Assembly: GCF_000378225.1 (NCBI RefSeq)
Contig: NZ_KB905142.1
Span: forward strand, 62,001 to 126,000
Source: Methylophilus methylotrophus DSM 46235 = ATCC 53528
GTDB taxonomy: Bacteria > Pseudomonadota > Gammaproteobacteria > Burkholderiales > Methylophilaceae
DNA length: 64,000 nt
Direction of reading: 5' to 3'
The notes beneath the pieces are model-generated. The model worked only from the letters and a program-made list of their open reading frames with translations. It had not been told where the DNA came from and ran no database searches. Shown here piece by piece: positions 1-64,000 of this stretch (positions are counted from its first letter, which is position 1; every line of letters begins with the position of its first letter). The translations under genes were made by a program, and so were the position numbers.

Positions 1-150
1 CTTGGGGGGTGGTGATTCATTAACCTTGATAGGTGATTGTTGCTTTTTATTCTGCATCACCACAATATGCGGCGTACCGTGTACGGTACGCCCTACTTGG
101 GCTGAAGGACCGCCATTATTTTTTTCTTCCTTTTTAGGAAGACCTGCCCT
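1..150 (-). other. Open frame leaving the window at the left edge
   Basis: Read on the minus strand, a frame stays open from a TAA at 151-153 to base 1 and would encode a Pro/Lys/Gln-rich stretch (for example HIVVMQNKKQQSPIKVNESP). The first usable starts are GTG at 58-63 or ATG at 55-57. It may be the beginning of a gene lying mostly outside the window, or chance. No family is recognised. Confidence 0.2.
71..92. repeat. Perfect 10-bp inverted repeat with 2-bp centre
   Basis: Arms GGCGTACCGT (71-80) and ACGGTACGCC (83-92) are exact reverse complements around a GT dinucleotide. There is no T-tract, so it is not a classical terminator. It could be a regulator operator or a recombinase site; it lies at the edge of an accessory-looking gene group. 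Confidence 0.6.
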
Positions 151-169
151 TTAGGAACTCTCTACCTAC

Positions 170-763
170 TCATACTTGTTTCCTATGCCCAGCGCTGTGG
201 GTGGCCGACGAGTCGCCAGGCCCCTGCGATTTGGTGACCACAAAGTCTTGCTTGTCTTCATCCCATCTAGATTCAATGCCAGTGACGCAGGACGATTCGT
301 CACCGAAGAATTGGAAGAGATGTAAAAGATCCTCGATTCGGAGCTCATAGGCCCACTTGTGCCGTTTGTAGTCTGAGAAAACGAGCATTGAAGCAAAGCT
401 TCGTCCTTCGGACAATGTCTGCATCCAGTAGTAATGAATGATCTGGTTGCATACATCGAGGGTCGACAGTGTAACCGACTCTGGGTTCCCCATATCAAAG
501 CACTCGTGCGGCCAACCTGAGCCGGTGGCAGTGAACGGGCGGTTGCCGATCTTCTTGTAGCGCAGTACCGGCATACTTCTACTGCGGGCGCAATCATTGA
601 CCTTCGGTCGCTCCAATAGTGAGCGAATTTGAAATGCAGCCAACATAAGCTTACGCTCGAACAGTACGAGCTGTTTCTCAGACCACCGACGATACGTCCG
701 ATGATTCTTGAGCCAGTTCAGATCAGCTCTCAACTCAGTACGCCAATAGCGGGATTCAATCAT
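170..763 (-). CDS. Hypothetical protein of the accessory edge
   Basis: A protein of about 197 residues that I do not recognise. The frame can be extended to a GTG at 805, but the ATG at 763 (MIESRYWRTELRADLNWLKN) removes a Pro-rich leader and is the more natural start; neither has a clear Shine-Dalgarno. The N-terminal part looks helical and basic, the middle has an aromatic segment (QIIHYYWMQTL), and the C-terminus is polar and probably disordered. No signal peptide or membrane segment. It lies downstream of two HEPN-motif genes on the same strand, and these may form a small defence or toxin-type cluster. That function is inferred from neighbours only. Confidence 0.5.
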   Translation of the reverse strand: MIESRYWRTELRADLNWLKNHRTYRRWSEKQLVLFERKLMLAAFQIRSLLERPKVNDCARSRSMPVLRYKKIGNRPFTATGSGWPHECFDMGNPESVTLSTLDVCNQIIHYYWMQTLSEGRSFASMLVFSDYKRHKWAYELRIEDLLHLFQFFGDESSCVTGIESRWDEDKQDFVVTKSQGPGDSSATHSAGHRKQV

Positions 764-847
764 TTTGAAGGCTAGCGGAGGTAAGGGGCCGTCTGGAGGC
801 GGCACGCCGGAATACGTTCTCGCTTGACCGAAAGGTAAGACATTGAA

Positions 848-1393
848 CTAAGCACGAGGCCCCCAAATGGCCTTGTTTCTCCGTTCCCAGTACTCGTATA
901 AATCATTCCGAAGAGTGATTATCCGATCCGCAAGCTTTTCCAGAGACTCTGCGGAAAACTGGACATATTCTTGCTCCATTCCTTTTGCTGTCGTCTTAAG
1001 CCTCACATAGGTGTAGCCATCGTGATCGGTATTTTCCCAATCAGCGTGGACAACTAGGTTCCTAAGTTTTCCAACATCCGTAAGGTCAGCAATTAGCTTT
1101 TCAAACCCATCAATGACTCCAGAACCAGACAAATGCAAATCATCGCAGAAGCGTTTGAAGAGATCGACCTTCGCTCCATAACTCAACTTTTGAATGATGA
1201 TCAAGCCTGGAATATCTGTTCTGTCCGTAACGGTTTCACACAGCACTGAATCTAGGGATTTCTCAAGCGCGTTGAAATACATAACGACTAAGCCAATAAG
1301 AGGCAGTGAATCTTCTAGATAGAGCTCGGCTTTCTCTTCGTCTTCTATCTCATGAGACAGATGTTGAATTAACTGAGTCGTTTTGGTTTTCAT
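848..1393 (-). CDS. HEPN-like protein with RNLVVH motif (A)
   Basis: A 181-residue, largely helical soluble protein. Near residues 111-116 it has R-N-L-V-V-H followed by ADW, which fits the Rx4-6H RNase signature of HEPN domains found in toxins and defence proteins. An upstream helix has the pattern FNALEKSL (about residues 40-47) and a second helix AKVDLFKRF (about 74-82). The neighbour at 1471-2004 has the same three elements in the same order (FQRIEDAL, RSRVATFGALF, RNTLVH), so the two are probably diverged paralogues. The HEPN call rests on motif and architecture, not on a profile search. The RNA target, if any, is unknown. Confidence 0.55.
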   Translation of the reverse strand: MKTKTTQLIQHLSHEIEDEEKAELYLEDSLPLIGLVVMYFNALEKSLDSVLCETVTDRTDIPGLIIIQKLSYGAKVDLFKRFCDDLHLSGSGVIDGFEKLIADLTDVGKLRNLVVHADWENTDHDGYTYVRLKTTAKGMEQEYVQFSAESLEKLADRIITLRNDLYEYWERRNKAIWGPRA

Positions 1394-1470
1394 GACCTTA
1401 ACCTCTAGCGACTAACATTAAGGGGCGCGCTTTAGCGAGACCTGCTTGATGGATGGGGTGGGAATGACAA

Positions 1471-2004
1471 TCACAGTAGTCTCTTTTCAGTTTTTGGCAA
1501 ATGTTCTGAAGTAAGGAAAAATAGGTCAGTAACAATACCCTCAAATAAACGGTTTAGGTCGTCAAGGTCATCGGGTGTAAAGTGTTCTTCAGCGGTTGCT
1601 AGATTACTTTTTCGTATAGATTTCTTTTCGCGACGAATTGTATCGGGTTTGGATTCGCTTGCATCCCATAGCGAGTGCACAAGAGTATTTCTCTGTTGTT
1701 CTGCCCAGTGAAGACGGGATATAAGTTCAGATATATCGTCTGGTAGGGTGGTTGATTTTAATGAGTGTGCAAACAAAGCTCCAAATGTTGCCACGCGAGA
1801 GCGAAAGGACATCTCTGTAGTAATAATTTCACCAACTTTGCGCGAACGACCCACCATTGCAGAAATGCATACCGAAAGTGCATCTTCTATGCGCTGAAAC
1901 TGAACAATGCATTCTCCAAGGCGGGCTAATCCGCTTTCCCAAGAGTTTAATGATTGAACCAGTTTTTCATATTCGCTACGACGCATAGTTCTTAAGATGC
2001 CCAA
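1471..2004 (-). CDS. HEPN-like protein with RNTLVH motif (B)
   Basis: A 177-residue helical protein, apparently paralogous to the gene at 848-1393. The motif R-N-T-L-V-H followed by SLW (residues 105-110) matches the Rx4-6H signature of HEPN RNases. The preceding FQRIEDAL and FRSRVATFGALF segments correspond to the helices of the paralogue. The C-terminal 50 residues carry a basic stretch (RREKKSIRKS) and an acidic helix. ATG at 2004 is used; a second ATG six codons on is possible. The gene is separated by 77 bp from protein A on the same strand, so the two may be co-transcribed. No conventional antitoxin gene is recognisable beside them. Confidence 0.55.
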   Translation of the reverse strand: MGILRTMRRSEYEKLVQSLNSWESGLARLGECIVQFQRIEDALSVCISAMVGRSRKVGEIITTEMSFRSRVATFGALFAHSLKSTTLPDDISELISRLHWAEQQRNTLVHSLWDASESKPDTIRREKKSIRKSNLATAEEHFTPDDLDDLNRLFEGIVTDLFFLTSEHLPKTEKRLL

Positions 2005-2407
2005 CGTAAACTAGGCATCCTAAATGACACAAAACTTTCCAGTATTGATGCTTTTTTGATTGAAGGTTTAAGGCTTTTATTTAACATTTTCAAGCTGTTG
2101 TTAAATTTTAGACCATCCTAAAATACAACCTTAACTGCGTCAACTTCTATCAGCCCTACACAATAACCAATACCTTTTAATGACATATTCATCAAAAGTC
2201 GAGTTTGCCGAGAACAGTTCCATGCCTTCTGGCTTGGCTTGAACAAGAAGCAATCCGTCCAATAGGTCTTTGTGGCAGGTTTCTTGTAAGAGGTTACAAC
2301 GCTACAATCGACTATGTGATCGCACGCCTACATAATTCTTGCTGTATGAACGAATAGGGAAAAATTCCCGAATGTTTTTGGTGAATACTCTTTAAAATCC
2401 CCATTGC
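2005..2407. other. Gene-poor stretch before the MoxY-like kinase
   Basis: About 400 bases without an intact gene. 2005-2139 is AT-rich with no recognisable feature. 2140-2301 holds the PIN-toxin remnant. 2302-2407 is the presumed 5' region of the kinase gene at 2408; I could not pick a convincing -35/-10 pair. Confidence 0.5.
2140..2301 (-). pseudogene. 3' remnant of a PIN-domain (VapC-type) toxin gene
   Basis: On the minus strand the frame from 2301 to a TGA at 2140 reads CHKDLLDGLLLVQAK, then EGMELFSANSTFDEYVIKRYW. This resembles the C-terminal half of PIN toxins (typically H-x-DPFDRLLIAQA then EG-x-x-L-x-(S/T)-x-D-x-x-F-x-x-Y-x-V). The frame has a TAG immediately upstream (2302-2304) and no start, so only the last third of the domain survives. 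It sits between the HEPN genes and the sensor kinase, consistent with turnover of toxin-type genes here. The match is by eye. Confidence 0.5.
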
Positions 2408-3787
2408 ATGATGAAATCTCTCAGTCTTCAATTCAAACTCAATCTGATCATTACCCTGTTACTGCTTGGGCTATTACTGACTTGGGCGATTTCCGTGATT
2501 AAAAATGCGCGGGAGGATGTGTTGGCAGAGGTGGATTCGACGACCAACCTGGTGATGCATTTGCTGGATGCGCAGATCGCGCATTACATGACAGACTTTG
2601 GTTGGCTGAGCCGTAGCGAGGAAGGAAAAGTCTCTGTTTTCAGGCTGGAAGAATTGACCAATATCCGGCATCTGAAGGTGGATTTTTTTGATGTGAATGG
2701 TCGCTTAAGGGAGTCTAACCGCTCGACGCGTGTGGAGCATGCGGGGGAAGAACCACCGATCTGGTTTGTCAGGTTGCTCGACATTTCGAGTGTGCTTAAT
2801 GAACCCAAACGCAAAAATATCATCCTCAACGGGCGTTTGATCGGTGAGTTGGTGATTACGCCTGATCCGAGTTTCGAGTTGCGCGAGATCTGGGATGATA
2901 CTTCAGGCTTGCTCTCTATCGTTGGCTTGTTTGGCCTCAGTGTGCTGTTGTTTGTGTATTGGACGGTGCGGGCGACGTTTAAACCGGTCAAGCAGATTAT
3001 CCATGGCTTAAACCAGATTGAACATGGCGATTACCAGACCCGGCTGCCTGGTTTTGAGCAGGTTGAGTTAAGCGAAATCAGCGACAAGTTTAACAAGATG
3101 GCGAGCACGCTGGAGCAAAGCATACGCAATAACCACAGGCTGACCCAGCAGATTATTCATTTGCAGGAAGAAGAGCGCAAAAAGCTGGCGCGTGACCTGC
3201 ATGATGAAATCGGCCAGTACCTGACCGCAGTGCATATAGATGCCAGTGCCATGGTGGCGGCCAAAAAGCTGACCGTAGCGCGTGAAAGTGCCAAAGCGAT
3301 TGCGCAAATCACCCGGCAAATGATGTTCACTATTCAGGATTTGCTGGCGCGATTGCGCCCGCGGGTGCTGGACGAGCTTGGACTGAGTCTGGCACTGGCA
3401 GAATTGATTCACCACTGGCACGATAGAAACCGCAGCATCATGGTCGTGAATAATATTTCCAACCACTTGACGCAGCCAGATGAATCGGTGGCGGTGACGG
3501 TATACCGTATCTTACAGGAATGCCTGACCAATATCAGCAAACACGCTGCGGCCGAGCGGGTGACCATAGAGGTGAGCGACAAGGCGGGTGGTTTGTACTT
3601 GCTGGTTGAAGATGATGGCCGTGGTTTTGATCCCACAGTGCCAAGCCGGGGTTATGGCTTGGCTGGCATGCAGGAGCGCGTGGAGGGATTGATGGGAACG
3701 ATGAATATTAGTAGCGCCCCCGGCCAGGGGACACGCATAGAAGTGCACTTTCAAAATACAGGAAAATTTCGGGATACTGCGCCATGA
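2408..3787 (+). CDS. MoxY-like membrane sensor histidine kinase (NarL/UhpB class)
   Basis: A 459-residue inner-membrane kinase. A transmembrane helix lies near residues 10-30, followed by a periplasmic region of about 130 residues that resembles the LapD/MoxY N-terminal sensor domain, a second membrane helix near 168-188, and a HAMP linker. The HisKA_3 dimerisation helix has the phosphoacceptor in RKKLARDLHDEIGQYLTA, and the HATPase domain shows the N box (ECLTNISKHA), DDGRGFD and GYGLAGMQERV. The stop overlaps the start of the downstream regulator by 4 bases (ATGA), so they are translationally coupled. MoxY-type kinases control methanol oxidation genes in some methylotrophs. Here that role is inferred from the domain and the nearby pqqA genes; the ligand is unknown. 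Confidence 0.85.
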   Translation: MMKSLSLQFKLNLIITLLLLGLLLTWAISVIKNAREDVLAEVDSTTNLVMHLLDAQIAHYMTDFGWLSRSEEGKVSVFRLEELTNIRHLKVDFFDVNGRLRESNRSTRVEHAGEEPPIWFVRLLDISSVLNEPKRKNIILNGRLIGELVITPDPSFELREIWDDTSGLLSIVGLFGLSVLLFVYWTVRATFKPVKQIIHGLNQIEHGDYQTRLPGFEQVELSEISDKFNKMASTLEQSIRNNHRLTQQIIHLQEEERKKLARDLHDEIGQYLTAVHIDASAMVAAKKLTVARESAKAIAQITRQMMFTIQDLLARLRPRVLDELGLSLALAELIHHWHDRNRSIMVVNNISNHLTQPDESVAVTVYRILQECLTNISKHAAAERVTIEVSDKAGGLYLLVEDDGRGFDPTVPSRGYGLAGMQERVEGLMGTMNISSAPGQGTRIEVHFQNTGKFRDTAP

Positions 3788-4422
3788 TAGTCAAGGTTGT
3801 GTTAGTGGATGATCACACGGTGGTGAGGTCAGGGTTGCGCCGTTTGCTGGAGAGCCATAAGTCCATAGAGATTGTGGCAGAAGCGGACACCGGCGAGATG
3901 GCGTATCAAGTGTATGGGGAAGTCTTGCCCGATGTGGTATTGATGGATATTTCCATGCCGGGCATGGGCGGGCTGGAAGCCGCCAAACGTATTTTGCAGC
4001 GCTATCCCCAGGCAAAAATTGTGATTTTCTCCATGCATGAGGCGGTGTCGTTTGCAGCCCAGGCGCTTAAAACCGGCGTCAAAGGCTATGTCACTAAAAC
4101 GGGTGTGGCTGATGACTTGGTTCAGGCGGTGCTGGATGTCGCCAAAGGCCGTACCTTCCTGAGCCAGGATGTGGCGCAAAAGGTGGCTTTGCAGACATTG
4201 ATCGGTGAAAGTAATCCGCTACAGCAGTTAACCTCGCGTGAATTTGAAGTGTTCCGCTTATTGGCAGAAGGTAAACGCGTCGAAGACGTGGCCGAGATGC
4301 TTAAAATCAGCCAGAAAACTGTCGCTAACTATTACACACTGATCAAGCAGAAATTATCCGTGAACAGCCCGGTGGAAATGGTGAGGCTGGCGATGAAACA
4401 TGGTTTGATTGATGCCGAATAA
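3784..4422 (+). CDS. MoxX-like NarL-family response regulator
   Basis: A 212-residue cytoplasmic regulator. An N-terminal receiver domain begins with VLVDDHTVVRSGLRRLL, and the phosphoacceptor Asp lies in VVLMDISMPGMGGLEA. The C-terminal LuxR-type helix-turn-helix (LTSREFEVFRLLAEGK, then MLKISQKTVANYYTLIKQKL) binds DNA. It is coupled by a 4-base overlap to the kinase upstream, which is presumably its phosphodonor. By analogy with MoxX-type regulators it could activate methanol dehydrogenase or PQQ genes. The nearest PQQ gene is the pqqA starting at 5900, but no binding site can be assigned from the sequence alone. Confidence 0.85.
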   Translation: MIVKVVLVDDHTVVRSGLRRLLESHKSIEIVAEADTGEMAYQVYGEVLPDVVLMDISMPGMGGLEAAKRILQRYPQAKIVIFSMHEAVSFAAQALKTGVKGYVTKTGVADDLVQAVLDVAKGRTFLSQDVAQKVALQTLIGESNPLQQLTSREFEVFRLLAEGKRVEDVAEMLKISQKTVANYYTLIKQKLSVNSPVEMVRLAMKHGLIDAE

Positions 4423-4450
4423 CGGGCCGCGATTTATTCCTCATCTGCAA

Positions 4451-5776
4451 TTAGTCTACCTTTAATAAATCCTCCCAGCGCGTCGTATAGCCAGGACTCT
4501 TACGCTCCTGCTTCATGCGCCAGTCTTGCCTGACCTGCAATCCCTCGCTGGCTAGTTTGACCGTAGCCCGCCCCATTTTCTGGTTGATACTGTCCAGCAC
4601 ATGCATCAACCGTTCCGACTTTTCCTGACCAGTGGCCGCATGGAACATATCCTGTTGCTGTGCCCCGGCAGTCACCAGTTCACCCAGTGATACTCCCGCC
4701 TTGGCATAGTCGTATCCCGGACGATAAATCTTTCTTAGAGCAACGAGAGCTGCCTGAACCAGATGCAAGGTATTATTGGTGGCGACATACAGCGATAACC
4801 GCAGGCTGTTGTCGTATTGTTGGCCGGGGTCGCGGAAAGGGCTGGTGCGGATATAGACATAGATACTGCCTGCATATAATTTTTGTTGGCGCAGTTTTTC
4901 CGCTGCACGGGTCGTATAAAGCGTGACGGCTTCTTCCAGACTTTGCAGGTCTCGCACAGGGTGACCAAAGCTGCGGGTACTCAGGATTTGCTGCTTGGGG
5001 CCCCGTATCTGTTCAAGTTCCAGGCAGGCGGTGCCATTCAGTTCGCGTACCGTTTTCTCCATGATCACGTTAAACTTTTGTCGCATGGCTGCCGCATTGC
5101 TTACCTTGAGGTCATAGGCGGTGTGTATGCCTGCGTCATGCATATGCTGGCTTAAATGCCGGCCTATGCCCCACACATGGCTGACATCAATATCACGTAA
5201 TGCGTCATCTACGGCAGCCATGGGCATGCTGTTGAAATTGCACACGCCATTCAGGGCTGGCTCTTGCTTGGCGAGATGGTTAGCCAGTTTTGCTAATGTT
5301 TTGCTGCTGCCTATCCCAACGCATACCGGCAGGCCGGTCGACTGCAGCACTGTTTGCCTGAGTTGCTTGGCATACAGTGTCAGGTCCCGCGTCGCAAATG
5401 AGGTGAGATCAAGAAATGATTCATCAATGGAATAAACTTCTTGCGCCGGGCTGAATTGCCGCAAAACAGACATGACGCGGTTACTCATGTCGGCATATAG
5501 TGCATAGTTGGATGAGTACGCAACGACGCCTTCCTGTTGGGCAAACTTGCGGACCTTGAACCAGGGTGCGCCCATGGGGATGCCCAGGGCTTTTGCTTCT
5601 GCACTGCGGGAGATAATGCAGCCATCATTGTTGCTTAACACCACCACGGGGCGATTGCGCAGCTTTGGGTTAAACACGCGCTCGCAACTGACGTAGAAGT
5701 TATTCACATCTACCAGTGCGATGGCCCTGGGGGCAAGATCTTTAAATGGGGTCTCATTCATTTTTATGAGGCCCAT
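4451..5776 (-). CDS. umuC: Error-prone DNA polymerase V catalytic subunit UmuC
   Basis: A 441-residue Y-family polymerase for translesion synthesis during the SOS response. The first metal-binding Asp lies in [16 protein letters not shown] (D23) and the second acidic pair in [10 protein letters not shown] (D118, E119). Helix-hairpin-helix and little-finger regions follow, and length is normal for UmuC. ATG at 5776 is chosen because AGGG lies about 13 bases upstream; an ATG at 5761 gives MNETPFKD and is also possible. It is downstream of umuD on the same strand, but the 266-base gap between them contains pqqA on the opposite strand and a terminator-like hairpin, so the two may not be simply co-transcribed. 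Confidence 0.92.
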
Positions 5777-5853
5777 TTCATGAAATTCCCTAAAGTCTGT
5801 TCATGATCCGCAATAGCATGATTTTGACTGGGCAGGCCGATAATACATGCACA

Positions 5854-5877
5854 CGAACCAGACATGGGGTCGGTTCG
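5854..5877 (+). promoter_or_regulatory. Inverted repeat in the leader of pqqA copy 1
   Basis: CGAACC (5854-5859) and GGTTCG (5872-5877) form a 6-bp dyad ending 22 bases before the pqqA start codon. It could be a regulator operator or an mRNA hairpin. The pqqA promoter itself could not be fixed; TTGACT at 5824-5829 lacks a properly spaced -10. Confidence 0.35.
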
Positions 5878-5899
5878 GGAAATAAAAAAGGAGATCATT

Positions 5900-5971
5900 A
5901 TGTGGACTAAACCAGCTGCTACCGAAATGCGTTTCGGCTTTGAAGTAACCATGTACGTGATGAACAAATAA
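5900..5971 (+). CDS. pqqA: PQQ precursor peptide PqqA, copy 1
   Basis: A 23-residue peptide gene preceded by a strong ribosome-binding site (AAGGAG, 6-7 bases before ATG). The peptide begins [13 protein letters not shown] and continues [10 protein letters not shown]. Glu15 and Tyr19 (E-V-T-M-Y) are the residues cross-linked by PqqE and processed into pyrroloquinoline quinone, the cofactor of methanol dehydrogenase. No pqqBCDE genes are in this window, so the peptide must act with enzymes encoded elsewhere. It lies on the opposite strand between umuD and umuC and has its own terminator. A near-identical copy lies at 7722-7793. The identification is secure despite the size because the whole peptide matches the family. 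Confidence 0.93.
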
Positions 5972-5989
5972 TTCATCTGAGTACCCAGC

Positions 5990-6019
5990 AACCCGGTATG
6001 AATCCATGCCGGGTTTTTT
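5990..6019 (+). terminator. Rho-independent terminator of pqqA copy 1
   Basis: AACCCGGTATG (5990-6000) pairs with CATGCCGGGTT (6005-6015) with one G-T mismatch around a 4-base loop, followed by a run of T. It begins 18 bases after the pqqA stop codon. Confidence 0.8.
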
Positions 6020-6042
6020 ATTGCCATCATATCCATGATTGT

Positions 6043-6669
6043 CTATCTGAACCGCCTGAACGAACCAATCACCACGCCCCACACTTCAAACTGCATCGGC
6101 GGCTCGATCAGGATAGGGCTGTATTTGCCTGATGCATTGGCGGGTAACAGCTTAGGGTTGCCATTTTTTTGTTTTGCCAAGATTTTGATGGTGAATTCGC
6201 CATCTATCATGGCAAGTACAATATCACCTATAACAGCTTGCTTGCCTCTATCCACGACCGCTTTGTCTCCTGGTATCAAACCCGCTTCAATCATGGATTC
6301 CCCCTGGATCGTGACAAAAAAAGTGGTATCCGCCTGATCAATCAAGTAGGCATTCGGGTCCAGACGGTCTTCGATATGGTCATCTGCTGGTGATGGAAAA
6401 CCTGCCGGCACTTTGGATTGGAAGATCGGCAGACTGACTTCTTGCAGATCTGCTGCAGGCAGGGCGAATTTAGACACTTGATCCAGGTTTTGCTTTAACT
6501 GATTGGCTTGTCGCTTTTTGGCGTAAGCTGCCATGAGATCGCTGACCACCGGTTTCTGGCTCACCGGAATACGTACAACAATGGTTTTTTCCAGGCGGGT
6601 GGTAGAGCCGGGCTTGCGCCCAGCGCCTGGCCGTTTACCGCCTTTTATCTTTTTAACCTCATCGCTCAT
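6043..6669 (-). CDS. umuD: UmuD-like LexA-fold autopeptidase with N-terminal extension
   Basis: A 208-residue S24-family protein. The C-terminal 120 residues are UmuD-like: autocleavage site A89-G90 followed by FPSPADD, catalytic Ser125 in QGESMIEAG and Lys162 in FTIKIL. Ordinary UmuD is about 140 residues; this one carries an extra N-terminal region of roughly 70 residues beginning with a basic GGKRPGAGRKPGSTT segment. Extended UmuD proteins such as Acinetobacter UmuDAb act as repressors, so a DNA-binding role is plausible but inferred. The ATG at 6669 has no visible Shine-Dalgarno and overlaps a 25-bp palindrome (6669-6693). It lies upstream of umuC and presumably forms the mutasome with it. 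Confidence 0.88.
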   Translation of the reverse strand: MSDEVKKIKGGKRPGAGRKPGSTTRLEKTIVVRIPVSQKPVVSDLMAAYAKKRQANQLKQNLDQVSKFALPAADLQEVSLPIFQSKVPAGFPSPADDHIEDRLDPNAYLIDQADTTFFVTIQGESMIEAGLIPGDKAVVDRGKQAVIGDIVLAMIDGEFTIKILAKQKNGNPKLLPANASGKYSPILIEPPMQFEVWGVVIGSFRRFR

Positions 6670-6693
6670 TGATTAATTGTAACAAATAATCAA
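6669..6693 (-). promoter_or_regulatory. 25-bp near-perfect palindrome at the umuD start
   Basis: The half-sites TTGATTAATTGT and ACAAATAATCAA match as reverse complements at 11 of 12 positions around one central base. The element begins at the first base of the umuD start codon and fills the space where a ribosome-binding site would be expected. It is unlike the CTGT-N8-ACAG LexA box. A bound protein here would block transcription or initiation, and the LexA-fold product itself is a natural candidate. Confidence 0.6.
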
Positions 6694-6828
6694 TCGTGCA
6701 TAAGTCATTATGTTGATATTTACTTAAACTTTAATTTTCAAGGATAGACGTCGGTTGCTGCATGTGTTTTTCTAACCAGCATTCAGGCTAACCGTTATAC
6801 TGTTGCGCTTTGAATTCACTGACTGACT

Positions 6829-7644
6829 ATGGACTGGATACCACTGTTTTTTGAGCAATATGCACTCTTTTGCCTGATAGGGATGGTGGTTGGTGTGCTG
6901 TCCGGTTTGCTGGGAATCGGTGGCGGGATTGTGCTGGTACCCATGCTGCATGCCATACTGGTTGCAAAAGGATTTTCAGCCGATGTGGCTTTTCATATGG
7001 CGCTGGCCACTTCAATGGCATGTATCGTGTTTACTTCACTGTCGAGTATTTTAGCGCATCATAAAAACCAGAATATTGTCTGGCGATATGTCTGGGCCAT
7101 GGTGCCCATGGCGTTTTTGGGCTCGCTGCTCGCAACATTGGTGGCGATTCATCTGGATGCCTTTTATTTGACACTGTTTTTTGCCATGTTTACTTTTTTT
7201 GCAGCGGCTCAATTATTCCGGGACCGCAAACCTATCCAGCATAAAGTCCCGGGCAAGATTGAAATCAGCCTGGTATCCCTGTTAATTGGTGTGATTTCCG
7301 CCTTGGTGTCGATTGGCGGTGGTACGTTAACGGTGCCTTACCTGGCCATGCGCAATGTGTCGGTCAAGCAGGCGATTGGCACTTCGGCGGTGCTGGGTTT
7401 CCCGATTGCGCTGGCGAGCACAGTGAGCTATTTGCAAGATGCCATCCGGCAAGCTACGCATGCGCCCGACACCTTTGGGCTGATCTATTTGCCAGCAGTG
7501 ATGCTGATTACCCCGCTAAGTGTATTGTTTGCGCCTGCTGGTGTGGCATTGACAAAACGCTTACCAGTGAAAATATTAAAGCGTATTTTTGCCGTGTTTT
7601 TGATGGGGATAAGTATCCACTTGCTGTGGTCACAGTTGGCTTGA
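6829..7644 (+). CDS. TSUP-family (TauE/SafE) transporter
   Basis: A 271-residue inner-membrane protein with about eight hydrophobic helices and the two repeated signatures of the TauE/SafE family: GVLSGLLGIGGGIVLVPML near residue 20 and ISALVSIGGGTLTVPYL near 157. Members export or import sulfite, sulfonates or related organic anions; the substrate here cannot be told. The gene stands alone between umuD, which diverges from it, and pqqA copy 2, which converges on it. The shared terminator at 7667-7690 separates it from pqqA. Confidence 0.85.
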   Translation: MDWIPLFFEQYALFCLIGMVVGVLSGLLGIGGGIVLVPMLHAILVAKGFSADVAFHMALATSMACIVFTSLSSILAHHKNQNIVWRYVWAMVPMAFLGSLLATLVAIHLDAFYLTLFFAMFTFFAAAQLFRDRKPIQHKVPGKIEISLVSLLIGVISALVSIGGGTLTVPYLAMRNVSVKQAIGTSAVLGFPIALASTVSYLQDAIRQATHAPDTFGLIYLPAVMLITPLSVLFAPAGVALTKRLPVKILKRIFAVFLMGISIHLLWSQLA

Positions 7645-7666
7645 CCGTCTCCGTGACAGCCAATAA

Positions 7667-7690
7667 AAAACCCGCTTTGCAGCGGGTTTT
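7667..7690. terminator. Bidirectional terminator between the TSUP gene and pqqA copy 2
   Basis: AAAACCCGCT (7667-7676) pairs with AGCGGGTTTT (7681-7690) around a TTGC loop. A/T runs on both sides make it usable in both directions, serving the TSUP gene on the plus strand and pqqA on the minus strand. Confidence 0.8.
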
Positions 7691-7721
7691 GTTTTCAGTG
7701 CGTGATAAACACAAGCACTGA

Positions 7722-7793
7722 TTATTTGTTCATGATGTACATAGTCACTTCAAAACCAAAACGCATTTCTGTAGCAGCTGGTTTAGTCCACAT
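7722..7793 (-). CDS. pqqA: PQQ precursor peptide PqqA, copy 2
   Basis: A second 23-residue PqqA gene, identical in protein sequence to copy 1 except for Ile instead of Val at residue 20. Glu15 and Tyr19 are kept. An AAAAGGAG ribosome-binding site lies 7 bases before the ATG. Compared with copy 1, six of 24 codons differ and five of these changes are silent, which indicates that both copies are maintained by selection. The long leader (7794 onward) contains three inverted repeats, unlike copy 1, so the copies may be regulated differently. No pqqBCDE genes are nearby. Confidence 0.93.
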   Translation of the reverse strand: MWTKPAATEMRFGFEVTMYIMNK

Positions 7794-7820
7794 GATTAAT
7801 CTCCTTTTGGTTGTTAAGTA

Positions 7821-7839
7821 GTACATCGTTCTGATGTAC
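7821..7839 (-). promoter_or_regulatory. Perfect 7-bp inverted repeat in the pqqA copy 2 leader
   Basis: GTACATC (7821-7827) and GATGTAC (7833-7839) are exact reverse complements with a 5-base spacer, ending 28 bases upstream of the pqqA start codon. It would form a stem-loop in the leader RNA or serve as an operator. A -10-like TATAGT (minus strand) lies just upstream, near 7853-7858. Confidence 0.5.
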
Positions 7840-7875
7840 TTGTATGACTCCCACTATACGCATGTGTTTCAAAAG

Positions 7876-7917
7876 TGCCCTGAGGGCATCACGTAAAAAC
7901 GGCTCATGATTTTACGT
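7876..7917. promoter_or_regulatory. Two dyads between pqqA copy 2 and the YoaK-like gene
   Basis: TGCCC-TGA-GGGCA (7876-7888) is a 13-bp palindrome. Immediately beside it, ACGTAAAA (7891-7898) and TTTTACGT (7910-7917) form a perfect 8-bp inverted repeat with an 11-base spacer. Both lie in the divergent spacer, so they could serve either gene. No factor can be named from sequence alone. Confidence 0.5.
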
Positions 7918-7989
7918 AGTTTGAGTTGAAGTCCTCAGCCGGCAGCGTAGAATGGGAGTCAAGAATCATCACAAAAATAAGGGTGTGAC

Positions 7990-8646
7990 ATGATGCAGCG
8001 CTTGCCCCGCTGGGTGGAGTGGGGCGGATTTTTACTGGCCATGAATGCCGGTTTTGTGAACGCCGTCGGTGTGCTGGGATTTCGTCACCAGGCGGTGTCG
8101 CACCTGACCGGTATCTCCACTTATTTCTCCATTGAGTTGGTGAATCAGGATGCATGGCAAGTCTTGCATCTATTGTGGGTGATCCTGTTTTTTGTGCTGG
8201 GGGCCATTTTGAGCGGTGTGCTGATAGGAAATGAAGCACTCAGAATCGGCCGTCGTTACCATGTGGCGTTATGGCTGGAGGCTGGTTTATTGGCCGCCTC
8301 TGTCTGGTTGCTGAGTCATGGCTGGCAAAGTGGGCAGTGGTTGGCCTCAGCCGCTTGCGGCCTGCAAAATGCCATGACCAGTACCTTTAGCGGGGCGGTG
8401 GTGCGTACCACGCATGTCTCAGGGTTATTTACCGATATCGGCATTGCCCTCGGCCTGCGTTTACGCGGGCAAGCGGTGGATAGGCGACGCCTGCTACTCT
8501 ATACCCTATTGATTGCCGGCTTTATTTGTGGTGGCGTGTTAGGCGTCTGGGGATATCTGCATTGGCACTTTAACGCCTTGTTATTGCCGGCAGCGCATGT
8601 GGCTGCTCTCTCTGTGAGTTACTACGGGCTTAGCCGTCGGCACTGA
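7990..8646 (+). CDS. YoaK/DUF1275-family membrane protein
   Basis: A 218-residue integral membrane protein with about six hydrophobic segments. It has the DUF1275 pattern: an early FLLAMNAGFVNAVGVLGF helix, then HLTGISTYF, and a mid-protein GLQNAMTSTFSGAVVRTTHVSGLFTDIG segment typical of the family. Members have no established transport substrate. An AAGGGTG site precedes the ATG. It is transcribed divergently from pqqA copy 2 across a spacer rich in inverted repeats. No operon partner follows before pgm at 8760. Confidence 0.8.
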   Translation: MMQRLPRWVEWGGFLLAMNAGFVNAVGVLGFRHQAVSHLTGISTYFSIELVNQDAWQVLHLLWVILFFVLGAILSGVLIGNEALRIGRRYHVALWLEAGLLAASVWLLSHGWQSGQWLASAACGLQNAMTSTFSGAVVRTTHVSGLFTDIGIALGLRLRGQAVDRRRLLLYTLLIAGFICGGVLGVWGYLHWHFNALLLPAAHVAALSVSYYGLSRRH

Positions 8647-8741
8647 TGCTCTCTGATGATGCATTAAAAGTCAGTCTCTGCCTGGCGAGCAGACAAAAAA
8701 GTGTCATCAATTTGTAATACAATCAGTCTTAGATTTTTTAA

Positions 8742-10391
<1,650 letters not shown>

Positions 10392-10420
10392 TAAGTGTGG
10401 CTGCCTGGGGAAACGGCTGA

Positions 10421-11980
10421 ATGACGATGATCAAAAAAACAATTCTTTGCCCGCTGCTACTGTCCGCAGGGTTGTTGGCCTGTGGTATCAATCCGGTGAC
10501 CAAGGAGCGTGAGTTCCAGTTTGTCTCGCAAGACAAGGAAGTCCAGATCGGCCAGCAAAATTACAGCCCTGCACGCCAGTCACAAGGTGGTGACTATACG
10601 CTGGATGCAGAGTTGACACGCTATGTGCAACAAGTCGGGCAAAAACTGGCTGCGGTATCAGACCGCCCCGATCTGCCTTATGAATTTGTCGTGTTGAATG
10701 ATTCAGTCCCCAATGCTTGGGCCATGCCCGGCGGCAAAATCGCGTTTAACCGTGGCCTGCTTTACGAGTTGCACAGTGAAGCCGAACTGGCTGCCGTACT
10801 CGGCCATGAAATTGTGCATGCGGCTGCCCGCCACGGTGCCAAAGGCATGGAGCGCGGCATATTTATGCAAGGTGCGATGCTGGCGGTGGGCCTGGCCACG
10901 CGAGACTCTAATTACGCTAATCTGGTCGTCGGTGGGGCGCAGCTGGGCGGACAGCTTATTTCGAGTAAATATGGCCGCGATGCCGAGTCAGAGTCTGACC
11001 ACTATGGCATGAAGTATATGAAACTCGCCGGTTACGACCCGGCTGCTGCCGTCACCTTGCAGGAGACGTTTGTGCGGCTGAGTGAAGGTAAACGGCAGGA
11101 TTTCCTGTCCGGGCTGTTTGCCAGCCATCCACCGTCACAGGAGCGTGTTGACCTGAATAAAAAGACGCTGCAAGAGTTGGGCGCTGGTGGTGAGATGGGT
11201 AAAGAGGTTTACGCGCAAAAGGTCGCCAAACTGATGGCGACCCGCGAAGCCTATCAAGCCTATGATGAAGGCAAAGCCGCGTTGCAAAAAGGCGATGCTG
11301 AAAAGGCCAGGGCATTGGCAAAAAAAGCCATCAGTATCGAGCCGCGTGAAGCGCGCTTCCAGGAGCTACTGGGTGATATTGCTTTAACCAAGAAAAATAC
11401 CACCGAAGCCTTAGCCTTTTATGACAAGGCCATCCAGATGCAGCCTGATTACTTCAAGCCTTATGTGCAAAGTGGCATTGCCTTGTTTAATGACGGCAAG
11501 AAAGAGCAGGCCGAACCATTTTTAAAGAAAGCCAACGCCTTGCTCCCCACTGCACCGGGCTATGCCTTGCTGGGGCAGATTGCCGAAGGACGTGGTGAAA
11601 CCTCCCTTGCCTTGCAGCATTACCAACTGGCTGCGAGCTCAGATTCTGAAATCGGCAAAGAGGCTGCTGCCCGCGCCATGCGCATCGATTTGCCACGTAA
11701 CCCGGCCCGTTATTTGCCCTCTGGTCCGCTGGCGGACAACACGGGTATGGTTTACGCCGCGGTGCAAAATAGCAGCAGTGTGCCAGTTGGCCGTGTAAGG
11801 GTGCGCATGCTGCAATACGATAGCCACGGCCGCCTGGTAGACCAGACACGTTCCATGCTGATTACGGGCGGGATTGCACCAGGTAAACGTGGCTCAGTTG
11901 CCACGGGTATCCGCATTCAGGACCAAGCCGCATTACAGTTTTTCCGTGTGGTGGTAGAGGGTGCTGAGCTGGCGAATTAA
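10421..11980 (+). CDS. M48 zinc metalloprotease lipoprotein with TPR repeats (BepA-like)
   Basis: A 519-residue periplasmic protease. The N-terminus is a lipoprotein signal with lipobox LLAC (Cys21). The zinc motif HEIVH is at residues 129-133, with a third ligand expected in DAESESDHYG near 195. The second half contains TPR-like repeats (ALQKGDAEKARALAKKAI; EALAFYDKAIQMQPDYFKPY), as in BepA/YfgC, which handles misassembled outer-membrane proteins. The C-terminal 90 residues form an extra domain of unknown function. It follows pgm by 29 bases, but the functional link is not obvious. Confidence 0.9.
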   Translation: MTMIKKTILCPLLLSAGLLACGINPVTKEREFQFVSQDKEVQIGQQNYSPARQSQGGDYTLDAELTRYVQQVGQKLAAVSDRPDLPYEFVVLNDSVPNAWAMPGGKIAFNRGLLYELHSEAELAAVLGHEIVHAAARHGAKGMERGIFMQGAMLAVGLATRDSNYANLVVGGAQLGGQLISSKYGRDAESESDHYGMKYMKLAGYDPAAAVTLQETFVRLSEGKRQDFLSGLFASHPPSQERVDLNKKTLQELGAGGEMGKEVYAQKVAKLMATREAYQAYDEGKAALQKGDAEKARALAKKAISIEPREARFQELLGDIALTKKNTTEALAFYDKAIQMQPDYFKPYVQSGIALFNDGKKEQAEPFLKKANALLPTAPGYALLGQIAEGRGETSLALQHYQLAASSDSEIGKEAAARAMRIDLPRNPARYLPSGPLADNTGMVYAAVQNSSSVPVGRVRVRMLQYDSHGRLVDQTRSMLITGGIAPGKRGSVATGIRIQDQAALQFFRVVVEGAELAN

Positions 11981-12009
11981 TCCCACTAAATACCAGTAAA
12001 CATTTTCTT

Positions 12010-12384
12010 ATGGCTACCCAAGACACCTGCTGCTCCGTTTCACCTTACTTTGAAATTCATCCAGGCCAAGCGGCTGCTTTTCGCGCCATCTGTGAAAAAT
12101 ACGTTGAATGGTCTTCGCGTGAGCCAGGCTGCCTGTATTACGGCTTTAGTTTTGATGGCGATCTCGCGCATTGCCGTGAAGGCTTTGAAAATGCCGAAGC
12201 CTTGTTAGCCCATCTGGAAAACCTGCGCCCGATTTTGCATGAGATGGGTGAGGTGTCTAAGCTGGTGAGAATTGAGGTGCATGGGCCAGAAACTGAATTG
12301 GCGAAGTTGCGGGTGCCACTGGCGGGTCTGAATCCTCAGTATTTTGTGCTGGAATTTGGCTATCGCAAAGACATGGATGAATAA
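12010..12384 (+). CDS. Small ABM-fold protein (putative quinol monooxygenase family)
   Basis: A 124-residue soluble protein of the dimeric alpha/beta-barrel (antibiotic biosynthesis monooxygenase) type. It has an N-terminal strand ending in YFEIHPGQAAAF, then CEKYVEWSSREPGCLYYGFSFDGD and a FENAEALLAHL helix, as in the ABM family. The C-terminal extension (LNPQYFVLEFGYRKD) is less typical. Family members range from YgiN-type quinol monooxygenases to enzymes of unknown substrate, so a specific reaction should not be assumed. It stands alone, 29 bases after the M48 protease gene and convergent with the retropepsin gene. Confidence 0.65.
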   Translation: MATQDTCCSVSPYFEIHPGQAAAFRAICEKYVEWSSREPGCLYYGFSFDGDLAHCREGFENAEALLAHLENLRPILHEMGEVSKLVRIEVHGPETELAKLRVPLAGLNPQYFVLEFGYRKDMDE

Positions 12385-12425
12385 TCCGTTGTTTCTTACA
12401 CCGGGTCATTTAATCGGTGACCTTG

Positions 12426-12938
12426 TTACTTGGTCTCTCCGTCACTAATTGTCATCACTCCCCGATGTAACCGGACATCCATCCGGCCTAAAAAACTCAT
12501 GCCGAGCAGGGCATCTCCTTCAAGGCCCGGCGAAATCGTGGCGGCGACATCATGGGCGACCACACCACCAAGTTGAACGGTTTTCAGCCGTACCAGATAC
12601 GACACAGCAGTGCCATTGGCGGTATGCGTATTGATGGCCTCATGGCTGACCAGCCCTAAACGGTTGGCGACATGCTGCGAAATCGCGACACCAGTGGCAC
12701 CGGTATCCACCAGTACACGTACGCGTTCTCCATTAATCAGCGCTTCGGCACTGTAGTGACCATCGGGGCCGCGCTTGAGGCTAACGACTTTCTGCTGGCC
12801 GATCTGCTCTAGGGTATTAGGATGTTGTACACGTTCTATGAGCAGCCAGACCAAGGCGGCAAGGCCCAGCCAGATCATGGTGAAGAGCAGGCCGCGCCCG
12901 CGCGAGTATTTTCTATGAGTTGCTTTAAGCATGCTCAT
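12426..12938 (-). CDS. Membrane-anchored retropepsin-like aspartic protease
   Basis: A 170-residue protein with an N-terminal membrane helix (LLFTMIWLGLAALVWLLIE) and a periplasmic clan AA aspartic protease domain. The active-site motif is VLVDTGATGVAIS, and the second half has LLGMSFLGRMDVRLHRGVM, as in the TIGR02281 family. One active-site motif per chain implies a homodimer. It is the last gene of the iscX - phosphohexomutase - protease run, 11 bases after the mutase. Natural substrates of this bacterial family are unknown. Confidence 0.85.
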   Translation of the reverse strand: MSMLKATHRKYSRGRGLLFTMIWLGLAALVWLLIERVQHPNTLEQIGQQKVVSLKRGPDGHYSAEALINGERVRVLVDTGATGVAISQHVANRLGLVSHEAINTHTANGTAVSYLVRLKTVQLGGVVAHDVAATISPGLEGDALLGMSFLGRMDVRLHRGVMTISDGETK

Positions 12939-12949
12939 TCAATGGAGGC

Positions 12950-14353
12950 TTAAAAAGGAATTTTCAAGTCTGGTCTGGCACTGCTAAGCACTTGTTTGAA
13001 TGCCTGCTGAATGCGTGTTAACGCCGTGGTGTCATCTGCTTCAAACCGTAAGGTCAGTACGGGCGTGGTGTTGGATGCACGGATCAGGCCAAAGCCATCT
13101 GCATATTCCACACGCAAACCATCAATGCTGATGACGTCAATGGCATCGGGGAATTGAACGGATTGTTGCAGGGCGGAAATGAGCGCGTGGGGTTCGCCCT
13201 CCTGCATGGCAATTTGCAATTCTGGCGTGTTCAAACTGTCTGGCAGGGCTTCGAGTACGGCGCTGGCATTCGGGCTGCGGCTGACAATTTCCAGCAAGCG
13301 TGCGGCGCTATAAAGCCCGTCATCAAAGCCAAACCAGCGCGGTTTACCTTCTTTGGCATCATTGAAAAACAAATGTCCGGAGAGCTCACCGCCAATGGCT
13401 GCACCGGTTTCCCTGATTTTGGCTTTCATTAAGGAGTGGCCGGTTTTCCAGATCACGGGTTTGCCGCCGTGTTCGCGTATGTATGCTGATAAATGGCGCG
13501 TGGATTTCACATCGAAAACCACGTGACTGCCGGGTTGTTGTGTCAGCACGTCTTCTACAAAGAGCATCAGTTGTCGGTCGCTGCGAATGATTTGCCCATT
13601 TTTGGTGACGACGCCCAGGCGGTCGCCATCGCCATCAAACGCTAGGCCGATTTCTGCCCCGCCTGTGCGCAGACAGTGCATGACATCTTGCAGGTTCTTG
13701 GCTTCGGCTGGGTCAGGATGGTGGTTAGGGAAACGGCCATCCACCTCACAAAACAAAGGGTCAACCTCACAACCCAATGATTTAAATAACGCAGGAGCAT
13801 AAGCCCCTGCGACACCGTTCCCACAATCAATGGCCACCCGCATGGGCCTGGCAAGCTGGATGTCGGAAATGATGGCTTCCTGGTAGGCCGGTTGAATATC
13901 GTAGTGGGATTCCGAACCTGACTGATCTGGTTGGTTAAACCGTTGTTGGATAATGCGTTGCTTGATGGCCTGAATGGCGTCGCTGCTCAAGGTTTCACCG
14001 GCAATCACCATTTTCAGACCATTGTACTGAGGCGGGTTGTGGCTGCCGGTAATCATGACGCCACTGCTGGTCTGGGCCAGGTAGTGCGTCGCGAAATAGA
14101 GCATGGGCGTGGTGACCATGCCTAAATGAATCACACTAATCCCGGCCTCCCGGATGCCTTCGCTAAGGGCGGCTGCCAGTGCTGGACTGGACAAACGGCC
14201 ATCAAAGCCGACACAGATGTGATGCTCGCCACGTTCCTCTGCCAGCGAGCCCAGTGCCAGGCCTATCTGTTTGACAATCTCCACAGTCAATGTGTCATCC
14301 ACAATGCCGCGGATATCATAAGCTTTGAAAATGGATGCTGGCACTAACTGCAT
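12950..14353 (-). CDS. Phosphomannomutase/phosphoglucomutase (AlgC-like)
   Basis: A 467-residue cytosolic enzyme of the alpha-D-phosphohexomutase family, providing mannose 1-phosphate or glucose 1-phosphate for surface polysaccharides. It shows SIFKAYDIRGIV at the N-terminus, phosphoserine S104 in GVMITGSHNPPQYNG, the metal loop FDGDGDRLG and the sugar loop GGELSGHLFF. The C-terminal phosphate-binding segment is RASNTTPVLTLRFE. It abuts iscX (stop at 14354) and precedes the retropepsin gene by 11 bases, so the three are likely one transcript. The gene could be called algC or manB; substrate preference is not decidable here. Confidence 0.92.
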   Translation of the reverse strand: MQLVPASIFKAYDIRGIVDDTLTVEIVKQIGLALGSLAEERGEHHICVGFDGRLSSPALAAALSEGIREAGISVIHLGMVTTPMLYFATHYLAQTSSGVMITGSHNPPQYNGLKMVIAGETLSSDAIQAIKQRIIQQRFNQPDQSGSESHYDIQPAYQEAIISDIQLARPMRVAIDCGNGVAGAYAPALFKSLGCEVDPLFCEVDGRFPNHHPDPAEAKNLQDVMHCLRTGGAEIGLAFDGDGDRLGVVTKNGQIIRSDRQLMLFVEDVLTQQPGSHVVFDVKSTRHLSAYIREHGGKPVIWKTGHSLMKAKIRETGAAIGGELSGHLFFNDAKEGKPRWFGFDDGLYSAARLLEIVSRSPNASAVLEALPDSLNTPELQIAMQEGEPHALISALQQSVQFPDAIDVISIDGLRVEYADGFGLIRASNTTPVLTLRFEADDTTALTRIQQAFKQVLSSARPDLKIPF

Positions 14354-14554
14354 TTATTCCGCTTCTTCTATCCAGGCCAGCTGTATGGCTTCGAGGATTT
14401 TTTCACCGCAACGGGAAGGCTCATCGTCAAAGTCCTCCAATTCTATGACCCACTGCATAAGGTCAGTGAAACGGATAGTTTTGGGATCTACGTCGGGAAA
14501 TTTATCATAAAGTTCTTCAGCAATCCGCTGGCTGTCGGTCCATTTCATTGTCAT
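14354..14554 (-). CDS. iscX: Iron-sulfur cluster assembly accessory protein IscX
   Basis: A 66-residue acidic protein. The pattern [19 protein letters not shown], then [19 protein letters not shown] and [12 protein letters not shown] is diagnostic of IscX (YfhJ), which binds IscS and modulates cluster assembly. In many proteobacteria it closes the isc operon; here it is separated from isc genes and heads a run with a phosphohexomutase, its stop touching the mutase start. Regulation by iron or IscR cannot be seen in the short upstream region. Confidence 0.92.
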
Positions 14555-14686
14555 TACTCCATTTTACAAGGCGAGGTTGTTGATATTATAACTGACAGCC
14601 CTCACCGAATTTGACAGAATCCGCCTACACTTTTGTCAGACAAGCGGGACTGTTCAGTAGGTGATTGTCTGGGCATCATAGCGAAG

Positions 14687-16789
14687 ATGAGTGATACTGA
14701 GATAACAAAAACAAAATCCAGCAAAGTCACCAGATGGGTCACGGCGAGTTTGCTGGTGTTGGTGTTGACCGTGATAGGCTGTGAAGTGGCTGGGTGGCCT
14801 TTTTTGCGCCAACCATTGCAACAATTCCTACAAAATAAGTTACATCGGTCTGTGGAAATTGAACGGCCGTTCCACTTACAGTTGCTAGGTGGCATCCGCC
14901 TGCAGGTCGGTGGATTAAATATCTCTGCGCCTGAAGGATTTGGCGCGCCTTATTTTGTCGATGCACGAGGGCTGGATTTACAGCTCCGGTATCGACATCT
15001 GTGGTCGTTGAAAGAGGGCGATCCTTACCGCATCCAGGCGATTCGCGCCGATCAACTCAACGCCTATCTGCTTCGTCATGCTGACCGCCATGCCAGCTGG
15101 GATTTTGAGCTGGATGATACCAGCCCGCCAAGGCCTTTCCCGGTGATTGAACAGCTTGCTGTCAATCAGGGACAAGCCAAAGTAGATGATGCCATTACTC
15201 ATGCACAATTGGCGGTGAAATTTTTTACCGAAGAAGGCGAGCACTTGGCAAGTCCTGAGTCCAGGGTAAAGGTGAGTGGCAAGTTCCGTCGGTTGCCATT
15301 GCAGGGGGAGCTGGTCACCCAAGGGTTTTTGCCGGTGGCGACGCACGGCAAGGACTCCCCACCGATTAATTCCCAGGGCTGGCTCAAATATGGGGCTGTG
15401 AAGGCACAGTTTCGTGGATCGGTATATGATTTATTTGGTGAGCAGCGCGTCAAAGGTAAGGTAGATGTCACCGGGCCTTCATTGGCAGATGTCGGTGACT
15501 TGTTGGACCTGACTTTTCCACGGACTTCTGCTTTTAAAGTGGCAGCCGAGGTGGAAAAAGGGACCAGTCAATGGAAAGTGAATATCCCTTCAGCAAAAAT
15601 AGGACGTAGTCGCCTATCGGGCGAGTTTGTTTATGACCTAGCGCCCGAAATTCCCATGCTGAGTGGCAAGCTGCAAGGAGCATTATTAATGCTGGCTGAT
15701 CTGGCTCCAGCATTTGGGGCGGCTCAAGACAACGCAACCAATACACATCCAGGCAAGTTATTTCCCGATGAGTCGCTCGATTTTGCCACTTATGGACGTA
15801 TGAATGCCGATATTGATGTGCACCTGGATGCGGTTGATTTAGGCAGTGCCTTCAGGCAGAAGATTTCGCCACTTAAATTGCATCTGACACTTAATAAGCA
15901 CAAACTCAGTCTGGCTGAGCTTCAGGCCAATACGGCGCAAGGCAGTGTGTCAGGGGCGCTGAGCATTGATGCACATGATTCCCGGAATACCGATCTCTCT
16001 CCACCCCCTGCGCCAGATTGGGAGATTCAATTGGCCGTGCGTGATATCCGGCTGGAGCAGTGGCTGAAGGTTCAGCAAAATCAGGTGCAGCAAAATCCAC
16101 CAGATAAGGCGCAGGCAGGTCAACAGCAGAATAAGCAACAAAGCGCCAACGCAGCGCCGCCCTATATTTCTGGCCGGTTAACCGGTAAGGCAAAGTTACA
16201 GGGTCGGGGTCGATCCACGGCGGCCTTGCTTAAGTCGCTGGATGGACAAGTGGCGCTGATGATACGCCAGGGTGAAATTTCGCATTTGGTCGTCGAAGCG
16301 GCGGGACTGGATATTGCGCAGGCCGTGGGTGTGCTGATCAAAGGGGACCAGCCGTTACCTATGCAATGTGCGGCCATGGGCTGGCGTGCCAAGCAAGGTG
16401 TGCTAACGCCTGAAGCCGCCTTGATTGATACTCCGGTGACTACCGTGAATGTGTTGGGGCAGGTGAATCTGGGGGAAGAACAGTTAAATCTTAAATTGCA
16501 GGCCAACCCAAAAAACTTTTCACCGTTTACCGTGCGCTCCCCGATTCTTGTTACAGGTCCGTTTGTAAATCCGCAGGTGTCATTAAGTCCTGGCCCGATT
16601 GCTGCACGGGTAGCTGGTGGTTTATTGCTGGCGCTCATCAATCCCTTTGCGGCGATTGTGCCTTTCCTGGATCCCGGTAGTCAGGCCGATGCGGCTGCCG
16701 ATGATGGATGCCAGCAAACCTTGCAACAATTAAAATCGCGACAGAGTAAAAGTCCGCAAACAAAAAATACTGAGGGCAAACAGCCCTAG
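14687..16789 (+). CDS. AsmA-family envelope protein
   Basis: A protein of about 700 residues with one N-terminal membrane helix (WVTASLLVLVLTVIGCEVAGW) and a long periplasmic part rich in beta strands, typical of the AsmA/YhjG group implicated in lipid transport and outer-membrane homeostasis. The C-terminal AsmA_2-like part includes ISGRLTGKAKLQGRGRSTAALLKSLDGQ and IDTPVTTVNVLGQVNLGEEQLNL. A Gln/Pro-rich linker interrupts it around residues 455-490. The frame can extend to a TTG at 14633, but the ATG at 14687 is preferred. It is divergent from iscX with its own promoter region and no operon partner. Confidence 0.85.
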   Translation: MSDTEITKTKSSKVTRWVTASLLVLVLTVIGCEVAGWPFLRQPLQQFLQNKLHRSVEIERPFHLQLLGGIRLQVGGLNISAPEGFGAPYFVDARGLDLQLRYRHLWSLKEGDPYRIQAIRADQLNAYLLRHADRHASWDFELDDTSPPRPFPVIEQLAVNQGQAKVDDAITHAQLAVKFFTEEGEHLASPESRVKVSGKFRRLPLQGELVTQGFLPVATHGKDSPPINSQGWLKYGAVKAQFRGSVYDLFGEQRVKGKVDVTGPSLADVGDLLDLTFPRTSAFKVAAEVEKGTSQWKVNIPSAKIGRSRLSGEFVYDLAPEIPMLSGKLQGALLMLADLAPAFGAAQDNATNTHPGKLFPDESLDFATYGRMNADIDVHLDAVDLGSAFRQKISPLKLHLTLNKHKLSLAELQANTAQGSVSGALSIDAHDSRNTDLSPPPAPDWEIQLAVRDIRLEQWLKVQQNQVQQNPPDKAQAGQQQNKQQSANAAPPYISGRLTGKAKLQGRGRSTAALLKSLDGQVALMIRQGEISHLVVEAAGLDIAQAVGVLIKGDQPLPMQCAAMGWRAKQGVLTPEAALIDTPVTTVNVLGQVNLGEEQLNLKLQANPKNFSPFTVRSPILVTGPFVNPQVSLSPGPIAARVAGGLLLALINPFAAIVPFLDPGSQADAAADDGCQQTLQQLKSRQSKSPQTKNTEGKQP

Positions 16790-16799
16790 GTCAACATTC

Positions 16800-16826
16800 A
16801 AAAAAGAACCCAACCGAAGTTGGGTT
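16800..16826 (-). terminator. Strong minus-strand terminator
   Basis: AACCCAAC (16807-16814) and GTTGGGTT (16819-16826) form a perfect 8-bp stem with a CGAA loop. On the minus strand it is followed by a T run (complement of 16800-16805). Its orientation implies a transcript arriving from the right, which fits the small frame ending at 16862 rather than the AsmA gene. Confidence 0.7.
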
Positions 16827-16861
16827 TAGGGAGCGATTTTGGAGATATACGCTTACGGTTA

Positions 16862-17056
16862 TTAATAAGCATAAGCTGTGCCAGGTTTAATAATCCTATA
16901 CAAATCATGCACATAAATAAATTTCTCATTTTTATTAGTACATTTACAGTCATCAACTGCTGAAGTGGGTGCACCGAATTGGTGCGATGCGGGCAATGCC
17001 AGCGCATGCCATCGTGAACATGCCATCGTGAAATAGTTAGACAAGTCCTTGATCAT
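16862..17056 (-). CDS. Possible small protein upstream of glyA
   Basis: A 64-residue frame (MIKDLSNYFTMACSRWHALA, ending VHDLYRIIKPGTAYAY) that matches nothing I recognise. Support comes from the strong minus-strand terminator 36 bases after its stop. Against it: no Shine-Dalgarno at the ATG (17056), and a 14-bp tandem duplication (17006-17033) inside its 5' part suggests a drifting sequence. It may be a decayed gene or a non-coding transcript. The whole 370-base gap between the AsmA gene and glyA holds nothing else clear. Confidence 0.25.
   Translation of the reverse strand: MIKDLSNYFTMACSRWHALALPASHQFGAPTSAVDDCKCTNKNEKFIYVHDLYRIIKPGTAYAY
17006..17033. repeat. Tandem 14-bp duplication
   Basis: ATGCCATCGTGAAC (17006-17019) is followed directly by ATGCCATCGTGAAA (17020-17033), 13 of 14 bases identical. 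It lies in the glyA upstream region. Confidence 0.6.
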
Positions 17057-17159
17057 CGCAGTGGTGATGTCCGCACATGAACCATGCTAAAGATGCATGC
17101 AGGGGTCGCCTCATGGTAAAATCGCGCTTTATTTTTGTGAATACGGAAACTTGATCGTC

Positions 17160-18407
17160 ATGTTTAGCTTTTCAAGAAACTTAAGCGTTGCAGACCCGGC
17201 ATTGGCCCAAATGATTTCTTCCGAAGTAGAGCGTCAGCATCAGCATATTGAGCTGATTGCTTCGGAAAACTATACCAGTCCAGCAGTCATGGAAGCCCAG
17301 GGCTCGCAACTCACTAACAAGTATGCTGAAGGCTATCCGGGCAAGCGTTTTTACGGTGGTTGCGAGTTTGTGGACCAGGTTGAGCAATTGGCGATTGATC
17401 GCCTGAAAGCTTTGTACGGGGCTGAGTATGCCAACGTGCAGCCTCACTCCGGCTCACAGGCTAACCAGGCAGTGTATTTCTCCATCCTGAAACCAGGTGA
17501 CACGGTGATGGGTATGAACCTGGGCCATGGTGGTCACCTGACGCACGGTTCTCCTGCAAACCTGTCCGGTAAATTGTTCAATATCGTGCCTTATGGCTTG
17601 AACGACAAAGAAGAAATCGATTACGACGAGATGGAGCGAATTGCCACCGAGTGCAAACCAAAATTGCTGATAGGCGGCGCATCTGCTTACGCTTTGCGGT
17701 TTGACTGGGCCCGTATGGCTGAAATCGCCAAAAAAGTGGGCGCGTATTTCATGGTCGACATGGCGCATTATTCTGGCCTGATCGCCGCGGGTGTCTATCC
17801 TAACCCGGTACCACATGCGGACTTTGTGACGTCTACCACGCACAAAACCCTGCGTGGACCCCGTGGCGGTATCATTATGGCTAAAGCAGAGTTTGAGAAA
17901 TCCATTAACTCCAATGTGTTCCCGAGCTTGCAAGGCGGCCCGCTGATGCACGTGATTGCGGGTAAAGCAACCGCGTTCCTCGAGGCAGCGCAGCCTGAGT
18001 TCAAGGTGTACCAGGAGCAGGTGTTGAAGAACGCCAGCGTCATGGCTAGTACATTGGCCGCACGTGGTTTGCGCATTATTTCCGGCCGTACTGAGTCACA
18101 TGTGTTCCTGGTGGATCTGCGTCCAAAAGGCTTGACCGGTAAAGCGGCAGACGCCTACCTGGGCCAGGCACACATCACTGTGAACAAGAATGCGATTCCC
18201 AATGACCCCGAAAGCCCATTCGTGACTTCCGGTATCCGTATCGGTTCACCAGCGATCACCACACGTGGTTTCAAAGAAGCGGAAGCAGAGCAAGTGGCCA
18301 ACCTGATTGCCGATGTGCTAGATAATCCGGAAAGTGCGGAAGTGATTGCTGCGGTGAAAGCCAAGGTACACGCGCTGACTGACAAATTCCCCGTCTACGG
18401 CAAGTAA
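17160..18407 (+). CDS. glyA: Serine hydroxymethyltransferase
   Basis: A 415-residue PLP enzyme converting serine and tetrahydrofolate to glycine and 5,10-methylene-THF, the main one-carbon entry for biosynthesis. The Schiff-base lysine is K229 in [42 protein letters not shown] and QPHSGSQAN are family signatures. The frame is open from 17097, but the ATG at 17160 ([13 protein letters not shown]) matches the normal N-terminus. nrdR follows 21 bases downstream, an arrangement common in betaproteobacteria. Confidence 0.97.
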
Positions 18408-18428
18408 TCACTTCAGGCGCTTTCAGCC

Positions 18429-18890
18429 ATGAAATGTCCGTTTTGCGGTGCTGATGATACGCAAGTGGTAGATTCCCGCCTCAATGAGGAGGGGAATTCT
18501 ATCCGCCGTCGACGCCGTTGCCAGGTGTGCGACAAACGTTTTACGACTTATGAAACGGCAGAGCTGCACCTGCCGCAAGTGGTCAAGCAGAATGGTACCC
18601 GCGAAGAGTTCAAGCGCGAAAAGTTGCGGGTATCATTTACGCGTGCGCTGCATAAACGCCCTGTCCCTACCGAGTATGTCGACAAAGCCATGGACCGCAT
18701 TATTCAAAAAGTGCTCGGTTTAGGTGTACGTGAAGTGCCTGCCCGGCTACTCGGTGAAACCGTGATGCAGGAACTCAAACAAATGGATCAGGTGGCGTAT
18801 ATCCGCTTTGCTTCGGTGTACCGCAGCTTTTCGGATGTGGATGATTTCCATAACGCCATCCGCGATCTGGATGTGACTGATAGCGATTAA
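18429..18890 (+). CDS. nrdR: Transcriptional repressor NrdR
   Basis: A 153-residue regulator of ribonucleotide reductase genes. The N-terminal zinc ribbon has cysteines in [17 protein letters not shown] and [16 protein letters not shown]. The ATP-cone domain (about residues 49-139) begins near [15 protein letters not shown] and senses dATP/ATP. Length is standard. It is in a glyA-nrdR run and is followed at 20 bases by a small membrane protein. Confidence 0.96.
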
Positions 18891-18910
18891 TCCTCTGAAA
18901 GGCAGAGTGC

Positions 18911-19288
18911 ATGAAACTGATCAAGTTGTCTGCGATTGTACTGGCGGTATTCACGGTGATCCTCACCATCGTCTTTTTTACCTGGTGGGCATTCAAGGAC
19001 GAAGCGGTATTTGGCAGTGAGAAATTTGACCAGACACGCTGGATGGAGCTTTCGAGTAGTGTACAAAAAGATTGCCGCCGGGGTGACATGGCTTACGACC
19101 TCAAAAATCATATCTTGATCCGCGGTGCCAAAAAAGAGGCTGTGATGGCCCTGCTCGGCCGCCCCAGTCTCGAAGATGCCAACGCACTGGAGTATGACCT
19201 CGGCAAATGTATGCATGTTTACCATGCATTGCGTATTTATTTTGATGCGGATGCGCGCTTAACCCATAGCCAGATTTCCTCGCACTAA
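18911..19288 (+). CDS. Small membrane-anchored protein, SmpA/BamE-like repeat
   Basis: A 125-residue protein with an N-terminal membrane helix (IVLAVFTVILTIVFFTWWAF) and a soluble remainder. The segment LIRGAKKEAVMALLGRPSLEDANALEYDLG resembles the small SmpA/OmlA-type motif (G-x-x-x-x-x-V-x-x-x-LG-x-P ... Y-x-LG) seen in many short bacterial lipoproteins. There is no lipobox. It follows nrdR by 20 bases and may be co-transcribed with it. Function unknown. Confidence 0.6.
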   Translation: MKLIKLSAIVLAVFTVILTIVFFTWWAFKDEAVFGSEKFDQTRWMELSSSVQKDCRRGDMAYDLKNHILIRGAKKEAVMALLGRPSLEDANALEYDLGKCMHVYHALRIYFDADARLTHSQISSH

Positions 19289-19292
19289 TGCC

Positions 19293-20435
19293 TTATGCAC
19301 AGGCCAGGGAAAGTCCTGAGGTTTGCGGCGTAAAGGTTTTATAGCGTTTATAGAACGTCTGCATAAAGTCTGCCAGTCGATCAGCGGCAGCAATTTCCAA
19401 CCCATTATAAATCGAGGCACGGATGCCACCGATGCTGCGGTGACCATTCAGGCCTGAAAAGCCTGCCTGTTGGGCAGCCTGTAAAAATGCCTGTTCTATC
19501 TCTGCGTTAGGTAAATTAAATACCACATTCATGTTGGAGCGGTCAGCGATAGCGGCACGACCGCGGTAGAAATCGGCATAGTCATCCAGCACTTGGTACA
19601 AACAAGCTGCTTTCAGCTCGTTATGTTTGGCAATATTGTGCAAGCCGCCGATGTCATGAAGTAGCCAGCGTGTCACCAGCAACACACTGTAAATGGCAAA
19701 CACAGGCGGAGTATTGTAAATAGAGTGCGCATCCGCCTGAGCATGGTAGTTGATAAAGCCAGGTAAGTCCTTGGGCAGGGTCTGCATAAAATCATCGCGC
19801 AAAATGACGAGTGTCACGCCTGCGGGGCCTATGTTTTTTTGGGCATGGGCATAGATCATTGCATAGCGGTTGAATTCGCCTGGTGCAGACAGCAGGTCAG
19901 AGGACATGTCACAGATACGCGGGACATCGTCCCGGCCGGGCACACGGTGAAACTGCAAGCCTTCTACGGTTTCGTTTGAAATGTAGTGAAAATAGGCAGC
20001 ATCTTTTGAAAACTGCAACTCCGCATCACTCGGCAAACGGCTAAACTGGTCAGCCTTGCCGCTCCACGCCAGATGAAGCTTGCCAGACTTTTCAGCTTCA
20101 TGAATGGCTTTGCCACTCCAGTAGCCACTGTGGATGTAGTCAGCAGACTGCCCATCGCGTAACAGGTTCATGGGCAGCATGGAGAACTGTTGCGTGGCGC
20201 CACCTTGCATCATGAGCACGCGCGTAGTGTCAGGCAGGCCCATCAACTGGCGGATATTGTCTTCAAGCTCATGCACGACTTGTGCAAACCATTGCGAACG
20301 GTGGCTGATGCCGAGGATAGACAGACCGACCTCTGGCACACACAGCATGGCGGTTTGTAGCTGCTGCAATACACTCTCCGGCAATGCACCCGGGCCGCCA
20401 GAAAAATTCAATTGATTGGCATTCAGTTTCATCAT
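19293..20435 (-). CDS. serC: Divergent SerC-like phosphoserine aminotransferase
   Basis: A 380-residue class V PLP aminotransferase. The Schiff-base lysine is K200 in YAHAQKNIGPAG. The N-terminus reads LNFSGGPGALPESVL and the substrate region GISHRSQWF; canonical SerC has a FSAGPA...MSHRS pattern, so this is a SerC homologue with many unusual positions. The canonical reaction is 3-phosphohydroxypyruvate plus glutamate to phosphoserine. Its ATG overlaps the last 4 bases of the 714-residue zincin/ATP-grasp gene, so the two are translationally coupled. It may therefore be the housekeeping SerC or a paralogue dedicated to the neighbour's pathway. A second serC elsewhere in the genome would settle this. 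Confidence 0.85.
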   Translation of the reverse strand: MMKLNANQLNFSGGPGALPESVLQQLQTAMLCVPEVGLSILGISHRSQWFAQVVHELEDNIRQLMGLPDTTRVLMMQGGATQQFSMLPMNLLRDGQSADYIHSGYWSGKAIHEAEKSGKLHLAWSGKADQFSRLPSDAELQFSKDAAYFHYISNETVEGLQFHRVPGRDDVPRICDMSSDLLSAPGEFNRYAMIYAHAQKNIGPAGVTLVILRDDFMQTLPKDLPGFINYHAQADAHSIYNTPPVFAIYSVLLVTRWLLHDIGGLHNIAKHNELKAACLYQVLDDYADFYRGRAAIADRSNMNVVFNLPNAEIEQAFLQAAQQAGFSGLNGHRSIGGIRASIYNGLEIAAADRLADFMQTFYKRYKTFTPQTSGLSLACA

Positions 20436-22576
20436 GCGCTCTCCAGTAATGGTTGCGTCTGTAATGTATATAAATACTGCTCGAAAGCGTGCTGTAGTTT
20501 GGCAATCTGCCCAGCCTTGAACGGGAACAGGCTGGCCGAATCCATAGCGTGCACGGCCATGATATGGTCTATTTCAAACACCAGCAGTTTGCCATCCGGT
20601 GTTTCAGCACAATCAATGCACAGGTAATCAAGTTGTAAACGCTCATAAATGGCCGACAATGCAGCCTGATGGCGCGTAGCAAAACTGGTGAAGTTTTGCA
20701 TGAATAGGTCTTCTTCTTCGCGTTTCTCGGCGGACTCATACATGCCGGCGTTGACGTAGTGAACCATCCAGTCACTCGAAATCGCCATATGGCAAATAAA
20801 GGGTTCGCCGCGCAGCATGGCAATTCTGTATTTGCGGAACTGCCCATCGTGGCTGCTGTAATCCACAAAACGGGACACAAAGAAATCGGGGCTTGTCACC
20901 TCTTTTAAATAGTCCGCTAGTTCATTCGCGGAGGTGATTCTGGCCAGATTGTTACCTGCTTGTGAACCAACGGGACGGATAATCAATGGAAAACCAGGCA
21001 ATGCCTCAGGGGCGGGTTGTTTACCTTGGTTTTGCAGGCTTAAATCTGTCACTACCTGGCTACGCGACAGTTTATGTGTGCGTGGCATTTCCAGTCCTGG
21101 GATATCTTGCAAGAGCGCGCTTAATTGATCACGGTTAACGTTGGGCAGTAAATGCGGTGGATTGATGACCGGTTTTGCGTGACCTGACAGGCTGGCTTGC
21201 ACAGCTAACAATAGCGCCCGGTTAGCCTGGCTATCAGACAGGCCTACCATGACGGCATCATGTTCAGGGAGTGGAGAGGGCAGCGGCTGTTCTACCGTGG
21301 CGTAGTAATAAAGCAGTTCTACCGGGGTGTTTTCCAGCAGGCAATCAATAGGGGTGTTTTCTGACAGGTCACCTGCCGTCATGATCATCAGCAGGCGGAA
21401 TTTTGGTCGCCTGCAGTCAGCCGGGCGAATATACAGACGCTGTAAGGCTAATGCCTGCTCCTGGATGGCTAATCCCATGTCTCGCATTTTGAGACATAAA
21501 AATACCGTCGCCAGATTCATCCATAAGATGGCATTCTCCTGGTCTTGATTAGCTTGTACCAGCAACGATTGTGCATGGGATCGCAAGTCCGCGCCATTCA
21601 GGTTCATGCGCAGGAAAGGCGCAAGGCCCTGGAAGGTATGCCCGGCATTATTGTGTTCCAGTGACTGCAATAAGTTATGAAAGTATCGCCGCTTTTCAAT
21701 GGCACGCGACGAAGCCCAGAAGTCATCGCTGGTGAATACCAGTGCATCGCCGACCTTTACCTGCACGCGATAGGGTTGGCCCAGCAATTGTGTATGCACG
21801 TAAGTGGCAAAGCACTCGGCGAAATCTTCCTGTACATCCATGCTGGCATATAAGGAGGGAAAAGCAGTTCTTGCCAGGTCGCGGTAAAGATCTAGCGCCT
21901 GGCTGACATGCAGTACCGGCTGGCGGTAAAACGAGATTTTTTCACGGTGGGGAAAGTTCTGTTCTGGTCGAATCGCTTTAGTACCACTCGTTTGCCAGCT
22001 ATGTTTGCTAAAGTGACCGGCCAGTTTGGGGAGAGGAAAGCTCCACTCTTTGGGGCAAATGTCTGTCATGGTAGCGAGGACATGGCCAAATTCATGCAGT
22101 AATAGGAAGCGCAAGGCTTGCACGCGATGGTCGCTGTCTTCGTTGGCAATGCACACCTGAATCTGCACCTCTTCATCCGCCGTAAACGCCGAATTTTCTT
22201 TCCAGCTGGCCCAGGCATTTGCCGAAGCGTGCGCAAACGCATGAGTATCCAGCACGATAATAAATCCGATATTGTTGCTGCCATCACCCAGTGCGACCAT
22301 ATCGGTCAGGCCGGATGCTCCCAGGCCATCAGCAAAGAAAATCCCCAGTACAGATTTGTTGAGCGTATTCATGAGGCTTTCTGGCAGGGTTGCCAACGCC
22401 TCTGTTAAATCTGATTCTATTTCAGGGCTTATTCGGCTGAGGGTGCATGTCTGCTGCTGCGAGCGGCCATAAGTCGATAAAAACGACTGCAAGTCTGCGG
22501 TAGGGGCGGCAATGCGTGTGTGCAGCGGTTGTGCATACAGGGCCAGCCAAGGGTTGGGATCGGCAATATAAATCAT
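20432..22576 (-). CDS. Zincin / helical-repeat / ATP-grasp fusion protein
   Basis: A 714-residue soluble protein in three parts. The N-terminal ~300 residues look like a zinc metallopeptidase: LLHEFGHVLATM carries HExxH at 161-165, and EDFAECFATYVH (E254) is a good candidate for the third ligand. Residues ~330-390 are helical and TPR-like (NQDQENAILWMNLATVFLCL). The C-terminal ~230 residues are ATP-grasp-like: RPVGSQAGNNLARI (534-547), FRKYRIAMLRGEPFICHMAI, and a metal site in CIDCAETPDGKLLVFEID (D655, E668, D670). ATP-grasp ligases join a carboxylate to an amine via an acyl phosphate. The gene overlaps serC by 4 bases. No signal peptide. The combined activity is undescribed to my knowledge; the domain calls are by eye. 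Confidence 0.7.
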   Translation of the reverse strand: MIYIADPNPWLALYAQPLHTRIAAPTADLQSFLSTYGRSQQQTCTLSRISPEIESDLTEALATLPESLMNTLNKSVLGIFFADGLGASGLTDMVALGDGSNNIGFIIVLDTHAFAHASANAWASWKENSAFTADEEVQIQVCIANEDSDHRVQALRFLLLHEFGHVLATMTDICPKEWSFPLPKLAGHFSKHSWQTSGTKAIRPEQNFPHREKISFYRQPVLHVSQALDLYRDLARTAFPSLYASMDVQEDFAECFATYVHTQLLGQPYRVQVKVGDALVFTSDDFWASSRAIEKRRYFHNLLQSLEHNNAGHTFQGLAPFLRMNLNGADLRSHAQSLLVQANQDQENAILWMNLATVFLCLKMRDMGLAIQEQALALQRLYIRPADCRRPKFRLLMIMTAGDLSENTPIDCLLENTPVELLYYYATVEQPLPSPLPEHDAVMVGLSDSQANRALLLAVQASLSGHAKPVINPPHLLPNVNRDQLSALLQDIPGLEMPRTHKLSRSQVVTDLSLQNQGKQPAPEALPGFPLIIRPVGSQAGNNLARITSANELADYLKEVTSPDFFVSRFVDYSSHDGQFRKYRIAMLRGEPFICHMAISSDWMVHYVNAGMYESAEKREEEDLFMQNFTSFATRHQAALSAIYERLQLDYLCIDCAETPDGKLLVFEIDHIMAVHAMDSASLFPFKAGQIAKLQHAFEQYLYTLQTQPLLESA

Positions 22577-22738
22577 ACTTTGAGTGTAGCGTCATTACGC
22601 GTGCGTGCTTGCCTGAAAGAAACACGCAAAACCCCCCGTATTCGGCAGTTCGTGATGCGAGTGATGTTGCGATTTCACGCATGAGACCTTGTGCACAAAA
22701 GAACCGTAAACGCGGTATTTTTTGTATCATGGCAATCT

Positions 22739-23830
22739 ATGTCTCAAAGTACACAAGATATTGAATGGATGACCCGTGCGCTGCGTCTGGCAGCGCGTGG
22801 GCTGTATACCACGACGCCTAACCCGCGTGTTGGCTGTGTCATTGTCAAACATGGCCAGGTGGTAGGCGAAGGTGCCCACCTCAAGGCGGGTGAACCGCAC
22901 GCGGAGGTGCATGCCCTGCAAGCGGCAGGTGACTTGGCGCGCGACGCGACAGCCTATGTCACGCTGGAGCCTTGCAGTCATTTTGGACGCACGCCACCCT
23001 GTGCCGATGCGCTGGTCAAAGCGGGCATCAACCGCGTTGTCGTGGCGATGCAAGATCCTAACCCGCTGGTTTCGGGCAAGGGCATTGAACGTTTGCGAGC
23101 ACAAAACATCACGGTGACGGTAGGCGTGTGTGAAGCACAGGCGAGGGCACTCAACCCAGGTTTTATACTTCGCATGACCCAGCAACGGCCTTATGTCAGG
23201 CTCAAGGTGGCTGCCAGTCTGGATGGCCGTACAGCGTTATTGAATGGTGTCAGCCAGTGGATCACTTCAGCAGATGCGCGTAAGGATGTACATCATTGGC
23301 GTGCACAGAGTTGTGCCATTGTGACTGGTATTGGCAGTATCCTCAAAGATGACTCCGCGTTAACGGTCAGGGATGTCCAGACCTCCAGGCAACCCTTGCG
23401 CGTGATTGTGGACAGCAGGCTAAAGATTCCCCTCGATGCTAAAGTGTTGCAGGATGGTCATGCTGTGGTGGCATATGCACAGGGGGATGCAGCCAAACTG
23501 GAGTTGTTGCAGGTGATGGGTGTACGCACATTGCATGTGGCGAATGCGCAAGGCCTGGTCGATCTGGCAGCACTCATGCAAACCCTGGCAGCGCTACCCT
23601 GCAATGAGGTGCTGATAGAAGCGGGTGCAACCCTCAATGGTGCCTTCCTGCAAACGGGGCTTGTGGATGAACTATTATTGTATTACGCACCCAAACTGAT
23701 GGGCAGTACTGCGCGCGGCATGTTTGCCCTGCCCGAGATGGCACACATGACTGACGCACATCCCCTGCATATTCATGATATTCGCCAGTTCGGCCAGGAT
23801 ATCCGTGTGCAGGCCAAACTCCAACCCTGA
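22739..23830 (+). CDS. ribD: Bifunctional riboflavin biosynthesis deaminase/reductase
   Basis: A 363-residue enzyme for two steps of riboflavin synthesis. The deaminase domain has zinc ligands in GEPHAEVHALQ and EPCSHFGRTPPCADAL. The reductase domain begins near RPYVRLKVAASLDGRTAL and uses NADPH. The frame opens with a GTG at 22691, but the ATG at 22739 (MSQSTQDIEWMTRALRLA) matches the family N-terminus. It is followed 5 bases later by a TatD-family gene. The other rib genes are not in the window, and I saw no FMN riboswitch upstream. Confidence 0.95.
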   Translation: MSQSTQDIEWMTRALRLAARGLYTTTPNPRVGCVIVKHGQVVGEGAHLKAGEPHAEVHALQAAGDLARDATAYVTLEPCSHFGRTPPCADALVKAGINRVVVAMQDPNPLVSGKGIERLRAQNITVTVGVCEAQARALNPGFILRMTQQRPYVRLKVAASLDGRTALLNGVSQWITSADARKDVHHWRAQSCAIVTGIGSILKDDSALTVRDVQTSRQPLRVIVDSRLKIPLDAKVLQDGHAVVAYAQGDAAKLELLQVMGVRTLHVANAQGLVDLAALMQTLAALPCNEVLIEAGATLNGAFLQTGLVDELLLYYAPKLMGSTARGMFALPEMAHMTDAHPLHIHDIRQFGQDIRVQAKLQP

Positions 23831-23835
23831 TATGT

Positions 23836-24636
23836 ATGCTGATTGATACCCATTGCCACTTAGATGCCAGCGAGTTTGATGCCGATCGTGACCAAGTGTG
23901 GCGAGAGGCGCAAGCGCAAGGCGTGCGTGCGCTGGTGATTCCGGCTGTCATGCAATCCACGTTCCAACCGGTGATGGATTGGTGCGCACAGCATCCACAC
24001 ACAGGCTTTGCCCTGGGCTGGCATCCTCTGTTTGTCGATCAGGCGGCAGATGACGCCTTGCAGCAGATGCAAGACACGGTGGCGGCAGTGTTGGCAGGCC
24101 CGCAAGCAGGGCAACTCCTGGCAATCGGGGAAATCGGCCTGGATTTTTATGTCACGCGCGACAACGAAGTCAAGCAGGTTGCCCTGTTTGAAGGGCAATT
24201 ACAGATCGCCAAGCAGTTTGGTCTGCCGGTCATTTTACATGTGCGTGCTGCAGTGGATAGTGTGCTTAAATACTTGCGCAAACATCGTCTAGATAGTGGT
24301 ATTGCGCATGCATTCAATGGCAGCCTGCAGCAGGCAACGATATTCACTGAACTTGGATTCAAGCTTGGATTTGGCGGTGCCATGACCTGGCCACGCGCAC
24401 TGAAAATCCGCAAGCTGGCTGCTGAGCTCCCCGTGGAAGCCCTGGTTTTAGAGACGGATGCGCCCGATATTCCCCCGGTTTGGGTGGGTCATCACGGACG
24501 GAATACGCCTGGACAATTAAAAAGAATAGCAGAGGAAATGGCCCTAATTCGTGGCTTGGAAATTTCGCAACTCATTGAAATCACAGGTAAAAATTCTATG
24601 CAAGTTTTGCCAAAATTAGCGTATTTATGCACATGA
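23836..24636 (+). CDS. TatD-family metal-dependent DNase
   Basis: A 266-residue TIM-barrel hydrolase. Metal ligands are in MLIDTHCHLDASEFD, IGEIGLDFYV (Glu), PVILHVRAA (His), HAFNGSLQQA (His) and LETDAPDIPP (Asp). TatD proteins are 3'-5' exonucleases acting on DNA and possibly on D-aminoacyl substrates. This one belongs to the YjjV-like group. It is 5 bases downstream of ribD and probably on the same transcript, with no evident functional link. Confidence 0.9.
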   Translation: MLIDTHCHLDASEFDADRDQVWREAQAQGVRALVIPAVMQSTFQPVMDWCAQHPHTGFALGWHPLFVDQAADDALQQMQDTVAAVLAGPQAGQLLAIGEIGLDFYVTRDNEVKQVALFEGQLQIAKQFGLPVILHVRAAVDSVLKYLRKHRLDSGIAHAFNGSLQQATIFTELGFKLGFGGAMTWPRALKIRKLAAELPVEALVLETDAPDIPPVWVGHHGRNTPGQLKRIAEEMALIRGLEISQLIEITGKNSMQVLPKLAYLCT

Positions 24637-24787
24637 CTTAAAGTGACACTTTAAGAATATGACGAAAGTGTTTCAATTATAGTGGTGAGTTATAAGTCAT
24701 TGATTTTATTGAATAAAAAAATAGATTAAAAAATGAACTTTTGGAAAAAGTCCTTTTAAATTGGTAAGTTACGTTTTTAAGACACAG

Positions 24788-24822
24788 CAATCCACAAAGT
24801 TATCCACAGATTTTGTGGATTG
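24788..24822 (+). promoter_or_regulatory. DnaA-box cluster forming an 11-bp hairpin
   Basis: A perfect DnaA box TTATCCACA (24800-24808) lies inside an inverted repeat whose arms CAATCCACAAA (24788-24798) and TTTGTGGATTG (24812-24822) each carry a DnaA-like box (CAATCCACA, 7 of 9). The flanking 24650-24785 stretch is very AT-rich. No dnaA, dnaN or gyrB gene is near, so a chromosomal origin is unlikely. A DnaA-titration site or DnaA-controlled promoter for mtnA is possible. Confidence 0.55.
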
Positions 24823-24907
24823 AAATTTACGGTGTTTGTCCTACAAAAAAAGCAAGCGGTTTTACAAACTTTACAACAATTGATTCTCCATCGTCAGGCA
24901 TCATTAC

Positions 24908-25981
24908 ATGCGTATTCATGAACAACATTTTCGTACAATTTGGCAGGAGGCCAATGCTGTCTGCCTAATAGACCAAACACGCCTCCCCTTTGAATTTGTG
25001 ACCGTCACCGTGACGACCCTGCCGGAAATTTGTCATGCCATCCGCAGCATGCAAGTGCGCGGCGCGCCACTGATAGGGGCCACAGCTGCTTACGGCGTGG
25101 CACTGGGGATACAGGCTGTTGCCACAGACCAGCAGTTAAATGCTGTTGTGAAAGAATTGATTGCGACCAGGCCGACTGCCGTTAACCTGGCATGGGCGGC
25201 TACACGCATGCAGCAACAATTGCAGGCTTTACCAGTATCGGCACGCGCAGCCCATGCCTGGCAGATGGCTGCAGAAATCGCTGATGAAGATGTGGCGCAG
25301 AATCTGGCGATTGGCCAGCATGGCAAAGTGTTGATTGACTCAAAAGCGGGTGTTAATCCTCAGCAGGTAGTGAATATCCTGACCCATTGCAACGCCGGGT
25401 GGCTGGCGACGGTGGATGGCGGAACAGCGCTGGCGCCGATTTACGCTGCGCATGATGCAGGCCTGAGGGTGCATGTATGGGTAGACGAAACACGTCCGCG
25501 CAACCAGGGTGCCAGCCTGACCGCCTGGGAGCTGGCGCAGCATGGCGTCCCGCATACGGTCATTGCAGACAATGCGGGCGGGCATCTGATGCAGCACGGG
25601 CAGGTCGATATGGTGATTGTGGGGGCGGACCGGGTGTCACGGCACGGGGATGTCTGCAACAAGATTGGTACCTATTTGAAGGCCCTGGCGGCCTTTGACC
25701 AGAATGTGCCGTTTTATGCAGCCGTCCCCACGCCTACCATAGATTGGCAACTGGCACGCGGAGCGGATATCGACATTGAAATGCGCGATGCCGATGAAGT
25801 GGCTTATATGCAAGGCCAGGGAAAGGATGGACAGTTGCAACAAGTGCGTGTCATTCCACATGAAAGCCAGGCACTGAATCCTGCGTTTGACGTAACCCCC
25901 GCCAGGCTGGTGACAGGCATCATTACCGAGCGGGGGGTGTTTTCTCCAAATCAATTAAGCAACCTGGAGCTTTCCACATGA
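24908..25981 (+). CDS. mtnA: S-methyl-5-thioribose-1-phosphate isomerase
   Basis: A 357-residue enzyme of methionine salvage, converting methylthioribose 1-phosphate to methylthioribulose 1-phosphate. Family signatures include MQVRGAPLIGATAAYGVALG, LTHCNAGWLATVDGGTALAP (catalytic Cys) and VIVGADRVSRHGDVCNKIGTY (catalytic Asp). The C-terminal FDVTPARLVTGIITERGV is typical. The last 4 bases overlap the start of the downstream class II aldolase, so the two act in sequence. Upstream lies an AT-rich region with DnaA boxes. Confidence 0.96.
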   Translation: MRIHEQHFRTIWQEANAVCLIDQTRLPFEFVTVTVTTLPEICHAIRSMQVRGAPLIGATAAYGVALGIQAVATDQQLNAVVKELIATRPTAVNLAWAATRMQQQLQALPVSARAAHAWQMAAEIADEDVAQNLAIGQHGKVLIDSKAGVNPQQVVNILTHCNAGWLATVDGGTALAPIYAAHDAGLRVHVWVDETRPRNQGASLTAWELAQHGVPHTVIADNAGGHLMQHGQVDMVIVGADRVSRHGDVCNKIGTYLKALAAFDQNVPFYAAVPTPTIDWQLARGADIDIEMRDADEVAYMQGQGKDGQLQQVRVIPHESQALNPAFDVTPARLVTGIITERGVFSPNQLSNLELST

Positions 25982-26625
25982 ACGCCACCCCTGCAGAGCA
26001 GTTGTTGCAGACAGTGCAAAAGATGGCACAGGCTGGACTCAATAAAGGCACGTCCGGGAACGCCAGTATTCGCTTGGAGGATGGTTTTTTGGTTACCCCT
26101 TCTGGCGTCCCGGTTGAGCAGTTGAACGCAACAAGTATGGTGTACATGGACTGGGAGGGTAGGCCGGAAGCTGGTAAGAAACCTTCCAGTGAATGGCGTT
26201 TTCACCGCGATATTTTGCTGGCCAGGCCAGAAATGGGCGCCGTTGTCCATACCCATAGCATGTTCGCTACCACCATCGCTTGCATGGGGTGCAACGTGCC
26301 ACCCTTCCATTACATGATTGCAACAGTCGGCGGCGATGATATCCGTTGTGCCCCCTATGCCTTGTTCGGGACCCAGGACTTGTCCGACAGTGCCGTTGAC
26401 GCCTTGCACGACCGCAAGGCTTGCCTGTTGGCGCACCACGGCATGATTGCGGTGGGCAAGACTCTGCCACAAGCGCTGGCGATTGCGGTGGAAGTTGAGA
26501 ACCTGTGTGAGCAGTATTGGCGGCTATTGCAGTTGGGTGAGGTTAAACTGCTGACGTCTGAACAGATGCGCGAGGTACATGCCCAGTTCACCGGTTATGG
26601 TCAGTGGGGGAAATCGCAGCTATAG
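25978..26625 (+). CDS. Class II aldolase, FucA/Ald2-like (methylthioadenosine salvage)
   Basis: A 215-residue zinc aldolase. It carries SGNASIRLEDGFLVTPSGVP, SSEWRFHRDIL (catalytic Glu72), zinc ligands H91 and H93 in VVHTHSMF, HYMIATVGGDDIRCAPYALFGT and a further His in LLAHHGMIA. These resemble fuculose-1-phosphate aldolase more than MtnB dehydratase. Coupled by 4 bases to mtnA, it most likely cleaves methylthioribulose 1-phosphate to DHAP and methylthioacetaldehyde, as Ald2 does in the DHAP shunt of Rhodospirillum and E. coli. MtnB remains the alternative. No mtnC, mtnD or mtnK is in the window. Confidence 0.8.
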   Translation: MNATPAEQLLQTVQKMAQAGLNKGTSGNASIRLEDGFLVTPSGVPVEQLNATSMVYMDWEGRPEAGKKPSSEWRFHRDILLARPEMGAVVHTHSMFATTIACMGCNVPPFHYMIATVGGDDIRCAPYALFGTQDLSDSAVDALHDRKACLLAHHGMIAVGKTLPQALAIAVEVENLCEQYWRLLQLGEVKLLTSEQMREVHAQFTGYGQWGKSQL

Positions 26626-27120
26626 CTTTGGAAAGAGTTCCAGTGTGGTCAGGCGCAACAAACGGCTCGGGTCACAGACGAAGACATTATTTTCCATGGC
26701 CAGAATCGCTTCGGTAGGGGCGTAACACCTGAGCAAAACACCACCGGAGTCGACCGCATTGAGACCTTTGGCATAACTGGTGGCAAACGCTTGCGAAGGT
26801 GTCCAGCAGAAACCGATCTGGTGCTGGTCAAATAAAAACCAGCATTCGCCGCGATACAAGTTTAATCCTTCCCCGTTGTAACCTGGCAAGGCCTTTCTGA
26901 GTACCGCCAGTATCAAATCATCGTCCCGGATTTTTGCACGCAAGTCACCGCCGTACTGCATCCACAACGTGGCTATTTTCGCTTTCTGAAAAGCGGAATC
27001 ATCTTTGAGTTGAGAGAGATAGTTGAACGTTTCGCGCCAGAGCGGGGCATCCACCGCGTTGACATACGAACCCAGGCAAAACTGTTTGGCGAGGGACTGG
27101 ACTGTTTGTGTCATCTGCAT
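26620..27120 (-). CDS. Putative ADP-ribosyltransferase-like protein
   Basis: A 166-residue soluble protein. The core GLNLYRGECWFLFDQHQIGF, CWTPSQAFATSYAKGL and GGVLLRCYAPTEAILA resembles small ADP-ribosyltransferase folds (Arg90 in YRGE, then a G-x-x-WT-x-x-x-x-A-x-x-(F/Y)A segment, then a candidate catalytic Glu in PTEAI). This is a by-eye fold suggestion. It ends inside the 3' end of the aldolase gene (6-base convergent overlap) and lies 18 bases downstream of bpt on the same strand. If real it would modify a cytoplasmic target, since no secretion signal is present. Confidence 0.45.
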   Translation of the reverse strand: MQMTQTVQSLAKQFCLGSYVNAVDAPLWRETFNYLSQLKDDSAFQKAKIATLWMQYGGDLRAKIRDDDLILAVLRKALPGYNGEGLNLYRGECWFLFDQHQIGFCWTPSQAFATSYAKGLNAVDSGGVLLRCYAPTEAILAMENNVFVCDPSRLLRLTTLELFPKL

Positions 27121-27138
27121 CTGTTACAAAATCCGGGC

Positions 27139-27867
27139 TTAACGAATCCATTCGCCATCAACCAGTTTTTCTTGCGGCTGGAACTGCTGTTTGTAAGCCA
27201 TTTTCTGGCTGTCGGCGATCCAATAGCCTAAATATAAATAAGGCAGGTTAAGTTGTTTGGCCCACTCGATTTGCCACAATATGCTATAGGTGCCATAGCT
27301 GGCTTTATCGTTAGCATCATAAAATGTATACACCGCAGACAAACCATCAAGGACAACGTCGATGACACTGACCATTTTCAGGGTATGTTGCGCATCACGA
27401 AACTCCACCATCAGGCTCTCAACATTGCTCTGGCACAAGAACTGTTGATACTGTGCAGCTTCATCTTCCAGCTCAGCAGAATGATCCGGCCCCTGATGGT
27501 GACGTTGTGCCTGGTAGGCCTGATATAAGGCAAAATGCTCTTCGTGATAACTCGCTTCGACAATAGAGACTTGAAGGTCTGCGTGTTTTTTAAACGCACG
27601 CAGTTGGCTGCGCGTGGCCTGGAACTCATTCACGGGTAGGCGTACGGAAATGCAGGCATTGCAATGCTCGCAATGCGGGCGGTAAGCAAACTTGCCGCTC
27701 CGTCTGAAGCCCTGTTGAATCAATCCGCTATAAACGGTGCCATCCACCAGGTTCTGCGGTGTGGCAATCAGGCTTTGTGCCAGTTTCTTGGGCAGGTAAC
27801 CACATGGATAGGCTGTGGTCACATAAAACTGCAGCTTTTGCAGCGGGGCATCATTAGGTAGCGTCAT
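27139..27867 (-). CDS. bpt: Aspartate/glutamate leucyltransferase (Bpt)
   Basis: A 242-residue cytosolic transferase that adds leucine from Leu-tRNA to proteins with N-terminal Asp or Glu, marking them for ClpAP. It belongs to the ATE1-like family: TAYPCGYLP and RPHCEHCNACISVRLPVNEF (cysteine cluster), SYHEEHFALYQAYQAQRH and GLSAVYTFYDANDKASYGTYSILWQIEWA. The gene begins inside the end of aat (14-base overlap), so both N-end-rule enzymes are expressed together. Confidence 0.94.
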   Translation of the reverse strand: MTLPNDAPLQKLQFYVTTAYPCGYLPKKLAQSLIATPQNLVDGTVYSGLIQQGFRRSGKFAYRPHCEHCNACISVRLPVNEFQATRSQLRAFKKHADLQVSIVEASYHEEHFALYQAYQAQRHHQGPDHSAELEDEAAQYQQFLCQSNVESLMVEFRDAQHTLKMVSVIDVVLDGLSAVYTFYDANDKASYGTYSILWQIEWAKQLNLPYLYLGYWIADSQKMAYKQQFQPQEKLVDGEWIR

Positions 27868-28552
27868 ATTGCACTAGCTCGTTCAATTGTGCGATAAATC
27901 GGTCTCTCGGTATTTCATATGCACCAAAACCCGCCAGTAGCGGTGTATGCATCTGACAATCTATCATACCGACTTGTTGCGCGTTTAACCATTGCACCAG
28001 ATGGGCAAACGCCACTTTGGAGGCATTGCTCACATGATGAAACATGCTTTCACCATAAAACATGCGGCCAATTTTGACACCATAACAGCCGCCAACCAGT
28101 TGGTCCTGTTGCCAGGCCTCTACGCTATGGGCATAGCCCATGAGGTGTAGCTGATGGTAGGCCTCTACCATTTCGTGTGAAATCCAGGTGCCCGGTTGAC
28201 CTGGACGGGGTGTTTGTGCGCAAGCCTGCATCACTTGTTTGAAATCGGTATTGAAACGGATGTCGAATGGACGCTGTTGGATGACTTTGCGTAATGAACG
28301 GTTGATGTTGAGGGATTCTGGAAACAGCACCATGCGCGGGTCTGGGCTCCACCATAGGATGGGTTCTTCTGGGCTGAACCACGGGAATATACCCTGTTTA
28401 TAGGCAGCGATCAGCCTTTCCGGCTGTAAATCGCCACCGATTGCAATCAAGCCATTCGGGTCGGTCAGGGCTTCCTGCAAGGGCGGAAAAGGCGTGTCTC
28501 TGCCCAGAATAAGGACTGGCCCTCCTGGCAGGGGGTAGTAGTGTTCGTGCAT
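27854..28552 (-). CDS. aat: Leucyl/phenylalanyl-tRNA-protein transferase
   Basis: A 232-residue enzyme that attaches Leu or Phe to proteins with N-terminal Arg or Lys in the N-degron pathway. Diagnostic segments are NGLIAIGGDLQPERLIAAYKQGIFPWF, ILWWSPDPRMVL, TWISHEMVEAYHQLHLMGYAHSVE and VGGCYGVKIGRMFYGESMF. It lies 5 bases after the GGDEF-EAL gene and overlaps bpt. Confidence 0.96.
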   Translation of the reverse strand: MHEHYYPLPGGPVLILGRDTPFPPLQEALTDPNGLIAIGGDLQPERLIAAYKQGIFPWFSPEEPILWWSPDPRMVLFPESLNINRSLRKVIQQRPFDIRFNTDFKQVMQACAQTPRPGQPGTWISHEMVEAYHQLHLMGYAHSVEAWQQDQLVGGCYGVKIGRMFYGESMFHHVSNASKVAFAHLVQWLNAQQVGMIDCQMHTPLLAGFGAYEIPRDRFIAQLNELVQYDAT

Positions 28553-28557
28553 AAACG

Positions 28558-31344
28558 TCAGCTAAATTCGTAAGGGTCGTGCTTACCTACCCATTCTATA
28601 ACCTTGTGACCAGGCATGCCACGCGCGATGCCAAATCCTTGCGCATAATCGCATCCCAGTCCTGCCAGAATGCGTGCCTGCTCGGCTTGTTCTACGCCTT
28701 CGGCAATGACTTTACGGCCAAACTCACGGCTTAGGGTAATGACACCTCTTATCACCGCCATATCCTCCTGGTTGCTGAGCATATTATGCACAAATGACTG
28801 GTCTATCTTGATGATATTGACCGGCAGGCGACGCAAGTAAATCAATGAAGAATAGCCCGAGCCAAAATCGTCAATTGAGAACGCTACGCCTAACGACTGG
28901 CATTGCTGGATGACACGGTTCACGCGGGAGAAGTCACTGATTGCGGCACTTTCGGTAATCTCGATGTGCAATTGCTGTGGAGTGATCCTGGCATACTTTT
29001 TAAATAAAGCGGCCAGGTGGTCCGGAAATTGTTTATGCATCAAATGCTGTGCGGCAATGTTCACCGATACTTGCGTATGCAGGCCCTGGTCTTGCCACTC
29101 GGTGAGTTGGCGCAGACTCTCCTCAATCACCCAGTTGCCGATATCAATAATCATGGTGGAATGTTCCACGGCATCCAGAAAGTCCTTGGGGAAGAGCAGG
29201 CCACGTACCGGGTGCTGCCAGCGCAGCAACGCTTCAAAACAGAACAACTTGCCAGACTGCATGCAAACCTGTGGCTGGTACACCAGTTTGATGTGGTTGT
29301 TCTGGATGGCGTTGAGTAAATCTCGCAGGAGCAGTTGCTGTTGCTGGGACTGCTGTGCTGAAGCCAGGTCAAACAGCTGGTACTGGTGCCCGCCATGGGT
29401 CTTGGCATGGTACATGGCATGATCGGCATGTCGCAGCAAGGTGTCTGGGGGATTGTGGTCCGTCGGATAAAGGGTATAGCCAATGCTGGCCGAAATCGAG
29501 AATTTGAATTTATCCACCGTAAACGGCTTTTCAATGGCAGACAGCAGTTTTTTAAGTAAACGCGTATATTCAGCTTGTGTGCGACCGCCACAGAGCAACA
29601 TCGCAAACTCATCTCCTCCCAGCCTGGCCAAGGTATCTTGTGGCTTGAGTATCCCTGTCAGCCTGGTTGCCAGTTGCACGAGTAACTTGTCTCCATATTC
29701 ATGGCCATATTGGTCATTTACAATCTTGAAGTCGTCCAGGTCTATGTAACAAATAGCCACCAGGGATTGCTGTCGCTCGGCTTCCAGTAAGGCCTGTTGC
29801 AAGCGGCTGGAAAACAGCACGCGGTTTGGTAATTGTGTTAATACATCATGGTATGCCAGGTGCTCGAGCATGTTCTGTTGCTCTTTGGCATGAGTAATGT
29901 CGGAAAATAAGCCTACATAATGCTGAAACTCCCCCGCCTGGTTAAGTACGGGTGACAGTTCCAGTTCCACCAGGTAATCATTCCCCAGACGATGGCGGTT
30001 CCATACTTCACCTTTCCACGTTTGGAAAGCCTGTTCGCCTGTATAAAGCGATTGAAAAAAGTCAGGCAGCTGGCAGGCGATACCCAGCGCTGCGGGCAAT
30101 TCGCCAATCGCTTCTGCCGAAGAGTAGCCAGTGACCACACTGAAGGACGGATTGCATTGCACAACCAGGCCATGGTGATCGGTAATGAAAATGGCATCAT
30201 GCGCGTGCTCAAACACGCTGGCAGACACTTGTAGCCGGTTGGCGCTGGCCTTGATCTGGTTCACCATTTCGCGCAGGCGCTGGCGCATTTTTAACATGCT
30301 GGCAATCAATGTGTCCGGGGCAGCAGTCGTATGATCTTCCGCAAAATCACCGCGTTCTATCCGCATCAACAGCTGTTTGGCAGTATCGGGGTCGCCCCCC
30401 AATGGATTCAAGACAAAGCGCCGCAGCCCACTGACCACTACTATGACCACTACCAGCGTCAGGCTGAAGGCAATGATCATGACCGGTGATACTGCACCCA
30501 GGGCCGACCAGTAAGCCTCATTGACCGGATACAGGATATTGATCTGGAAGTCCCATTCCGGCACGTCCTTACTGATTCGTTTCCATTGATGCTGTTTGTC
30601 CTCCAGCGCGGACAAGGCTTGGGATGGGCTGATGCCCTCCGTCAGGAAACGGATTTTACCGCGACCATCTGTAATGGCGACAAACCCTTTTTCCATAAAT
30701 CCCCATTGGCGGATGGCTTGGTCAAGCGCGTTAAAATCCAGCTTATAGCCCACATACCAGGCGCCAATCAGCTTGCCCTGGTCGTCGTGCATAGGCTCGT
30801 AGCGCGAGAGGTAGGCTTCCCCCAGAATATCTACCACGCCGTAATAGGTTTGGTCTTTAAGCAGGCTCTCAATGGCCCTGCCAGACGGGCTTAACTCCGT
30901 CCCGAAAGCATTGCTGCCATCGGCTTTTTTGACGTTAGTGGCTATGCGTAAAAACTGCCGGCCGCGTTTGACAAAGATAGTGGCTGTGCCGCTACCAATG
31001 CGTGTCACAGAATCCACCAGAATCGTTCGGCCAGTCTGTTCAATGTTACCGAAACGCAAATTGGGTACTGTGGTGCCCAGCATGTCTGTAACCCCTTGGA
31101 TGTTGGGGGCACCTTCCACTGAGGCATATTGTTTGAGTAAGGCCATGCTCGAAAGCACATGCTCACTGACCAGCGTTCTGGCGGTGATTAAGAGGTTGGC
31201 GAGCTTTTGTGTTTCTTCATGGGCTTTGCATTCAATATCATTCAGGTGGTGATTGAAAATATAGGCAAATGAAAGGAGGCCAGTGATTAGGCCGAAAGCT
31301 GCCAGTGGCAACAAGATTTTCTTGAATAACGCGTAATGCTTCAT
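28558..31344 (-). CDS. Cache-HAMP-PAS-GGDEF-EAL cyclic-di-GMP protein
   Basis: A 928-residue membrane protein. A helix near residues 10-32 is followed by a periplasmic Cache-type sensor (about 35-280, with GTELSPSGRAIESLLKDQTYYGVVDILG), a second helix near 290-310, a HAMP-like linker, PAS (IFITDHHGLVVQCNPSF), GGDEF and EAL domains. The cyclase motif is intact (ARLGGDEFAMLL), but the RxxD inhibitory site is replaced by KPQD. The phosphodiesterase motif is intact (FCFEALLRWQHP, DDFGSGYSSL). It may therefore make or degrade cyclic-di-GMP, depending on a periplasmic signal. It is upstream of aat on the same strand. Confidence 0.92.
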   Translation of the reverse strand: MKHYALFKKILLPLAAFGLITGLLSFAYIFNHHLNDIECKAHEETQKLANLLITARTLVSEHVLSSMALLKQYASVEGAPNIQGVTDMLGTTVPNLRFGNIEQTGRTILVDSVTRIGSGTATIFVKRGRQFLRIATNVKKADGSNAFGTELSPSGRAIESLLKDQTYYGVVDILGEAYLSRYEPMHDDQGKLIGAWYVGYKLDFNALDQAIRQWGFMEKGFVAITDGRGKIRFLTEGISPSQALSALEDKQHQWKRISKDVPEWDFQINILYPVNEAYWSALGAVSPVMIIAFSLTLVVVIVVVSGLRRFVLNPLGGDPDTAKQLLMRIERGDFAEDHTTAAPDTLIASMLKMRQRLREMVNQIKASANRLQVSASVFEHAHDAIFITDHHGLVVQCNPSFSVVTGYSSAEAIGELPAALGIACQLPDFFQSLYTGEQAFQTWKGEVWNRHRLGNDYLVELELSPVLNQAGEFQHYVGLFSDITHAKEQQNMLEHLAYHDVLTQLPNRVLFSSRLQQALLEAERQQSLVAICYIDLDDFKIVNDQYGHEYGDKLLVQLATRLTGILKPQDTLARLGGDEFAMLLCGGRTQAEYTRLLKKLLSAIEKPFTVDKFKFSISASIGYTLYPTDHNPPDTLLRHADHAMYHAKTHGGHQYQLFDLASAQQSQQQQLLLRDLLNAIQNNHIKLVYQPQVCMQSGKLFCFEALLRWQHPVRGLLFPKDFLDAVEHSTMIIDIGNWVIEESLRQLTEWQDQGLHTQVSVNIAAQHLMHKQFPDHLAALFKKYARITPQQLHIEITESAAISDFSRVNRVIQQCQSLGVAFSIDDFGSGYSSLIYLRRLPVNIIKIDQSFVHNMLSNQEDMAVIRGVITLSREFGRKVIAEGVEQAEQARILAGLGCDYAQGFGIARGMPGHKVIEWVGKHDPYEFS

Positions 31345-31624
31345 TGTTAAAATATGTAATTATTATATAAAAAATATCCCCTTGATACCTGTAAGGTTAT
31401 ACAGGGCTTTGACGCTGGCTGCAATCGGAAATAAAGGGCGCAGGATAAATGTAAGTATTTTTTAATGACTATCGTCTCATCTAAGACACACGGACTAACA
31501 GCGTTCTTATCATGCTTTTGTCACTATGGCAGTGGTCGGACGGCAAATCCTATTAAAAAACGATTTCAAATCAATCAATTAACGCGTAAAATGCGCAACT
31601 CTCAAGCATTGCTGGTCACCTCGC

Positions 31625-33808
31625 GTGGAAATCTACACCTCCCTTACTGCCAAACCTGTTAACAGCTACCGCCCTTATTGGGCCAAGCGTTTCGGGACTG
31701 CACCTGTGCTGCCCATGAGCCGTGCCGAAATGGATGCGCTGGGCTGGGATAGCTGCGACATCATTTTGGTGAGTGGTGATGCCTATATAGACCATCCCAG
31801 CTTTGGTGTGGCCCTGATCGGGCGGTTGCTTGAAGCACAGGGCTTTCGCGTAGGGATCATTGCGCAGCCAGACTGGCAATCGGCCGAACCATTCAAGGTG
31901 CTGGGCAAGCCCAATCTGTATTTCGGAGTGACGGCAGGTAATATGGATAGTATGGTCAACCGTTACACGGCAGACCGTAAAATCCGTTCCGACGATGCGT
32001 ATACCCCCAATGCTGAGGCGAATAAACGTCCGGACCGCGCCGTATTGGTGTACTCGCAACGTTGCAAGGAAGCTTATTCAGACGTGCCACTGGTGATCGG
32101 TAGTATCGAGGCCAGCCTGCGGCGGATTGCCCATTATGATTACTGGTCGGACAAAGTACGCCGCTCTATTCTGATTGATTCCAAAGCCGACTTGTTGGTA
32201 TACGGTAATGCCGAGCGTGCCATTGTTGAGCTGTCGCACCGGATTGCACGCGGTGAAGCAATCCATGACATTCAGGATATCCGCGGTACGGCGTTTATCC
32301 GCAAACAGGTGCCGGATGATTTTGTGGAAGTCCCTTCTACACGCCTGGACAGGCCTGGCGTCGTAGAGAAGCACGAAGATCCCTATGCCATGAAAATGGG
32401 TAAGGGCGATGCCAGCTGTGCAACCGATGAGAAAGCCGGTGAGACTGCACCCACGATCAGCCTGCCGCTACCGCTCAAAGCGGCCAAGGTGCCCCGTGAC
32501 CGCCAGGTCATTCGCATGCCTTCCTATGAAGATGTGGTGAATGACCCTGTGATGTATGCGCATGCCTCACGCGTGCTGCATCTGGAAGCCAACCCCGGTA
32601 ATGCGCGCGCGCTGGTGCAAAAGCATGGCAACCGGGAAGTCTGGCTCAATCCGCCCCCCATTCCGCTGACCACCAAGGAGATGGATTACGTCTACGACTT
32701 GCCGTATGCACGTATGCCGCATCCGGCCTATAAAGGTGCCAATATTCCTGCCTGGGAAATGATCCGCTTTTCGGTCAATATCATGCGGGGTTGTTTTGGC
32801 GGTTGTACATTCTGTTCGATTACCGAGCACGAGGGACGCATTATCCAGAGCCGTTCTGAAGATTCTATTTTGCGCGAGATTGAAGAAATTCGTGACAAGG
32901 TTGATGGCTTTACCGGCGTGATTTCTGACCTGGGCGGCCCGACGGCGAATATGTACCGCTTATCCTGCAAGTCTGAAGACATTGAGAAGAATTGCCGCAA
33001 ATTGTCTTGCGTCTATCCTGGTGTCTGTGAAAACCTCAATACCGACCATTCGGCATTGATCCAGTTGTATCGCAAGGCACGCAGCCTGCGTGGCGTGAAA
33101 AAAATCCTCATTGGTTCTGGCTTGCGTTATGACCTGGCCGTGAAGTCGCCCGAGTATGTGAAGGAACTGGTACAGCACCATGTCGGTGGCTACTTAAAAA
33201 TTGCACCAGAGCATTCTGAAGAGAATGTGTTAAGCAAAATGATGAAACCCGGCATGGGTGCTTATGATGAGTTCAAGCGCATGTTTGAAAAATTCAGTGC
33301 TGAAGCCGGTAAAAAACAATACCTGATCCCGTATTTTATTGCGGCCCATCCCGGGACGACGGATGAAGATATGCTCAATCTGGCCCTATGGTTGAAGCGT
33401 AACGATTTCCGTCTGGACCAGGTGCAAACGTTTACGCCAACTCCGATGGCGATGGCGACGGCCATGTATCACAGTGGCAAGAATCCCTTGCGCAAGGTGA
33501 CAGCTGATTCTGAGCCTGTTCCAATCCCCAAGACTGGAACAATCCGTAAACTGCATAAAGCCTTTATCCGTTACCATGACCCGCAAAACTGGCCCATGCT
33601 GCGCGAAGCGCTGAAGAAAATGGGCCGTGCAGACTTGATCGGTAATGGTAAAAAACACCTGGTGCCAGCTTATCAGCCGGCGGTCTTGCCTAAAATTGTG
33701 CAGTCTGATGGTAGCCGCTTCCAGGCCAAACCTATGCCCAAAGGATTTAACCAGACCAAAAGCTTTGCCAGCCCGAAAAAGCATACAGGCGGTCGCCACA
33801 AGCATTAA
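31625..33808 (+). CDS. YgiQ-family radical SAM protein
   Basis: A 727-residue protein. The iron-sulfur motif is [16 protein letters not shown] (CxxxCxxC), followed by a radical SAM barrel and a C-terminal YgiQ extension ([31 protein letters not shown]). The N-terminal [13 protein letters not shown]-type segment begins right after a GTG start at 31625; no better in-frame ATG exists and the ribosome site is weak. YgiQ proteins are widespread but their reaction is not established. The 280-base region upstream (31345-31624) shows nothing else I can identify. Confidence 0.88.
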
Positions 33809-33826
33809 GAGTATTGCAATATCTCA

Positions 33827-34882
33827 TTAGCCAGAGGTCTTGATCGGATCAACTTGGGCATTGACCAGCGTTGGCGGACGATAATCTGCTTGTGCCCGCC
33901 ATTTGGCAGTAATGCTGTCATCAATGGTGACATTCACCGCACGCAACTGGCCTTGTGTCACTGCGTAGGGGCGGTAAAAGCGGCCATCTCCTTTTTTGAA
34001 TATGCCTTTAAACCAGCCATATAACCCATAAGCGAAAGCTTTAAATGAGTCGGTGGGGTTGGTTAAGTAGGCATCTGGTGCCGCCATGAACGGCTTAAGT
34101 TTTAGTTGTGCATCGCGTGCTTTTTCCAGCATCCAGGCTAAGGCAATCCCAGCCAGTGGGTCTTTGCCATAACCGCCACCGACATTGGCATGCGCGCCAA
34201 TGAACCAGCGTTGTTCCACGGCAATATTCTCGGTTTTTTTGCTGCCCCCTTCGTTGGTCCACATGGCCACTTTGTAAGCTTCACGGTGCTCATCAATCGC
34301 CATCGCGTGATAGGCATAAGAGACAATTTTGGAAAGCTCTGTATCATGCCAGGCGTAAAAACCGTACTCCGAAATCATGGTGCCTGGAATTCCCAGCGCA
34401 CCCACAGTGTCCCAAACCCCTAAAAAGTGGATACGAACTTCTTTACTATAGGTTTGCCTGAATGCCTGACATTGCGCACTATCAGGATGGGCGGATTTAT
34501 CCCGGTACAGTTTTTCTGAACGATGCAATAAGTCTGGCGTGCTGGTTTTGAGTAGCCCGCATTTCCTGATCAGGCCGACCATGCTCCTGGCGGTATAGGC
34601 GCCACGACTGAAACCGAATACCCAGATGTCATCACCCTCCTGGTAATGTTTCACCAGCCAGTCATAGCCCTTGAGAAGGTTCTCGCTTAATCCGTAGCCA
34701 AATAAGCCACCACGCAGTTTGTCGCCCGCCGCAGTCCCTACACCGGGTTCATAGAAAAAACGCTGGTAAATGTCACCATCATATTCTTCAATCAAGGTCG
34801 ATAGTTGATAGACATTAGTCAAGTCTTCCGGGTCGTTCCAGGTGCCGTCAAACAGCACAATCAGTCTTTCTTTTTTCCTCAT
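33827..34882 (-). CDS. DUF2235 alpha/beta hydrolase (Tle1-like)
   Basis: A 351-residue predicted lipase. The start RLIVLFDGTWNDPEDLTNVYQL and the nucleophile elbow VFGFSRGAYTARS (Ser92 in GxSxG) define DUF2235, the catalytic domain of Tle1 phospholipase effectors of type VI secretion. GVWDTVGALGIPG and FIGAHANVGGGY are further conserved segments; the latter probably holds a catalytic residue. No signal peptide, PAAR or VgrG partner is present. It lies 13 bases after the membrane patatin gene, so two unrelated lipases are encoded as a pair. Confidence 0.85.
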   Translation of the reverse strand: MRKKERLIVLFDGTWNDPEDLTNVYQLSTLIEEYDGDIYQRFFYEPGVGTAAGDKLRGGLFGYGLSENLLKGYDWLVKHYQEGDDIWVFGFSRGAYTARSMVGLIRKCGLLKTSTPDLLHRSEKLYRDKSAHPDSAQCQAFRQTYSKEVRIHFLGVWDTVGALGIPGTMISEYGFYAWHDTELSKIVSYAYHAMAIDEHREAYKVAMWTNEGGSKKTENIAVEQRWFIGAHANVGGGYGKDPLAGIALAWMLEKARDAQLKLKPFMAAPDAYLTNPTDSFKAFAYGLYGWFKGIFKKGDGRFYRPYAVTQGQLRAVNVTIDDSITAKWRAQADYRPPTLVNAQVDPIKTSG

Positions 34883-34895
34883 TGCTGCCTCCGGG

Positions 34896-37433
34896 CTAAT
34901 GGGCTGGTTGTAGGGTAATCAGGCCAGGCATCAGGTGCTGAATCTGTGACAGAATGGCTTGATCGGCTGTGCCCATGGGTAATTTAAGATTTTGCGCGAT
35001 ATGTTCACCCAAGCAGCGATAGCTCTCAAACTGGGACTCGCTGAAAAACTGGTCAACGGTGCTGTGGTGCGGGAAGCTGGGTTCCTGCAATTTGAAGTTG
35101 ATAAGGTCGCTGGGTTCATCCCCGGTGAGTGAGCTTTTGATATAGACTAGGTAGCCCATATGTTCAGGATCACCATCCCCAAGATAATCTATGGTGCCAA
35201 TCGCAAAGTGACGGCTCCCACATTTAAACAACCCATATTTGCAATCGCTGACGGGAAGCAAGGCGCTGATGTCCAGCTTGATGGTGATGCCGAAATCGAC
35301 TTTGCATTTGCGGATCGCATTGCCCAGGTCCTCAAATTCATACCCAGTATCGGCACCAGCATCAATCGCAACGATCAATTTGCAACGGCGGCGTACCAGT
35401 TCATAAATGCCCAGGTTTTCAAAGTGGCCTCCATCTGATAAATACAGGTAACCTGAGGTCGAGCCGGTATTGGTGATCAATTCCTTGATCAGGTAAAACA
35501 GGTTCCAGAATGGTGATTTGCGCTCTGGCGGATTGCGCAGGCGATACTTGCAGCGCCAGCGGATCAACAGGCGGTTAAGGTAGTTTTCATGCAGGGGGTT
35601 ACCAAACCAGCGGCCCAATCTGGCGTTGAATATTGTCATGATAAAGCCCATGACCGGGTTGGTGTGGTACCCCATATTGGGGCTGGCTGCGGCACCGCTG
35701 GTCGACACCAGGCTGCCCAGTTCCGGGCCGCCTTCTCCCGTGTAATGATAAGTGTCGTACCAGACTTCCTTATCCGGCAATTTAAAGCCGCAATAATAAG
35801 GGCTGAACATAAACGACGCGGCCTGGCGTTGTTGCCAGGCCAACTGAGAGCCATCACTGATATTCACCGCGGTGTTCACTATATGGGTAGGACGTTGTCC
35901 GCGCAACGCTGACATGGGCAGGTCATCTTGGTCATCAAAACCAGTAAAAGTATTAGGCTTACGGGCATTGTTAGCGGCGCCCAGATAGCAGCGGGTGAGG
36001 CGATTACGGTAAAAATTGTGCAGTGAGAACACATTAATATCAATGCGCCAACTGCCCAATGCCACAATCAGCAATGCACCAGCAAACCACCAAACACGGT
36101 GCGGGGAAAGGTAAAGGCTAAAACTCAGGTATCCGGACATCAGCAGAATCAACGCCACCACAATGTAAGGCAAGACATGCGTGAACTTGCCTTTAACGCT
36201 ATTCGGCGGCTCGGTCCCGGTATGACGGCTTTTGCCTAATCTGGAGGTAAAAAGAGCGAGCAGCCAGGATCCTAATCCTGCCAGGCTTTTTTCCGTGGCA
36301 GGGATGTCTGCCAGGGTTTGGTAAAACAAGTAGGGGATGTAAAGCGCACAAGCAAAGAGGGCCAGCCAAATGACACAAAAGGCCAGATTAACGCCGCCGA
36401 TACGATGCCACCATTCACGCGTACTCACATCAATCAAACGGCCACTTAATCCCATCAAGGCGACCAGCCCTGCAGAAATCACCAGTGAGATCACAGGCAC
36501 GCCCAATCCTATCCAGTAGTTCGGGCTGATATGGCTATCCTGGTGGTCAGTAGGATAAATCACCAATAGCTGCTGCCAGCTTTCACTGGGAAACGCCCAG
36601 AACAGCAAGGTGAATCCCGCTACGCCACATAAAAACGCAATGAGCGGATATCTGGCGTGCGCGGGCGTCAGGCACGTCAGGCGGCTAAAATAGAAGGAGG
36701 TGGCCAGGCTGATCAATGCCAAAGCCACGCCAGCTTTGCCCAGTGTCGTTTGCCATGCATTCTCAAATAAATTCAAAAGCAGACCGAGATCAACGCTGAA
36801 ACCTGGCTGTAATGTTGGATGAATGTCGGAATGACTCAGGAAAATCACCGACATCATCAGGCAAACCAGGACACACAGTAATAGCACCTGGTTGAGTAAG
36901 GTATTCGCCATCCATTGTGCCAGTGCCGACAACGTGTCACCTGTGAATAAACCGGTTTTGGGTGTCAGGTAATTGCTATAACTGCGTAACCACAGAATTG
37001 CGCGTTCAGTCGCTGTCGGTTGGCGTGCAATCGCACCTTCAGGTTGCGTGGATAACACCAGTTCGCCTTGTACCGTATTGACATGATTGCTGTGCTTGAC
37101 CAGGCTGGAAAACCAGGCGCCGATGTAGCCACCGCCAGACACGGTTGAAAGATAATCAAACTTGTTTAACAACCCTTTTTTAGCCATGCCCTGCAGGATG
37201 CCCAGGTTCAGTGTCGCGCTGCGTATGCCTCCACCGGAAAATGCTAACCCTATCAAATTGTTGCGATGTATCTCTTCGCGTAAATGTGACATGCCACGGA
37301 TTTCGGCATCGAGGACCGTATCAAAAGAATGTGTTTTATGTGGATCAGTCTCATCTGGCTGGTGGGTTGCGTGCATGGCTTTCTCCCAGAATTTATCGTT
37401 GATATTATTTAACACATGGTAGCGCTGTCTCAT
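34896..37433 (-). CDS. Multi-pass membrane patatin-like phospholipase
   Basis: An 845-residue protein. The N-terminal patatin core has the oxyanion loop GLAFSGGGIRSATLN (67-73) and a nucleophile Ser99 in STVSGGGYIGAW. About seven hydrophobic helices occupy roughly 180-480, and the catalytic Asp is in YLYLSDGGHFENLGIYEL in the C-terminal half. So the catalytic domain is split around a membrane block, as in some large bacterial patatins. It would hydrolyse phospholipid acyl chains at the inner membrane. The DUF2235 hydrolase follows at 13 bases. Role unknown. Confidence 0.85.
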   Translation of the reverse strand: MRQRYHVLNNINDKFWEKAMHATHQPDETDPHKTHSFDTVLDAEIRGMSHLREEIHRNNLIGLAFSGGGIRSATLNLGILQGMAKKGLLNKFDYLSTVSGGGYIGAWFSSLVKHSNHVNTVQGELVLSTQPEGAIARQPTATERAILWLRSYSNYLTPKTGLFTGDTLSALAQWMANTLLNQVLLLCVLVCLMMSVIFLSHSDIHPTLQPGFSVDLGLLLNLFENAWQTTLGKAGVALALISLATSFYFSRLTCLTPAHARYPLIAFLCGVAGFTLLFWAFPSESWQQLLVIYPTDHQDSHISPNYWIGLGVPVISLVISAGLVALMGLSGRLIDVSTREWWHRIGGVNLAFCVIWLALFACALYIPYLFYQTLADIPATEKSLAGLGSWLLALFTSRLGKSRHTGTEPPNSVKGKFTHVLPYIVVALILLMSGYLSFSLYLSPHRVWWFAGALLIVALGSWRIDINVFSLHNFYRNRLTRCYLGAANNARKPNTFTGFDDQDDLPMSALRGQRPTHIVNTAVNISDGSQLAWQQRQAASFMFSPYYCGFKLPDKEVWYDTYHYTGEGGPELGSLVSTSGAAASPNMGYHTNPVMGFIMTIFNARLGRWFGNPLHENYLNRLLIRWRCKYRLRNPPERKSPFWNLFYLIKELITNTGSTSGYLYLSDGGHFENLGIYELVRRRCKLIVAIDAGADTGYEFEDLGNAIRKCKVDFGITIKLDISALLPVSDCKYGLFKCGSRHFAIGTIDYLGDGDPEHMGYLVYIKSSLTGDEPSDLINFKLQEPSFPHHSTVDQFFSESQFESYRCLGEHIAQNLKLPMGTADQAILSQIQHLMPGLITLQPAH

Positions 37434-37544
37434 TTATGTGACAACTGGTGTTGCCAGGTGGTAATCATGGCAAGCGCGCATGATTTATGAGAGGATGTAA
37501 AGCAGGGTCATGTTGACCAGGAGCAATGAAAAGTGGGGAATGCG

Positions 37545-38396
37545 ATGCGCTGGGTATGGTTGTTATTAACGACAGTTTTTTTACTGCTCTCTCAGCAGGC
37601 TGAGGCCGCTGAAAAAGGGTTGTTCTGGCAATTAGAGTCTCCCAGTGGCCAGGTCAGTTACCTGTTTGGCACCATGCATACCGACGACAACCGGGTGACT
37701 AATTTTCCCCCATCAGTCATACAGGCATTAAAAAATGTAGATACCTTTATGCTGGAGGTGGCGGATGCGCCGCCAGCAAGCTTATTGCAGTTGCCGCAGG
37801 GCAATTTAAAGCAGTATTTATCTGAGACCGAGCTGGAGCAGGTGGCAAGGTTGGCTGATATGCATGTAATGCCGATGGAAATGGTGCTCAGGATGAAACC
37901 ATGGTTGCTCGCGGTATTGTTTGACTTGCCCAAACCACAAACCCCTTTTGCGCAAGACCTGTTGCTGAAAGCCAAGGCGGAAGAACTGGATAAACGAGTG
38001 TTGGGGCTAGAGAGTCCACAGGAACATTTTGGCGTCATGGATAACCTGACCACAGAGGAGCAATTGCAGATGTTACGTGCCGTGCTCAAACGTAGCCAGA
38101 AACAAAAGGAAAATGATTTTGAGCGGCTTATGAAGGCTTACCTGGCGGGTGATTCCGAGCAGGTGGCAAACATGGATGATGCCATGACCCAGGGGGTATT
38201 GCCTGCAGCCTTGTGGCAGCGGATGCGCGTAAAACTGCTGGATGAGCGTAATGTGTTGATGGCAGACCGCAGCCTGGAGCAAGCTAAACAGGGCAGAGTA
38301 TTTATTGCGGTGGGCGCTGCCCATCTGGCTGGAAAAGATGGGTTGATACAGGCGTTCAGACAGGCTGGGTTTAAACTGACGCCACTTAAAAAGTAG
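37545..38396 (+). CDS. TraB/GumN-family secreted protein
   Basis: A protein of about 283 residues with a signal peptide (MRWVWLLLTTVFLLLSQQAEAAE). The mature part begins GLFWQLESPSGQVSYLFGTMHTDD, with the GTMH motif of the TraB/GumN family, and ends with RVFIAVGAAHLAGKDGLIQAF, the second conserved motif. The family is thought to be metal-dependent hydrolases, possibly proteases. The ATG at 37545 with GGGGAA 5 bases upstream is preferred over the GTG at 37533. It is convergent with the next gene. Confidence 0.85.
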   Translation: MRWVWLLLTTVFLLLSQQAEAAEKGLFWQLESPSGQVSYLFGTMHTDDNRVTNFPPSVIQALKNVDTFMLEVADAPPASLLQLPQGNLKQYLSETELEQVARLADMHVMPMEMVLRMKPWLLAVLFDLPKPQTPFAQDLLLKAKAEELDKRVLGLESPQEHFGVMDNLTTEEQLQMLRAVLKRSQKQKENDFERLMKAYLAGDSEQVANMDDAMTQGVLPAALWQRMRVKLLDERNVLMADRSLEQAKQGRVFIAVGAAHLAGKDGLIQAFRQAGFKLTPLKK

Positions 38397-38403
38397 CCAG
38401 TGT

Positions 38404-38883
38404 TCAGGCTGGCTTTTGTTGCGTGATCTCCTGCGCAATGCGTGTGATGTGCGCGACAAAATCTGCATCTTCGCCAACCAGTAACCTAGGCAGGTGTTGC
38501 CGGAAGTCTTCACGCAGGCACCATTCCCGCATGTAATCTTCCCATGACATCCAGCGTCGCAAACGCTTGCCACGCATATCAGGGTCATAAGCCAGAAGAT
38601 AAGCCCGCTCAAACAGGGAAATCAGGATTTCAAACAGGACGAGCTTGCGTTCTTCCTGCTCAGCCGTCATGGGTAAGGCACCGCGATGAGAGCGCAATTG
38701 TAAATCGGGGTTGGCCATGACCAGTTTTAGAAAGTCGGTATAGTTGTCAGCTAATAACTGATAGACCTCTTCGTCTTCGTTCTCGCGCTCTTTGCGTTGT
38801 TCTAAGACAAAGGTGAGGATCGCGAGCGGCAAGCCGATCACGGTGACGACATAACTCAGTAACTCCCAAGTGGCAATAGACAT
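38404..38883 (-). CDS. Membrane-anchored hypothetical protein
   Basis: A 159-residue protein with one N-terminal hydrophobic helix (LLSYVVTVIGLPLAILTFVLEQ) and a helical cytoplasmic part rich in charged residues. It includes ILISLFERAYLLAYDPDMRGKRLRRWMSWEDYMREWC, a pattern seen in many short one-helix proteins of unknown function. No operon partner is certain; the CheY-like gene upstream is 64 bases away on the same strand. Confidence 0.6.
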   Translation of the reverse strand: MSIATWELLSYVVTVIGLPLAILTFVLEQRKERENEDEEVYQLLADNYTDFLKLVMANPDLQLRSHRGALPMTAEQEERKLVLFEILISLFERAYLLAYDPDMRGKRLRRWMSWEDYMREWCLREDFRQHLPRLLVGEDADFVAHITRIAQEITQQKPA

Positions 38884-38947
38884 AATTTGGCAACGTGGTT
38901 TGAATCTTACACCCGCACCGTCGTTTTAAAAGGGAAATAAATGCAAG

Positions 38948-39328
38948 TCAATTCAATTCGCTGGCATGTTGTTGAATCACATCAATGCATTCATCAAATT
39001 GCAGCGATTTATCAAAGAAATACTCTACCCCCATGTTCTGCGCCAGGTTGCGGTAATAACTGTTGCCATGGTTGGTTAACATGACAATATCAGGGGCCTT
39101 GAATGGGTAGTCCTGCTGCCGGGTGTGTCGCACCACGTCAAAGCCGGTCCCTTTGGCCAGCTCAATATCCAGCACGATCATGTCGTATTGGCGTTTGTTA
39201 AGCAAATCAATGGCTTCGTCACTGGTAGTGGCGATATCTTTGATATCCAGTTGATTACAGTCATGCAACATCTCCACGATAACATCGCGGATGAGCGCAG
39301 AATCTTCAACTAACAATAGTCTATACAT
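38948..39328 (-). CDS. Single-domain CheY-like response regulator
   Basis: A 126-residue receiver domain with no output domain. It has LLLVEDSALIRDVIVEML (acidic pocket), the phosphoacceptor Asp in MIVLDIELAKGTGFDVV, Thr in VMLTNHG and Lys in YFFDKSLQF. It lies 64 bases after the NarL-type regulator on the same strand, and a CHASE3 kinase diverges from the same cluster. It may act as a phosphate sink or as a shuttle to another partner. Confidence 0.88.
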   Translation of the reverse strand: MYRLLLVEDSALIRDVIVEMLHDCNQLDIKDIATTSDEAIDLLNKRQYDMIVLDIELAKGTGFDVVRHTRQQDYPFKAPDIVMLTNHGNSYYRNLAQNMGVEYFFDKSLQFDECIDVIQQHASELN

Positions 39329-39392
39329 GACGGTTCAACCAATGTTTACTCACGTGATGGTAAAAATATTGCTGCCTGACGAATTTCATTTT

Positions 39393-40025
39393 TTAATTAA
39401 GCAAGCCGTATTTGATGGCGTAATAAGTCAAGTCAGCATTCGATTTCATGGCCATTTTCTCCAAAATACGGCTACGGTAAGTGCTCACGGTTTTGATACT
39501 GATGAACAATTCGTCAGCGATGGCGGTGGGCGTCTGGCCAGCAGCCAGTTTGACGAATACCTGGAATTCGCGGTCTGAGAGCGTCTCATGCAGTTGCTTT
39601 TCTGACGGATGGCTAAGCTCGTTAGTCATCAGTTCAGCCAGCTCGGTTGAAATATAGCGCTTGCCTGCGGAGACAGTGCGGATGGCCTGGATAATCTCGT
39701 CAGAATCCGCGTTTTTGGACAAATATCCTTTACAGCCATTGCGCATTAAATTGAGTGCGTATTGGTCTTCAGCATAGCCGCTAAGGACTAATACAGGTAA
39801 CTCCGGCGCAACGTGTTTTAATTCGTGTAGCGTATCCACCCCGTTTTTATCAGGCATGGAAATATCCAGCACCATGGCATCATATTCATTTTTGCGTACC
39901 AGTTGGATGGCCTCAGCCCCTGAGCTGGCCTCTCCGGTCACTTGCAAGTCAGACTCAAGTTCTATCAGGTTACGCAGGCCGTCACGGACTATGCTGTGAT
40001 CATCTACCAAAAGAATTCTTTTCAT
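39393..40025 (-). CDS. NarL-family response regulator
   Basis: A 210-residue regulator: receiver (LLVDDHSIVRDGLRNLIE, Asp in AMVLDISMPDKNGVD, Lys in GYLSKNADSDE) and LuxR-type helix-turn-helix (LSDREFQVFVKLAAGQTP, then ISIKTVSTYRSRILEKM). It is the probable partner of the HisKA_3 kinase at 41257-42681, which lies beyond the YqjE/YqjD-like pair. Targets may be the surrounding envelope-stress-type genes; this is an inference from clustering. Confidence 0.88.
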   Translation of the reverse strand: MKRILLVDDHSIVRDGLRNLIELESDLQVTGEASSGAEAIQLVRKNEYDAMVLDISMPDKNGVDTLHELKHVAPELPVLVLSGYAEDQYALNLMRNGCKGYLSKNADSDEIIQAIRTVSAGKRYISTELAELMTNELSHPSEKQLHETLSDREFQVFVKLAAGQTPTAIADELFISIKTVSTYRSRILEKMAMKSNADLTYYAIKYGLLN

Positions 40026-40048
40026 TATGTTCTCTTTGATTTTATTTG

Positions 40049-40540
40049 TCAGGTTGGAGATTTTGCCACATCAGGGCTCGACCCAGGCTCAGAATGGTCT
40101 GTTTGAGGTTGCTCCTCCGGAGCCATTTCATTCCGGAATAAGCGCCAGTCACGACTAATCATGTTCAATGAGTCAGCAAACAGGGGTTTTTTCTGCCAGG
40201 TAGCCCGGACAGCCAGAAAAATGACCACGCCTATAATGATGGGCACCAGCATTGCAAGCCCCAAGATCAGGGAGCGTTGCGGATGTTCCCACAATAATGA
40301 GAATAGCCACATCAATCCCAGCAGGCCGGTAAAAATAAACATGCTAAACACCACCAGCAACCCTACGATGCTGGTGGCTAGCCGTTCAGTTTCCTCTACA
40401 AAATCCTGTTTCAATTGCTGTGCACGGTCCTCTGTATAGTCGGCAACATGATGGCGCAGATTGAAAAAATTATCTTTCAGTGCCGTCACCTTGCGATTGA
40501 GAAATAAAACAGCAGCAAATTTCAAGAGGTTTACCCACAT
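40049..40540 (-). CDS. YqjE-like phage-holin-superfamily membrane protein
   Basis: A 163-residue protein: an N-terminal amphipathic part, two membrane helices (IVGLLVVFSMFIFTGLLGLM; LILGLAMLVPIIIGVVIFLA) and a polar Pro/Ser-rich tail. This is the architecture of the Phage_holin_3_6/YqjE family, which accompanies YqjD-type ribosome- and membrane-associated proteins. It lies 12 bases after the DUF883 gene. Function is uncertain; it is not a lysis holin by context. Confidence 0.7.
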   Translation of the reverse strand: MWVNLLKFAAVLFLNRKVTALKDNFFNLRHHVADYTEDRAQQLKQDFVEETERLATSIVGLLVVFSMFIFTGLLGLMWLFSLLWEHPQRSLILGLAMLVPIIIGVVIFLAVRATWQKKPLFADSLNMISRDWRLFRNEMAPEEQPQTDHSEPGSSPDVAKSPT

Positions 40541-40552
40541 AGCTTTCCTAGC

Positions 40553-40957
40553 TTATTCACGACGTTTGGAGCCTAACAAATATCCTATCAGTAAACCAAC
40601 GCCCGCGGCTACCAGAACTGTGCCCATAGGATGCTCGTGTACGGTATCTACCGTTTTACCTTTAAGCGATTGATAAGTTTCGCTCACTTCACGCTGAACC
40701 TGGTCTTTGACACGGCTGGCCTTGGAGGCAAGCGCTGCCGCATTTTCTTCACTGGTCAGACGGTCAATATTGGCTTTCAGGCTATGAATGAGCTCTTTGG
40801 CTTTATCCTGCGTATTGTCCGCAGTGTCATTCACCGCGTCGAGCAAGTCGTTGGCGGTGGACTTCACCTGCGCGGCAATTTCTTCTATTGCTTCATCCGA
40901 TTTTTTTGCCAGACGATCAGTTGTATTCTCAACATTATCTTTTGAAAAATTAAACAT
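40553..40957 (-). CDS. DUF883 (YqjD/ElaB-like) protein
   Basis: A 134-residue highly charged helical protein with a C-terminal membrane segment (MGTVLVAAGVGLLIGYLLGSKRRE), the hallmark of the YqjD/ElaB family. These anchor inactive ribosomes to the membrane in stationary phase in E. coli. A GGAGT site precedes the start. It is followed by the YqjE-like gene. The 300-base divergent spacer to the kinase gene (40958-41256) carries the promoters; I could not fix them. Confidence 0.85.
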   Translation of the reverse strand: MFNFSKDNVENTTDRLAKKSDEAIEEIAAQVKSTANDLLDAVNDTADNTQDKAKELIHSLKANIDRLTSEENAAALASKASRVKDQVQREVSETYQSLKGKTVDTVHEHPMGTVLVAAGVGLLIGYLLGSKRRE

Positions 40958-41256
40958 AGTGGAACTCCTTTTTTATCTTGATTACAAAAGAAAACACGCT
41001 CATTGAGGATCACCTCGAATCAGAAAGTGCTTTCAACATGTATGCATGTTACGCAATCACATGTTGAATCCGTATCGGCCAGGCACCGATATCAAGGTCA
41101 GAATCATCTGACAACCATAGTAAATAAAGCTTTACTGCATGTTTACGTTGCCGATCAACAGTAACATCGTTATCATGCGTTTCAGAATATTGTTAACAAT
41201 ATATTTAAAAAGTTACGCCGGATTGTCTGGATTTTCAATCTTTTCATTTGACTTTG

Positions 41257-42681
41257 ATGCATAAAATCAGAACCTACCTTATTGCCTTGCTTGACCGCCT
41301 GGAAAAAATAAGTGACACCTTCGGCGGGAACACGGTGGCTTTGCTCACGGTTAGTTTACTGTTGGCTGCAGCCATGCTGGTGGTCAATGATCGTTTCATT
41401 GTTTCTACGCGAGAAAAAACCGATGTGTTGTCCATGCTGGACGAATTGCTCCTGGAAACCTGGAAGGTACAGTCCAATCTGGCGATTGCAGAAAGTTCGC
41501 AGAGAGGATATCTGTTGACCCGTTCTGACAATTACTTTAAACCTTATGACAATGCAACCGGGCAAATCAGTCAGCAGTTACAAAATATCAATACCCTGCT
41601 CAACCATACCAACCTTGTGAAACATGCCGAAATCCAGTCGACCATGAACGAACTTATGAGCAGTATTTCAAAAAAATCTGCAGAAATGAGCGTGACCATA
41701 GACTTTGCCAAGAAGCGCCAGTTCGATAAGGCCTTGGCGGTGGTCAGGCTAGATTCAGGTATTAAGGAAAGCCATAATATTGAGATCTTGTCACGCCGCT
41801 TTGAACAGCAGGTGATGGCTTACAGGGCGGAACTGGAGGATAAGCGTAATACGATGCGTCGCATGATGCGATGGTTTGTAATGGCTTGCCCGCTGATTTT
41901 TGTTTCACTGGTGGTATTGGTGATCAGGCGTCTGCTACGGGAGCTGGCAGAAAAAGCAAACCTGTATGTACGGCTGACAGACGAGAATGCCGAATATGAG
42001 CGTAATATCCAGCGCATGACGACGACATTGCAGCGCCAGGCATTGCAGGCTCAAACCAATGTAGAGCGTGAGCGCTATCAGCTGTCCAGGGAGTTACATG
42101 ATGAGCTGGGTTCCTTGCTGACAGCAATCAAGATGGATATCTCCTGGGCTATCAAGCACTTAAAAGAGGACATGCCTCAGGTCACGGAAAAGCTGAAAAA
42201 AACCAACCAGTACCTCGACCGCAGTATTAATTTCAAGCGTGAAATTGTTCAGAACCTGCATCCCTCCATGATCAAGAGCTTTGGCCTGATTGCGTCATTA
42301 CAGAACCTGCTCAATGAAGCCGGGGGGCGCAATCAATGGCAACTGGATGTCATCATGCCAGATCAGGAAATGTTGATTAACGAGACACTGAGTCTGATTA
42401 TTTACCGGCTGGTGCAAGAAAGCCTTAATAATTGCAGCAAGTATGCCAAAGCGACACAGGTTTCCGTGCACCTGATGCATGACGAGCAATATATCAAGCT
42501 GGAAATTGCCGATAACGGCATAGGTTTTGATATGAACAGCTTAACCACTGCCAATACTGGCATCAGTGGTATGCGTAACCGGGTAGAGTCGATTGGTGGT
42601 CACTATGAAGTCACCAGTGCCCCCGGCCAGGGAACCAGCACGCGTGTGTTACTGCCATATCTTTTGGCTGATCCTTCCTAG
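41257..42681 (+). CDS. CHASE3 sensor histidine kinase (NarL class)
   Basis: A 474-residue membrane kinase with a helix near residues 27-47, a periplasmic CHASE3-type helical domain (MLDELLLETWKVQSNLAIAE, SQRGYLLTRSDNYFKPYD), a second helix near 205-225, a coiled linker and a HisKA_3 domain with the phosphoacceptor in LSRELHDELGSLLTAIK. The HATPase domain ends with IADNGIGFD and GISGMRNRVESIGG. The frame opens with TTG at 41248, but the ATG at 41257 is preferred. It is divergent from the DUF883 gene and its likely regulator partner at 39393. Confidence 0.9.
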   Translation: MHKIRTYLIALLDRLEKISDTFGGNTVALLTVSLLLAAAMLVVNDRFIVSTREKTDVLSMLDELLLETWKVQSNLAIAESSQRGYLLTRSDNYFKPYDNATGQISQQLQNINTLLNHTNLVKHAEIQSTMNELMSSISKKSAEMSVTIDFAKKRQFDKALAVVRLDSGIKESHNIEILSRRFEQQVMAYRAELEDKRNTMRRMMRWFVMACPLIFVSLVVLVIRRLLRELAEKANLYVRLTDENAEYERNIQRMTTTLQRQALQAQTNVERERYQLSRELHDELGSLLTAIKMDISWAIKHLKEDMPQVTEKLKKTNQYLDRSINFKREIVQNLHPSMIKSFGLIASLQNLLNEAGGRNQWQLDVIMPDQEMLINETLSLIIYRLVQESLNNCSKYAKATQVSVHLMHDEQYIKLEIADNGIGFDMNSLTTANTGISGMRNRVESIGGHYEVTSAPGQGTSTRVLLPYLLADPS

Positions 42682-42836
42682 TCACTTCACGTATTTCACT
42701 TCATGTAGTCATATTCTGACACTGGATTCAGTGATTGGAGGACTGACGGTATTTGTTTGTCTGATTAACATGTCAACACACTAAACAATAAATTCAGTTG
42801 AATTGTTAGTGGCTAAGCGTGAAAAAGGAGACGCAC

Positions 42837-43352
42837 ATGTTAATGTCAAAATACAAACAAGCAATAATCTTTGGCAGCCTGTTGGCGACCACCATCACAT
42901 TAAACGCTTTTGCGTTCGATCTTGAGGAAGTGCAAAAGGGTGATAAGCCTTATTTGGAAGAGTTCACTGCACTGGACAAAAACGCGAATAACACTTTGAC
43001 CTGGGCTGAAGCGCAGAAAGACAAGGGGCTCAAGCAGCAAGATTTCAAATCATACGACCATGACAAAGATGGTAGCTTGAGTTACGAAGAATACGCAGAA
43101 CTCAAAACGCAGACTGGTCAAAAAGCCATTAAGGGCGCCATGTCTGACAGCTGGATCACCACCAAGGTAAAAGCCCGGCTGTTGGAAGAAGAATCATTGA
43201 AGTCACTGAAGATCAGTGTTGAAACACACAAAGGTGAAGTGTTGCTGAGTGGGTTTGTGAATGACTCCACGCTTAAAGCAAAAGCAGAAGAGCTTGTTGC
43301 GACTGTCGAAGGCGTGAAATCAGTCAAAAATGCAATCGTAGTTAAAGGTTAA
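42837..43352 (+). CDS. Secreted EF-hand and BON-domain protein
   Basis: A 171-residue exported protein. A signal peptide ends near AFA (residues 24-26). Two calcium-binding loops follow: D47-E58 (DKNANNTLTWAE) and D74-E85 (DHDKDGSLSYEE). A BON domain occupies roughly 100-171 (SWITTKVKARLLEEE, GEVLLSGFVNDSTLKAKAEEL, VEGVKSVKNAIVV). BON domains bind phospholipid surfaces, as in OsmY. The ATG at 42837 lies 6 bases after AAAAAGGAG, so the GTG at 42819 is rejected. The EF-hand plus BON combination is uncommon. Confidence 0.85.
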   Translation: MLMSKYKQAIIFGSLLATTITLNAFAFDLEEVQKGDKPYLEEFTALDKNANNTLTWAEAQKDKGLKQQDFKSYDHDKDGSLSYEEYAELKTQTGQKAIKGAMSDSWITTKVKARLLEEESLKSLKISVETHKGEVLLSGFVNDSTLKAKAEELVATVEGVKSVKNAIVVKG

Positions 43353-43364
43353 TTACACCCCCTT

Positions 43365-43410
43365 GCAAGCTACTTTTTCTCTCCCAAGTACGTAGCTTGC
43401 TCTTTTTTTT
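43365..43410 (+). terminator. Rho-independent terminator after the EF-hand/BON gene
   Basis: GCAAGCTAC (43365-43373) pairs exactly with GTAGCTTGC (43392-43400) and is followed by a T-rich run to 43410. Confidence 0.85.
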
Positions 43411-43496
43411 CCGGCGGGTTGTTCACAAGTGTTGACTGATTCATCCTCTGTGCGACTCGAACAACTCGCCACCTTAAGTAGCAGAAAGGAAACATC

Positions 43497-43907
43497 ATGA
43501 ACAAGATGAATCGTTATCTGGTAAGTAGTGTATTGAGCGGTATGTTGCTGTCAGGCCCTCAAGCCATGGCTAAAGGCGAACCCATGTATGATTTTCTGCC
43601 TAGCGACACCGTGATCGATAATGTGAAAAACAACCTCCAAAGCCATGGGGTAGATGTGTCTAACCTCCAAGTCGATGCTGATGCGCAAGGTGTGGTGCAA
43701 TTAAGGGGTGAAGTGGCCTCAAAACAAGAGGTAGAAAGCATCACCCAGATTGCGAAGGAGTCAGAGGGCGTATATGCCGTGCTAGGCGCTTTACGCTATG
43801 AAACTGGCGAAGTGGTACCTGCACCTGTTCCTGAGGGCCTTGACCCTATGATGGATGCGCCTGCCGCTGGTAACGAGGCGACGCAACAGCAGATAGATGC
43901 GCAATGA
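43497..43907 (+). CDS. Secreted BON-domain protein
   Basis: A 136-residue exported protein: signal peptide (MNKMNRYLVSSVLSGMLLSG, cleaved near AMA), then one BON domain (SDTVIDNVKNNLQSHGVDVS, GVVQLRGEVASKQEVESI, SEGVYAVLGALRYE), and a Pro/Ala/Gln-rich tail. An AAAGGAAAC site precedes the ATG. It follows the EF-hand/BON gene but is separated by a terminator, so it has its own promoter. A strong hairpin (CCGGGAGA / TCTCCCGG) lies just after the stop. Likely periplasmic and stress-related, by family only. Confidence 0.8.
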   Translation: MNKMNRYLVSSVLSGMLLSGPQAMAKGEPMYDFLPSDTVIDNVKNNLQSHGVDVSNLQVDADAQGVVQLRGEVASKQEVESITQIAKESEGVYAVLGALRYETGEVVPAPVPEGLDPMMDAPAAGNEATQQQIDAQ

Positions 43908-43912
43908 GCTCA

Positions 43913-43934
43913 CCGGGAGACACCGCTCTCCCGG
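43913..43934 (+). terminator. GC-rich hairpin after the BON gene
   Basis: CCGGGAGA (43913-43920) and TCTCCCGG (43927-43934) form a perfect 8-bp stem with a 6-base loop, 5 bases after the stop codon. There is no T-tract, so termination may be Rho-assisted or the hairpin may protect the mRNA end. Confidence 0.5.
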
Positions 43935-43952
43935 GGGTTGACCAGGCAAGAG

Positions 43953-44552
43953 TTAGTGATGCTCGGGCACCACATGTCGACCGGATTCGTACTCAACCTG
44001 GTTGGCTTGTCTGATGAATAGTAATTGGTCAGTGGCAAATCCCAACGCCTTGGCTTTAGCCATGAGGTGCTGTTTGATGGGGTAAGTTAGTTGAGGCGTG
44101 CGTGACAATATCCATAAGTAATCCCGTCCACTACTGACCAGCGCATAGTTATAGTATGGTTTGTCGAGTTCCAAGATATTGTACTCGCCATAAAAGGGCC
44201 CAAAAAACGAAACTTTAAGTCGACCCGTGCGCGTGCCATCGGCGTTTGTCGGATCGACAAATTTTGCTTTGCCCACGGCCTCACTCCAGTCATTCTTTTT
44301 TGTATTAAACCCGCGGTTAACCACTTTTAATGTTCCATCTGCTTCAATGCTGTACTTCGCCGTCACTTGTTCCAGCCCTTTTTCAAAACGATTATCCAGT
44401 CGTGCGATTTCGTACCAGGTGCCCACATATTGGGTAGGGTCAAAGCTGGGGACTATGGCCTGTTCAGCTTCTGGCGACATTCCTTCTGAGCAAGCGCTCA
44501 AGGTGATCACGGATGCAATATAAAATAGGTAGGAAAAAGTTTTAATGAGCAT
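43953..44552 (-). CDS. Outer-membrane lipocalin (Blc-like)
   Basis: A protein of about 199 residues. A lipoprotein signal with lipobox LSAC precedes the lipocalin barrel. The structurally conserved G-x-W is in YVGTWYEIARLDNRFEKGL, and the family continues with YNYALVSSGRDYLWILSRTP. Blc-type lipocalins bind lysophospholipids and help in membrane repair. The frame extends to a TTG at 44576, but the ATG at 44552 (MLIKTFSYL) gives a normal signal peptide. It is convergent with the BON gene. Confidence 0.9.
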   Translation of the reverse strand: MLIKTFSYLFYIASVITLSACSEGMSPEAEQAIVPSFDPTQYVGTWYEIARLDNRFEKGLEQVTAKYSIEADGTLKVVNRGFNTKKNDWSEAVGKAKFVDPTNADGTRTGRLKVSFFGPFYGEYNILELDKPYYNYALVSSGRDYLWILSRTPQLTYPIKQHLMAKAKALGFATDQLLFIRQANQVEYESGRHVVPEHH

Positions 44553-44765
44553 GTTGAATGAGTAAGTGTTAAGCAAGTCATTACAGACCGTTTAAAATAA
44601 CACAAATTCCATCATGAAAAAAAGTCGGTGAAAGCGGGTGGTATTGGTAACCGCGCAGAACAAGAGATGGATAGCCGAGTGTATAAAAGGCGTTCTCGTT
44701 GGGAATAAAGGCAATCCATGTTTGACCATGATAATGGGCGCTAATAAGGTTAGTTGGAGAGTGAA

Positions 44766-45206
44766 ATGAAAGTATGGATATTGGGTGTGAGTCTATGTTG
44801 CTTTAGCGTATTGGCACAGGCGCAAAGTTGCAACAATAAAAATGTGGCTGCCAGTGGTGTGGGCGGGGTTGCCGGGTCGGCGATCGGCGCCGTCATGCTT
44901 GGCCCTGCTGGTGAAGTATTGGGCGGGGCGGTGGGCGGTGCAGTCGGTAGCGTGGTTGCGAATGATGGCAAGGCGCAGCCTTCAACCATGTTAGGTGGTG
45001 CAGTGGGTGGCGCAGGTGGTGCAATTCTTGGTCGTGGCTTAGGTGGCGGCAGGCTATTAGCCGTCCTGGGAGCTGGCTTGGGAAGTGCGGGCGGCGCTTG
45101 TGTTGCGCAGCAGGCCTCGGCTGGAAAAGGCCGCCATGTCACGCAGGTAAAAAAAGCTTCTGCCAACAACGCAACTGCCAAAGCGCAAAGATTGTTGGGG
45201 AGCTAA
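44766..45206 (+). CDS. Secreted glycine-zipper protein
   Basis: A 146-residue exported protein with a signal peptide (MKVWILGVSLCCFSVLAQAQ) followed by two hydrophobic glycine-zipper stretches (ASGVGGVAGSAIGAVMLGP, GGAVGGAVGSVV; and GGAVGGAGGAILGRGLGGG). Such zippers insert in membranes, as in SlyB/Rcc01693-like proteins. The ATG at 44766 is preceded by GGAGAGTG and is preferred to the TTG at 44754. The gene is alone; a hairpin with a T-rich tail follows at 45212-45245. Confidence 0.7.
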   Translation: MKVWILGVSLCCFSVLAQAQSCNNKNVAASGVGGVAGSAIGAVMLGPAGEVLGGAVGGAVGSVVANDGKAQPSTMLGGAVGGAGGAILGRGLGGGRLLAVLGAGLGSAGGACVAQQASAGKGRHVTQVKKASANNATAKAQRLLGS

Positions 45207-45211
45207 TTGTT

Positions 45212-45254
45212 GAGCCAGTGGCAAATTCATTTATTCCCCTGGCTCTTGTCTTTT
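45212..45254 (+). terminator. Terminator after the glycine-zipper gene
   Basis: GAGCCAG (45212-45218) pairs with CTGGCTC (45239-45245), followed by TTGTCTTTT. It lies between convergent genes. Confidence 0.55.
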
Positions 45255-45256
45255 GA

Positions 45257-46228
45257 CTAGCGCTGGGTTAACTTTTTGAGTTGGTACATCAATGCATCCC
45301 CTTCAACCAGCAATTGTTCCACAGATTTAGGGAGTTGGGGATCAAATTCAACGATGCCGTGTGCAAATGAAATCCTGTACGGTTGGCGCTGTTGTTGCCT
45401 GATGGTGTCAAGATATGCAACCAGTCGCTCTATGTAGATATGTGCTTCATGGTGGCGGGCATTGGCCAGTAGAACCACAAATTCATCCCCGCCCAGCCGG
45501 GCAAATATATCCGAAGTACGGCCCACTTTTTTCAATGCTTTGCCAAAAGTCTGCAAAGCGCGATCACCTTCATCGTGCCCATGTGAGTCATTGATAAACT
45601 TGAACTCATTCAGATCCAGAAAAACAAGCGAGGCATACACATGGTGACGGGTAAAATAATTGAGGTATTTTTCTGCCAACATGATTAAACCACGCCGATT
45701 ATTCACCTCAGTGAGATCGTCCATGGTTGCCAGTTCAATCGCAGCAAGTTCATGCTCCACCATGAGTGCAAGATCATGAAGGCCTTCGATATCCTTATCG
45801 GTAAATTCGCGGGGTTGCGTATCAATCAGGCACAAGGTGCCGATTTTAAAGCCATGCTTGGTGCGGATGGGCCTGCCTGCATAGAACCGGATGTGAGGTG
45901 AGCCAGTCACCAGTGGATTGTCTGAAAATCTGGAGTCTTTTGAGGCATCTGGAATCACAAATGTGTCATTTCCCAGGATGGCGTGACCACAAAAGGAAAT
46001 GTCCCTTGGAGTCTCCTGGATGTCTAGTCCCACGCAAGACTTGAACCATTGGCGATGGCTATCTACAAGGGTTACTAGCGCAATCGGCACATTGAACATC
46101 CTACTGGCAATCCTGGTTACACGATCGAAACGTTCTTCTGACCGTGTGTCGAGAATTGCCAGAGCACGCAATATATTCAGGCGCTCGGCTTCATTTTGGG
46201 GTATCTCAGGTGTTTGCAAAGTAGCCAA
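45257..46228 (-). CDS. GAF-GGDEF diguanylate cyclase
   Basis: A 323-residue soluble protein. An N-terminal GAF domain (about 30-160; IALVTLVDSHRQWFKSCVGLD, RFYAGRPIRTKHGFKIGTLCLID) resembles those of two-component and cyclase proteins. The GGDEF motif is intact (FARLGGDEFVVLL). An RxxD inhibitory site (RTSD) lies five residues before it, so feedback inhibition by cyclic-di-GMP is expected. A 15-bp palindrome (46267-46281) lies in its upstream region. Confidence 0.92.
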   Translation of the reverse strand: MATLQTPEIPQNEAERLNILRALAILDTRSEERFDRVTRIASRMFNVPIALVTLVDSHRQWFKSCVGLDIQETPRDISFCGHAILGNDTFVIPDASKDSRFSDNPLVTGSPHIRFYAGRPIRTKHGFKIGTLCLIDTQPREFTDKDIEGLHDLALMVEHELAAIELATMDDLTEVNNRRGLIMLAEKYLNYFTRHHVYASLVFLDLNEFKFINDSHGHDEGDRALQTFGKALKKVGRTSDIFARLGGDEFVVLLANARHHEAHIYIERLVAYLDTIRQQQRQPYRISFAHGIVEFDPQLPKSVEQLLVEGDALMYQLKKLTQR

Positions 46229-46266
46229 CTGCTTCCAGAAGGTAAATAATGATCATACTGGGATTT

Positions 46267-46281
46267 TATGTATTATACATA
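46267..46281. promoter_or_regulatory. Palindrome upstream of the GAF-GGDEF gene
   Basis: TATGTAT-T-ATACATA is a perfect 7-1-7 palindrome 39 bases before the start codon of the cyclase gene. It could be an operator; part of it also resembles a -10 element. Confidence 0.4.
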
Positions 46282-46333
46282 GACAGAATAAAACGACTTT
46301 TGTGCCTAACTCTTTCAGTTTTGGCGGAATATT

Positions 46334-46660
46334 TTATGTTTGCAAAGACGCGAGTTTGAGGCCAATGATGCCCGCAATAATGCAAATCAGACTAACTACT
46401 CGTAGCAGTGAAACCGGCTCGTTGAATAGCCAAATGCCACCAATTACCGTGCCGACTGCCCCAACGCCTACCCAGACGGCATAAGCAGTGCCGACTGGAA
46501 GCTGTTTAACACAAATGCCCAGTAACCAGATGCTAATGACCATAGCAACGATTGTCCAGAGCGATGGCCAGAACTTGCTAAAGCCATCAGTGTATTTTAG
46601 GCCTATTGCCCACGCTGTTTCAAATAAACCAGCAATCATTAATACCAGCCAGGTCATCAC
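46334..46660 (-). CDS. SMR-family transporter, SugE/Gdx-like
   Basis: A 108-residue protein with four membrane helices. The membrane-embedded Glu lies in LMIAGLFETAWAIGLKYTDGF, and the third helix carries LPVGTAYAVWVGVGAVGT, the signature of the SugE/Gdx subgroup that exports guanidinium. EmrE-type drug export is the alternative. I looked for a guanidine riboswitch in the 46-base gap to the upstream gene and saw none. An AAAAGGAA site precedes the ATG. Confidence 0.88.
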   Translation of the reverse strand: MMTWLVLMIAGLFETAWAIGLKYTDGFSKFWPSLWTIVAMVISIWLLGICVKQLPVGTAYAVWVGVGAVGTVIGGIWLFNEPVSLLRVVSLICIIAGIIGLKLASLQT

Positions 46661-46706
46661 ATTCCTTTTTGATGATTGATTGAAAATAGCTTGTGCAAGT
46701 AATTAT

Positions 46707-47423
46707 CTAAGACTGCACAGCGCTTAACTCATCTTCAGATAACCAGCGCCATTCTCCCGCTGCCAGCGTCTCCGGCAATGCCAGTTTACCAATTTGTATA
46801 CGCTTCAAACCTTCTACGCGGTTACCGATCGCAGCAATCATGCGTTTAACCTGGTGATATTTGCCTTCAGCCAGTGTCATATGAATGACTGTATCGCTCA
46901 GGCGAGTCACGGCCAGCGCTGCAATCGTCTCTTCTTCATCTATCAGTTTGACACCGGATAGCAAATGTTGCTGGTCAGTTTCACTCAGCGGATGTTTACA
47001 TGTGACTTCGTATACTTTAGGCACATGATGCTTGGGGGAGCTGATTTTATGAATAAATTGCCCGTCATCTGAAAGCAAAATCAGGCCTGTCGTATCTTCA
47101 TCGAGGCGGCCTATGCATTGAATGCCGCGTTCTACCAGGGGCGCAGGCAGGAGTGTATAGATGGTGGGATGAAACTGGGTTTTGTGCGTGCATTCGTAAT
47201 GCGCAGGTTTGTGCATCATGAGGTAGCTGTGTTCACGATACTCCCAGGATTCGCCTTGAACGGTGAAATGCAAATTGTTATCCAGGACAAACTTGGCGTC
47301 AGGATCATCGCAAAGTTCGCCATTCACGGTCACTTCTTCGTTGATAATCAAAATGCGGCACATTTTGCGTGTGCCAAAACCCTGCCTGTGCAGGATACGT
47401 TCCAGATCTAGTGTTTTTGCCAT
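46707..47423 (-). CDS. RsuA/RluF-family pseudouridine synthase
   Basis: A protein of about 238 residues with an N-terminal S4 RNA-binding domain (LERILHRQGFGTRKMCRILI, then VTVNGELCDDPDA) and a catalytic domain whose Asp lies in CIGRLDEDTTGLILLSDDG. The KYHQVKRMIAAIGNRVEGLKRIQIG segment is typical of this group. The frame extends to 47501, but MAKTLDLERIL at 47423 begins exactly at the S4 domain. Which rRNA uridine it modifies cannot be told. Confidence 0.88.
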   Translation of the reverse strand: MAKTLDLERILHRQGFGTRKMCRILIINEEVTVNGELCDDPDAKFVLDNNLHFTVQGESWEYREHSYLMMHKPAHYECTHKTQFHPTIYTLLPAPLVERGIQCIGRLDEDTTGLILLSDDGQFIHKISSPKHHVPKVYEVTCKHPLSETDQQHLLSGVKLIDEEETIAALAVTRLSDTVIHMTLAEGKYHQVKRMIAAIGNRVEGLKRIQIGKLALPETLAAGEWRWLSEDELSAVQS

Positions 47424-47611
47424 ATGTGAATTATACGTGAGGGCGCTTCTATAAATCCAAATTACTATGCCAGGCAAGGCGTGATAAAAAATTGCGAGCA
47501 TGCGTACGCATTGTCTGCTTAAATCGTCTGAACGTCGCAGACGCCTATAGTTGATATTTCAGAAGATATTTCCAGGCAGAGTCATCCAGGCAATTCACGT
47601 ATAATCCCGCC

Positions 47612-48403
47612 ATGGCCTTTAAACACATCACGTCCCGCGATAACCCGATTTTCAAGCAACTCCGCAAACTGGTTGACCAGTCACGTGAGCGCAAAAAAAC
47701 AGCGTCCACCTTACTGGAAGGAGTGCATTTGATAGAAGCCTACCTGCAGGTGTGGGGCGAGCCACGCTTGTTAGTTATTCCTGAAGGGAAAAGTAGTGTG
47801 GAGGCGACAGCACTGATCCAGCAACTGGCGGATGTGGATACCATGCTCCTGCCAACCTTGATGTTCGCAGAACTGGCGCCGGTTGCGTCTAGTAGTGGCG
47901 TCATGGCACTGGTGGATATCCCTGAAGCTCAAGTGCCTGCAAGCATCGATTTTGCTTTACTGATTGAGGATATCCAGGATCCGGGAAATCTGGGCAGTAT
48001 GCTGAGAACGGCCGCCGCAGCAGGCGTGCAAGTCGCTTACCTGACCAAAGGATGCACCGATGCCTGGTCACCCAAGGCGTTACGCGGCGGGCAGGGCGCG
48101 CAATTTGTGTTGCCTGTGATTGAGGCGGTGGACGCACTGGAAATAGTGAACAGCTTTGCAGGACAGACGTTGGCACTGACTATGCATGGTGAAGGTCTTT
48201 ATCAACAATCCCTGCGAGAGCCCGTATTGTTTGCAGTGGGAAATGAGGGCGCGGGAATTTCTGCTGCCTTGCAGTCAGCCGTCAATACCTGTGTCACCAT
48301 CCCCATGGCGCATCAAGGCACACTGGCGATAGAGTCACTGAATGCCGCAGCAGCAACGGCAGTGGCACTGTTTGAATGCCAGCGCCAGCGTACTAGCGTT
48401 TAA
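47612..48403 (+). CDS. TrmH/SpoU-family RNA 2'-O-methyltransferase
   Basis: A 263-residue enzyme. An N-terminal substrate-binding domain (ITSRDNPIFKQLRKLVDQSR, TLLEGVHLIEAYL) precedes the knotted SPOUT domain: motif 1 in EDIQDPGNLGSMLRTAAAAG, motif 2 in VGNEGAGIS and motif 3 in IPMAHQGTLAIESLNAAAAT. It resembles the rRNA methylase group close to RlmB. The gene is alone and faces hslO. Confidence 0.88.
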   Translation: MAFKHITSRDNPIFKQLRKLVDQSRERKKTASTLLEGVHLIEAYLQVWGEPRLLVIPEGKSSVEATALIQQLADVDTMLLPTLMFAELAPVASSSGVMALVDIPEAQVPASIDFALLIEDIQDPGNLGSMLRTAAAAGVQVAYLTKGCTDAWSPKALRGGQGAQFVLPVIEAVDALEIVNSFAGQTLALTMHGEGLYQQSLREPVLFAVGNEGAGISAALQSAVNTCVTIPMAHQGTLAIESLNAAAATAVALFECQRQRTSV

Positions 48404-48408
48404 ACCCA

Positions 48409-49269
48409 TTAATGCGTGACCTTGTGGTCATCATCCTCATCAAACAAGGCTAAGGCCTCATCTTCATCCACGACATAATGTTTGTGGCAAAAGTCACACT
48501 GGATTTCCACGCTCCCTTGCTCTTCAATGATGCTACGCACCTCAGCCAGACCGAGCATCTGCAACATATTGGTGACATTGGCTTGAGAACAACTGCAAAA
48601 AGTCTCTACCTCACGGCCACTGAACAAACGCACGTCCTCTTCGACAAACAGTCGTTGCAACAGGGTGATGGCCTCTAAATTGAGTAATTCTTCATCCGTG
48701 ACTGTTCCAGCCAAATGCTGGACACGATTCCAGCAATCGAGGTCATATTCTTGTTGTTGCGGCAGTTTCTGTAACAACAGGCCGGCGGCACGGTCGCCTT
48801 CAGCAGTCAACCATAGGCGGGTGTCAATTTGCTGCGAACGCAACATGTAATTCTCGAGCATCGTCGCTATATTGTCCCCCTCAAGTGGGACAATCCCTTG
48901 GTATGGTTCGCCCTGCTCAGGCATCAGGGTGATGACCAGCTGGCCTTGTGTTAGCCACTGGGTTAGACCATGGCCATGTAACTCGGCACTCACTTTGGCC
49001 GTGGCTCGAATATTCAGGTCTGATGTGCATTCCACCACTAATAGCTGCAAACTTCCCTGACTTTGCAGTTGTAGGATCAGTTTTCCCTGCATCTTGAGGG
49101 TGGCGGTCAGCAATACACTGGCAGCTGTGAATTCCCCGATCACTTTTTTCAGGGCGGGATCTAGCGTCTGGTGCTCAAGCGCCTTGAACAGGCTTTTATC
49201 CAGCATGACATGGTTGCCACGTACAGCGGATTGTTCAAAGATAAATGGATGTAACAGGTCAGTAGTCAT
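48409..49269 (-). CDS. hslO: Redox-regulated chaperone Hsp33
   Basis: A protein of about 286 residues activated by oxidation. The zinc-binding cysteines are near the C-terminus in EVETFCSCSQANV and VEIQCDFCHKHYVVD (CxC...CxxC). The N-terminal folding domain matches the family. The start is the ATG at 49269 (MTTDLLHPFIFEQ); the open frame extends to a TTG at 49302. It is divergent from a TonB receptor with a Fur box in the shared spacer. Confidence 0.95.
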   Translation of the reverse strand: MTTDLLHPFIFEQSAVRGNHVMLDKSLFKALEHQTLDPALKKVIGEFTAASVLLTATLKMQGKLILQLQSQGSLQLLVVECTSDLNIRATAKVSAELHGHGLTQWLTQGQLVITLMPEQGEPYQGIVPLEGDNIATMLENYMLRSQQIDTRLWLTAEGDRAAGLLLQKLPQQQEYDLDCWNRVQHLAGTVTDEELLNLEAITLLQRLFVEEDVRLFSGREVETFCSCSQANVTNMLQMLGLAEVRSIIEEQGSVEIQCDFCHKHYVVDEDEALALFDEDDDHKVTH

Positions 49270-49323
49270 AACGATTATTTTAACATTTCTCGTTGGTCTC
49301 AACTATGAACTTGAGTTTTTAAA

Positions 49324-49338
49324 TGATAACAATTATCA
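49324..49338 (+). promoter_or_regulatory. Fur box upstream of the TonB-dependent receptor
   Basis: TGATAAC-A-ATTATCA matches the 7-1-7 Fur core TGATAAT-N-ATTATCA at 13 of 14 positions. It lies 64 bases before the receptor start and 55 bases before the hslO start on the other strand, which suggests iron repression of the receptor. Confidence 0.75.
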
Positions 49339-49401
49339 TTAGCGAGATAATAAAATTAATCAATAATTATTAATAAGGTAGTAGAAGAGGATACGTAACA
49401 A

Positions 49402-51528
49402 ATGAAAATGACCCTGAAATGGATCAATGCAGCCGTTTTGTCTGCATTTTCGACCATTGCACTCTCTGATGATGTTAGCCAAGTCAAACCCCACTTTCTG
49501 GAAGTTCCTCGTGTTGATGTCATCGGGACTAAAGACCAGCAGTTCAAACAATCCAGTACATCCACTATTATTGAGCAACAAGAGCTTGAGAGTGCGCATG
49601 TGATGACCACTAATGAAGCTTTGCGCAAAGTGCCGGGTGTGGTAGTCAGGGATGAGGAGGGATTTGGGATGAGGCCTAATATCAGCATTCGTGGCCTCAA
49701 TCCTACCCGGTCAACCAAAGTATTGTTATTAGAAGACGGCATCCCTTTGGCATATGCACCGTATGGCGATAATGCTAGTTACTACTATCCCGCGATTGAC
49801 AGATTTTCTTCGATCGAGGTGCTTAAGGGGGCCGAACAGATCAAGTTTGGGCCGCAAACCATAGGCGGTGTCATTAATCATATCACTCCGAATGCCCCGC
49901 AAGCGTTTGGAGGGTATGTGAGCGCGACTGCTGGTAATCGTGACTTCTTGAATACCAAAATCAATGTCGGCGGCAACGGTATGTTGTTAGATTACACACA
50001 CAAGCAAGGCGATGGTGCGCGGGATAATACCTACCACAACGTCGATGATCTCAATTTTAAACTGACAAAAGCCATCAATGATTACCACGGCGTGACTTTT
50101 CGCGCCAACTATTTCAGTGAGGATTCGCAAGTCAGTTACTCTGGTTTAACAAGAGCAGAATATATCAATTTTGGTGGACGCTATAATCCATTCAAACGTG
50201 ATGATTTTGAAACGACACGCTATGGCACCTCAGTGACGCACGATTGGCAAATTTCGAGTGATTTGTCACTGATTACTAATTATTACTATAGCTACTTTAC
50301 GCGGGATTGGTGGCGTCAGCAAAGCAACTCTTCAGCGGGAAATATTGCGACTGGAGTAGGATGTGCAGCGGTAGGTAACGGACGTATCTTAGGGTTGGAA
50401 GTTGATACGGATACTTGTCAGGGGAATCAGGGGCGCTTACGTACTTATGACACTTATGGTGTTGAGCCTCGCCTGTCATGGAGTCATGACTTAGGTCAAT
50501 TGGACATTGGCATCAAAGCACACTATGAGGAGCAGCGTCGTGTTCAAAAAAACGGGACTTCAGCCAGCGCACGTGATGGCGCAATTTCAGAGAATAACTT
50601 TCGTGAGACCAATGCTTACTCTGGGTTCATCAGCAATAGATTTGATTTTGGTGACTTCCATTTAACTCCTGCGATTCGATATGAACACGTGGAAAATAAA
50701 CGAAAAAATGGCGCAACTTCTGCGTCTAGTCTAGTTACCCGTGGAGAGTCCACGATACATGAATGGGTGCCGGGTGTTTCACTTGCTTATACGCCAAACG
50801 ATCAATACACAGTATTTGCGGGGGTACATGAAGGTTTTGCACCACCGCGTACTGAAGACTTGATTGGTGCCAATGGCGGCTCAGTGGATGTGGGTGTTGA
50901 AAAGTCAAAAAATTATGAACTTGGATTCAGAGCTCGTCCGAACAAGGCGTTTAGTATTGAATCAACACTATTTTATAATGATTTTGATAACTTGATTGCC
51001 GTGGGTTCTGTGGCTAGTAATGTGGCGTTGTCAGAAGGAAAGGCGAAATTTGGAGGGCTGGAAATTTTAGGGCGTTATGATTTTGATAACGGTCTGTATA
51101 GCCGTATTGCCTACACGTGGCTGCCGCTGGCAGAGCAGGAGTCACCCTTCCGTAATGTCCTGACTAATGCAATAGTTGGGGGTAGTGCATCAGGTAATCG
51201 ACAACCTTATGCGCCAAAAAATACCGTCACAGCTGCTTTTGGCTACAAACTGGGGCAATGGGATGCTATGATTGAAGCGGTACATGTTGGCAGACAATAC
51301 GCTGACTTCGCCGAAACCAAGGTAGTGGATATTACGGGTCAGTTTGGTGAAATTTCAAGCTATACCATTTATAACGCTGCCATCAACTACAAGATGCCAG
51401 CATACAAAACGACGCTGTTTTTAGTTGGCAAAAACATCTTTGATAAAGAATATATCGTTGACCGTACCCGCGGAATTTTGACCGGGATGCCAGCATTGAT
51501 TCAAGTTGGGGCGCGTTACGACTTTTAA
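49402..51528 (+). CDS. TonB-dependent outer-membrane receptor (FecA-like, no signalling domain)
   Basis: A 708-residue receptor with signal peptide (MKMTLKWINAAVLSAFSTIA), plug domain (NEALRKVPGVVVRDEEGFGM, IRGLNPTRSTKVLLLEDGIP, EVLKGAEQIKFGPQTIGGV) and 22-strand barrel ending in RYDF, the usual C-terminal Phe. The plug resembles FecA of ferric dicitrate uptake, but the N-terminal extension needed to signal to FecR is absent. A TonB box may be RVDVIG. A Fur box lies upstream. Its terminator falls in the 3' end of gluQ. The siderophore is unknown. Confidence 0.9.
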   Translation: MKMTLKWINAAVLSAFSTIALSDDVSQVKPHFLEVPRVDVIGTKDQQFKQSSTSTIIEQQELESAHVMTTNEALRKVPGVVVRDEEGFGMRPNISIRGLNPTRSTKVLLLEDGIPLAYAPYGDNASYYYPAIDRFSSIEVLKGAEQIKFGPQTIGGVINHITPNAPQAFGGYVSATAGNRDFLNTKINVGGNGMLLDYTHKQGDGARDNTYHNVDDLNFKLTKAINDYHGVTFRANYFSEDSQVSYSGLTRAEYINFGGRYNPFKRDDFETTRYGTSVTHDWQISSDLSLITNYYYSYFTRDWWRQQSNSSAGNIATGVGCAAVGNGRILGLEVDTDTCQGNQGRLRTYDTYGVEPRLSWSHDLGQLDIGIKAHYEEQRRVQKNGTSASARDGAISENNFRETNAYSGFISNRFDFGDFHLTPAIRYEHVENKRKNGATSASSLVTRGESTIHEWVPGVSLAYTPNDQYTVFAGVHEGFAPPRTEDLIGANGGSVDVGVEKSKNYELGFRARPNKAFSIESTLFYNDFDNLIAVGSVASNVALSEGKAKFGGLEILGRYDFDNGLYSRIAYTWLPLAEQESPFRNVLTNAIVGGSASGNRQPYAPKNTVTAAFGYKLGQWDAMIEAVHVGRQYADFAETKVVDITGQFGEISSYTIYNAAINYKMPAYKTTLFLVGKNIFDKEYIVDRTRGILTGMPALIQVGARYDF

Positions 51529-52401
51529 CTAAACTCTTGCCAAGCGATTTATCTTCCAGTTGGAGATCGCCCAATGCCACACTGTATTTAGTGTGGCTTT
51601 TTTTATGGTGTCAGGCGGAGACTGCTGTAAAAAGCAAAGTGCCTGATATATGGTTTCAGCAGGTGACATATCAGCAATACTGGCGGCTAAGGTTTGTTTG
51701 CTGAGTTTTTGCCCTTGGTTGTTCAATACCAGTGGGATGTGTGCATACAGTAGAGGGGCGTAACCCAAGCATTGTTGCAGATATATCTGTCTCGTTGTCG
51801 ATTGCAGCAAGTCGGCTCCGCGGACCACATGGGTGATGCCTTGCATGGCATCATCCACCACCACTGCAAGCTGATAGCTAAACAGGCTATCTGCACGTTT
51901 GATCACAAAGTCGCCTATGTCCTGACCAATGTTATGTTGTTGCCTGCCGACAATCCTGTCTTCAAAGCTGATCTTCTCGGCAGGCGTTTTCAAACGCCAG
52001 GCGATAGATGTGTTTGGTTTAATGGGATGCTGTAGGCAGATGCCAGGATAGATGGCGCCTTCTATTCCCTGTTGAGTTGAGGAGTCGGCAATCTCCTTGC
52101 GTGAGCATGTGCAAGGGTAGGCAAGCCCCAAATTTCTTAACCGGGTGAGCGCTTGCTCGTAATACTCGCTGCGCTGGCTCTGGTAAACGATTTCTCCAGC
52201 CCATTCAAATCCGTAGCGATGTAGGGTGCGGATAATGTCGTCACTTGCGCCTTCGACCCGGCGGGTGGTATCCACATCTTCAATCCGCAACAGCCATTGC
52301 CCACCTTGACTTTTGGCATCGCAATAACTGGCGACAGCGGCCACCAGGGATCCAAAATGCAGGGGGCCGGTGGGGGAGGGGGCGAAACGACCAATCACCA
52401 T
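51529..52401 (-). CDS. gluQ: Glutamyl-Q tRNA(Asp) synthetase
   Basis: A protein of about 290 residues that adds glutamate to queuosine of tRNA-Asp. It is a truncated GluRS: VIGRFAPSPTGPLHFGSLVAAVASY (HIGH-like PxxxPTGPLHFG), WLLRIEDVDTTRR, YPCTCSRKEIAD and the KMSKS-like QGQKLSKQTLA, with no anticodon-binding domain. The frame opens at 52443, but MVIGRFAPSP at 52401 is the family start. The last 30 codons contain the terminator hairpin of the convergent TonB receptor gene. DUF3301 lies 11 bases upstream on the same strand. Confidence 0.93.
   Translation of the reverse strand: MVIGRFAPSPTGPLHFGSLVAAVASYCDAKSQGGQWLLRIEDVDTTRRVEGASDDIIRTLHRYGFEWAGEIVYQSQRSEYYEQALTRLRNLGLAYPCTCSRKEIADSSTQQGIEGAIYPGICLQHPIKPNTSIAWRLKTPAEKISFEDRIVGRQQHNIGQDIGDFVIKRADSLFSYQLAVVVDDAMQGITHVVRGADLLQSTTRQIYLQQCLGYAPLLYAHIPLVLNNQGQKLSKQTLAASIADMSPAETIYQALCFLQQSPPDTIKKATLNTVWHWAISNWKINRLARV
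51576..51604 (+). terminator. TonB-receptor terminator embedded in gluQ
   Basis: GCCACACT (51576-51583) pairs exactly with AGTGTGGC (51590-51597) around a 6-base loop, followed by seven T. It serves the receptor gene ending at 51528, although the same bases encode the C-terminal KKATLNTVW part of GluQ. Confidence 0.8.
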
Positions 52402-52412
52402 AGACTTCAGGT

Positions 52413-52721
52413 TTACTGGGTTACATAAGGTGGAATATGCCAAGCGACCAGTTGGCCGCCGCGCAGTTGCAGATGACAGGCCATGCGTTCTACCCCCTGG
52501 CTGGAAACATCAAAAGTATAAGTGCGCTGCAATTGCATGCGGCCATTGCCATCCCTGGCAAAGCCCACGCGTGAGCAGGCCACGGTTTCATCCAGAAATT
52601 GCAAGTGGCAACGGTCTGCCAGCTGGCGACCAATTTTGAGTGCAATTTCGCGTTTGGCGACAGAATCCATCCAAAACCAGGCGCCAGCCATCAATATGGC
52701 TAATAAAGCCCATTCAGCCAT
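52413..52721 (-). CDS. DUF3301 membrane protein
   Basis: A 102-residue protein with one N-terminal helix (MAEWALLAILMAGAWFWMDS) and a soluble part ending in RTYTFDVSSQGVERMACHLQLRG and the VAWHIPPY tail characteristic of DUF3301. The domain is widespread in betaproteobacteria and gammaproteobacteria, function unknown. It is upstream of gluQ by 11 bases and likely in one transcript with it. Confidence 0.8.
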   Translation of the reverse strand: MAEWALLAILMAGAWFWMDSVAKREIALKIGRQLADRCHLQFLDETVACSRVGFARDGNGRMQLQRTYTFDVSSQGVERMACHLQLRGGQLVAWHIPPYVTQ

Positions 52722-52803
52722 TGCTGTTCTCCGTTAAGACCATGTTGTGTTTCGGTGTATGATGGTGTCCAGTCAAAATCAAAACAGTATTCCTTAATCA
52801 AGT

Positions 52804-53478
52804 ATGAGCTCAACCCGCGAAGCAGAGGCTATTCAAGCTTATTATAATTTATTGCATAGCAAGGGCGCGGATGCCGCTATTATGGCGCAGCGCGATGCGT
52901 TGCTGGCAGAGTTGGGCCCTTTGCTGGAAAACCAGGAGTGTACCAGTACTGCCTACCGTCAGGCGGTCGATCATTGCCTGGAAGGCAAACCGGCACAAAT
53001 GTGGCCGGAGCTGCTGACCATTATCCGTGAGTTTTACCCGTTTTGGCGCGGAGATGTCAAAGCCGTGATGCAATATGCTGACACAGTGGGTTTCGAGTTG
53101 CATCCTATCGGCTGGCAGCCAGCCGTCATTGATCTGCAATCGGTGTGGCCAGCGTTACAGTCTGAAAAATTTGAGACTTCAGAGCTTTGGGCGCTCAACG
53201 GGTATGTCAAAGCCCTGAAATCCATGGACAACAAACAGGATATGGAGATAGAAATCCGTACCCGCATGGCCAAGCTCATGTTGTTGCGATTACGTGAGGC
53301 ACCTCTGTCAGAGAAAAATGCCTACCGGATTACAGCAGATGCCACTTTACCGCTGTTCAATCTTAAAAATACCCGTCACCTGTTTTTAAACTCAGTGCGT
53401 GAGTTTTATTATTTCTGGGCCGCCCATCCTGAGGCGGTTGAAATGCTCAAGCAGTTGCAACCACCTGAAATCATATAA
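52804..53478 (+). CDS. Hypothetical protein upstream of amtB
   Basis: A 224-residue soluble, mainly helical protein with no signal peptide. I do not recognise it. Segments include EFYPFWRGDVKAVMQYADTVGF and an aromatic C-terminal RHLFLNSVREFYYFWAAHPEAVEML. It precedes amtB by 200 bases, but the sigma-54 promoter between them means it is not simply its operon partner. The gene looks well translated (good start, normal codon use). Confidence 0.6.
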   Translation: MSSTREAEAIQAYYNLLHSKGADAAIMAQRDALLAELGPLLENQECTSTAYRQAVDHCLEGKPAQMWPELLTIIREFYPFWRGDVKAVMQYADTVGFELHPIGWQPAVIDLQSVWPALQSEKFETSELWALNGYVKALKSMDNKQDMEIEIRTRMAKLMLLRLREAPLSEKNAYRITADATLPLFNLKNTRHLFLNSVREFYYFWAAHPEAVEMLKQLQPPEII

Positions 53479-53481
53479 AAA

Positions 53482-53516
53482 TGCACTTAAAAAGTGCAAT
53501 GCACTTTTGATGTGTC
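53482..53516 (+). promoter_or_regulatory. NtrC-type binding sites upstream of amtB
   Basis: TGCACTT-AAA-AAGTGCA (53482-53498) is a perfect palindrome with the GCAC-N7-GTGC spacing of NtrC sites. A second, imperfect site GCAC-N7-GTGT follows at 53501-53515. They lie about 75-110 bases upstream of the sigma-54 promoter, the usual enhancer position. Confidence 0.65.
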
Positions 53517-53578
53517 AATTTTGGTGCAAATAGGCACACTTCCAAAACGTATTCCTTTTTAAATCAATTATTTAAAGG

Positions 53579-53594
53579 TGGTCTGATATTTGCT
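53579..53594 (+). promoter_or_regulatory. Sigma-54 promoter of amtB
   Basis: TGGTCTGATATTTGCT gives GG at 53580-53581 and GC at 53592-53593, the required GG-N10-GC spacing of -24/-12 promoters (consensus TGGCAC-N5-TTGC). It lies about 85 bases before the amtB start, with NtrC-type sites upstream. Confidence 0.7.
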
Positions 53595-53679
53595 TAAGAT
53601 TTCGCGCTCAGGATAGAGCACTTTTAAATAAGGCGTTAAAAGCGCCAGTTTTGAATATAAATATAGTTCGGAGAGCGAA

Positions 53680-54867
53680 ATGGAAGCATTAGTGTCAGCA
53701 AATGACGTCTTGTTTGTATTGCTGGGAGCCATTATGGTGCTGGCGATGCATGCCGGGTTTGCCTTTTTGGAAGTCGGTACCGTGCGTCAAAAAAACCAGG
53801 TCAATGCCCTGGTTAAAATCATGGTGGATTTTTGTGTCTCTACCATTGCCTATTTTTTTATTGGTTACACCATTGCCTATGGCATCAACTTTTTTAGCGG
53901 AGCAGACGTACTGGCCGCCAAAAGTGGCTACGACCTCGTCAAATTCTTTTTCCTGCTGACCTTTGCAGCGGCAATTCCAGCCATTGTATCTGGCGGGATT
54001 GCAGAACGTGCCAAATTCAATCCGCAAATGGCGGCTACCTTTCTGATTGTCGGCTTCGTCTACCCATTTTTCGAAGGCATTGCCTGGAATGGCCACTTCG
54101 GCTTCCAGGAATGGTTAAAAAACAGCTTTGGTGCCAATTTCCACGATTTTGCCGGCTCTATTGTCGTGCATGCCATGGGCGGTTGGATTGCTCTGGCGGC
54201 TGTTATTCTTCTGGGGGCGCGAAATGGGCGCTATAAAGAGGGTAAGTTGCATGCCTATCCACCTTCCAACATCCCTTTCCTGGCTTTGGGCGCCTGGATC
54301 CTGACCGTGGGCTGGTTTGGCTTTAATGTGATGTCTGCACAATCTATCCAGAACATTTCTGGCCTGGTCGCCGTCAATTCCCTGATGGCCCTGGTTGGTG
54401 GAACGCTGGCCGCGCTGGTGCTGGGTAAAAATGACCCCGGTTTTGTGCATAACGGTCCTCTGGCAGGCCTGGTTGCAGTGTGTGCCGGTTCTGACATCAT
54501 GCATCCATTAGGCGCATTGGCTACCGGTGCCGTTGCAGGTGCTTTGTTTGTGTGGGCGTTCACCATGACACAAAACCGTTTGAAAATTGACGATGTGCTC
54601 GGTGTATGGCCGTTACATGGCTTATGCGGTGCCTGGGGTGGGGTTGCCGCAGGGATTTTCGGTTCTGACAGCTTGGGGGGCATGGGCGGCGTGAGTGTGA
54701 TGAGCCAGTTGTTAGGCACCCTCGCTGGCGTACTGATTGCCCTCGTCGGTGGCGGAATTGTTTACGGTGTATTGAAAAAACTGGTTGGTATCCGCCTGGA
54801 TAAAGAGGCAGAGTTTGATGGTGCTGACCTGAGCATACACAAGATTCCATCCGTTTCTGCAGACTAG
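53680..54867 (+). CDS. amtB: Ammonium transporter
   Basis: A 395-residue channel protein with about 11 membrane helices. Amt signatures include FAFLEVGTVRQKNQVNALVKIMVDF, DFAGSIVVHAMGGWIALAAV (pore Asp and twin-His region), GPLAGLVAVCAGSDIMHPLGAL and WPLHGLCGAWGGVAAGIFG. It has no cleaved N-terminal signal. A GAGAG site precedes the ATG. Transcription is probably nitrogen-controlled through NtrC and sigma-54. No glnK is adjacent, unlike many amtB loci; it may be elsewhere. Confidence 0.95.
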   Translation: MEALVSANDVLFVLLGAIMVLAMHAGFAFLEVGTVRQKNQVNALVKIMVDFCVSTIAYFFIGYTIAYGINFFSGADVLAAKSGYDLVKFFFLLTFAAAIPAIVSGGIAERAKFNPQMAATFLIVGFVYPFFEGIAWNGHFGFQEWLKNSFGANFHDFAGSIVVHAMGGWIALAAVILLGARNGRYKEGKLHAYPPSNIPFLALGAWILTVGWFGFNVMSAQSIQNISGLVAVNSLMALVGGTLAALVLGKNDPGFVHNGPLAGLVAVCAGSDIMHPLGALATGAVAGALFVWAFTMTQNRLKIDDVLGVWPLHGLCGAWGGVAAGIFGSDSLGGMGGVSVMSQLLGTLAGVLIALVGGGIVYGVLKKLVGIRLDKEAEFDGADLSIHKIPSVSAD

Positions 54868-54922
54868 GAACTTAGAGGTTTTAACCTTAAATTATTAACT
54901 TTTTCGAAGATATAACCAATAA

Positions 54923-54953
54923 AAAACCTGCCCTCTTTGTGGCAGGTTTTTTT
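54923..54953 (+). terminator. Terminator after amtB
   Basis: AAAACCTGCC (54923-54932) pairs with GGCAGGTTTT (54941-54950) and is followed by further T. It lies 55 bases after the amtB stop. Confidence 0.85.
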
Positions 54954-55060
54954 ATTGTGCTTCTGTAAATGTTGAATGTCTTGTTAATATCCGCCTGAAT
55001 ATATCCAATGCTTATGCGCGCCCGCATTGACTTTAAATGATTATCAGACAAGGAAATTGT

Positions 55061-55816
55061 ATGCAAATACTCAAATATCTGTTGTTGACCCTTGCACTGT
55101 TTCCAACAGCAGTCAATGCCGCCCAACCTTTTACCGTGGCTATTGCAGCCAATCTCAAATATGTGTTTGATGATCTGGCCATCGAGTTTAAGAAGGAAAC
55201 CGGGATCGAAGTGCGAAGCGTGCTTAGTGCCTCGGGTAAAATTGCCACCCAGGTCCGTCAGGGCGCCCCGTTTGATGTATTTATGTCAGCGGATATGGAT
55301 TTTCCGGAAGCCTTGTATCAAGAGGGCTATGCGGTGAATCCACCCAAGCCGTATGGATACGGTGTTCTGGTGTTGTGGACACAAACTGGTGCTGATTTAA
55401 GCCTAGGCGTGCCTGGACTGAAACATGCGGCCGTGGGTAAGGTGGCTATTGCTAACCCTAAATTGGCACCCTTTGGAAAACAGGCACTTAAGGCCATGGA
55501 GTTTTACAAAGTGAAAGCCGCGTTAGAGCCTAAACTGGTCTATGGTGAAAGCATTAGTCAGGTCAGCCAGTATGTGGAGAGCAAAACGGTAGATGTTGGC
55601 TTCAGTGCCAAGTCTATCGTGATTGCGCCAGAAACTGCGGGGAAGGGCAAATGGGTGGCCGTGCCTGAAGAAAGTTATGAGCCGATTGCGCAAGGCATGG
55701 TCATTTTAAAGCATGGGATAGACACGAATGCCGATGCCGCCCGCAAGTTTTATGGGTTCGTGCAGTCGGATAAAGCACGTGCCATCTTTGCCAAAAACGG
55801 ATATAAATTGCCCTGA
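55061..55816 (+). CDS. modA: Molybdate-binding periplasmic protein
   Basis: A protein of about 251 residues with a signal peptide (MQILKYLLLTLALFPTAVNA). The mature part starts AQPFTVAIAANLKYVFDDLA and has VLSASGKIATQVRQGAPFDVFMSADMDFP and GESISQVSQYVESKTVDVGF, as in ModA. It delivers molybdate to ModBC. The ATG at 55061 follows AAGGAAA; the longer frame from 55037 is rejected. modB starts 20 bases downstream. Confidence 0.93.
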   Translation: MQILKYLLLTLALFPTAVNAAQPFTVAIAANLKYVFDDLAIEFKKETGIEVRSVLSASGKIATQVRQGAPFDVFMSADMDFPEALYQEGYAVNPPKPYGYGVLVLWTQTGADLSLGVPGLKHAAVGKVAIANPKLAPFGKQALKAMEFYKVKAALEPKLVYGESISQVSQYVESKTVDVGFSAKSIVIAPETAGKGKWVAVPEESYEPIAQGMVILKHGIDTNADAARKFYGFVQSDKARAIFAKNGYKLP

Positions 55817-55836
55817 GATAACACACAGGAAACATC

Positions 55837-56514
55837 ATGTTAAGCACTGAGGATATAGAGGCCATTTGGCTGACCATCAAGCTGGCCAGTGTGGTCACCT
55901 TGCTATTGCTCATCATAGGCACTCCCGTCGCCTGGTGGCTTGTGCGCAGCCGCGCCTGGTGGAAAGGCCTAGTGGCCTCGGTAGTGGCGTTGCCACTGGT
56001 GTTACCACCATCGGTGCTTGGCTTTTACCTGTTACTGGCGATGGGGCCACAAGGCCCGCTGGGCAAGCTGACACAGGCTACTGGTCTGGGCAGTTTACCT
56101 TTTACTTTTTGGGGTCTGGTGCTGGCGTCGGTCTTGTATTCCCTGCCGTTTATGGTGCAGCCCTTGCACACCGCATTTGAAGCTATTGGGGAGCGGCCAC
56201 TGGAGGTGGCGGCGACCTTGCGTGCTTCGCCACTGGATACATTTTTTAGTGTGGTGGTGCCGATGGCCTGGCCGGGATTTCTCACTGCTGCCATACTCAC
56301 TTTCGCCCACACGGTAGGTGAATTTGGGGTGGTACTTATGATAGGTGGCAATGTGCCGGGACAAACCCGTGTGGCTTCGGTACAGATTTATGACCATGTG
56401 GAAGCCCTTGAGTACAGTCAGGCGCATACACTGGCCGCAGTCATGCTGGTGTTTTCGTTTGTGGTGTTGCTGGCATTGCATGTGTGGCGCAAGCAACCGA
56501 GCAGGGCGCACTAG
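55837..56514 (+). CDS. modB: Molybdate ABC transporter permease
   Basis: A 225-residue inner-membrane permease with about five helices. The EAA-like loop is in [34 protein letters not shown], and the N-terminus [25 protein letters not shown] is that of ModB. It forms the channel with ModC. An AGGAAAC site precedes the start. modC begins directly after its stop. Confidence 0.93.
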
Positions 56515-56515
56515 T

Positions 56516-57586
56516 ATGGCTGAGATACAGGCACGTTTTCATCTGGCATGGCCTAGCTTTACCTTGGATGTCAATCTGACTCTGCCAGGGCGCGGCATTA
56601 CAGCTTTGTTTGGCGCTTCCGGTTCAGGCAAAACCACGTTATTGCGCTGTCTAGCCGGACTGGAGCGTCCCCGTCAGGGTTTCCTGCGCTTTCACGGTGA
56701 GTTGTGGCAGGATGGCCAGTATTCCCTACCTACACATCGCCGGCCGATTGGCTATGTGTTTCAGGAAGCCAGCCTGTTTCCGCATCTAACGGTACTTGAA
56801 AACCTGCGTTTTGGCCTCAAGCGCAATACACAGGCGCGGCCAGCAGATCTGGAGGCGGCTATCGAATTGCTGGACTTAGTGCCGCTCTTGGATAGAAGCT
56901 CGGTAAATTTGTCCGGGGGTGAGCGGCAACGGGTGGCGATTGCACGGGCGCTGGCAGTGCGACCGAGTCTGCTATTGATGGATGAGCCGCTTGCAGCACT
57001 TGATTACGCGCGCAAACAGGAAATTCTGCCCTATCTGGAGCGCCTGCACGATAGCCTGGAGATTCCCCTATTGTATGTCAGCCATGCCCCTGATGAAGTA
57101 GCGAGACTCGCCGATTATATTGTCATGCTACAAGCAGGCAAAGTGCTGGCACAAGGGCCGTTGCTGGAGATCCTGGCGCAACTGGATACACCTATCCGCC
57201 TCGGGCAGGATAGGGGGGTGGTTTTGCAGGCGCAGGTCATTGAACACGACCATCAATGGCATCTGATGCGGCTGGCGTTTGACGGTGGCAATGTGTGGAC
57301 GCGGCAACATGATTTGCCGGTAGGCCGAAAGGTGCGGGTACATATATTGGCCCGCGATGTCAGTTTGGCGACCCGGCCACAAATCGGCAGCAGCATCCAG
57401 AACCAGTTGCAGGGGGTGGTGGATGCCATTGCTGCAGACAGCCATCCCGGTGTTATGCTTGTGCGTGTCAGCGTCGGGGCTTCGGCGCTGATTGCCAGGC
57501 TAACCAAACGTTCGGCTGAGATATTAGGCATCAGCGTCGGGCAGCCGGTCTGGCTACAGGTTAAATCGGTGGCCATGATGGAGTAA
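56516..57586 (+). CDS. modC: Molybdate ABC transporter ATP-binding protein
   Basis: A 356-residue ATPase. Walker A is GASGSGKTT, the Q loop is in YVFQEASLFPHL, the signature is LSGGERQRVAIARAL and Walker B is LLLMDEPLAALD. A C-terminal TOBE (molybdate-binding) domain occupies about 290-356 (IQNQLQGVVDAIAADSHPG). The ATG at 56516 follows the modB stop by one base; the frame extends upstream to 56345 within modB and that extension is rejected. Confidence 0.95.
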   Translation: MAEIQARFHLAWPSFTLDVNLTLPGRGITALFGASGSGKTTLLRCLAGLERPRQGFLRFHGELWQDGQYSLPTHRRPIGYVFQEASLFPHLTVLENLRFGLKRNTQARPADLEAAIELLDLVPLLDRSSVNLSGGERQRVAIARALAVRPSLLLMDEPLAALDYARKQEILPYLERLHDSLEIPLLYVSHAPDEVARLADYIVMLQAGKVLAQGPLLEILAQLDTPIRLGQDRGVVLQAQVIEHDHQWHLMRLAFDGGNVWTRQHDLPVGRKVRVHILARDVSLATRPQIGSSIQNQLQGVVDAIAADSHPGVMLVRVSVGASALIARLTKRSAEILGISVGQPVWLQVKSVAMME

Positions 57587-57897
57587 ATGCGCCATTGCGT
57601 CTCGTGTCGTCGCCTCTTTATAGAATGTCGGTGCATAACAAAATTTCTGCGAAATGCAGGTTTAAAAGGGGTTTGATTGAGGGGAGATCATTACAAAGTG
57701 CTGGAGCTGGAAATTGCAGGTTGTGCAAGTTATGAGGCACGGCAAAGTAGTAAAATTTAAACTGCCGGACGCAAAACCAAATGTGACTGATGAAATGTTG
57801 AATAAAGCCAATAAAAAAGCAAACGGCTCAATCAAAAATGAACGCACATTAAAACTCTGTGTCATTCAACCATCCACTAACTATAAAAGAGAACAGG
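57587..57897. other. Spacer after modC with a doubtful small frame
   Basis: About 310 bases. A plus-strand frame at 57732-57965 (77 codons from an ATG, beginning MRHGKVVKFKLPDAKPNVTD) runs into the next gene in another frame and has no convincing ribosome site. I do not count it as a gene. No terminator hairpin was evident after modC. Confidence 0.35.
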
Positions 57898-58674
57898 ATG
57901 AGTATTTTTCTTCGACCTCAGAAGGTTTGCGAATCATGCGGGCAAGTATGGTATCCCGCAGATGAAGTTGAATCTATTAATTGCCCCAACTGTGGTAGCG
58001 CCCACATTCGCAACGAAAAATGGAGCCTATACGTTACCGTCCTCTTCTATAGTGCGGGGCTGGTGACCTTGGTCTGGATGCTCGCTCATTGGAAAGAGGT
58101 GGAGTTGCCGCTGATGATTGAGCCTGCGGTCGAGCTGGCAGAGACTTTAACACCATCTGAACAGCAGGTGCAGTTACCTTCAATCGAGGAAGAGCTGGAT
58201 ACCAGTACAGAGCCTACCCTGGTCACCCCTCCGCAAAAAAGTGAAACCAAAGAGCCACCAACGGTCCTTTCTACGGAAGCCGAGAGTCTGTCGCCACCTG
58301 TGCAAAGTACCGAGACCACGCTTGAGCCAGGACGGGATATTGTCACGGTAGAAACCCCTGCTCCCGAACCCGCGATTAACAATGAAACGGTTGCTTTCAG
58401 CCTATGGAGTATTTCCGAACTTCGCTTGAGGAGCCTGTATACCAAACTCATGAATGATGGCTCTTTAAGGGCCGAACTCAGGAAAAAAGAATACCTGCAG
58501 TATGTGAATAGCCGCAATAAAAAATGCGGCGAGCTGAATTCACAATATGCAAAAAACATTAATGCGATGGATAAGGTGACTTTCAAAGAAGGGGACTTGG
58601 CTGTGCTGGAGTGCCATAGCGCTGAGAATACCAGTGAGCTCAACCGGTTAAAATTAATGGGTTATGATGGATAA
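57898..58674 (+). CDS. Zinc-ribbon, single-helix protein with long Pro/Thr linker
   Basis: A protein of about 258 residues. An N-terminal zinc ribbon has Cys pairs in VCESCGQVWYPAD and SINCPNCGSAHI. One membrane helix follows (SLYVTVLFYSAGLVTLVWML), then a long Pro/Glu/Thr-rich linker (about 70-165) and a charged C-terminal domain with ISELRLRSLYTKLMNDGSLRAEL. Expected topology: ribbon in the cytoplasm, linker and C-terminal domain in the periplasm. ATG at 57898 is preferred to the GTG at 57859. I do not recognise the family. Confidence 0.6.
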   Translation: MSIFLRPQKVCESCGQVWYPADEVESINCPNCGSAHIRNEKWSLYVTVLFYSAGLVTLVWMLAHWKEVELPLMIEPAVELAETLTPSEQQVQLPSIEEELDTSTEPTLVTPPQKSETKEPPTVLSTEAESLSPPVQSTETTLEPGRDIVTVETPAPEPAINNETVAFSLWSISELRLRSLYTKLMNDGSLRAELRKKEYLQYVNSRNKKCGELNSQYAKNINAMDKVTFKEGDLAVLECHSAENTSELNRLKLMGYDG

Positions 58675-58708
58675 CGGGCTTTAGCGTTGTGCTTTATCCA
58701 GACTTCAA

Positions 58709-59173
58709 TCAACGCAATGCCGCCTCGGCATCATAGACGGCCCGCAATTGTTTGACCAAGCCAGTATTGCGTTTTGCACCTTCCAGTTGACGGAGAACCA
58801 CAGCTCTAATCTCTGCCGGAAGTGCCAGTTCCAACGCACTTTCATAAGCAGCCACTGCGACTTGTTCCCCTCGTTCGGTTTCATTGAGGACGGCCAGGTT
58901 ATCATTGTTGGTCAGCGCTGTTTTGAGTTCAATCCATCGTCTGTGTAAGGTGCCGCCGATGGAAGTGGCGTTTACTGGAATGCCGCCCAATGAGCGTACG
59001 ATGGCCTGCAGTTCGCGTACGCTTTCCCCTACCTCTTGCGAGCGACGCAGGAAAAACTCTTTCAAGCGGGCGTCTTCGACGTTTTCTGCAGAGCTGCGGA
59101 AACCTTCTTCGCCGTCTTTAGAGGTTTCAATGAGTTCGTTCAATATGGCAATCACATCATTGTTATCAACCAT
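58709..59173 (-). CDS. PA2169/DUF2383 four-helix-bundle protein
   Basis: A 154-residue soluble protein. It matches the PA2169 family: NDVIAILNELIETSKDGEEGF, RLKEFFLRRSQEVGESVRELQ, GGIPVNATSIGGTLHRRWIEL and ERGEQVAVAAYESALELALP. The fold is a ferritin-like four-helix bundle, with no known activity. An AGGAGAGAC site precedes the ATG. A 59-residue small gene lies downstream in the window but is on the same strand upstream of it in transcription. Confidence 0.85.
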   Translation of the reverse strand: MVDNNDVIAILNELIETSKDGEEGFRSSAENVEDARLKEFFLRRSQEVGESVRELQAIVRSLGGIPVNATSIGGTLHRRWIELKTALTNNDNLAVLNETERGEQVAVAAYESALELALPAEIRAVVLRQLEGAKRNTGLVKQLRAVYDAEAALR

Positions 59174-59204
59174 GTGTCTCTCCTTTATGTAAATAATCAG
59201 TCGC

Positions 59205-59384
59205 TTACTGGCGGCCTGAGCGTACTTTTTTCACGCCAGTGTTAGGGGTTGTCTGGGCTACATTTTTTCGGATGGCTCGTGCCCGACTCTCGGTCTTTTC
59301 ATCGTGACCCACGTTTAGATTTTTCGCTGGTGTCACCGCATTATCAATGATCTCTTCAATCAGACCTTTAGGCTCAGTTTCCAT
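59205..59384 (-). CDS. Small hydrophilic protein
   Basis: A 59-residue polar protein (METEPKGLIEEIIDNAVTPA, then many Lys/Arg/Thr). ATG at 59384 is 7 bases after AAAGGAG, a strong ribosome site; this is the main evidence that it is a gene. It lies 31 bases before the DUF2383 gene on the same strand. Function unknown; such small proteins often accompany stress proteins of this type. Confidence 0.6.
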   Translation of the reverse strand: METEPKGLIEEIIDNAVTPAKNLNVGHDEKTESRARAIRKNVAQTTPNTGVKKVRSGRQ

Positions 59385-59626
59385 GGTGTCTCCTTTCAAG
59401 GCAGGTGCTATTCATTGGATAAACCACAATACTAAGTATTGCTCATGCAAACCGTTATCGGGCAACGACTGACCGTCCTGTCAGAATTTTTTGAGGCTGT
59501 CCTAAGCCAGCCAGCATTCATGATCCCGATGGCAATTTATTTCATTTAAATGATCTTCTGCATACCCTTCGTTAAGTGACATTTATCTGCACTTGCTTTG
59601 TCAATATCTTTTTGTAACAATTGGTA

Positions 59627-59638
59627 TATTAATTAATA
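59627..59638 (+). promoter_or_regulatory. 12-bp palindrome before the TetR gene
   Basis: TATTAATTAATA is a perfect palindrome 15 bases before the TetR-family start codon. It could be an autoregulatory operator, but AT-rich palindromes also occur by chance. Confidence 0.3.
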
Positions 59639-59652
59639 AAGAGATCTGAAGC

Positions 59653-60261
59653 ATGACCACAGAAACCAAGAAAGCACGTGGCCGTCCCAGGGTGTTTGAT
59701 CCCGATGAGGCGCTGGATAAAGCGTTGCAGATTTTTTGGAACAGAGGCTATGAAGGCGCTTCGCTGGCTGAATTGACAGAAACCCTGGGCGTTAACAAAC
59801 CCAGCCTGTATGCAGCCTTTGGCAACAAAGAAGAGCTGTTTATGAAGGCATTGTCAAAATATGTACAAGGACCGGCCGCTTTTGTCAGGGAGATAGTCAA
59901 TGAGCCGACTGCCCATGCAGTAGCGAAACGTTTCTTATACCAGGCAGCTGAATTTTTGACGCAATCGTCACATCCCAAGGGATGCATGATCGTGCAAGGT
60001 GCGCTCTCAGGCGGTGAAAGTGCAGAAATGATCAAAAGCGTGTTGATGGAATACCGGGCTGGCTATGAGAAGCTGCTGACACAAAGGTTTGAACAGGCCA
60101 AAGCTGATGGAGACTTGCCCAGCGATGCCAATCCAGCCGCACTGGCAAAATACTTGGCAATGCTGCACCAGGGCATGTCAGTGCAGGCAACAAGCGGTGC
60201 CTCTGAGGAGGAGTTGAAGACGGTAGCTGACCTGGCATTAAGCGTTTGGCCCAAGGCGTAA
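59653..60261 (+). CDS. TetR-family transcriptional regulator
   Basis: A 202-residue regulator. The N-terminal helix-turn-helix is in RPRVFDPDEALDKALQIFWNRGYEGASLAELTETLGVNKPSLYAAFGNKEELF. The C-terminal ligand domain has the HPKGCMIVQGALSG segment found in one TetR subgroup. Its neighbour downstream is an Old Yellow Enzyme on the opposite strand. Target and ligand unknown. Confidence 0.88.
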   Translation: MTTETKKARGRPRVFDPDEALDKALQIFWNRGYEGASLAELTETLGVNKPSLYAAFGNKEELFMKALSKYVQGPAAFVREIVNEPTAHAVAKRFLYQAAEFLTQSSHPKGCMIVQGALSGGESAEMIKSVLMEYRAGYEKLLTQRFEQAKADGDLPSDANPAALAKYLAMLHQGMSVQATSGASEEELKTVADLALSVWPKA

Positions 60262-60323
60262 GTCATTCTTTGACGGGAATAGAGCCAGGCCAAGTTTTAT
60301 CTTGACACCAGCGATAAAAGAAA

Positions 60324-60345
60324 GGGACAGAATATTCCCTGTCCC
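60324..60345 (-). terminator. Hairpin between TetR and the Old Yellow Enzyme gene
   Basis: GGGACAG (60324-60330) and CTGTCCC (60339-60345) form a 7-bp stem. On the minus strand it is followed by a T-rich stretch, so it probably terminates the oxidoreductase transcript. Confidence 0.55.
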
Positions 60346-60374
60346 ATCGTTTCATGTTGATTGCAGCTATTCCA

Positions 60375-61481
60375 CTACTCTTGTGTCGGGCTTCTGTATC
60401 TTGCCAGCCAGTGTGCATACGGCGCGGGTAACACCCAGGCCGCATTTTCTTTATTTAAGGCTTTTGCCGCAAAGTAAGGCCAGTGTGGATTTTCAAGATG
60501 CGCGCGGCCTATCATGGCCAGGTCAAGTTGTTCGTTGCGGATAGCGTTGTCGGCCAGCGCAGGAGCACCAAAGCCCCAGGCAGAAGAAACCGGAATGCCG
60601 GCTTCGTTACGCACGCGTTGTGCAATCGGCCCCAGGAATGCTGGTCCCCAGGGAATATTGGTGTCCGGAATGGTAAAGCCGACGCTGACGCTCAACATAT
60701 CCAGGCCACGCTGCTTCCATTGTTTAACTAATTCAATGGATTCGCTCAAGGTTGCTTCATCTTTGCCATCATATTCAATCACCCCAAAACGGGCAGTCAG
60801 TGGCAGGTTTTCTGGCCACACAGCGCGGATCGCATCCAGAGTCTCTATGGTGAAACGTGAACGGTTCTCAAAACTGCCACCGTAACTATCGGTGCGCTGG
60901 TTAGAGTGGGCTGACGTGAAACTTTGCCCGAGGTAACCATGTGCAAAATGGATTTCCAGCCACTCAAAGCCTGCATCGAGTGCCCGTTTGGCTGCGGCAA
61001 CAAAGTCCCGCTTGACGCGCTGAATGTCGTCTATAGTCATTTCTTTGGGAACGCGGGGCAGGTCGCCACCAAATGCAATCGCGGAAGGGGCGATAGGTTG
61101 CCAGGCACGGGGATCGTTTTCTGCAATATGGTCATCGCCTTCCCAGGGTTTATTGGCGCTGGCCTTACGGCCTGCGTGCGCGATCTGGATACCGGGCACT
61201 GCCCCTGCAGCCTTGATGGCGGCAGCAATCTCACGCAATTTTTCTGCTTGTGCATCATTCCAGATGCCCAGGCAGCCGGGCGTGATGCGGCCTTCTGGAG
61301 CCACACCTGTCGCTTCTACAATCACCAGGCCACTACCGCCCCGGGCCAGGCTGGTGTAATGTGCCAGGTGCCAGTCATTGGCAATGCCTTCTTCGGCCAT
61401 ATATTGGCACATGGGTGGGATGGCAATGCGGTTGCGTAGAGTCACGCCTTTTAATGCAAAGCTAGAAAACAAGTCAGCCAT
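60375..61481 (-). CDS. Old Yellow Enzyme (YqjM-like NADPH:flavin oxidoreductase)
   Basis: A 368-residue FMN enzyme reducing activated C=C bonds. PPMCQYMAEEG carries the Cys (residue 25) typical of the YqjM group. The active-site His pair is in EIHFAHGYLGQSF and the FMN-binding region is in HLENPHWPYFAAKAL. Start ATG at 61481. It is divergent from an ArsR-type gene; the spacer has a perfect 15-bp inverted repeat, so it is probably controlled by that regulator. Substrate may be an electrophile such as a quinone or nitroester. Confidence 0.93.
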   Translation of the reverse strand: MADLFSSFALKGVTLRNRIAIPPMCQYMAEEGIANDWHLAHYTSLARGGSGLVIVEATGVAPEGRITPGCLGIWNDAQAEKLREIAAAIKAAGAVPGIQIAHAGRKASANKPWEGDDHIAENDPRAWQPIAPSAIAFGGDLPRVPKEMTIDDIQRVKRDFVAAAKRALDAGFEWLEIHFAHGYLGQSFTSAHSNQRTDSYGGSFENRSRFTIETLDAIRAVWPENLPLTARFGVIEYDGKDEATLSESIELVKQWKQRGLDMLSVSVGFTIPDTNIPWGPAFLGPIAQRVRNEAGIPVSSAWGFGAPALADNAIRNEQLDLAMIGRAHLENPHWPYFAAKALNKENAAWVLPAPYAHWLARYRSPTQE

Positions 61482-61519
61482 AAACAGTCCTTTGAAAAAA
61501 TGTGGGAGTTTTGTATTTA

Positions 61520-61555
61520 AATTCCATTGTTCGAATATAATCGAACAATGGAATT
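61520..61555. promoter_or_regulatory. Perfect 15-bp inverted repeat between the OYE and ArsR-type genes
   Basis: AATTCCATTGTTCGA (61520-61534) and TCGAACAATGGAATT (61541-61555) are exact reverse complements with a 6-base AT spacer (ATATAA). It lies 39 bases from the OYE start and 29 bases from the regulator start, an ideal shared operator for the winged-helix dimer. Confidence 0.8.
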
Positions 61556-61583
61556 ATGGCAAGTACTATGATAAATTCAGCCC

Positions 61584-61895
61584 ATGCGACAAATTAAACA
61601 TCCGGCCATTGAACAAGTGGAATTGACAGACATTATGTATGCACTGTCTGACCCCACCCGCCTGGAGATTGTTGCGCGTCTGGCCAAGGCGGGGCGAAAA
61701 ATGACTTGTGGCGAGTTTGACCTGAATCGTCCCAAATCCAGTATGTCACACCACTTTAAAATTTTGCGTTCTGCTGGCCTGGTCGAGACCCTGATTGAAG
61801 GTACCGAGCATATGAATACGCTCAGGGTGGCGGAGATTGAGCAAAAATTTCCTGGCGTATTGCAGTCGATACTTAAATCATTGACTCAAGCCTGA
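61584..61895 (+). CDS. ArsR-family winged-helix regulator
   Basis: A 103-residue regulator. DPTRLEIVARLAKAGRKMTC, then FDLNRPKSSMSHHFKILRSAGLV is the ArsR-type recognition region. It has a single Cys (in MTCGEF) and no canonical metal-binding pair, so it is more likely a redox or electrophile sensor than a metal sensor. It is divergent from the Old Yellow Enzyme, its probable target, and is followed by an EamA transporter. Confidence 0.88.
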   Translation: MRQIKHPAIEQVELTDIMYALSDPTRLEIVARLAKAGRKMTCGEFDLNRPKSSMSHHFKILRSAGLVETLIEGTEHMNTLRVAEIEQKFPGVLQSILKSLTQA

Positions 61896-61948
61896 TGGCG
61901 CTTGCCTGAGGTTAAGAGGCCGTCAAATCCCGCTATCAAGAAAATCCC

Positions 61949-62830
61949 ATGCACAATATGAAAACCTATTTAATGGCCACCCTTGCTGCAGTATTCTGGG
62001 GTGCCAATTTCAATCTGGCCAAACCTGTGTTGGCTGAAATGAGCCCGTATATTGCAGGTGCCAGCCGCTATGTGTTGGCTGCAGCCGTGATGGTGTTGAT
62101 CGTGTGGGTCAAAAAAGACGCGATCCCTTTGCGCCATTGGAAAGCCTATTTGACGTTAGGCGTGGTTGGGGTGTTTGGTTTCAACCTGTTTTTCTTTCTG
62201 GGCATGGAGACCTCCTCGGCCATTAATGGTGCGCTGATCATGGGGTTGAATCCCCTGGTCACGGCCATTCTTGGCTACCTGATCGTTGGTGACAAACCCA
62301 CCACGCGACAATTGCTTGCATTCCCGATTGGCATTGCCGGGGTGGCGATTGTGGTGCTGGGGGCTGGCGCACAGCTGACAGTTTCTATCGGCGATGTGTA
62401 TATTTTAATCGCCAATTTCAATTGGGCACTGTACAACGTGCTTGTGAAAAAAATGATGCCAAAACAGGTGAGTGGCATCGCAAGTACGGCAGGAATCATG
62501 ACTATAGGTGCGATTGCACTGTCCATGGCAGCGGGGCTGCATGGTAACAGCCTTGTGCTGCCAACCATGGAGGCAGGTGCTGCACTGTTGATGATGTCTT
62601 TGGGAGGCGGCGTGTTGGCCTACCTGTTTTGGAATGCCAGCATTTCACATCTGGGCCCGTCAAAAGCGGCCATTTTCCTGAACCTGGTACCCGTTACTAC
62701 GATGATCATCGCTGCTTTTGAACATATTCCTCCCACCCATGCGCAACTGTTTGGGGCGGTACTGGTGATCAGTGCGGTCACCTTCAGCTCGATTTCTTTA
62801 CCCGCGCGTGAATTATCAAAACCTCGCTAA
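61949..62830 (+). CDS. EamA/DMT-family transporter
   Basis: A 293-residue protein with about ten helices and two EamA repeats (LMATLAAVFWGANFNLAKPVL; YILIANFNWALYNVLVKKMM). The C-terminal LNLVPVTTMIIAAF segment is typical. Substrate unknown; relatives export amino acids or metabolites. It follows the ArsR-type gene by 53 bases and may be under the same control. Confidence 0.88.
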   Translation: MHNMKTYLMATLAAVFWGANFNLAKPVLAEMSPYIAGASRYVLAAAVMVLIVWVKKDAIPLRHWKAYLTLGVVGVFGFNLFFFLGMETSSAINGALIMGLNPLVTAILGYLIVGDKPTTRQLLAFPIGIAGVAIVVLGAGAQLTVSIGDVYILIANFNWALYNVLVKKMMPKQVSGIASTAGIMTIGAIALSMAAGLHGNSLVLPTMEAGAALLMMSLGGGVLAYLFWNASISHLGPSKAAIFLNLVPVTTMIIAAFEHIPPTHAQLFGAVLVISAVTFSSISLPARELSKPR

Positions 62831-62868
62831 GTTAAAGTTTGTTGACTTCAATTTGCTTATATTGCTAA

Positions 62869-62883
62869 TGAGAACCATTATCA
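62869..62883 (+). promoter_or_regulatory. Fur box upstream of the FecI-like sigma factor
   Basis: TGAGAAC-C-ATTATCA matches the 7-1-7 Fur core at 12 of 14 positions. It lies 24 bases before the ATG at 62907 and 50 bases before the TTG at 62933, so the sigma/anti-sigma pair should be iron-repressed. Confidence 0.7.
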
Positions 62884-62932
62884 TTATAATCGGAGGTCTA
62901 TTCAACATGTTATCCGTGCAGAAGTTTCTCAC

Positions 62933-63445
62933 TTGCAGATTGATCTCACAAAAAGTAGGTTGTTATCATCATTGGTCTTGCATTATGGTGAGCTAGTCAA
63001 TCACGTCAGTCACCATTTTGGCAGCCGCCATTTTGCGGAAGATGTCGTCCACGATGTCTGTATTCAGCTGATGGAAAACCCACCAGTGACAGAAATCAGG
63101 GCGCCGCTAAGCTATCTCAGAAAAGTCAGTATGCACCGGGCGCTGGATCGTACCCGGCATGAAAAAGTGGGGGCGGATTACCTTGCAAAATTACCGGATG
63201 ATGGTGGCAGTCATTTTTATGATGTGGCTGCAGCATTAGAGTTTGCACAGAAAATCGCGCAGATCAAACAGATGATTGAGGCTTTGCCCAGAAAGCAAAG
63301 GCAAGTATTTTTATTGCATCAACTGCACGAAATTCCACAGCACGAGATTGCCGTGAAAATGGGTATATCCGCCAATATGGTGTCACGGCATTTCAATAAA
63401 GCGCTGGCAAGCATCACCATCGCCAGGAAGCAGCTATCGCTTTAG
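62933..63445 (+). CDS. FecI-like ECF sigma factor
   Basis: A 170-residue sigma factor. Region 2 is in VSHHFGSRHFAEDVVHDVCIQL and region 4 in LPRKQRQVFLLHQLHEIPQHEIAVKMGISANMVSRHFNKAL. A FecR-like gene follows 54 bases later. The in-frame start is a TTG with a weak site. A strong GGAGG site instead serves an ATG at 62907 in another frame (29 codons, ending 62996), overlapping the sigma gene. Either a frameshift or a coupled leader peptide is present. Assigned to FecI by pairing and motif. Confidence 0.8.
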   Translation: MQIDLTKSRLLSSLVLHYGELVNHVSHHFGSRHFAEDVVHDVCIQLMENPPVTEIRAPLSYLRKVSMHRALDRTRHEKVGADYLAKLPDDGGSHFYDVAAALEFAQKIAQIKQMIEALPRKQRQVFLLHQLHEIPQHEIAVKMGISANMVSRHFNKALASITIARKQLSL

Positions 63446-63499
63446 AATAATCACATAGCCATTTAATTTCCATGCCTGACTTTTAAAACGCTCCCCGAG

Positions 63500-64000
63500 A
63501 TGAACTCTTCCAAACAACCGCAGCCTCATCAGCCATCGGAAACCGAGTCATATCTTTCGGATTTGATGCCGTATATTCGGGCGGGAAAAGATCAATTTCC
63601 CTCGAAAGAGGAATTGTTCGCCGAGATCAGCAGCGACAGGGATCATCGTAAAAAACTGGCAAGGACCTTGCAATACACGGCGGCTGTTGTTTTTTTTGCT
63701 GCCAGCATTTGGGCAGTAAACCCTACGCTCTCCACTGACATGTATACCACCCAGTATGCTGAAAATGCACAATTTTCATTACCCGACGGCAGTCGTGTGC
63801 ATTTGAACTCCAACACTAGCTTGATTTCCAAATGGAGGCTGCGTTCCAGGGAGATGACGCTGGAGAAAGGCGAGGCTTCATTTACCGTGAAACATGAACT
63901 CAGGCCATTTACGGTGGCGGTTAATGCTTCTACCGTGCGCGATATCGGTACGGAATTTAATATCTCAACAGGGGATCAATCGTTCACTACCACCGTGTTA
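63500..64000 (+). CDS. FecR-like anti-sigma factor (cut by window end)
   Basis: The first 167 codons of a FecR-type protein. The start MNSSKQPQPHQPSETESYLS is followed by a cytoplasmic anti-sigma part, one membrane helix (YTAAVVFFAASIWAVNP) and a periplasmic FecR domain (FSLPDGSRVHLNSNTSLISK, MTLEKGEASFTVKHELRPFTV, IGTEFNI). It transmits the state of a TonB receptor to the FecI-like sigma factor 54 bases upstream. The receptor gene is presumably just beyond the window. Confidence 0.9.
   Translation, partial: MNSSKQPQPHQPSETESYLSDLMPYIRAGKDQFPSKEELFAEISSDRDHRKKLARTLQYTAAVVFFAASIWAVNPTLSTDMYTTQYAENAQFSLPDGSRVHLNSNTSLISKWRLRSREMTLEKGEASFTVKHELRPFTVAVNASTVRDIGTEFNISTGDQSFTTTVL

Follow-up and report, generated by a model that had tools for sequence, protein, structure and literature searches.

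A compact two-gene unit, composed of a gene for an ATP-grasp ligase and a gene for a paralogue of the aminotransferase SerC, is found together in many bacteria. The two genes are recognised as the core because an ATP-grasp gene lies within ~1.5 kb of the paralogue gene in all 14 paralogue loci examined and in none of 17 canonical serC loci (the genome's own serC and the 16 loci with the highest scores among several hundred canonical matches). We put at roughly 0.5 the probability that the pair is a self-contained amide-forming unit of two enzymes, the SerC paralogue and a RimK-type ligase. The catalytic steps, substrates, direction and biological role that we infer are as follows. The SerC paralogue would transaminate a 2-oxo acid to an amino acid, most likely a phosphorylated (phosphoserine-like) one. 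The ATP-grasp domain would convert a carboxylate to an acyl phosphate and then join it to the SerC-derived amine, while TPR-like helices of the same protein may aid binding of the carboxylate partner. A phosphoserine-like amine is the ligase substrate that we favour. In Methylophilus a zincin-like domain is fused to the ligase and would probably serve either to shorten the acceptor or to cleave the conjugate by hydrolysis.

Both genes are encoded by the minus strand of the window, i.e. the whole stretch of 64,000 nucleotides that was analysed. The first (20432..22576) codes for a 714-residue fusion of a zincin-like domain, TPR-like repeats and a RimK-type ATP-grasp domain, assigned from the ORF, its translation, models and fold searches. 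The second (19293..20435) codes for a 380-residue class V aminotransferase of the NF009112 / PRK12462 type, assigned by NCBIfam score and tree. Their ORF coordinates confirm that the stop of the fusion gene overlaps the start of the serC paralogue, 4 nt being shared (20432..20435). The same spacing of -4 was found in 16 of the 23 homologous ligase/SerC pairs measured, and 22 of them have the order ligase-SerC with a spacing of -46 to +10 nt. None of the remaining neighbour families occurs in more than four of the 30 loci compared. The two genes flanking the pair are directly adjacent to each other in the five pair-less Methylophilus genomes examined (out of 11 listed genomes without a match; the marker gene was not found in G125). 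A recent origin of the cassette from foreign DNA was rejected, its GC content (0.50-0.54) being similar to that of the surrounding DNA. The scan of the locus for promoters and terminators gave about as many matches as shuffled sequence. Assignment to a defence system was discarded, neither window protein matching PADLOC at E 0.01. Elsewhere, the decarboxylase of locus L044 weakly matches DndA/SspA in PADLOC, and one protein of locus L048 matches a TPR model.

The C-terminal part of the fusion protein (residues ~391-707; 20456..21406) is predicted with strong support to be a RimK-type pre-ATP-grasp and ATP-grasp domain, as the initial annotation had proposed by eye. Foldseek matched its model to LysX/ArgX with E 3.4e-9, and VIA-align ranked RimK first (Z 15.6 over 266 residues, 3.7 Å) with LysX/ArgX at Z 14.1. 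The nearest folds are RimK, LysX/ArgX and D-Ala ligases. In sequence the domain scores far below the rimK_fam cut-off (TIGR00768; 16 versus 143.4 bits), and its weak profile matches are mostly to ligases or carbamoyl-phosphate synthetase. D655 (20612..20614) and E668 of the E668-I-D670 motif (20567..20575), whose third position varies, are unchanged in 31/31 aligned sequences (alignment A1: the window protein and 30 of 33 prepared homologues, after removal of near copies L033, L034 and L035). By analogy with the superfamily, the motif is the presumed Mg site and D655 a second Mg ligand. Many ATP-grasp ligases have an ATP-binding Lys in an (I/V)KP motif where the window protein has R534 (20975..20977; motif IIRP). 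This position is Arg in all 31 sequences and likewise, by profile alignment, in carbamoyl-phosphate synthetase. The window ligase thus shares with RimK and LysX/ArgX the C-terminal fold and the Asp/Glu metal residues, but differs from them in its rimK_fam score, in the invariant Arg, in the TPR-like helices placed in front and in having a SerC or decarboxylase partner gene.

Those helices (residues ~315-388; 21413..21634) were assigned by profile and model, in agreement with the helical repeats noted initially. Positions ~13-87 of the A1 profile, which includes long-TPR relatives, match TPR structures (e.g., 1w3b, E 1.1e-15). The model has four helices in this region, about two short repeats, and a Pfam search with the window protein alone gave no TPR match. 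It is possible, if rather unlikely, that the helices dock a protein whose C-terminus or side chain receives the SerC product from the ATP-grasp domain, in the manner of RimK acting on ribosomal protein S6, and that the zincin removes this tag. RimK being the best fold match is consistent with such protein tagging, as are the genes next to some relatives: in L048 a long-TPR relative adjoins a SerC paralogue and an ALTTAQ-repeat protein, while the gene of a shorter relative overlaps one for a TPR-GT41 glycosyltransferase in L042 and one for a TPR protein with a sub-threshold GT9 match in L045. However, no conserved target gene was found near the pair in the 30 loci compared, the repeat-protein neighbour was seen a single time, and the short repeats of the window protein number only about two. 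Less probable still is that the domain acts as a kinase on a substrate related to the phosphorylated substrate or product of the SerC paralogue. Inositol-phosphate kinases reach Z 13-14 (up to 14.3) against the model, but the top ranks belong to RimK (VIA-align) and LysX/ArgX (Foldseek), and the weak profile matches point mostly to ligases or carbamoyl-phosphate synthetase.

In the amide-forming unit that we prefer, the N-terminal domain (residues 1-300; 21677..22576) is an accessory, local add-on of Methylophilus and dispensable, because a profile search of 13 pair-bearing genomes from outside Methylophilus found it intact in none of them and because the catalytic core, HExxH included, is deleted in two homologues (L037 of M. 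rhizosphaerae and L093 of G152). Its candidacy as a core component was rejected on the same grounds, the sole profile match in those 13 genomes being the remnant in G152. The AF2 model of the domain (pLDDT 81.4, pTM 0.85) gives moderate support for the zincin-like fold that had been suggested: the best Foldseek E value is only 0.68, while in VIA-align lethal factor reached Z 9.1 and the structure 4l7a, from a putative zinc metallopeptidase, Z 9.0. The translation places the HEFGH metal motif at residues 161-165 (22082..22096) and E254, the presumed third metal ligand, in D251-F-A-E254 (within E-D-F-A-E; 21815..21826), exactly as first reported. H161, E162, G164 and H165 as well as D251-F-A-E254 are unchanged in 13/13 aligned N modules (alignment A2, which leaves out L037 and L093 because the region is missing from both). 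The expected conservation of HExxH in orthologues holds in part, and the motif is more than a chance occurrence: it is kept together with [E/D]DFAE in 15 of 17 N-terminal homologues (the window protein and 16 others), and HExxH and the metal site are lost with the deleted segment in the other two fused homologues. The A2 profile found no match in the PDB.

Several known families resemble this domain. It shares HExxH and a distal Glu with zincin metallopeptidases such as Peptidase_Mx / Mx1, MtfA and those of the lethal-factor fold, which it resembles in fold at Z 6.9-9.1. It differs from them in its fusion to a ligase, in the apparent lack of a leader (by eye) and in scores below the Pfam gathering thresholds (PF15887, 18.3 versus 27 bits; PF15890, 15.7 versus 25.6 bits). 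ChlB and PflC, which the available text of PMC12636437 describes as alpha-ketoglutarate-dependent HExxH hydroxylases of RiPP pathways, also have a zincin-like fold (8s5f, Z 8.3), but the distal ligand of the window domain looks like Glu, its neighbours are not of RiPP type by eye, and no HExxH hydroxylase family appears among the NCBIfam matches listed at E up to 1.

The full-length fusion is present in 10 of 150 genomes sampled from the family, all 10 in Methylophilus, so that the conservation across Methylophilaceae sought initially does not extend beyond this genus in the sample. The fusion gene occurs in 11 of the 22 Methylophilus genomes listed (one shortened) and is absent from the other 11. 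Most of the ligase relatives found, and the pairs found outside Methylophilus, have no intact zincin domain. The initial view of a peptidase, a ligase and an amino-donor enzyme acting together therefore overstates the unit; its coupling of the ligase to a divergent SerC stands. MyfA and MyfB, the methylofuran glutamate ligases, are likewise ATP-grasp ligases of methylotrophs according to the available text of PMC8141765. The fusion is set apart from them by its absence from half of the listed genus genomes, a distinction of distribution rather than of direct sequence comparison.

The SerC paralogue is a member of NF009112 by score (569.5 bits, cut-off 563). Its score likewise exceeds the cut-off of the canonical family NF003764 (426.3 versus 253 bits) and falls below that of TIGR01364 (417.6 versus 443.6 bits). 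A second, canonical-scoring SerC that is 42% identical to it is encoded in the same genome (G000:C1:177727-178788). The paralogue was thus rightly described as divergent, and it is neither the sole serC nor unlinked to the ligase. Paralogues form a clade separate from canonical SerC with 100/100 support, and at least two SerC matches are found in 13 of 14 paralogue-bearing genomes. K200 (19836..19838), the presumed PLP lysine, is shared by at least 20 of the 21 paralogues and all 17 canonical SerC. H45, R46, W106, H332 and R339, which we take to bind phosphate or carboxylate in SerC, are also common to both. Ten positions, including H197 and V245, are fixed differently in paralogues and canonical SerC; the substrate may therefore be other than phosphohydroxypyruvate.

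Phosphonopyruvate could in principle be such a substrate, its transamination yielding phosphonoalanine for incorporation into peptides by the ATP-grasp enzyme, as happens in the phosphonoalamides, but this is quite improbable. An aminotransferase feeding ATP-grasp ligases is known from the PnaA-PnaD pathway (available text of PMC11867202), a PEP mutase scores above cut-off in the window genome, and within the genus this holds for 10/11 pair-bearing versus 1/5 pair-less genomes searched. That link may reflect shared descent and is not general, only 1/13 pair-bearing genomes outside the genus having a PEP mutase above cut-off; moreover, the enzyme of the window genome is fused to a nucleotidyltransferase domain and encoded on another contig, and PnaA belongs to a different family, the aspartate aminotransferase superfamily (same source). 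Least probable of all is an ordinary duplicate serC that adds serine-pathway capacity beside an incidental neighbour: the conserved active site, the NCBIfam name phosphoserine transaminase and the NF003764 score fit it, but the separate clade, the strict ligase linkage, the additional SerC in nearly all paralogue-bearing genomes and the patchy presence of the fusion partner within the genus argue against it.

The amide-forming reading is extended by a sister form. The same ligase family lies beside a PLP decarboxylase in 19/32 loci of the phylum survey, usually together with an unnamed PLP-type protein for which the PDB search returned nothing meaningful. Neither SerC nor decarboxylase is adjacent in 11/32 survey loci and in 21/63 loci of the ATP-grasp tree (seven near-copy loci left out), some loci being truncated where a contig stops. 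In G026 the SerC paralogue adjoins a divergent long-TPR ligase and the ligase of the matching clade is located elsewhere. A decarboxylase product lacks the alpha-carboxylate and is therefore best placed in the role of the partner that supplies the amine; the product of SerC may, by analogy, play the same part. More tentatively, these loci might represent a widespread, as yet undescribed class of amide-forming pathways in Pseudomonadota, each encoded by two or three genes. A single family of TPR/ATP-grasp ligases would receive its amine from PLP enzymes that can replace one another (the SerC paralogue, or the decarboxylase and the unnamed protein), and in Methylophilus the ligase would have acquired by fusion a metallohydrolase for editing the product.

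The possibility of an undescribed ligation or modification system, raised initially, is maintained: no description of the ATP-grasp ligase / SerC paralogue pair was found in the open-access literature (PMC) searched, and the system is apparently undescribed. The genomic context of NF009112, a family named phosphoserine transaminase, implies another job, and it may therefore be misleading to book its members simply under serine biosynthesis. With only two genes, the unit lends itself to direct reconstitution in vitro, and a conjugated metabolite or a protein modification that is new could come to light in this way for many Pseudomonadota.

The 714-aa fusion ORF (20432..22576) and the SerC-like ORF (19293..20435), both called on the minus strand, share 4 nt. 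The motifs of the fusion lie where the initial annotation had placed them, with HEFGH at residues 161-165 and E254 within EDFAE. Its protein gave sub-threshold Pfam matches to Peptidase_Mx and Mx1 and nothing else, and 16 bits on the NCBIfam model rimK_fam (cut-off 143.4). The SerC-like protein matches Aminotran_5 in Pfam, passes NF009112 (569.5 bits; cut-off 563) as well as NF003764 (426.3 vs 253), and is under the TIGR01364 cut-off (417.6 vs 443.6). Two small genus-conserved ORFs that have no Pfam match are found at 18911-19288 and 26620-27120 of the window.

A canonical serC was looked for elsewhere in the genome, as the initial annotation had proposed, and a SerC-like gene 42% identical to the window's 380-aa paralogue is present (contig C1:177727-178788). 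It reads as canonical because its score is high on NF003764 (565.6 bits) and below the cut-off on NF009112 (374.6). SerC matches occur in 334 of 349 genomes of the order and paralogue-clade members in 14, at identities of at least 58% in 13 of them; the remaining genome, G397 (46%), was assigned by tree position. The SerC tree separates 21 paralogues from 17 canonical proteins at 100/100, its row labelled L074_can being the paralogue of G397. At least two SerC matches are found in 13 of the 14 paralogue-bearing genomes and one in G238, which is 85% complete. The paralogue keeps residues on which canonical SerC relies. Ten fixed differences between the two sets speak for an altered substrate; H197, which lies three residues ahead of K200, and V245 are two of them.

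An ATP-grasp gene, coding for the ligase (the TPR-like/ATP-grasp part of the fusion and its relatives), was found at 14/14 paralogue loci vs 0/17 canonical loci, counting about 1.5 kb on each side or less at contig ends. The two genes are on the same strand in all 23 measured pairs. The ligase comes first in 22, with a spacing of -46 to +10 nt (-4 in 16 of those 22) as judged from the gene starts of a simple ORF caller. The exception is locus L048, where a long-TPR ligase stands second to the paralogue; this pair has a 1352-aa ALTTAQ-repeat protein (Pfam PF20080, 28 stretches) beside it, and the whole group spans L048:1189-8292. When neighbours at 30 loci were compared all-against-all, the ligase cluster, which includes the zincin (the N-terminal HExxH domain) merged through the fusion, was present in 27, the paralogue in 13 and the next families in 4. 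The ATP-grasp tree covers 63 loci, 19 with the paralogue, 23 with a PLP decarboxylase and 21 with neither. Fourteen of the 19 paralogue-linked ligases share one 16-row group with weak support (83/40), whose remaining members are L038, whose contig ends, and L042. At L042:9466-12515 the ligase gene overlaps by 4 nt that of a TPR protein bearing a GT41 domain, presumably of the O-GlcNAc transferase type; the same genome carries the paralogue at another locus, L048. The pair also resides on a Paraburkholderia plasmid, where the annotation calls the two genes RimK family ligase and serC. A ligase copy on a Cupriavidus plasmid is broken across two frames (L096:7899-9160).

Strong ligase matches (E under 1e-40) were obtained in 31 of 398 genomes of the phylum. 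Another 19 have weak matches only; several of these fall in frames roughly 1,100 aa long, which resemble carbamoyl-phosphate synthetase. The survey took in 32 of the 33 strong places outside the window (G696 was left out): a PLP decarboxylase adjoins the ligase in 19, 16 of which also have a second PLP-type protein, AT5b; the paralogue adjoins it in two and neither enzyme in 11. The decarboxylase is present too at L039, L043, L044 and L097, with AT5b at three of these four. That of L044 matches Pfam Pyridoxal_deC. AT5b gave no Pfam match for the two members tried and weak or no NCBIfam matches for three; the Asp and the Lys that are invariant in it point to a PLP enzyme. The triad of decarboxylase, TPR/ATP-grasp ligase and AT5b is found at L043, L044, L097, L130-L133, L135-L139, L141-L144, L157, L158 and L160; in several loci its flanking genes look housekeeping-like by eye.

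The model of the C-terminal 414 residues of the fusion (10 sequences; pLDDT 76.7, pTM 0.77) matches LysX/ArgX in Foldseek (E 3.4e-9). VIA-align, a re-examination of the rows returned by Foldseek, pairs it with RimK (Z 15.6, 266 residues, 3.7 A), followed by inositol-phosphate kinases (Z 14.3). The TPR likeness comes from a 31-sequence profile that has longer-TPR relatives among its members. The model of the N-terminal 300 residues (11 sequences; mean pLDDT 81.4, pTM 0.85) had no significant Foldseek match (best E 0.68). VIA-align relates it to the lethal factor catalytic region (Z 9.1, 152 residues, 3.6 A), the putative zinc metallopeptidase 4l7a (Z 9.0, 189 residues, 4.2 A), the ChlB HExxH alpha-ketoglutarate oxygenase domain (Z 8.3) and the putative metal-dependent hydrolase 3dl1, which we take to be MtfA (Z 6.9). 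Since best Z values of 7-8 are frequent in this procedure for models lacking relatives, the fold comparison, strengthened by the conserved motif, gives moderate support to a predicted zincin fold. Peptidase and oxygenase are indistinguishable from this fold (for HExxH oxygenases see PMC12636437).

Of the 22 Methylophilus genomes listed, 10 have the full-length fusion, counting that of the window; it is shortened in G105 and has no match in 11. A zincin profile, run against 42 genomes that include 13 pair-bearing ones from outside the genus, hit only the window's genome and a remnant in G152. At the G152 locus (L093) and in M. rhizosphaerae (L037) about the first 120 residues are kept and HExxH and EDFAE are lost. 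A Rhodocyclaceae MAG carries a fusion of 42% identity on a contig that stops before any serC. In Janthinobacterium (L039) ligase and zincin are separate convergent genes and a PLP decarboxylase precedes the ligase. Stand-alone zincin relatives at L040, L041 and L046 have a start that by eye resembles a secretion leader. The zincin is accessory to the pair. The L046 gene (L046:5712-6764, genome G008) lies some 0.9 kb away from glyA, close to the place that the fusion occupies in Methylophilus. The order glyA-nrdR-hp-ribD-tatD is kept, with hp adjoining ribD, in all five pair-less Methylophilus genomes examined at this site, and the pair is therefore a cassette between hp and ribD.

A PEP mutase scored over the cut-off in 10/11 pair-bearing vs 1/5 pair-less genus genomes searched. 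The window's own genome encodes one fused to a nucleotidyltransferase domain (C1:49145-50467, i.e. L179:9146-10468, minus strand); for the phosphonoalamide pathway see PMC11867202.

Each of the parts belongs to a known kind or comes near to one; no description of their combination and its spread was found in the open-access library searched. Most members of the ATP-grasp superfamily link a carboxylate with an amine or a thiol by way of an acyl phosphate (PMC8141765). The zincin may trim or hydrolyse, to guess from its fold. In the simplest scheme common to both forms the PLP enzyme would produce an amine and the ligase would couple it, a scheme preferred because the role of amine best suits a decarboxylase product. 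A phosphorylated amino acid would be the favoured amine for the paralogue, as it keeps the residues that canonical SerC uses.
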